NCBI GenBank assembly: GCA_031256615.1 | Contig: JAIRQG010000095.1 | Location: 1-20,889 of the forward strand | Direction of reading: 5' to 3' | Length of the DNA stretch: 20,889 nt | DNA from: Candidatus Methanoplasma sp. | GTDB taxonomy: Archaea > Thermoplasmatota > Thermoplasmata > Methanomassiliicoccales > Methanomethylophilaceae | Shown here: positions 1-20,889 of the stretch, piece after piece | Layout: the number at the start of each line of letters is the position of its first letter | Position numbering within the stretch: the stretch's first letter is position 1 | Notes under the pieces: model-generated | The model's input: only the letters and a program-made list of their open reading frames with translations | The model's database searches: none | Told to the model about the DNA's origin: nothing | Position numbers and translations under genes: made by a program

Positions 1-1
1 C

Positions 2-49
2 GGCGCGGTCAAAGCTCTCCGGAGCGCCGGTCTCGACATAAAGAACTGA
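2..49 (+). CDS. C-terminal end of an unidentified gene (partial)
   Basis: The window opens in a frame that reads GAVKALRSAGLDIKN and stops at TGA (47-49), about 50 bases before the channel gene. Fifteen residues are too few to name a family. The codon pattern is plausible for coding DNA and the space before the next Shine-Dalgarno is short, so this is probably the tail of an upstream gene. It could also be chance. Confidence 0.35.
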   Translation, partial: GAVKALRSAGLDIKN

Positions 50-87
50 GTACGGCTCTTCCCTAAACCTTTTATTTATTTTTATTT

Positions 88-93
88 AAGGAG
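88..93 (+). promoter_or_regulatory. Shine-Dalgarno site of the Rh-type channel gene
   Basis: GGAGGG lies nine bases before the ATG at 103, within an AT-rich stretch (66-102). It is one of the clearest ribosome binding sites in the window and fixes the start of the channel gene. Confidence 0.75.
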
Positions 94-102
94 GGTAAAA
101 AA

Positions 103-1317
103 ATGCAAAAGTTCGGAAAGACCATGCTTGCTCTCGTTGCATTTGCTATGGTGGCAGTCTTTTCAATTATAACGTATGTCGGTGCTGCGAATGCAGCACC
201 TGATTACACCACTGCCGGCGATGCAACATGGGAGAATTTCAAGTTTGTCAAAAATGTAATGATATGGTTCATGCTAATGCTGGTCGCATTCTTGATGCTT
301 TTCATCAAGAAGTTCGAATGGGGTGTTGCGCTTGCAGTGCTCCTTTCGGCGGCCGGAAGCTTCATTGTATACCTGGCGCTGCAGGACTTTGTCTTTGACA
401 ATTACGTGTGGGACCAAGATGTAATGCTGATGGGCGTGATATGCGCAATAACAGTGGTCATTGCCATAGGTTGTTTCCTTGGAACAGTCAAAATGTGGCA
501 GTATCTGCTTGTGGGCATACTGTTCGCACCGGTGTTCTGCCTAGTGGAGTTGTTCATGGCCGGAGAGGTTGTGGACAGCATCGTGGCTGCGGACCCGGGC
601 GGATCCATCCTTGTGCACATGTGCGCCGCATACTTCGGTCTCGGTGTCGCAATAGGCATCAGGGAGAAGAGGGCGTTCAACGAGCCCATGTACACGACAA
701 CGCACAGCGTGTCGTTCGTATGGCTTGCGTCAATGTTGCTCTGGGTACTCTGGCCGTCATTCGTCACAGCACTGCTCCCGATGGAACAAGTGTTCTGGGG
801 AATGATGACATGTTACCTCGCCGGAATGGGTTCAATACTGAGCGCATGGGTCGTGTGCATGCTTGCGCAGAAGAAGGTTAACCCCCTCATCTACACATAT
901 GCCATGCTTGCGGGCCCTGTAGCCATAGGTGCACCGCTCATACTGGTCGGACCCTGGGCAGCCATTGTGGTCGGTCTCGTAGCAGGTGCCGTGTCGGCAT
1001 TGTCCTTCGTATACCTGCACCCCCGCCTGTGCAAGGCACTGGGAACAGTCGACGTAATGGGTGTCCATAACCTGCACGGAGTGGGCGGATGGATCGGAAT
1101 GATCGCATCTGTCGTTGCCATGGGAATACTTGACGCCAGCCTCTATGGCGACGCCATAACGAGCAACATCGTAAGCGCAGTGTTCGTGGCAGTAGTGACA
1201 CTTGTCCTTGGAATAGTGATCGGTGTGGTCCTGAAGCTGACCCGCGGCAAGATGCCGGATGAGGATCTGTTCAGCGACGACGTTGACTTCATAAAGACCG
1301 AAGAACCGGCAAGCTGA
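103..1317 (+). CDS. Rh-type ammonium/methylammonium channel (Amt/Rh family)
   Basis: Polytopic membrane protein of the Amt/MEP/Rh family, 404 aa, with an N-terminal signal-like hydrophobic segment ending AANAA (about residue 32) followed by roughly eleven membrane segments. The key motifs look more like Rh50/Rhesus proteins than AmtB: DPGGSILVHMCAAYFGLG resembles the Rh 'D-GGS-IH-F-AYFGL' block, and GVHNLHGVGG resembles the Rh 'GVHNLHG-PG' block. Both supply the two pore histidines of the family. The C-terminus is short, acidic and cytoplasmic. Known relatives conduct ammonia, and several also carry methylamine. The gene is convergent with ramA and mtmB, so methylammonium entry or ammonium exit during methylamine use is a reasonable inference, not shown by the sequence. 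The family is sure; the Rh subclass is likely. Confidence 0.9.
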   Translation: MQKFGKTMLALVAFAMVAVFSIITYVGAANAAPDYTTAGDATWENFKFVKNVMIWFMLMLVAFLMLFIKKFEWGVALAVLLSAAGSFIVYLALQDFVFDNYVWDQDVMLMGVICAITVVIAIGCFLGTVKMWQYLLVGILFAPVFCLVELFMAGEVVDSIVAADPGGSILVHMCAAYFGLGVAIGIREKRAFNEPMYTTTHSVSFVWLASMLLWVLWPSFVTALLPMEQVFWGMMTCYLAGMGSILSAWVVCMLAQKKVNPLIYTYAMLAGPVAIGAPLILVGPWAAIVVGLVAGAVSALSFVYLHPRLCKALGTVDVMGVHNLHGVGGWIGMIASVVAMGILDASLYGDAITSNIVSAVFVAVVTLVLGIVIGVVLKLTRGKMPDEDLFSDDVDFIKTEEPAS

Positions 1318-1327
1318 AGATAAAAAC

Positions 1328-1349
1328 AGTGTGGCCTATCGGCCACACT
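1328..1349. terminator. Bidirectional hairpin terminator between the channel gene and ramA
   Basis: A perfect 9-bp inverted repeat (AGTGTGGCC / GGCCACACT, loop TATC) lies between the two convergent genes. A T-rich run follows on the plus strand and an A-rich run precedes it (TAAAAAC), so it can serve both transcripts. Confidence 0.8.
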
Positions 1350-1363
1350 TCTTAATTTTTTTC

Positions 1364-2977
1364 TTAAATTTTTATTTCCAGTGTTTTGATCTGCAACACT
1401 TTCTTGGGGCATATCATTTCGCAGCGCTTGCATGCGGTCCCCATGCATCTTTCCGAATTGATGGTGATCACGGCTTCATTGACCTGTATCGCCGACTCCG
1501 GACATTCCTTAACGCACTTTCCGCATGAAATGCACCCCTCTACTGCTCCGGTGAGTTCGACACCCGCATTTGTCAGGATGGATACTTTCTTTCCTCTAAG
1601 CTCCGGAAGGTCGGTAGCAGACTTGCGCTCCGAACGGGATTTGACAGGCTCGATAGGTACATGCTTAAGCCCGTACACATCCATCATATCGTTGTACGCA
1701 GACAGAGGCATCCCATATGACCACAATGAGATCTCAACGGAATAGATGTCCTTGAACTCTTTCGATGAGGCGAACATACAGTGTTGGGCTCTCAGCTGCT
1801 TAGTCATCTCTCTGAGATCCTCCATCGTTCTTTCGCCTGTGATCATCCTCCTCGCAAGCATTATTGAAGTGTTCCCGTATTGTATCATCTCGGTGGCACC
1901 GGGCGTCACAAGGCCGATCCTCTGTGCTTTCTTTGCGTCCACATAGAGCCCAGATGCACCTGACATATACGCAGAGGTAACATCATCGACCCAGATGCCG
2001 GCTTCTATCATGAGCGTGAGATATCCCGCGCGTATGGCGCCTATGGCCTTGCCTGCTTCATCGACGTCCTTTGAATCAATGCATATGTTGTTCTGCAGAT
2101 GCAGAGATCCGTCCGGCGTGTTAACGGTTGACCCGGAAACAAGTCCGGAATCATAACCGCACGCAATCGCCGCAACAACTCCGGTACCTGTTATGCCGAC
2201 TGCTTTTCCGTGCATCTCTCCCTCTGAAATAATGCTGCCGGTGACCGGGTCTATTGTATCTCCCTCTCTTGGCAGGAGAGCATCATCAAGAACGTAACAT
2301 GTCCATCCTTTCTCTCTTATCTCGATATTCGAGATCGCTCCGGGCGCGGCCAGCATCCCTTCCTTTATCTGTTGGCCCTCCAATGCCGGTCCGGCTGCAG
2401 CAGAGCCGGTGTATATGTTTCCCTTATGGAGGAGCGCCATCTCGGCGTTGGTGCCGTAATCAATGACAATCCTTGTCCCCTCTTTCTCAAGTACTCCGGT
2501 CTCTGTCAGCATTGCCATTGCATCTGCACCGATCTCGTGCGTCACTGCCGGAGGTATCATGACGTCTGCATCGATATCCGTTATCCCAAGATCTGATGCC
2601 TTGACAATAGCGCCGTTTCTGTCGGGCGAGACGATTCCCAATCTTTTTATCATGGACTTTCCCGCGTATGCGAGATCCCTGATCTCAATGTTCTGAAATA
2701 TCGATAACTGGAAAGGATTTCCGCATACAGCGATTATCACGACTTTTGAAAGGTCTATTTCCAAAAGTTTAAAGAGATTGTTGATCGCCCTTATCATAAG
2801 GCCGGTCGCTACATCCTGGCCGGAATCTATAGCGAAGTTCACATGATCTATCACATTCATCCCCGGAATGGGGTGGCGGGATGTCATGGCTGTGGATACA
2901 GTCTCTCTCGTATCGAGATCGATAGCCTGGCATCTTAATCCGCTTGTACCAATATCTAAAGCTATTCTGTACTTCAT
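1364..2977 (-). CDS. ramA: Methylamine corrinoid protein reductive activase RamA
   Basis: RamA uses ATP and low-potential electrons to reduce the inactive Co(II) cofactor of methylamine corrinoid proteins to Co(I). The chosen start (MKYRIALDIGTSGLRCQAID) gives 537 aa, close to Methanosarcina RamA, and opens directly with the actin-like ATPase phosphate loop DIGTSG; an in-frame ATG 14 codons upstream (3019) has less support. The middle holds the DUF4445-type activase domain. The C-terminus (about residues 482-525) carries two ferredoxin-like [4Fe-4S] motifs, CISCGKCVKECP and CMGTACKRCEMICP; the second has the wider first spacing common in RamA. It lies 92 bases downstream of mtmB on the same strand and is probably co-transcribed with it. 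It ends in TAA. Confidence 0.93.
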   Translation of the reverse strand: MKYRIALDIGTSGLRCQAIDLDTRETVSTAMTSRHPIPGMNVIDHVNFAIDSGQDVATGLMIRAINNLFKLLEIDLSKVVIIAVCGNPFQLSIFQNIEIRDLAYAGKSMIKRLGIVSPDRNGAIVKASDLGITDIDADVMIPPAVTHEIGADAMAMLTETGVLEKEGTRIVIDYGTNAEMALLHKGNIYTGSAAAGPALEGQQIKEGMLAAPGAISNIEIREKGWTCYVLDDALLPREGDTIDPVTGSIISEGEMHGKAVGITGTGVVAAIACGYDSGLVSGSTVNTPDGSLHLQNNICIDSKDVDEAGKAIGAIRAGYLTLMIEAGIWVDDVTSAYMSGASGLYVDAKKAQRIGLVTPGATEMIQYGNTSIMLARRMITGERTMEDLREMTKQLRAQHCMFASSKEFKDIYSVEISLWSYGMPLSAYNDMMDVYGLKHVPIEPVKSRSERKSATDLPELRGKKVSILTNAGVELTGAVEGCISCGKCVKECPESAIQVNEAVITINSERCMGTACKRCEMICPKKVLQIKTLEIKI

Positions 2978-3069
2978 TGTATCGTTCCTGACCTGCCCGA
3001 TATGCTTACATAGGCCCATTAGCGTGTTAAAATGTTTTGGTAAAAGGTTTACCTAAAGGTACGAAGGCC

Positions 3070-4452
3070 TCAATATTTTATATCGAGGCCCAGCTCGCTT
3101 AACAAATGTATGCTGTTCTCATATACGCCAAGGTATTCTTCGGACGGTGTTATTGTCTTCAGGTCAAAACAATCTTGGAAACGTTTGCTCTTCGGCGGGT
3201 GATGGAATTCAGACTCGTAGCTTCTGATAAGACGGTCAAGAAGCACATTGACATCCGATACTTTCATGCCTGCGGTGGCTATTGCTGCTTCTCCCATTAT
3301 CCTTGCTTCCAAAGGCGTTGTTTTGTCTCTTGCAACGCCCTTTGACGCTGCTGATCCAGATATCAATTCTCTTCCCGATGCGGTATCCGCGATCGCCTGC
3401 GCCGCAGTCTCGAGAAGACACATTTCCGTACACGGCCCTGCCAAAGGATAGTATTGGTTGGAAAGGAGCAGGTCTGTGTTAATATCCAGCGCCGCTCCCA
3501 CGTGTGACGAGATCTGAAGGGTCTCTCTTGCGGTGGTTATCCCCCATCTTATGTGGATGGGACCGTCAAGATGTATGTGCGATCCGAACATGACGAACGA
3601 TGCAAGCGTAGTTGCGACGTCGCATATCGCGGTTTCCTCGACACCTCCGGAATATCCTCCGAATATCGGCATCTGCTCCATCATGATGGTGTCGCCGTTC
3701 ACAGCCCAACCCGCAAGCATGTTCAACCCGGTCATGTCTATTTTCATCTCATTGAGCTGAGAACATTCGTGCATATCCGTCTTTTCAAGACCGGATTGCA
3801 AGCTTGAGGCCAGACGGCCTGCTGCGGAGAGCGGGGTTTCAGGACCCTATATCGCCATTCCCGGGCGCTCTGCCCTGGCCATGCCTTCTTTCACTGCCCT
3901 TATCTCTGCCAGCGTTGCCTTGATCTCCCAAGGTGTGTTAGCGATCGGTGCATGACCGTCAACCGTCGACATAACACCGCTTACCAGCGTGTCGACGGTC
4001 GCTTCCTGAGCATACCCCTGCATCATTATCACGAAGACATCTTCGGACACTGGGGCGCCAGTCGGTCCTCCTTGGACTATCGGTTTTGCGGAGCTGTTTC
4101 CGCGGCGTCTATCGCATATTACCTCATCTTTGCCATGTCCCAGTCTCAGCCTTTTAGGTGCTTTTTTTATGCCTTCGAAGATCTCAGATTCGGTCACGTA
4201 CATGACCCTGCCGAGGTCCGGGTTAAAGACTCCCGTCTCGACAAGCATGTCCACACCTGCCTGGAAAAGTCTGTTTGTTACATCTTTATCCTCTGGAATG
4301 ATGCTGTTTCCGAATTCTAATTTATATTTGTTTTTGATTTTTGTGGCGTTGTTTGGCACTGTAACGTAATCCCACGTATCCTCTCGCACCTTCTTACCGC
4401 TTACAAACCTGTCATGTGCATCGAATATAGACAAAGACCTGGATGCTACCAT
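3070..4452 (-). CDS. mtmB: Monomethylamine methyltransferase MtmB, with in-frame amber (pyrrolysine) codon 202
   Basis: MtmB transfers the methyl group of monomethylamine to the Co(I) of its corrinoid protein MtmC, the first step of methanogenesis from this substrate. Two open stretches in the same frame (201 and 257 codons) are joined by one TAG at 3847-3849. The flanks, ERPGMAI before and GPET after, match the pyrrolysine site of Methanosarcina MtmB, where Pyl is residue 202; here it is also codon 202. The total of 460 residues with Pyl fits the family (about 458). The stop is TGA. The ATG at 4452 has GTGAT three bases upstream. A small hairpin (AGGCC/GGCCT, loop GTCT) starts about 26 bases after the TAG. 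ramA follows; mtmC is not adjacent. Standard gene finders will split this gene in two. Confidence 0.96.
3847..3849 (-). other. In-frame TAG of mtmB, read as pyrrolysine (codon 202)
   Basis: This is the single amber codon inside mtmB. Both sides are conserved MtmB sequence in one frame, and the same window encodes tRNA-Pyl, PylS and the Pyl biosynthesis enzymes. The position is identical to that in characterised MtmB proteins. Confidence 0.96.
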
Positions 4453-4527
4453 TATATCACGCTATCAATATTGTTAAAAGGGTTCTATTGATAATAATAT
4501 GTGTATCTACTATTTTAACATATGGAA

Positions 4528-4537
4528 TATATTTAAA
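4528..4537 (-). promoter_or_regulatory. Candidate TATA box of mtmB
   Basis: On the minus strand TTTAAATATA lies about 80 bases upstream of the mtmB ATG. With the usual archaeal spacing of about 25 bases this predicts a transcript start near 4507 and a leader of about 55 bases. The whole 4453-4636 stretch is very AT-rich and shows no gene. Confidence 0.5.
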
Positions 4538-4636
4538 TATAGTAAAATAACTCATTTTCACAGGAAAAAATGATATTTACGTTTTTTCATATATATTTGG
4601 CATATTAACTATATCCCTTTAAAAACAATTAAATGC

Positions 4637-4672
4637 AAAAAAATAAACTTGAGCCTCTGCGAAGCGCAAGTT
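4637..4672 (-). terminator. Hairpin terminator of the small gene at 4702-5085
   Basis: Just past the TGA of the small gene the minus strand has AACTTG...CAAGTT (plus positions 4646-4651 and 4667-4672) with an inner GCG/CGC pairing. A TTATTTTTTT run follows (plus 4637-4645). This looks like an ordinary hairpin-plus-U-run terminator. Confidence 0.65.
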
Positions 4673-4701
4673 TCGTAACAAACGCTGCAAAAATAATGAT
4701 T

Positions 4702-5085
4702 TCAGCGCAATTCGCATTTAGAGATACCTCCCGGGGCGGGCTCTCTGAAACAGACCGGTACCTGGTGGCAAAGTTCCTTTGCTCTGTAGACCTCTGCGTC
4801 CGGAAATGTCCTAGTTATGAGGTCTGATTCAGCTGTGTCGAAGTCTGCATACAGAATAATATGATTCTTCTTACCAGGTACTGTCTCAGATCGGATCTTT
4901 TCCAACAAATTGTTCTTTTCTTTAACGTAGATGACGTTTGCTGAATCATCTTCGGCTATTCTGTCAGCTAAAATATCCAGAAGCGGTTCTGGACCCATTC
5001 TGCGTTCTCCCCTGAGTATTCCCGCGTCGGGGTTAGAAAGGAATGAATCGATCCGATCGATCATCGGATGTTGGTATTGCTGCAT
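4702..5085 (-). CDS. Small protein of unknown function
   Basis: Not recognised. The start MQQYQHPMIDRIDSF gives 127 aa; a longer version from an ATG at 5148 exists but adds a hydrophobic stretch of poor coding character. The TATA-like TTTTAATATC (minus strand, around 5110-5120) sits about 30 bases before the ATG at 5085, which would make a leaderless message. The protein is soluble and rather acidic, and shows strand/helix alternation (VIYVKEKNN, HIILYADFD) that could form a small alpha/beta fold. It has three cysteines, two of them near the C-terminus (CHQVPVC). It stands between mtmB and the pyl cluster but is on its own transcript with its own terminator. Its end codon is TGA. A link to methylamine or Pyl metabolism is only positional. 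Confidence 0.6.
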   Translation of the reverse strand: MQQYQHPMIDRIDSFLSNPDAGILRGERRMGPEPLLDILADRIAEDDSANVIYVKEKNNLLEKIRSETVPGKKNHIILYADFDTAESDLITRTFPDAEVYRAKELCHQVPVCFREPAPGGISKCELR

Positions 5086-5370
5086 ATCGCAGAAGAAATA
5101 GACCCCAGAAGATATTAAAATATGGATTCGATGCAGCTGCTGTAACATGAGATATTACCTCAATATCTGTTAATTTAATCTTGATCGGTCATGGGCGGGG
5201 GCTTTACTGGCAATCTTTCCTGTTATCGGAAAAGGATCGGTGCGGAGACGCTTCTCCGCAGCAGGCAAGATGTCAGGTCTGCACTGCCTATGAAACAACT
5301 AAGAAATGCGGCAAGATTTTGGATAATATTAAATACTAGTACCGATAAAATTTATTTATTGATAGATGTG
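5086..5370. other. Intergenic stretch without a convincing gene
   Basis: This stretch holds the upstream region of the small minus-strand gene and a GC-richer island (about 5190-5290) in AT-rich surroundings. A 74-codon frame from 5191 reads through it but has no family resemblance and no ribosome site, so it is not called. The island contains the perfect hairpin listed separately. Confidence 0.5.
5241..5260. other. Perfect 8-bp hairpin in intergenic DNA
   Basis: TGCGGAGA and TCTCCGCA flank a 4-base loop (CGCT). No T-run follows on the plus strand, so it is not an obvious terminator. It may be part of a small structured RNA or a protein-binding palindrome. Confidence 0.5.
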
Positions 5371-5379
5371 TTTATATAT
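5371..5379 (+). promoter_or_regulatory. TATA box of the pyl leader region
   Basis: TTTATATAT in an AT-rich stretch. The expected transcript start lies near 5400, about 240 bases before tRNA-Pyl. It would drive either a separate short RNA or a long leader for pylT-pylS. Confidence 0.5.
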
Positions 5380-5408
5380 TATGATGTTGATGAACGGTTT
5401 GATGTGAT

Positions 5409-5477
5409 ATGGTGAAGGCCAATATCACAGGTAAGGATCCATCCCGTTAGGATCAACCTCGTTGGGTTTCCATCTGA
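5409..5477 (+). promoter_or_regulatory. Candidate leader mini-ORF containing an in-frame TAG, upstream of pylT
   Basis: A 22-codon frame begins at ATG 5409, right after GTGAT and about 10 bases from the predicted transcript start. It reads MVKANITGKDPSR, then TAG (5448-5450), then DQPRWVSI and TGA. Downstream are competing pairings: CGCC(TACG)GGCG locally near 5488-5500, or CCGCCT with AGGCGG at about 5527-5533. A T-run follows at 5569-5574. The arrangement resembles an attenuator whose leader peptide would sense UAG decoding. There is no homology support and the frame is short enough to be chance; see findings. Confidence 0.25.
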
Positions 5478-5600
5478 GGATCTGTCCGCCTACGGGCGTT
5501 CTACTCCTCCTCCTTGATTAATAGAAGAGGCGGGCAGAAATAACATAGGGCTATTAATGTACACTATATTTTTTCACATTACCCAGACGTTCACAGGACT

Positions 5601-5609
5601 CTTATATTT
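5601..5609 (+). promoter_or_regulatory. TATA box of tRNA-Pyl (pylT)
   Basis: CTTATATTT lies about 35 bases before the mature 5' end of the tRNA, giving a predicted start near 5630 and a short 5' trailer to be removed by RNase P. The following mRNA of pylS is probably part of the same transcript. Confidence 0.55.
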
Positions 5610-5643
5610 GAACTGCCATCCCGTGGTACATCAATGATGGAAC

Positions 5644-5713
5644 GGGGGACGGTCTGGGACCAGTAGGCCTCTAAAGCTCAACTAGCGGGGTTCGATCCCC
5701 CGGTCTCTCGCCA
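5644..5713 (+). tRNA. pylT: tRNA-Pyl (anticodon CUA), with encoded CCA
   Basis: This is the amber-decoding tRNA charged by PylS. Reading in order: acceptor GGGGGAC / GTCTCTC with two G-U pairs; no base between acceptor and D stem; D stem GGTC/GACC closed by a loop of only three bases (TGG); anticodon loop CTCTAAA with CTA; a three-base variable loop (TAG); T stem CGGGG/CCCCG with loop TTCGATC; discriminator G and CCA. The anticodon stem is interrupted (GT-A-GGC against GCT-CA-AC). The closest tRNA I recall is that of Methanomethylophilus alvus, which shares the acceptor and T arms, the missing connector and a broken anticodon stem, but has a 4-base D loop. Total length is 70 with CCA. pylS follows within 30 bases. 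Confidence 0.95.
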
Positions 5714-5723
5714 TGATAATGCT

Positions 5724-5732
5724 GGTGGTGAT
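5724..5732 (+). promoter_or_regulatory. Shine-Dalgarno-like site of pylS
   Basis: GGTGGTGAT matches the archaeal GGAGGTGAT complement of the 16S tail with one mismatch. It is 11 bases after the tRNA CCA. The next ATG is at 5740, but that ATG is followed at once by TAG and is not in the pylS frame. The in-frame AUC at 5736 lies three bases beyond the site. Confidence 0.6.
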
Positions 5733-5735
5733 GAC

Positions 5736-6560
5736 ATCAATGTAGATTTCACTGACGCGCAAGTCCAAAAACTAAGAGAGTTCGGAGATGATCCGAGAGA
5801 CACGTCCACTTTTGATAGTGTTGAAGAAAGAGAAAAGGCGTTTTCAAAACTCCTGTCAGATCTGATATCTCTGAATGAAAGATCGATAAAGGAGATGGTC
5901 AAAACTCCATCAAGACATCAGCTGGCACAGCTGGAGGCAGATATCTCAAAAGCACTGATATCAAAAGGCTTCATCGAAGTAAAGACGCCGGCGATCATCT
6001 CAGCGGCATCTCTTGAAAAAATGACGATCACCCCGGAGCATCCACTTTATAAACAGGTGTTTTTCATTGACAGCAAAAGATGCCTGCGCCCGATGCTTGC
6101 ACCGAACCTGTATTACGTGATGAGAAAACTAAGGGATCACACCGATGGTCCGGTAAGGATATTCGAGATCGGTTCGTGTTTCAGGAAAGAGTCGCACAGC
6201 GGCACGCATCTTGAGGAGTTCACCATGCTTAATCTGGTCGAGATGGGACCGGATAAGGATGCTACGGAAGCATTGAAGGAATACATCGGCGATGTGATGG
6301 GCGTCGCGGGGCTGGATTATACATTGTCGAGAGAAGAGTCTGATGTGTATAAGGAAACTCTCGATGTGATGATAGGCGACACGGAAGTGTCATCCGGGGC
6401 GGTCGGCCCGCATATACTGGATCCGGCTCATGACGTTCACGAGCCGTGGTCGGGAGTCGGGTTCGGGCTTGAAAGGCTTCTCATGCTGATGAACAGTAAA
6501 AGCAGCGTTAAAAAGACGGGAAGAAGCCTCAGCTACCTCAACGGTGCAAAGATAAACTGA
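5736..6560 (+). CDS. pylS: Pyrrolysyl-tRNA synthetase (single-domain, PylSn-less type), start codon anomalous
   Basis: PylS attaches pyrrolysine to tRNA-Pyl. The catalytic class II core is complete and the pocket residues known from M. alvus PylS are present: Tyr and Met in NLYYVM, Asn and Val in LNLVEMG, Trp in HEPWSGVGFG; it ends SYLNGAKIN. There is no N-terminal PylSn domain, as in the Methanomethylophilus group. The first ATG in frame (5895) would give only 221 aa and remove a conserved stretch: the frame upstream reads VDFTDAQVQKLREFG, which aligns with VKYTDAQIQRLREYG of M. alvus. No ATG, GTG or TTG occurs in that frame back to the tRNA. Taking AUC 5736 as residue 1 gives 274 aa and numbers the pocket Tyr and Met 126 and 129, as in M. 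alvus. A one-base sequence error or a frameshift near 5740 is the main alternative. It ends in TGA overlapping pylB. Confidence 0.9.
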   Translation: MNVDFTDAQVQKLREFGDDPRDTSTFDSVEEREKAFSKLLSDLISLNERSIKEMVKTPSRHQLAQLEADISKALISKGFIEVKTPAIISAASLEKMTITPEHPLYKQVFFIDSKRCLRPMLAPNLYYVMRKLRDHTDGPVRIFEIGSCFRKESHSGTHLEEFTMLNLVEMGPDKDATEALKEYIGDVMGVAGLDYTLSREESDVYKETLDVMIGDTEVSSGAVGPHILDPAHDVHEPWSGVGFGLERLLMLMNSKSSVKKTGRSLSYLNGAKIN

Positions 6561-7624
6561 TGGTGAAAACATTGAGCATCGTTGAAATAATAGAGAAATC
6601 GGGGAGAAACGAAAAGATCACCAGAGATGAGGTCGTGGAACTCCTGTCGATAAAAAAGAAAGAGGATATCTCTGAGCTGTTCGCAGCGGCAAGTTCCATT
6701 AGGGACAAGATGTTTGGAAAGAAGGTCTTCATCTACGGATTCGTTTATTTCTCCACACACTGCAGGAACAACTGCGCGTTCTGTTTTTACAGAAGGACCA
6801 ACCGCCCGCCGCGTTACAGAAAGACGGAAGACGAGGTGCTGGTGTTATCGCACAGCCTCAAAGACGCTGGAATAAATCTGGTGGACCTCACAATGGGAGA
6901 GGACCCGGTCATGTGCGCTGATGACTACAGCGAATTCCTGAACATCGTGAGAAGGGTGAGGGACGAGGTCAACATCTCGATAATGGCATCGCCGGGAGCG
7001 GTTCCGGAAGGCTCTTTCGAAAAGTTCAGGGACGCAGGAACGGATTGGTTCGCATGTTACCAAGAAACCTATAACAGAGAATTGTTCTCAAAACTCAGAT
7101 TGGAACAGGATTTCGATAACAGGCTGAATCAAAAGATATGGGCAAAGAAAGCGGGAATGCTCAGCGAGGACGGCATCATGGTCGGTCTCGGAGAAACATT
7201 CGAAGACAGGGCGGATTCCATTCTTAAAATGGGCTCCCTGGGATGCGAGCAGATACGCGCAATGACATTCGTTCCTCAGAAAGGAACGCCGATGGAGAAT
7301 GTGAAACCCACAGAACCCATAGATGAACTGATATCGATAGCGGTGATGCGTGTCCTGTTCCCGGACAGACTTATACCTGCGTCTCTCGACGTGGAAGGGA
7401 TAGCGGGGCTGAAGAGCAGACTGGACGCCGGCGCCAATGTCATAACATCCATCGTCCCTCCGCATGAGGACCTGGCAGGGGTCGCCCAGCACGAGCTGGA
7501 CATCAACAACGGCCGCAGATCGGTCGAGCATGTCATGCATATGCTGGATGAAATGGGGAAGAAGGCCGCTACCTGTACGGAATATGAAAGTTTTTTGAAA
7601 AAATTAAAAGCAAACAACAAGTGA
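6560..7624 (+). CDS. pylB: Methylornithine synthase PylB (radical SAM)
   Basis: PylB rearranges L-lysine to (3R)-3-methyl-D-ornithine, the first step of pyrrolysine synthesis. Of 354 aa; the radical SAM cluster motif is CRNNCAFC (Cys68, 72, 75, CX3CX2C) followed by FYRRTN, typical of the PylB/BioB/HydE-like group. Further family blocks are DLTMGEDP, MASPGAVP, CYQETYNRELF and the C-terminal substrate region SLDVEGIAGLKSRLDAGANV, which reads as in characterised PylB. Its ATG shares one base with the pylS stop (TGATG), so translation is probably coupled. pylC follows four bases after the TGA. Confidence 0.95.
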   Translation: MVKTLSIVEIIEKSGRNEKITRDEVVELLSIKKKEDISELFAAASSIRDKMFGKKVFIYGFVYFSTHCRNNCAFCFYRRTNRPPRYRKTEDEVLVLSHSLKDAGINLVDLTMGEDPVMCADDYSEFLNIVRRVRDEVNISIMASPGAVPEGSFEKFRDAGTDWFACYQETYNRELFSKLRLEQDFDNRLNQKIWAKKAGMLSEDGIMVGLGETFEDRADSILKMGSLGCEQIRAMTFVPQKGTPMENVKPTEPIDELISIAVMRVLFPDRLIPASLDVEGIAGLKSRLDAGANVITSIVPPHEDLAGVAQHELDINNGRRSVEHVMHMLDEMGKKAATCTEYESFLKKLKANNK

Positions 7625-7628
7625 TCAG

Positions 7629-8789
7629 ATGAAAATAGGAATCGTGGGGGGAGCCCTTCAGGGAATGGAAGCAGTCTTTTTATCAAAGAAAGCGGGATTT
7701 GAGACCTTGGTCATAGACAGGAAGGGAACGGCCCCCGCTCTGTCCCTGTCCGACACGCATGTGGTACTGGATGTCACAAAGGATAAGGAAAAAGCGAAAT
7801 CCATTTTGTACGACTGCGATGCGGTGGTCCCGGCATGCGAGGAGATAGACGCCCTAAAAGCGCTTGACGAGATAATGGAACATTCGGAGATACCGTTCCT
7901 TTTCGATATCGAGGCATATACGATATCGTCATCAAAAGAACGGTCCAATGAGATAATGGCGGAGGTCGGAGTTCCGCTGCCGAGGCCATGGCCGGAATGC
8001 GGTTTTCCCGCGATAGTAAAGCCGTCGTCTCAGAGCGGCAGCATAGGCGTGTCCGCCGTCAACAACAGAAAAGAAATGGATGCGGCGCTGAACACGGTCA
8101 AAGAACTGGGAGACATCCCGATAATACAGGAGTTCGTCTCTGGCAAGAGCGTATCGATCGAGGTTATCGGAAGAGGGGATTCGGCAAGGTCCTTCGTGAC
8201 GACCGAAGTGGTCCTCGATTCCAACTACGATTGCAAGATGGTGCTTTGCGAGCCCGGCATCCTGCCGAAAGAGGACGACGACCTCTTTGCCGATATAGGC
8301 AAAAGGACCGCAGAAGCGATAGGCCTCAACGCGCTTATGGACGTGGAAGCGATCTACACCAAGAACGGCCTCAGGGTTCTGGAGATCGACGCGCGCATCC
8401 CGAGTCAGACCCCCGCTGCGGTATTGGCCGCCACGGACATCAACATACTGGAGGAGCTTGTGTTCTCAGCAATGGGAAAAAGCACCGGCAGGAAGAACAG
8501 GAACGAATGTTCTGCGTATGAGCATTACACAATAGAATGCGGCAGCCTGATCACATGCGGCGAAAAAGCTTTCGGGAAGGTGTCTGAGCCTAGATTCGAG
8601 AGCAGGTTCTTCGGAGCGGATGATGCGATAACCGATTATGCCCCCGGAAAGGACACATGGAGAGCAACCGTGATCACCCGCGGGAAGGACCCGGCCGAGG
8701 TATTGAGGAAAAGAAAGATGTTCATAAGCAGCGTAATGAAAGAGTGCGATCTGGAAGAGTATATCGACAGGTCCCCGAGGATGGTATAA
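7629..8789 (+). CDS. pylC: (2R)-3-methylornithine:lysine ligase PylC (ATP-grasp)
   Basis: PylC joins 3-methylornithine to the epsilon-amino group of a second lysine using ATP. The 386-aa protein opens with the pre-ATP-grasp fold (MKIGIVGGALQGMEAVFL). The ATP-grasp lysine block KPSSQSGSIGV lies at about residues 131-141 and the metal/substrate block LEIDARIPSQTPAAV in the second half. The length is slightly above Methanosarcina PylC (about 363). GTGAT directly before the ATG can act as ribosome site and overlaps the pylB stop region. The stop TAA shares one base with the pylD ATG. Confidence 0.95.
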   Translation: MKIGIVGGALQGMEAVFLSKKAGFETLVIDRKGTAPALSLSDTHVVLDVTKDKEKAKSILYDCDAVVPACEEIDALKALDEIMEHSEIPFLFDIEAYTISSSKERSNEIMAEVGVPLPRPWPECGFPAIVKPSSQSGSIGVSAVNNRKEMDAALNTVKELGDIPIIQEFVSGKSVSIEVIGRGDSARSFVTTEVVLDSNYDCKMVLCEPGILPKEDDDLFADIGKRTAEAIGLNALMDVEAIYTKNGLRVLEIDARIPSQTPAAVLAATDINILEELVFSAMGKSTGRKNRNECSAYEHYTIECGSLITCGEKAFGKVSEPRFESRFFGADDAITDYAPGKDTWRATVITRGKDPAEVLRKRKMFISSVMKECDLEEYIDRSPRMV

Positions 8790-9607
8790 TGACAAGACTC
8801 ACCGATGACATGGTAAAGGGCATAATCGACTCGCTGGACGGCACGAACGATATGCTGATCACATCGACCGGCATGGACACTTTGGAATTGGCGTGCGAAG
8901 CGATAGGCCTAACTCCCGAAATGTTGGACCTTGAGAACATAAAGGTCGGCGTGGTGCCCATCACATCCGGCAAAGGGATCATCAAGAAGTTCTCGGAATC
9001 GGTCGCGGAGATAGCGCGGAAGCTGGGAATGGAGGCATTCGTCACCGAAAATGCAGATGTGACCGGGATTGCCGAAGCCCTTTCCGCCGAGGCCGAGATA
9101 ATATTCATGGCCGATGACATCAAATTCATCGCACTGAACACAACGAACGGAAAATTCTCCCACAATTCGTTCTCCACCGCTGCCGGTTACGTAACTGCGC
9201 TCAAAGGGGCTGCGGGAGGGCTTGCCGGAAAAGAAGTACTGATCTTAGGCGCAGGGAGAGTGGGGAGCATCGCCGCCGAAATGATGGCAGGGATGGGTTC
9301 GTACGTCACCGTATATGATATCGATGCGGAAAAGATGAAACGGCTCTCAGACAGCACCGGCGTGAAGATGACCGCGGACATCAACGGCGCGCTGTCCTCG
9401 CACGATTTTATTCTCAACGCATCGCCTGGAGCTATCGACGGAAGATATCTGAAAGAAGGAGCGATCGTCTCGTCGCCGGGGATACCTTTCGCCTTTGACG
9501 AGCTGGGGATGAAAAAGGCCAAAATGATAATACATGACCCGCTGGACATCGGAGCGGCGGTAATGGCGGTAGAGGCGGCATCGTTCTCCAGGCTCAAAAA
9601 GCCGTGA
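8789..9607 (+). CDS. pylD: Pyrrolysine synthase PylD (dehydrogenase)
   Basis: PylD oxidises L-lysine-N6-3R-methyl-D-ornithine with NAD+ and lets it cyclise to pyrrolysine. The start MTRLTDDMVKGI overlaps the pylC TAA by one base; the frame stays open 44 codons further upstream, but that part lies inside pylC and is not used. The 272-aa product has an N-terminal helical part, then a Rossmann fold with ILGAGRVGS (GAGRVG at about 154-159), an acidic dinucleotide-binding end (VYDID) and the family block ILNASPGAID. Methanosarcina PylD is about 259 aa. It is the last gene of the pyl cluster and ends in TGA. Confidence 0.95.
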   Translation: MTRLTDDMVKGIIDSLDGTNDMLITSTGMDTLELACEAIGLTPEMLDLENIKVGVVPITSGKGIIKKFSESVAEIARKLGMEAFVTENADVTGIAEALSAEAEIIFMADDIKFIALNTTNGKFSHNSFSTAAGYVTALKGAAGGLAGKEVLILGAGRVGSIAAEMMAGMGSYVTVYDIDAEKMKRLSDSTGVKMTADINGALSSHDFILNASPGAIDGRYLKEGAIVSSPGIPFAFDELGMKKAKMIIHDPLDIGAAVMAVEAASFSRLKKP

Positions 9608-9613
9608 GCGGGA

Positions 9614-9634
9614 CCGTTCTTAAGAAAGGAACGG
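9614..9634 (+). terminator. Possible terminator hairpin after pylD
   Basis: CCGTTC (9614-9619) and GAACGG (9629-9634) can form a 6-bp stem seven bases after the pylD stop. No U-run follows, so termination here is uncertain. Confidence 0.3.
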
Positions 9635-9656
9635 CACGCCGTATCACAGGGTAGTT

Positions 9657-9666
9657 TGATATAGGC
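9657..9666 (+). promoter_or_regulatory. TATA-like box of the small gene at 9686
   Basis: TTTGATATAG lies about 20-29 bases before the ATG at 9686. At the usual archaeal distance the transcript would begin at or near that ATG, so the message would be leaderless. That fits the lack of a Shine-Dalgarno there. Confidence 0.4.
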
Positions 9667-9685
9667 TCCAACCTGATACACCGGC

Positions 9686-9922
9686 ATGGAAGAGTACAGG
9701 ATCACAAATCCGGAGATCGTGGAATTAAAGCAGACGATGGGGTTCAGGGTGACCGATTCACGGTGGAGTGAGTTTGTCAGATCCCATCCGGACGGATGCA
9801 CCAGTGCTGAGATGACGAGGTTCGTGAAGCAATGGATGGATCCGCCGTATAAAGTGGAGGGGGACATCGATGCGCACCTGGAAAGGATACTGAAGGTCTT
9901 TGTGGACTTCGTAAGGGGCTGA
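9686..9922 (+). CDS. Small protein of unknown function downstream of pylD
   Basis: Not recognised. The 78-aa product starts MEEYRITNPEIVELKQTM and ends ERILKVFVDFVRG. It is charged, predicted mostly helical, with no cysteines apart from one, no membrane segment and no signal peptide. A coding reading is supported by its own TATA-like box, a codon composition like the neighbours and a TGA stop in a region otherwise full of stops. The gene stands 78 bases after pylD on the same strand but seems to have a separate promoter, so membership in the pyl unit is open. Confidence 0.6.
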   Translation: MEEYRITNPEIVELKQTMGFRVTDSRWSEFVRSHPDGCTSAEMTRFVKQWMDPPYKVEGDIDAHLERILKVFVDFVRG

Positions 9923-10041
9923 TTAGGCAGACCTTTCTTTCCTATCTCAATTTTTTCTTCTTCAGGCGATTTGTGAGCGTTCCGCTGCAGAGCGTTCTTT
10001 TTCAATGATCAGATAAAATGAACAATACCGGACCGAAGGAG

Positions 10042-10055
10042 CACGGAGGTCCCGT
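10042..10055. repeat. Copy 1 of a 14-bp intergenic element
   Basis: CACGGAGGTCCCGT is found here and again at 20342-20355, each preceded by GAAGG and two variable bases. Both copies are in intergenic DNA, and ACGG/CCGT can pair within each. Function unknown. Confidence 0.4.
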
Positions 10056-10081
10056 TCCAGCCGTTCCGGCGGATAAAGATG

Positions 10082-10093
10082 GCCCGTAAGGGC
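10082..10093 (-). terminator. Short hairpin directly after the icd stop
   Basis: On the minus strand GCCC-TTAC-GGGC begins right after the TGA of the dehydrogenase and is followed by a modestly T-rich stretch (CATCTTTATC). Plausible weak terminator. Confidence 0.4.
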
Positions 10094-11320
10094 TCAGTTG
10101 TTTTTCTTGGAAGCCTTTGCATTCTCGATAAAGCCGTTCCAGACCTTCTCAAGGTCCGGCCTTCGGACAGTATCCATGACATACTGTGCGAACTCGTCGC
10201 CGGTGGCGCCCGTGCTTCTTCCCGTCATGACCAGTTTCTTCTCGAATTGGACGCAGACGTCAAGCGCCATGTTCAGCCTTTTTCCTTTCTCGGCTTCACC
10301 GATGTGGTTCATCATCAAGGCCACGGCTTTGATCATACTGCACGGGTCGGCGTATTTTGCCCTGCCCTCGTCCACCATCCTGGGAGCCGATCCGTGTATG
10401 GCCTCGAACATGGCGTATCTCTTGCCGATGTTAGCGCTTCCGGCGGTCCCCACTCCTCCCTGTATCTGAGCAGCCTCGTCCGTGAGGATGTCTCCGTACA
10501 GGTTAGGAAGGACGAACACCTTGAAATCCGATCTTCTGGCAGGGTCTATGAGCTTCGCCGTCATGATATCGATGAACCAACTGTCCCATTTCACTTCCGG
10601 GTATTCTTTGCCGATCCTTTCCATCGTTGACAGGAACTTCCCGTCTGTGGTTTTGATAATGTTCGCTTTTGTCACTAAGGACACATAATTCAATCCGCTC
10701 TTTCTGGCGAAATCGAAGCCTGCCCGTATGATCCTGTCCGTGCCCTGAGTGGTCGCCACGCAGAAATCAATAGCTAGGTCCTCAGTCACATCTGTGCCGT
10801 TGCTTCCCAGCGCGTAACTTCCTTCTGTATTCTCCCTGAAGAATGTCCAGTCGATACCGAGTTCCGGAACGGATACCGGCCTCATATTGGCAAAAAGATC
10901 AAGCTGTTTCCGCATCGCGACATTCGCACTCTCGATGTTCGGCCACGGGTCGCCTTTGCTCGGAGTGGTGGTGGGTCCTTTGAGTATCACGTGACATTTT
11001 TTCAGTTCTTCAAGAGTATCGTCCGGTATGGCTTTCATGACGGCCGCCCTTCTCTCGATGGTCAGCCCGTCAATGACCCTGACCTCTGCCTTTCCGGCCT
11101 TTATTTTGTCGGCAAGCAGGAATTCCATCACTTTCTGGGCGGATGCGCAGATGTACGGGCCAATGCCGTCGCCGCCGCAAACGCCGATTATGAGTTTATC
11201 AAGCTGAGAATAATCGGTCCAGTCCCCTTCCTTTTTAAGATTCTCGACCCTTTTGAGCTGCTGCCTGAGTAATTCGCCGTATTTTTCCTGTGCGGCTTTG
11301 ATGGATTCCTCATGTGTCAT
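10094..11320 (-). CDS. icd: Isocitrate dehydrogenase (isocitrate/isopropylmalate dehydrogenase family)
   Basis: Oxidative decarboxylation of isocitrate to 2-oxoglutarate, most likely for glutamate synthesis in a methanogen with a partial citrate cycle. The start MTHEESIKAAQ gives 408 aa; GTGAT stands seven bases before it, and an in-frame ATG further up (11395) has no support. Visible motifs: GGDGIGP (about 49-55); the isocitrate-binding block SANVAMRKQLDLFANMRP with Ser131, Asn133, Arg137 and Arg147, as in bacterial IDH rather than isopropylmalate dehydrogenase; FRENTEGSYALG; YVSLVTKANI; the metal-binding NLYGDILTDEAA; and AIHGSAPRM. The residues after HGSAP (Arg-Met) match neither the NADP-type Lys-Tyr nor the NAD-type Asp-Ile, so cofactor choice is open. 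Divergent from the MMPL gene. Confidence 0.9.
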   Translation of the reverse strand: MTHEESIKAAQEKYGELLRQQLKRVENLKKEGDWTDYSQLDKLIIGVCGGDGIGPYICASAQKVMEFLLADKIKAGKAEVRVIDGLTIERRAAVMKAIPDDTLEELKKCHVILKGPTTTPSKGDPWPNIESANVAMRKQLDLFANMRPVSVPELGIDWTFFRENTEGSYALGSNGTDVTEDLAIDFCVATTQGTDRIIRAGFDFARKSGLNYVSLVTKANIIKTTDGKFLSTMERIGKEYPEVKWDSWFIDIMTAKLIDPARRSDFKVFVLPNLYGDILTDEAAQIQGGVGTAGSANIGKRYAMFEAIHGSAPRMVDEGRAKYADPCSMIKAVALMMNHIGEAEKGKRLNMALDVCVQFEKKLVMTGRSTGATGDEFAQYVMDTVRRPDLEKVWNGFIENAKASKKNN

Positions 11321-11385
11321 TTGCATCATCACGGAAACGAACTCTTGATAATAAAAATGATGGTCATAAAAACTCCTTGAGAGGA

Positions 11386-11393
11386 TTATATAC
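11386..11393 (+). promoter_or_regulatory. TATA box of the MMPL gene
   Basis: TATATACA-like sequence (ATTATATAC) lies about 25-30 bases before the ATG at 11417. The transcript should start at or just before the ATG, making a leaderless message; no Shine-Dalgarno is seen. Confidence 0.55.
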
Positions 11394-11416
11394 ATCTATG
11401 CAGATGCACTCGTCCC

Positions 11417-14044
11417 ATGATATTCGAAAGGCTTGCGAATGTGATTTTAAAACGTTCGAAACTCATTGTTATCTTGTGGATCATTATCCTGATCTGCGCT
11501 GTACCGATAGCGCTTAAAGCAGGAAGCGTTCTGGATTACGACACCACGAACATGGCGGGACCGGATGCCGAATCCATCAAAGGTGCCATGATAGTAGATG
11601 AATATTTTTACTCTCCTGACACGCAGGTCGAAGCAACCGTCCTTCTTGTAGCAAGCTTTGACACACCGGAAGAGAAAATGCACGCCCTCAGCCTGAACGA
11701 GATCATGCCCAATGAATTCCTTGAGTTCCTTGATAAGAACGGTTTGCATAAGGTAACAGACTTCCAGATATATGGTCTGTACACTGCCTCGGATGATGCG
11801 AACAAAGGGGTCGTGATCTACGCTGTTATCTATGGCGAGCAGATGGTCAATGACAACCTGGTAGCAGGAGATACGCCGGAACTCAGGAAATTCATCGGCA
11901 AAGTGTTGTCCGACCATGATATGACCGGGGTGACAACTTATGTCTCCGGAACTCCTGCGATCGCTTACGACACTGAGGCGTCCGCATCGGAGGACATCTC
12001 AAAGATAGACATATTCTCGGTGCTGATGATCCTGATATTGGTCGGATTGTTCTTCAGGTCTTTTGTGACATCGGCGATGCCGCCCATGACGATCGGTGTG
12101 GCTTTCGGAGTGGTTCTCTGCCTGATGTTCTTCATAGGCTCTGTTCTGGACATCATCTACATGACGGAGATGATCCTCCTGGTGTCAATGCTGGGAGCAG
12201 GGTGTGATTACTGTATTTTCATTTTAGCGAGATACCGTGAAGAAAGGGTTCACGGAGCAGAACATGAGGCTGCTGTCAAGAGCGCCGTCACATGGGCAGG
12301 CGAATCGATAACTACCTCCGGCCTTGCCGTGGTAATAGGGTTCGGCGCGATGTCCATCTGCTCATTCTCAATGATAAGCTCAATGGGCGTCATGCTGGCA
12401 GTAGGCATCATCATCGCGCTCGTGGCGGCCCTCACGCTGATAACCTCAGTACTTGCGATATTAGGAGAAAAGCTGTTCTGGCCGACAAAGATGGAATCGC
12501 TCAAAGAGGGCGGGAAAGCGGAAAAGGGATGGCACGGAAAGATGTCGCGCTTCGGACACAGATACTTTACCAAATCCGTCAACGCGTCTATAAAACATGC
12601 AAAATTGATAATAGCGGTGGCTGTGCTTTTCACAGTGCCGGCAGCCTACATCATGATGACATCCGAATCATCCTATGACATGATAGGCTCAATGTCAACC
12701 GGAGAAGGCAAACAGGGATTGAACGAAATTGGAGAGTACACCAACGGCGGCATGATCATGCCGAGTTATGTGGTCCTCGAGATGGCGGAATCTTTAGGAC
12801 AGATCTATAACGCAGACGGCGCACCTATCGGTCTGCTTTTTTGGAATCCGGACAATGACCCGAAGATCAACGATTACCTGAAAGAACTGTCAACGCTGTC
12901 CTCCACTTTATCCGAAGATGACAACATCGGAGAGGTCTGGGGAGTCTATGCATGGCATGTACCGGCACTTAATGAGAAAATAGTGCCTTTCGTCCCCAAA
13001 GGGGGGATGTCCGACCATGAATATACGATAGCGGTCTATTCGGCTGCTGCAAACGAACTGCCGAATACACTCAAGATGCAGCTGCTTGCGCCCAGCCAGA
13101 AGACGGGCACCAGTTTGCTGGAAGATATAATAAAGATATATGAGACCGCAGCCGCCTCAGGGGTCAAGTATAACAACATGGATCTGAAGGCCGCTTTCGG
13201 AGAGGTAAGATATGACAACGTATATCTGAATGCCATGGTCAACTGGGTCCTGAATTATGTGCTGGCGACATCGGTCGGCGGAGAATCAGGCTACCATTAT
13301 CCTACTGCGTTGACACATGTGAAGTATACTTTTATCACTAAGGATTCCGCAATGTCCGATCGTTCCATGGACACCATACAGTCTGTGGACGGAATGGTGT
13401 CGGAATTCATTGAAAACAACCAAGATATGGTTTCGGACAAGTGGCTTACGGGAAGCGCCGTTGTGATGTATGAGATATCGGAATTGGTCAGCAGCGAATT
13501 CCTTAAGGTGGAGATCCTCGCGGTGGTACTGATATTCATTCTGCTGTTCTTTGTGATGAAGTCCTTTGTGACACCGATACGTTCGATACTCACGATCCTG
13601 ATGAGCGTTGTTTGGACGGTGGCGGTAACACATCTGATCTTTGGGAACCTCATGGGAGAAGGTGTGATATGGATGATCCCGATCATCCTGATAGTGGTGT
13701 GTTTAGGCCTTGGTATGGACTATGATATTTTATTGACCACTCGCATCAAAGAGAACCATCTGCACAGAGGGATGAGCAATGACGACGCGATACGCCACGC
13801 CGTGACGCACTCCGGATCGGTAATAACGATATGCGGCCTGATAATGGGCGGCGCGTTCGGTACGCTGATGCTTTCCGGCACCAACATGCTCCAGGAGTTC
13901 GGGTTCGCGCTGTGCTTTGCGATACTGATCGATGCCCTTCTGGTGCGTACGTACATTGTGCCCGCAGCAATGCACCTTCTCGGCGATCTGAACTGGAAAG
14001 GTCCCAAGTTCATGCAGAAAAAAACAACAAAACCGCCGGAGTGA
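11417..14044 (+). CDS. MMPL/RND-superfamily membrane transporter
   Basis: Large polytopic protein (875 aa) built as two similar halves, the RND plan. Each half has one membrane helix (first at about residues 14-34, second at about 395-412), a large extracytoplasmic domain and a bundle of five helices. The MmpL-type signatures are GAGCDYCIFILARYREE at about 260 in the first half and LGLGMDYDILLTTRIKEN at about 763 in the second, holding the Asp-Tyr pairs that carry the proton relay in this family. Relatives export lipids or hydrophobic compounds, or handle envelope lipids; the substrate here cannot be told. It stands alone, divergent from icd and convergent with the thi operon, with a shared terminator. 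Stop TGA. Confidence 0.9.
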   Translation: MIFERLANVILKRSKLIVILWIIILICAVPIALKAGSVLDYDTTNMAGPDAESIKGAMIVDEYFYSPDTQVEATVLLVASFDTPEEKMHALSLNEIMPNEFLEFLDKNGLHKVTDFQIYGLYTASDDANKGVVIYAVIYGEQMVNDNLVAGDTPELRKFIGKVLSDHDMTGVTTYVSGTPAIAYDTEASASEDISKIDIFSVLMILILVGLFFRSFVTSAMPPMTIGVAFGVVLCLMFFIGSVLDIIYMTEMILLVSMLGAGCDYCIFILARYREERVHGAEHEAAVKSAVTWAGESITTSGLAVVIGFGAMSICSFSMISSMGVMLAVGIIIALVAALTLITSVLAILGEKLFWPTKMESLKEGGKAEKGWHGKMSRFGHRYFTKSVNASIKHAKLIIAVAVLFTVPAAYIMMTSESSYDMIGSMSTGEGKQGLNEIGEYTNGGMIMPSYVVLEMAESLGQIYNADGAPIGLLFWNPDNDPKINDYLKELSTLSSTLSEDDNIGEVWGVYAWHVPALNEKIVPFVPKGGMSDHEYTIAVYSAAANELPNTLKMQLLAPSQKTGTSLLEDIIKIYETAAASGVKYNNMDLKAAFGEVRYDNVYLNAMVNWVLNYVLATSVGGESGYHYPTALTHVKYTFITKDSAMSDRSMDTIQSVDGMVSEFIENNQDMVSDKWLTGSAVVMYEISELVSSEFLKVEILAVVLIFILLFFVMKSFVTPIRSILTILMSVVWTVAVTHLIFGNLMGEGVIWMIPIILIVVCLGLGMDYDILLTTRIKENHLHRGMSNDDAIRHAVTHSGSVITICGLIMGGAFGTLMLSGTNMLQEFGFALCFAILIDALLVRTYIVPAAMHLLGDLNWKGPKFMQKKTTKPPE

Positions 14045-14063
14045 GGCGGTCTTACCTTTTTTT
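14032..14063. terminator. Bidirectional terminator between the MMPL gene and the thi operon
   Basis: ACCGCC (14032-14037) and GGCGGT (14045-14050) form a stem spanning the MMPL stop codon. T-rich sequence (CTTACCTTTTTTT) follows on the plus strand, and TTTTGTTGTTTTTTT follows on the minus strand just after the last thi gene. Confidence 0.75.
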
Positions 14064-14654
14064 GATCCTCTTCCTCAACTCATCCATTGTTGTGTGAGGG
14101 TCTGTGGACCGCATCAAAAGGTTTCTCACACAGATCCCTTTGCATCCCGCGTCGATGACCATGCCGACATTGCCTGTGTCGATCCCGCCGATGGCGAAGA
14201 CCGGTATGCGGACGGAACCGCAGACCTCTTTCAATTCGTTTATTCCCTTTCCTATGGCATCCGGTTTGCATGTGGTCTCAAAGACATTGCCGTATATCAG
14301 ATGGGTCGCGCCGTTCTTTTCCGCTTCCATGGACTCATACTTGGAATGTACGGAGACCCAGACCTCTTCAAAATTGTTCAGTTTGCCTACGTTGGCGATA
14401 AATGGATCGAACGGCAGCTGTACGCGTCCGTTGTTGATGGAAGCAGCTACATTTAGGAATGAGTTGACACAGAACTTAACGTTATGATAATCGCATATCC
14501 GCTGACATTCAACAGCAAGATATCTGTAGCCTGCCTCTGAAAGGTCTTTCTCCCGGAGTATGATCATGTCGGGAGATGCTGTTGCTATCGCCTCGATCTG
14601 ATCTAAGAAGTCCCTCAGAGCACTGATCCTCCTGTCCGTTACTGCGATTATCAT
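14052..14654 (-). CDS. ThiE/TenI-like protein (thiamin phosphate synthase paralogue)
   Basis: Last gene of the thi operon, 200 aa, a TIM barrel of the ThiE/TenI family. It keeps IILREKDL near the start and FAIGGIDTGN with GICVRNLLM near the end (phosphate-binding loops). It differs from the true ThiE of this operon at catalytic positions: the Asn-Asp pair is NSF here, the GVHLGQ-D block is VQLPFD, and the pyrophosphate loop is VFETTCKP instead of IFHTSTKH. That points to a TenI-like role, such as thiazole aromatisation, or a divergent synthase. Its ATG overlaps the thiH stop (ATGA). Stop TAA. Family sure, exact reaction unsure. Confidence 0.82.
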   Translation of the reverse strand: MIIAVTDRRISALRDFLDQIEAIATASPDMIILREKDLSEAGYRYLAVECQRICDYHNVKFCVNSFLNVAASINNGRVQLPFDPFIANVGKLNNFEEVWVSVHSKYESMEAEKNGATHLIYGNVFETTCKPDAIGKGINELKEVCGSVRIPVFAIGGIDTGNVGMVIDAGCKGICVRNLLMRSTDPHTTMDELRKRIKKR

Positions 14655-15802
14655 ACTCTCACATAGTCATTGAATACCGGCTGTAAGCCTCTTTTGGTCA
14701 GAACGCGTCTTATCTCATCCACGCTTCTCGGATCAGAGATGTCAAACTGCTCATCGCCCTTTTTTTCCTCCGCATGTCCGCCCACTCCTACCGATACTCC
14801 GGCGGATATCTTTGTGGCGCTCAGCCCGACGATATTGTCTCTGAAATCGGGGCTCTCTCTGGAAGATATGGTCTGTCCGGCGAAAGGCATGAAGATGCGG
14901 TACGCAAGCGCCACCTGCAGAAGATCTCTCTCAGATATTATCTCAGCGGAATATTTTCCTTTGCTGAAAGGCCTCAGCCTCGGCAGGGAGAAGGAGATCT
15001 CCGCGTGCGGGTATTTTCTCTGCAGAAGATATGCGTGGGTCCCGCATGCCAAGGCATCTTTTCGGAAATCTCCCAGTCCGAGCAGAGCGCCGAAGGCAAC
15101 GCCCCTCATCCCTCCCATCAGTGCCCTTTCCTGTGAATTGAACCTGTATGAGAATATCTTCTTCGGGCCGAATGGATGGATCCTTTCATACTTCGACGGG
15201 TCGTATGTTTCCTGAAAGACCGTGACATAATCGGCGCCGCAGTCGCGAAGGCGGCTGTATTCTTGGACATTCAAAGGGTAGATCTCAAGCCCGATGTTCC
15301 TGAAGTACTTCGCTGCCGTCCTAACGCAGCCGCTGATGAAATCCAAATCAGACTTCTCCCTGGATTCCCCTGTCAGGATAAGGACCTCGGCAAGGCCGGA
15401 TCTTGATATTATCGACATCTCTCTGTCAATATCCTCCTGAGAGAGTTTTGCCCGGCGGATATCGTTGTCCGCATTGAAACCGCAGTACAGGCAGCCGTTA
15501 TCGCAATAGTTCGATGCGTACAGAGGAGTGAATATGCTGATAGAGTTGCCAAAATACCTTTGAGTCTCTTCTCTGGCCCTTTGTGCCATTTCCTCAAGGA
15601 AGCTGCCCGCAGCAGGCGAGAGAAGAGAGGCAAAACCTTCTATGCCGAGGCGGCTCTCGCCGAGTGCGTTCTAAACATCTGTCTCCGTGAACGAAATAGG
15701 ATCAAGCTCGGAGACCTTTGACAGAGTGTTCTTCATGATGTTGGACTTTATCGGTTCCATATGTTCGAAGTAGTCGCCGGCATCCGTGAATTCTCTGGTC
15801 AT
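14651..15802 (-). CDS. thiH: 2-iminoacetate synthase ThiH (radical SAM), with in-frame amber codon 44
   Basis: ThiH cleaves tyrosine to dehydroglycine (2-iminoacetate) and p-cresol, feeding the thiazole ring made by ThiG. Read from the ATG at 15802, which overlaps the thiG TGA as ATGA, the frame gives 43 codons ([20 protein letters not shown] onward), a TAG at 15671-15673, then 339 codons to TGA. Without the TAG the first usable ATG (15589) would drop 71 residues. The segment around the [21 protein letters not shown] then [20 protein letters not shown], aligns with the conserved ThiH N-terminus (E. coli ADVERALNAS then MMALLSPAASGYLEQLAQRA), the amber replacing the polar residue after DV. The radical SAM motif is CDNGCLYC (Cys100, 104, 107). 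Other family blocks are [32 protein letters not shown] and [11 protein letters not shown]. The full length of 383 residues fits the family. Pyrrolysine at residue 44 is inferred. Confidence 0.9.
15671..15673 (-). other. In-frame TAG in thiH, probable pyrrolysine codon 44
   Basis: The frame is conserved on both sides and there is no shift. Eight bases after the TAG the message can fold a small hairpin, CGGC-GAGA-GCCG (plus positions 15651-15662), with a GNRA-type loop. The site is in the helical N-terminal region before the radical SAM barrel, where homologues have Glu, Arg or similar. Confidence 0.8.
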
Positions 15803-16572
15803 TCTGCACCCTCTAAAAATCCGGTGAGCGGGCTGGAAGCCTCCCCTCTGTTATGAAGGATCCTGCCCGGTTTTGAAAGGAATGCCGCCCTTCCCGCTTC
15901 GATGGCCAGTTTGAAGGCCTTGGCCATCATCGGTATGTTGCCCGCGGTAGCGATCGCTGTATTCGCCATTACCGCAGCGCACCCTATCTCCATGGCTTCG
16001 CATGCCTGCGACGGCCTTCCGATGCCGGCATCCACTATCACAGGAAGGTCCAGCTCGTCTATTATTATCTTTATGAAATCTTTTGTCAGCAGCCCTTTGT
16101 TGCTCCCGATAGGTGCGCCGAGAGGCATGATCGCGGATGCTCCTGCGTCCGCCATCGACCGCGCGGCAGATAGGTCCGGCATCATATACGGCATGACGAT
16201 GAAGCCCTCGTCGGCAAGCATTCTGGTGGCTTTGATCGTTTCGCAGTTATCGGGGAGAAGATACCGCGAATCTCTTATTATCTCGACCTTGATCATATCG
16301 CCGCATCCCAGTTCCCTTGCGAGCATTGCGATCCTTACGGCCTCTTCCGCATTCCTCGCCCCAGAGGTGTTCGGCAGCAGCGTCAATCCGGCCGGAATGT
16401 AATCCAGGATGTTCTCTTCTCCTTTTTCGTTCGCTCTTCTCACGGCAAGGGTCGCTATCTCAACGCCCCCGTTCTCCATGACGGCCTTCGTCATATCAAG
16501 CGAGAACTTTCCTGAACCCAGTATGAATCTGGAATTGAATCTCCTGTTCCCTATCCTGAGCTCATCGGTCAT
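15799..16572 (-). CDS. thiG: Thiazole synthase ThiG
   Basis: ThiG condenses 1-deoxyxylulose 5-phosphate, iminoacetate and the thiocarboxylate of ThiS into the thiazole phosphate of thiamin. The 257-aa TIM barrel begins [20 protein letters not shown], the typical ThiG opening. The Schiff-base lysine is in DMIKVEII (Lys95). The phosphate and substrate loops [21 protein letters not shown] and [17 protein letters not shown] are all present. The start is three bases after the thiF stop; its own TGA overlaps the thiH ATG. This is the bacterial thiazole route; most archaea use a Thi4-type enzyme. Confidence 0.96.
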
Positions 16573-16575
16573 TGT

Positions 16576-17214
16576 TCACATATCTCCCTTGATAATTAAT
16601 GAAATTACGGCATTTGCCATGTGTCCTGCGCAAATGTTCACTCTCGGCGACATAAGACCTCCTTTGGCATCCTCCAGGTCAATACCGTCACCGCATATGT
16701 AAAGGTCAGCGAATAACCTTTCTGTTCTTATTTCGTTGGACCTTCCGAATCCCGCCATTCCGGAACCGGACACGACCTTGATCCCGGGGCATTTTTCAAG
16801 AAGAGCATTGATAAGCATTGCCTTCTCAGAGGGAACATCAAAGGCTTCGCAGACGATATCGCATTTTCCGAAGATGTTCGGGATGTTGGATGGTTCCAGC
16901 TTCATATTGTGCTTTTCAATAGTAAGATACGGGTTGATCTTCTTAAGCAGCTCCTCGGCGGCATCGACCTTCGGTCTTCCGATCTGATCGAGATAGTAAT
17001 TCTGTCTGTTTATGTTGGTGATATCAACTATGTCAAAATCGGCAACTGTCAGATAGGACACTCCTGCTCTGACAAGCATTGCAGCGATGTTCGATCCGAG
17101 GCCACCTAGGCCTGCGATGCCTATCTTTGCTTTTTTTATTTTATTATGAATTTCGGGGCCGTGTCTTGCACAAAGAGTATGGTCCAACTCGTCCATGCTT
17201 GGAAACGACATCAT
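16576..17214 (-). CDS. thiF: ThiS adenylyltransferase ThiF (short, clostridial type)
   Basis: ThiF adenylates the C-terminal glycine of ThiS so that sulfur can be added. The 212-aa E1-like protein has the nucleotide loop GIAGLGGLGSNIA (about 32-44), the acidic ATP-binding part VADFDIVDITNINRQ with Arg70 and Gln71, and GRPKVDAA with Lys82. It is shorter than E. coli ThiF and shows no paired CXXC zinc site, as in the 'family 2' ThiF of Clostridia. Its ATG overlaps the thiS TGA (ATGA). Stop TGA. Confidence 0.93.
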   Translation of the reverse strand: MMSFPSMDELDHTLCARHGPEIHNKIKKAKIGIAGLGGLGSNIAAMLVRAGVSYLTVADFDIVDITNINRQNYYLDQIGRPKVDAAEELLKKINPYLTIEKHNMKLEPSNIPNIFGKCDIVCEAFDVPSEKAMLINALLEKCPGIKVVSGSGMAGFGRSNEIRTERLFADLYICGDGIDLEDAKGGLMSPRVNICAGHMANAVISLIIKGDM

Positions 17215-17405
17215 CCACCACCAACAAACCCGACTATTTCAACGGAGTCGTCCTCTTTTAGAAGTGTGCAGGCGTACTCCGACCTCGGAATGATCTTTCC
17301 GTTCAGTTCAACTGCCACCCGGTCCTGTCTGCGGCCGGTGTTAAGGATCAGATCCTCCACTGTCATCGGCGGAATCAGTTCCAGATGCTTACCGTTGACT
17401 TTCAT
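17211..17405 (-). CDS. thiS: Sulfur carrier protein ThiS
   Basis: A ubiquitin-like carrier of 64 aa that brings sulfur to ThiG as a C-terminal thiocarboxylate. It begins MKVNGKHLELIPPMTVEDLI, has the central VAVELNGKIIPRSEY strand that is characteristic of ThiS, and ends EIVGFVGGG with the needed Gly-Gly. It lies directly upstream of and overlaps thiF, its activating enzyme. Confidence 0.95.
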   Translation of the reverse strand: MKVNGKHLELIPPMTVEDLILNTGRRQDRVAVELNGKIIPRSEYACTLLKEDDSVEIVGFVGGG

Positions 17406-17424
17406 GCTATTACCGTAAGCGCAC

Positions 17425-18054
17425 TCAGATATTTGGTCTTACTTTCAGTATCATATCTCTAAGTTCATGAGCAGCTGACGGGATATCTTTCTGCGACACA
17501 ACGGCGGAGACCACTGCCACGCCGTCCGCACCGGCTCTGATAACGTCTTGTATATTCCCTCTGTTGATCCCGCCGATCGCCATCACAGGTATGTCAACAG
17601 CCGTTTTGACCGTGAAAACGGCGTCGAGACCCATGCCGTTGCGCGCATCGTGTTTGGTGGAGGTATGAAATATCGAACCCACACTGACATAATCTGCTCC
17701 TTCCGATTCCGCTTTTCTTGCCTCTTCCGGGCTGTGTACTGACATTCCTATCAGTTTGTCGTCTCCGAGCAGTTCTCTGGCATCTTTTATCGGTATATCA
17801 GACTGACCGAGGTGCACGCCGTCCGCATCTGACAATATTGCAATATCCACTCTGTCGTTCACAATGAAGAACTTTGCATATTTTTCCGAGATGGTCTTGA
17901 TCTTTCTGGCTTGCTCAAGCACCTCTTTTCCGTCAGACCCTTTCATTCTCAGCTGAACGATGTCGGCGCCGCCGGAATAAGCAAGCCTGGCGACCTCGGA
18001 CTCAGACAGACCGTTCGACAAGGCACGGTCTGTTATCACGCAGAGTTCGAACAT
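17425..18054 (-). CDS. thiE: Thiamin phosphate synthase ThiE
   Basis: ThiE couples the thiazole phosphate with the pyrimidine pyrophosphate to give thiamin phosphate. The start MFELCVITDRALS gives 209 aa; a TTG five codons upstream (18069) is a less likely alternative. All catalytic blocks are present: QLRMKG, FIVNDRVDIA, GVHLGQSDIP, GSIFHTSTKH, VMAIGGI and a C-terminal GVAVVSAVV phosphate loop. It is the first gene of the thi operon, 19 bases before thiS. I see no TPP riboswitch motif upstream on the minus strand (18055-18150). Confidence 0.94.
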   Translation of the reverse strand: MFELCVITDRALSNGLSESEVARLAYSGGADIVQLRMKGSDGKEVLEQARKIKTISEKYAKFFIVNDRVDIAILSDADGVHLGQSDIPIKDARELLGDDKLIGMSVHSPEEARKAESEGADYVSVGSIFHTSTKHDARNGMGLDAVFTVKTAVDIPVMAIGGINRGNIQDVIRAGADGVAVVSAVVSQKDIPSAAHELRDMILKVRPNI

Positions 18055-18145
18055 ACTGCTTAATCGCAAACAGACCTATTAATGCTATCCGAAGGCCAAT
18101 GAAACAATGGTCGGTAGGAATGACAAAAATATTCAGGTCAACTCA

Positions 18146-18289
18146 GGTATCCAAAATGCAAGAAATTTCACATTTCAGATACCTAAAATGCAAGAAATTT
18201 CACATTTTGGATATCTCAAATGCAAGAAATTTCACATTTCAGATACCTAAAATGCAAGAAATTTCACATTTTGGATATCTCAAATGCAA
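18146..18289. repeat. 32-bp tandem repeat array built of nested palindromes (about 4.4 copies)
   Basis: The block ATGCAAGAAATTTCACATTT recurs at 18156, 18188, 18220 and 18252, exactly 32 bases apart, with a broken fifth copy at 18284. The 12-base linkers alternate between CAGATACCTAAA and TGGATATCTCAA, giving a 64-bp higher order. Each unit is a dyad: GAAATTTC in the centre, AAATG/CATTT around it, and GGTATC/GATACC or GATATC outside. A 65-codon frame runs through but 32 is not a multiple of three, so the array is not coding. It lies between thrS and thiE, about 75-100 bases upstream of the thi operon start. Confidence 0.9.
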
Positions 18290-18407
18290 TAGATGAAAAA
18301 TATGGATATCTTTTCAAAGGCCATAGTGGCTGTAAACCCCAAAAACCATAATTGCAATTGAGAAAACACCTGCAAGAGAAATGATTGAAATGGTTTGAAA
18401 GACCCGA
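18290..18407. other. AT-rich gap between thrS end and the repeat array
   Basis: No gene is seen. It contains the 3' flank of thrS, with T-rich stretches on the minus strand (for example TTTTTGGGGTTT near 18340) that may end the thrS transcript. Confidence 0.4.
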
Positions 18408-20243
18408 TCAGAACTCGCAGCGTTTGCTGAGATTTGCGGGGAGATACATAGGGCGTACGGGATAGCCTTCAGTCTCGCTCTTTATTTTGGAGACAAGTTC
18501 CTCAACGGTCATGTCGACATCCTTGTTCTCGGACCTCACATAGACCTTTAGTTTCCCGCTTTTCATCTCGTTCTCGCCGATCACCGCGCTGTATGAGCAC
18601 CAGTCTTGCTTTGCTTTCCTTACCTTCTTGCCGACTGTAGCGTCGGTGTCGTCAACGGACACTCTGATCTTTTTGGCCCTGAGGCCGTCTGCCATCTCTT
18701 TGGAAGCGGAAACGTAATCCTCCGACATAGGCATCAAGCGCACCTGTTCAGGAGCTATCCATGTAGGGAGATATCCCGGCACGCCGGTCTTCTCCATCTG
18801 AACGGCAGTGTCCAGCAGCGCGTACATGTATCTCTCGATGGAACCTATGACCGCGCAATGGAGTATGATCGGATAGTGCCTCTCTCCTTTCTCGTCGGCA
18901 TATGTGATCCCGAATCTCTTGGCGTTGCCGATGTCGATCTGCACGGTCCCGATCTCTCTGGGCCTCTTCATCTGATCAAGCATATGATACTCGATGTTGA
19001 CCGTCCAGTAGTAATTGATCCCCTCGGGGTAAATATGGATCAAAGCATCTTTGCCGTGTTCTTCGCAGAGCTTTCTCACCATTTCCTTATTGTCCTCAAA
19101 AGCTTTTCTGGAAGAGAAGTTGACGAGCATATCGTAATCTCTTCCGATGTTCTCTATCTCGTCGTATATCTTTCCGTCAAGGAGCGTGAAATACTCATGC
19201 GCTTCAGGTATTGTAGTGCACATTACATGGAAATCGGGCATGTTAAGTCTTCTTGTTCTGAAGCATAACATCGTCTCTCCGGACTGTTCGAGTCTGTATG
19301 AATCAGCCACCTCGAACGCGCCGAACGGCATCTGTTTGTAACTTATGTTCCATCCCCTTATCATCGCGAACTGCTGGTGGCATGCCGCATATCTCAGGAT
19401 GAAACTTTTTTTCCCGGTGTTTATGCTGTAGAGTCTGTCGCCGAAAAGCTCTGCGTGCTCTTTGACCGCCGGTTCATCCAGCGAGAACATGTTCGTTCCT
19501 TTTACGTTATATACGCTGATCCCGGAGTTGTTCACGATGTCCGTGGAATAATCGGATATGAGGTCGAACATCATCGCCCCCGGCGGGGCGAGGTTCATGT
19601 GCCCCACGTCGGACATAGATTCCCACTGGATACCGAACTTCTTGCACAATCTCAGATATTCCGGTTCTCCGCTGGACGGAGCCTCTTTGCCGAGGGCCTC
19701 CTTGTCGATCATGGACATCATGCAGTCGGAGCCGTTTTTGTAGTCCTCGATCGACACTTCCTTTCCGTCGATCTTCAGAACGAAATAAACATCTTTTCCT
19801 TTGGGCGCGGTCTTCTCTTCCTTGCCCTTGAAATCCCTGGAAAGTTCGGAAAGCGGATGGCCTTTGCATTTGATGTCGAATGATTTATACCACCCGAACG
19901 GTGCGCGTGAGACCTCCGCACCGGATGCTTCGATCATTTTCTTCATCATGTCGAGCATCTCGATGCTTGCTTTGGGTTTTGCAAGGTCGCTGCTCAGGTG
20001 AGCATAGGGGTAGAGCATTATGCGTTCCGCGCCGACCCTCTCCTTTGTGGCCAAGATATCCTTCGATGCCTCTGTTGCGACCTGCAGGATCTTATCTTCA
20101 TCGTCGCTCTCCACGGTGATGAAAACTACCAAAACCTCATCCATCTTTCCGCTATGGAGGTCATCTGGTATTGCCTCGGCGACCTTCGTTTTGTCTTTTG
20201 CCTCGAATTCCATCGAGTCGGCATGAATGTACAATGCTCTCAT
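18408..20243 (-). CDS. thrS: Threonyl-tRNA synthetase, archaeal type
   Basis: ThrRS charges tRNA-Thr. The 611-aa protein starts with the archaeal editing domain (MRALYIHADSMEFEAKDKTK, about residues 1-145), which resembles D-aminoacyl-tRNA deacylase and replaces the bacterial N2 editing domain. The class II core follows, with ISVYNVKGTNMFSLDEPAVK, the zinc-site cysteine in AACHQQF, motif-2-like ADSYRLEQSGE and CFRTRRLNMPDFH, and VQIDIGNAKRFGI. The C-terminal anticodon domain begins around YLPTWIAPEQVRLMP. It is a single gene with its own promoter. Stop TGA. Confidence 0.95.
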   Translation of the reverse strand: MRALYIHADSMEFEAKDKTKVAEAIPDDLHSGKMDEVLVVFITVESDDEDKILQVATEASKDILATKERVGAERIMLYPYAHLSSDLAKPKASIEMLDMMKKMIEASGAEVSRAPFGWYKSFDIKCKGHPLSELSRDFKGKEEKTAPKGKDVYFVLKIDGKEVSIEDYKNGSDCMMSMIDKEALGKEAPSSGEPEYLRLCKKFGIQWESMSDVGHMNLAPPGAMMFDLISDYSTDIVNNSGISVYNVKGTNMFSLDEPAVKEHAELFGDRLYSINTGKKSFILRYAACHQQFAMIRGWNISYKQMPFGAFEVADSYRLEQSGETMLCFRTRRLNMPDFHVMCTTIPEAHEYFTLLDGKIYDEIENIGRDYDMLVNFSSRKAFEDNKEMVRKLCEEHGKDALIHIYPEGINYYWTVNIEYHMLDQMKRPREIGTVQIDIGNAKRFGITYADEKGERHYPIILHCAVIGSIERYMYALLDTAVQMEKTGVPGYLPTWIAPEQVRLMPMSEDYVSASKEMADGLRAKKIRVSVDDTDATVGKKVRKAKQDWCSYSAVIGENEMKSGKLKVYVRSENKDVDMTVEELVSKIKSETEGYPVRPMYLPANLSKRCEF

Positions 20244-20317
20244 GATACCAGTGTTCCTTTCCTTTCTTCGGTCTCTTAATAAAGAGAACCGAACATGACA
20301 TATTGCATATCAGGAGT

Positions 20318-20325
20318 AATATAAA
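20318..20325 (-). promoter_or_regulatory. TATA box of thrS
   Basis: On the minus strand TTTATATT (inside TTTATTTATATTAC) lies about 75 bases before the thrS ATG, predicting a leader of about 50 bases. The rest of 20244-20539 shows no gene, only short unsupported frames. Confidence 0.5.
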
Positions 20326-20341
20326 TAAACGTTTGAAGGCA

Positions 20342-20355
20342 CACGGAGGTCCCGT
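20342..20355. repeat. Copy 2 of the 14-bp intergenic element
   Basis: CACGGAGGTCCCGT, identical to 10042-10055 and again preceded by GAAGG plus two variable bases. It lies just upstream of the thrS promoter on the other strand. Confidence 0.4.
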
Positions 20356-20539
20356 CGGAGGCCCTCACGGATGCTTATAACCAAGAAGACAGTAAGATTC
20401 TTCCATTCCGCCCGCCGTGATTTAAGCCTCTGCCTTGATTCCTTGGGCGGAGTCGCTGTTTCTCCACAAAAAAAGATTTTGGAAAAGGTTTCAATATATG
20501 CTGGCAATTCTTTTTTCTCTGCAGACTCTCAAATGAGCT

Positions 20540-20889
20540 TTACCACCCCAACATGGGCAGATAGATCACTGTGAACGTTGCGTTCGCCCTCATCCCGCTG
20601 CCGCCGGCTGGAGTATAGGCAATAAACTCAACCGTGTATGCTCCGGGTGCGAGGGTTCCTGTGATCATCACCGCCGAGAATATTCCGTCCGCAAAGATCG
20701 GGACGCTCACGATCGTGGCGGGGTAGCCGTAAACCCATATGTCGACGTGGTCGATGCCCACAACGTATCCGCGCACAATGACCGCGTCGGTTCTGTTGTA
20801 CACTGCAACGACATCAGAGATGCCTCCCACAGTGAACGTCGCGGTCGCCCTTATTCCGCTGCCGCCGGCAGGGGTGTAGGCAACAAGCT
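20540..20889 (-). CDS. C-terminal part of a repeat-containing, probably surface-exposed protein (partial)
   Basis: The frame is open to the window edge; a GTG at 20830 inside it is not the real start. The last 116 codons contain one full and one partial copy of a repeat: AYTPAGGSGIRATATFTV, then GGISDVVAVYNRTDAVIVRG and onward, then AYTPAGGSGMRANATFTV, ending IYLPMLGW and TAA. The unit is 87 codons and is visible in the DNA as a 261-bp direct repeat. The beta-rich, Gly/Thr/Val-rich composition is like the Ig-like or adhesin repeats of archaeal surface proteins. No membrane anchor or sorting motif is seen at the C-terminus. Function is not known. Confidence 0.75.
   Translation of the reverse strand, partial: LVAYTPAGGSGIRATATFTVGGISDVVAVYNRTDAVIVRGYVVGIDHVDIWVYGYPATIVSVPIFADGIFSAVMITGTLAPGAYTVEFIAYTPAGGSGMRANATFTVIYLPMLGW

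Follow-up and report, generated by a model that had tools for sequence, protein, structure and literature searches.

An archaeal code in which all TAG codons are read as pyrrolysine (Pyl) has reportedly been described by Kivenson and colleagues (Science, 2025), who are said to have documented, with proteomics, a purely sense use of TAG in Methanomethylophilus alvus and Methanococcoides burtonii. For the Methanomassiliicoccales, the report on Candidatus M. alvus gives 16 Pyl candidates that are not methyltransferases and 1.6% TAG stops, and proposes that a mutation to an amber codon within a gene is stable under constitutive suppression (Borrel et al. 2014, PMC4153887). The available parts of the reports on ISO4-H5 and ISO4-G1 give 46 amber-containing genes (PMC5011839) and 25 Pyl proteins, 9 of them methyltransferases (PMC4824259), respectively. 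An earlier note on the DNA analyzed here treated Pyl outside methylamine metabolism as remarkable, the known Pyl proteins being mostly methylamine methyltransferases; with candidates from these three reports in print since 2014-2016, this was overstated, and for this order the contrast fails. For ThiH itself, the structural account of the Thermosinus carboxydivorans enzyme (TcThiH) assigns residues 1-71 to a compact alpha-domain and residues 71-356 to the radical SAM barrel (PMC9046217).

The window, by which we mean the whole stretch of 20,889 nucleotides that was analyzed, comes from an uncultured methanogen and carries a cluster of thiamin genes in which the thiH frame contains a TAG codon. 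The relevant features are as follows.

14651..15802, minus strand: thiH (2-iminoacetate synthase), 383 codons if TAG is translated
15671..15673, minus strand: in-frame TAG, codon 44, predicted pyrrolysine
15674..15802, minus strand: thiH codons 1-43, N-terminal part of the alpha-domain, the same as database protein P0124 (43 aa)
14651..15589, minus strand: 312-aa ORF from codon 72, radical SAM barrel without the alpha-domain, the same as database protein P0012
15799..16572, minus strand: thiG (PF05690, 323.9 bits), overlapping the thiH start (ATGA)
14052..14654, minus strand: thiE/tenI-like gene (PF02581, 118 bits), overlapping the thiH stop (ATGA)
16576..17214, minus strand: thiF (ThiS adenylyltransferase; PRK08644, 272.1 bits, cut-off 159)
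17211..17405, minus strand: thiS (PF02597, 50.4 bits)
17425..18069, minus strand: thiE (TIGR00693, 205.3 bits, cut-off 145.1)

The minus-strand frame from 15802 to 14651 starts at the ATGA overlap with thiG, contains exactly one TAG (15673-15671), is open if TAG is sense and stops at TGA; the first ATG, GTG or TTG downstream of the TAG is the ATG of codon 72 (ORF 15589-14651). The earlier note had described this same amber-interrupted frame, with 43 codons ahead of the TAG and a gene otherwise intact, and both descriptions hold. Its identification of the protein is borne out by the TIGR02351 (ThiH) model, which scores 483.1 bits against a curated cut-off of 380, while the product falls under the cut-offs of other models (HydG 193 versus 312, PylB 65 versus 348). 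Homology extends across the TAG, as had also been claimed: the TIGR02351 match covers residues 11-380 and the column is filled in 29 of the 29 relatives read at this codon. The gene therefore has what marks a Pyl protein, an in-frame TAG with homology on either side. Residues C100, C104 and C107, which we take to be the CxxxCxxC radical SAM motif, are invariant in a 24-row alignment. By these similarities the window protein is ThiH (2-iminoacetate synthase), with a predicted tyrosine lyase activity.

The same window encodes the complete Pyl machinery, in agreement with the earlier note, together with a methyltransferase gene, mtmB, that carries the same codon. PylS, PylB, PylC and PylD all score above curated cut-offs and pylT was recognized by sequence only.

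5644..5713, plus strand: pylT, tRNA(Pyl) with anticodon CTA, CCA included, read by eye
5736..6560, plus strand: pylS, start taken as ATC 5736-5738 (TIGR02367, 287.1 bits, cut-off 178.15, run on 5634-6560)
6560..7624, plus strand: pylB (TIGR03910, 453.1 bits, cut-off 348.2)
7629..8789, plus strand: pylC (TIGR03909, 335.5 bits, cut-off 248.3)
8789..9607, plus strand: pylD, ATG 8789 taken as start (TIGR03911, 202.2 bits, cut-off 150.05, run on 8795-9607)
3070..4452, minus strand: mtmB, in-frame TAG at codon 202 (PF05369, 738.2 bits)

A sequence nearly identical to pylT precedes pylS in relatives and its acceptor stem pairs; its folding energy is no better than that of shuffles, and neither ARAGORN nor Rfam called it. 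MtmB is a classic Pyl protein and serves as an internal positive control. Within mtmB, Rfam places PYLIS_1 at 3849-3750 below threshold (26.2 bits versus a gathering score of 70). Two other genes lie near mtmB. The adjoining gene at 1364-3019 (minus strand) encodes a protein with RACo domains and 4Fe-4S clusters, presumably a RamA-like corrinoid-activation protein, and an apparent extra TAG in it was discarded as lying upstream of the table-11 start. Upstream of mtmB, a 148-aa ORF at 4702-5148 (minus strand) matched nothing in Pfam or NCBIfam at the thresholds applied.

The start of pylS is unusual. Among 13 genus loci examined, the pylT end and the N-terminal motif of PylS were both found in 11, and in 10 of these the in-frame codons ahead of the motif, up to 14 in number, include no ATG, GTG or TTG; the exception, L182, has an ATG. 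In all 11 (window 5724-5738, plus strand; L175-L183, L185 and L187 among those named) pylT is followed by GGTGGTGAT-NNN-ATC with an invariant ATC, the first element being exact in eight loci and differing at one or two positions in three. It is a Shine-Dalgarno-like stretch at a fitting distance from the ATC. An in-frame TAA just upstream of the ATC excludes an ordinary start in L181, and the corresponding Ile of the window aligns with the first Met of PylRS chain 6JP2, which we take to be the native Met1 of M. alvus PylRS behind a short tag. It is thus likely from these alignments that pylS starts at AUC. In another frame, the leader at 5713-5745 (plus strand) reads ATG ATA ATG CTG GTG GTG ATG ACA TCA ATG TAG, a putative short upstream ORF that ends in an amber codon across the pylS start; its ATG TAG is kept in several relatives, L183 not being one of them, and this leader might sense charged tRNA(Pyl).

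We examined how TAG is used in the source assembly, which comprises 1.18 Mb in 151 contigs, is 81% complete and is presumably a MAG. Genes were called by codon usage in the window and 60 other stretches (61 stretches, 470 kb, 40% of the assembly). By the standard code the stops of 401 complete genes are TGA in 304, TAA in 96 and TAG in one, and this sole TAG end is mtmB at its Pyl codon. Over the first 304 kb of the assembly, 16% of the stop trinucleotides are TAG, so about 65 TAG ends per 400 would be expected by composition. As a terminator, TAG is essentially absent from the 470 kb sample, as in a Pyl code, with the proviso that rare TAG stops could be missed because the caller omits genes shorter than 60 aa or with a low coding score. 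When TAG was treated as sense in the sampled stretches, only mtmB and thiH were found to carry an internal TAG flanked on either side by clear coding sequence; in L115 and L122 the TAG lies 4 and 7 codons away from a start that was guessed, and these two were rejected as upstream-start artefacts. A separate scan for stops flanked by coding sequence without a nearby start did not detect thiH itself, and a SepSecS search of the source assembly found none. In 400 kb of a genome of the same genus (G048), 6 of 289 genes end in TAG, and at least one of these (L167) continues in a coding frame. Internal TAGs with flanking coding sequence were seen there at L167 4065-4847, L167 4852-5658 and L172 2-1960; the L172 stretch has 11 in-frame TAGs and may be a mobile or decayed gene.

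The TAG of thiH is thus most likely read as pyrrolysine in the source cell. PylB, PylC and PylD would make Pyl, PylS would charge tRNA(Pyl) with it, and this tRNA would decode codon 44, giving a full-length ThiH of 383 residues. The lineage would be one in which TAG is hardly, if ever, a stop and thiH a working gene whose Pyl is tolerated, and thiazole synthesis would be contingent on Pyl supply. Taken as a whole, we hold this reading to be very probable. The sequences themselves show an intact gene under constraint, a full set of Pyl genes and, in the sample, no TAG stop besides the mtmB codon; from these we infer the insertion of Pyl at codon 44, its efficiency and the dependence of thiazole synthesis on it.

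Residue 44 falls in a helix (40-48) of the N-terminal alpha-domain, where the alignment sets it against Arg at chain position 39 of TcThiH. Among 117 full-length relatives (the 120 matches listed minus the short P0012 and P0017 and the chimeric P0014) the residue is R in 54, K in 19, L in 17, E in 9, M in 5, V in 5, S in 3, I in 2 and N, A or T in one each, and the column ranks 33rd of 383 in entropy. In the 29 relatives where the codon itself was read, the residue is R in 14, E in 5, K and L in 3 each, and S, V, M and F in one each. A helix position at which Pyl is tolerated, as proposed in the earlier note, is therefore supported, and a residue this variable makes a conserved function of Pyl at 44 very unlikely; its side chain is probably exposed, to judge from the variability. 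The nearest full-length relative among the matches listed, P0004 (87% identity), has K44 and is sister to the source ThiH plus P0017 with support of 98/98. The Lys codon at 44 in L005, L012 and L013 is AAG, one base off TAG. The TAG would most simply have taken over from a Lys/Arg-type codon, and Pyl at this variable helix position would have no catalytic role.

Alternatively, the true codon might be a sense codon such as AAG, CAG or GAG, and the TAG a minor variant or a mistake of consensus or assembly. The assembly is fragmented and incomplete, and the codon is an exception among relatives: ThiH is present at E 1e-20 in 65 of 102 family genomes including the source, the match covers codon 44 in 62 of the other 64, and none of these 62 has an in-frame stop. 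An order-wide search at E 1e-40 found ThiH in 65 of 147 genomes, none beyond the set of the family, so that no other family or order genome with a listed match has such a stop. As a control for error we aligned G048 proteins to the first 304 kb of the source assembly, where 58 of 303 had a best match of at least 50% identity (17,166 aligned residues). Only two in-frame stops were found in these homologs, the TAG of thiH and a TAA two residues from an alignment end, and the thiH TAG is thus more than would be expected by chance. Further evidence against an error comes from P0017, which is 98% identical to the source ThiH (5 differences in 312 residues, among the 120 matches listed) and whose longest contig is 60,556 bases. 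It begins at Met72, exactly like the short call of the source gene (P0012), while P0004 to P0011, each of 383 aa, begin at Met1. This start makes it likely that codons 1-71 of the P0017 gene contain a stop as well, for which the same TAG is the simplest candidate. A search for its 43-aa stub returned one protein, identical to that of the window, in a cluster of 2 members. The question of whether relatives share the TAG, raised in the earlier note, thus has a divided answer: the codon is sense in 29 of 29 relatives read, and the TAG is probably shared by one sequence 98% identical. We regard an error as improbable.

A fresh pseudogene, in which ribosomes would halt at the TAG and thiamin or thiazole would be imported, is less probable still. 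The stop does lie within the frame, and no thiH match was found at E 1e-20 in 37 of 102 family genomes, many of them incomplete. When private changes were counted against the sister P0004 with five outgroups in turn, core residues 72-383 gave source-to-P0004 ratios of 13:7, 18:4, 18:5, 15:8 and 10:12, an excess in the source lineage with four of the five outgroups and not with the fifth; in residues 1-71 the ratios were 9:9, 9:5, 6:8, 3:10 and 2:9, without a consistent excess. However, ThiH violates none of 150 near-invariant columns (those with 97% uniformity or more across the other 117 sequences), where all rows have a median of 1 and a maximum of 6 violations, and it bears no second lesion. 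Pairwise dN/dS of thiH against four relatives is 0.06-0.10, with dS near saturation, and that of the relatives' own six pairs is 0.04-0.11. The thiS, thiF, thiG, thiE and thiC genes are all intact, and a TAG stop here would be unique among the 401 genes.

Equally improbable, in our view, is that the TAG terminates a 43-aa stub while an internal start at codon 72 yields a second product, a 312-aa radical SAM core lacking the alpha-domain. ATG72 coincides with the limit between alpha-domain and barrel described for TcThiH, and the public protein set contains both pieces (P0124 and P0012). The boundary Met is, however, invariant as an ordinary internal residue in the 24-row alignment, no other sampled gene uses a TAG stop, and codons 45-71, reachable solely by read-through and otherwise untranslated, retain FASLLSPAA. 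These codons are no more diverged than those of relatives: against G039 there are 9 amino-acid-changing and 11 silent-only codons, and 10 and 10 between G039 and G048.

That a different suppressor tRNA or a near-cognate tRNA inserts another amino acid is the least probable alternative. In its favor, Pyl at 44 is a prediction and the tRNA scan covered 40% of the assembly; against it, a complete pyl set stands beside an mtmB with the same codon and no canonical tRNA with a CTA anticodon was among the 8 found by ARAGORN in 60 stretches.

The earlier note also pointed to a GNRA hairpin after the TAG. The letters CGGC-GAGA-GCCG are indeed present eight bases after it, and their role as a signal is not supported. 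From the TAG onwards, a segment of 100 nt shows no more stable folding than shuffled sequences (z 0.10), the minimum-energy fold of this segment lacks the stem, and the hairpin occurs in none of 14 relatives tested, all without the TAG. Perfect 4-bp GNRA stems begin within 20 nt of 333 of 78,233 codons (0.43%), and stems with any tetraloop near 7,294 (9.3%); the match is uncommon, yet it was picked after the fact. Rfam has no match at thiH at E 0.1, and a PYLIS-type insertion element at thiH was rejected on these grounds.

We found a single thiH in the source assembly, the second match being pylB, and no Thi4 above cut-off; since this assembly is in 151 pieces and 81% complete, it may lack a further thiH or a Thi4 that the genome has. 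With a single copy, thiazole synthesis would depend on Pyl supply, and this 81%-complete assembly suggests that it needs Pyl in the source organism. The radical SAM enzymes PylB and ThiH are themselves related, with 25% identity over residues 57-249, which makes a loop possible in which PylB is now required for making ThiH. A stronger claim, that TAG has wholly ceased to be a stop, that Pyl is essential for full-length ThiH and thiazole, and that the pyl genes are essential without methylamines, we consider evenly balanced between true and false. Two members of the thiE/tenI family lie in the cluster (14052-14654 and 17425-18069, minus strand); the product of the former reaches the cut-off of none of the 12 NCBIfam models listed and may resemble the thiazole tautomerase TenI. 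Behind thiE, an ORF at 18099-18296 (plus strand) repeats HFRYLKCKKFHI-like units and is probably a short repeat array; on the opposite strand Rfam gives a sub-threshold match to MIR2863, a miRNA, at 18162-18265 (28.5 bits, gathering score 94).

The candidate Pyl proteins thereby gain an enzyme of cofactor synthesis. It is a clean case, as its amber codon occupies a Lys/Arg-type site and TAG stops are almost absent from the genome. Standard gene calling splits such proteins, here into 43 and 312 aa, so that they can be overlooked or shortened in metabolic reconstructions. Should thiamin synthesis really require Pyl, the organism would need its pyl genes even in the absence of methylamines, which offers a test of how code expansions become irreversible.

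Compared with known systems, this gene resembles the candidates published for Methanomassiliicoccales, as far as the available parts of those reports go, in having TAG in ordinary genes (MtxX, Cas1 and DGGGP synthase; adenylate kinase, Cas3 and others), few TAG stops and homologs without the TAG in other members. By the standard code, one of 401 genes in the source sample ends in TAG (mtmB), against 1.6% reported for Candidatus M. alvus. The Candidatus M. alvus table is without ThiH (PMC4153887), and the available parts of the ISO4-H5 and ISO4-G1 reports do not mention it; their 46 and 25 genes are not all named, so ThiH may figure in these sets (PMC5011839, PMC4824259). Among the literature matches listed, judged on titles and abstract openings, we found no report of a Pyl-containing ThiH. 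The source is a different organism from those of the Pyl code attributed to Kivenson and colleagues in 2025 and is known here from sequence; their lists of predicted Pyl proteins may include ThiH. TcThiH (7PD1/7PD2, PMC9046217) has the same fold and family as the source ThiH, with Arg where the source gene has TAG. Since Pyl candidates other than methyltransferases were already published for the order, ThiH is a further case and not a new class: a Pyl ThiH is a new example of what was already predicted for related archaea.
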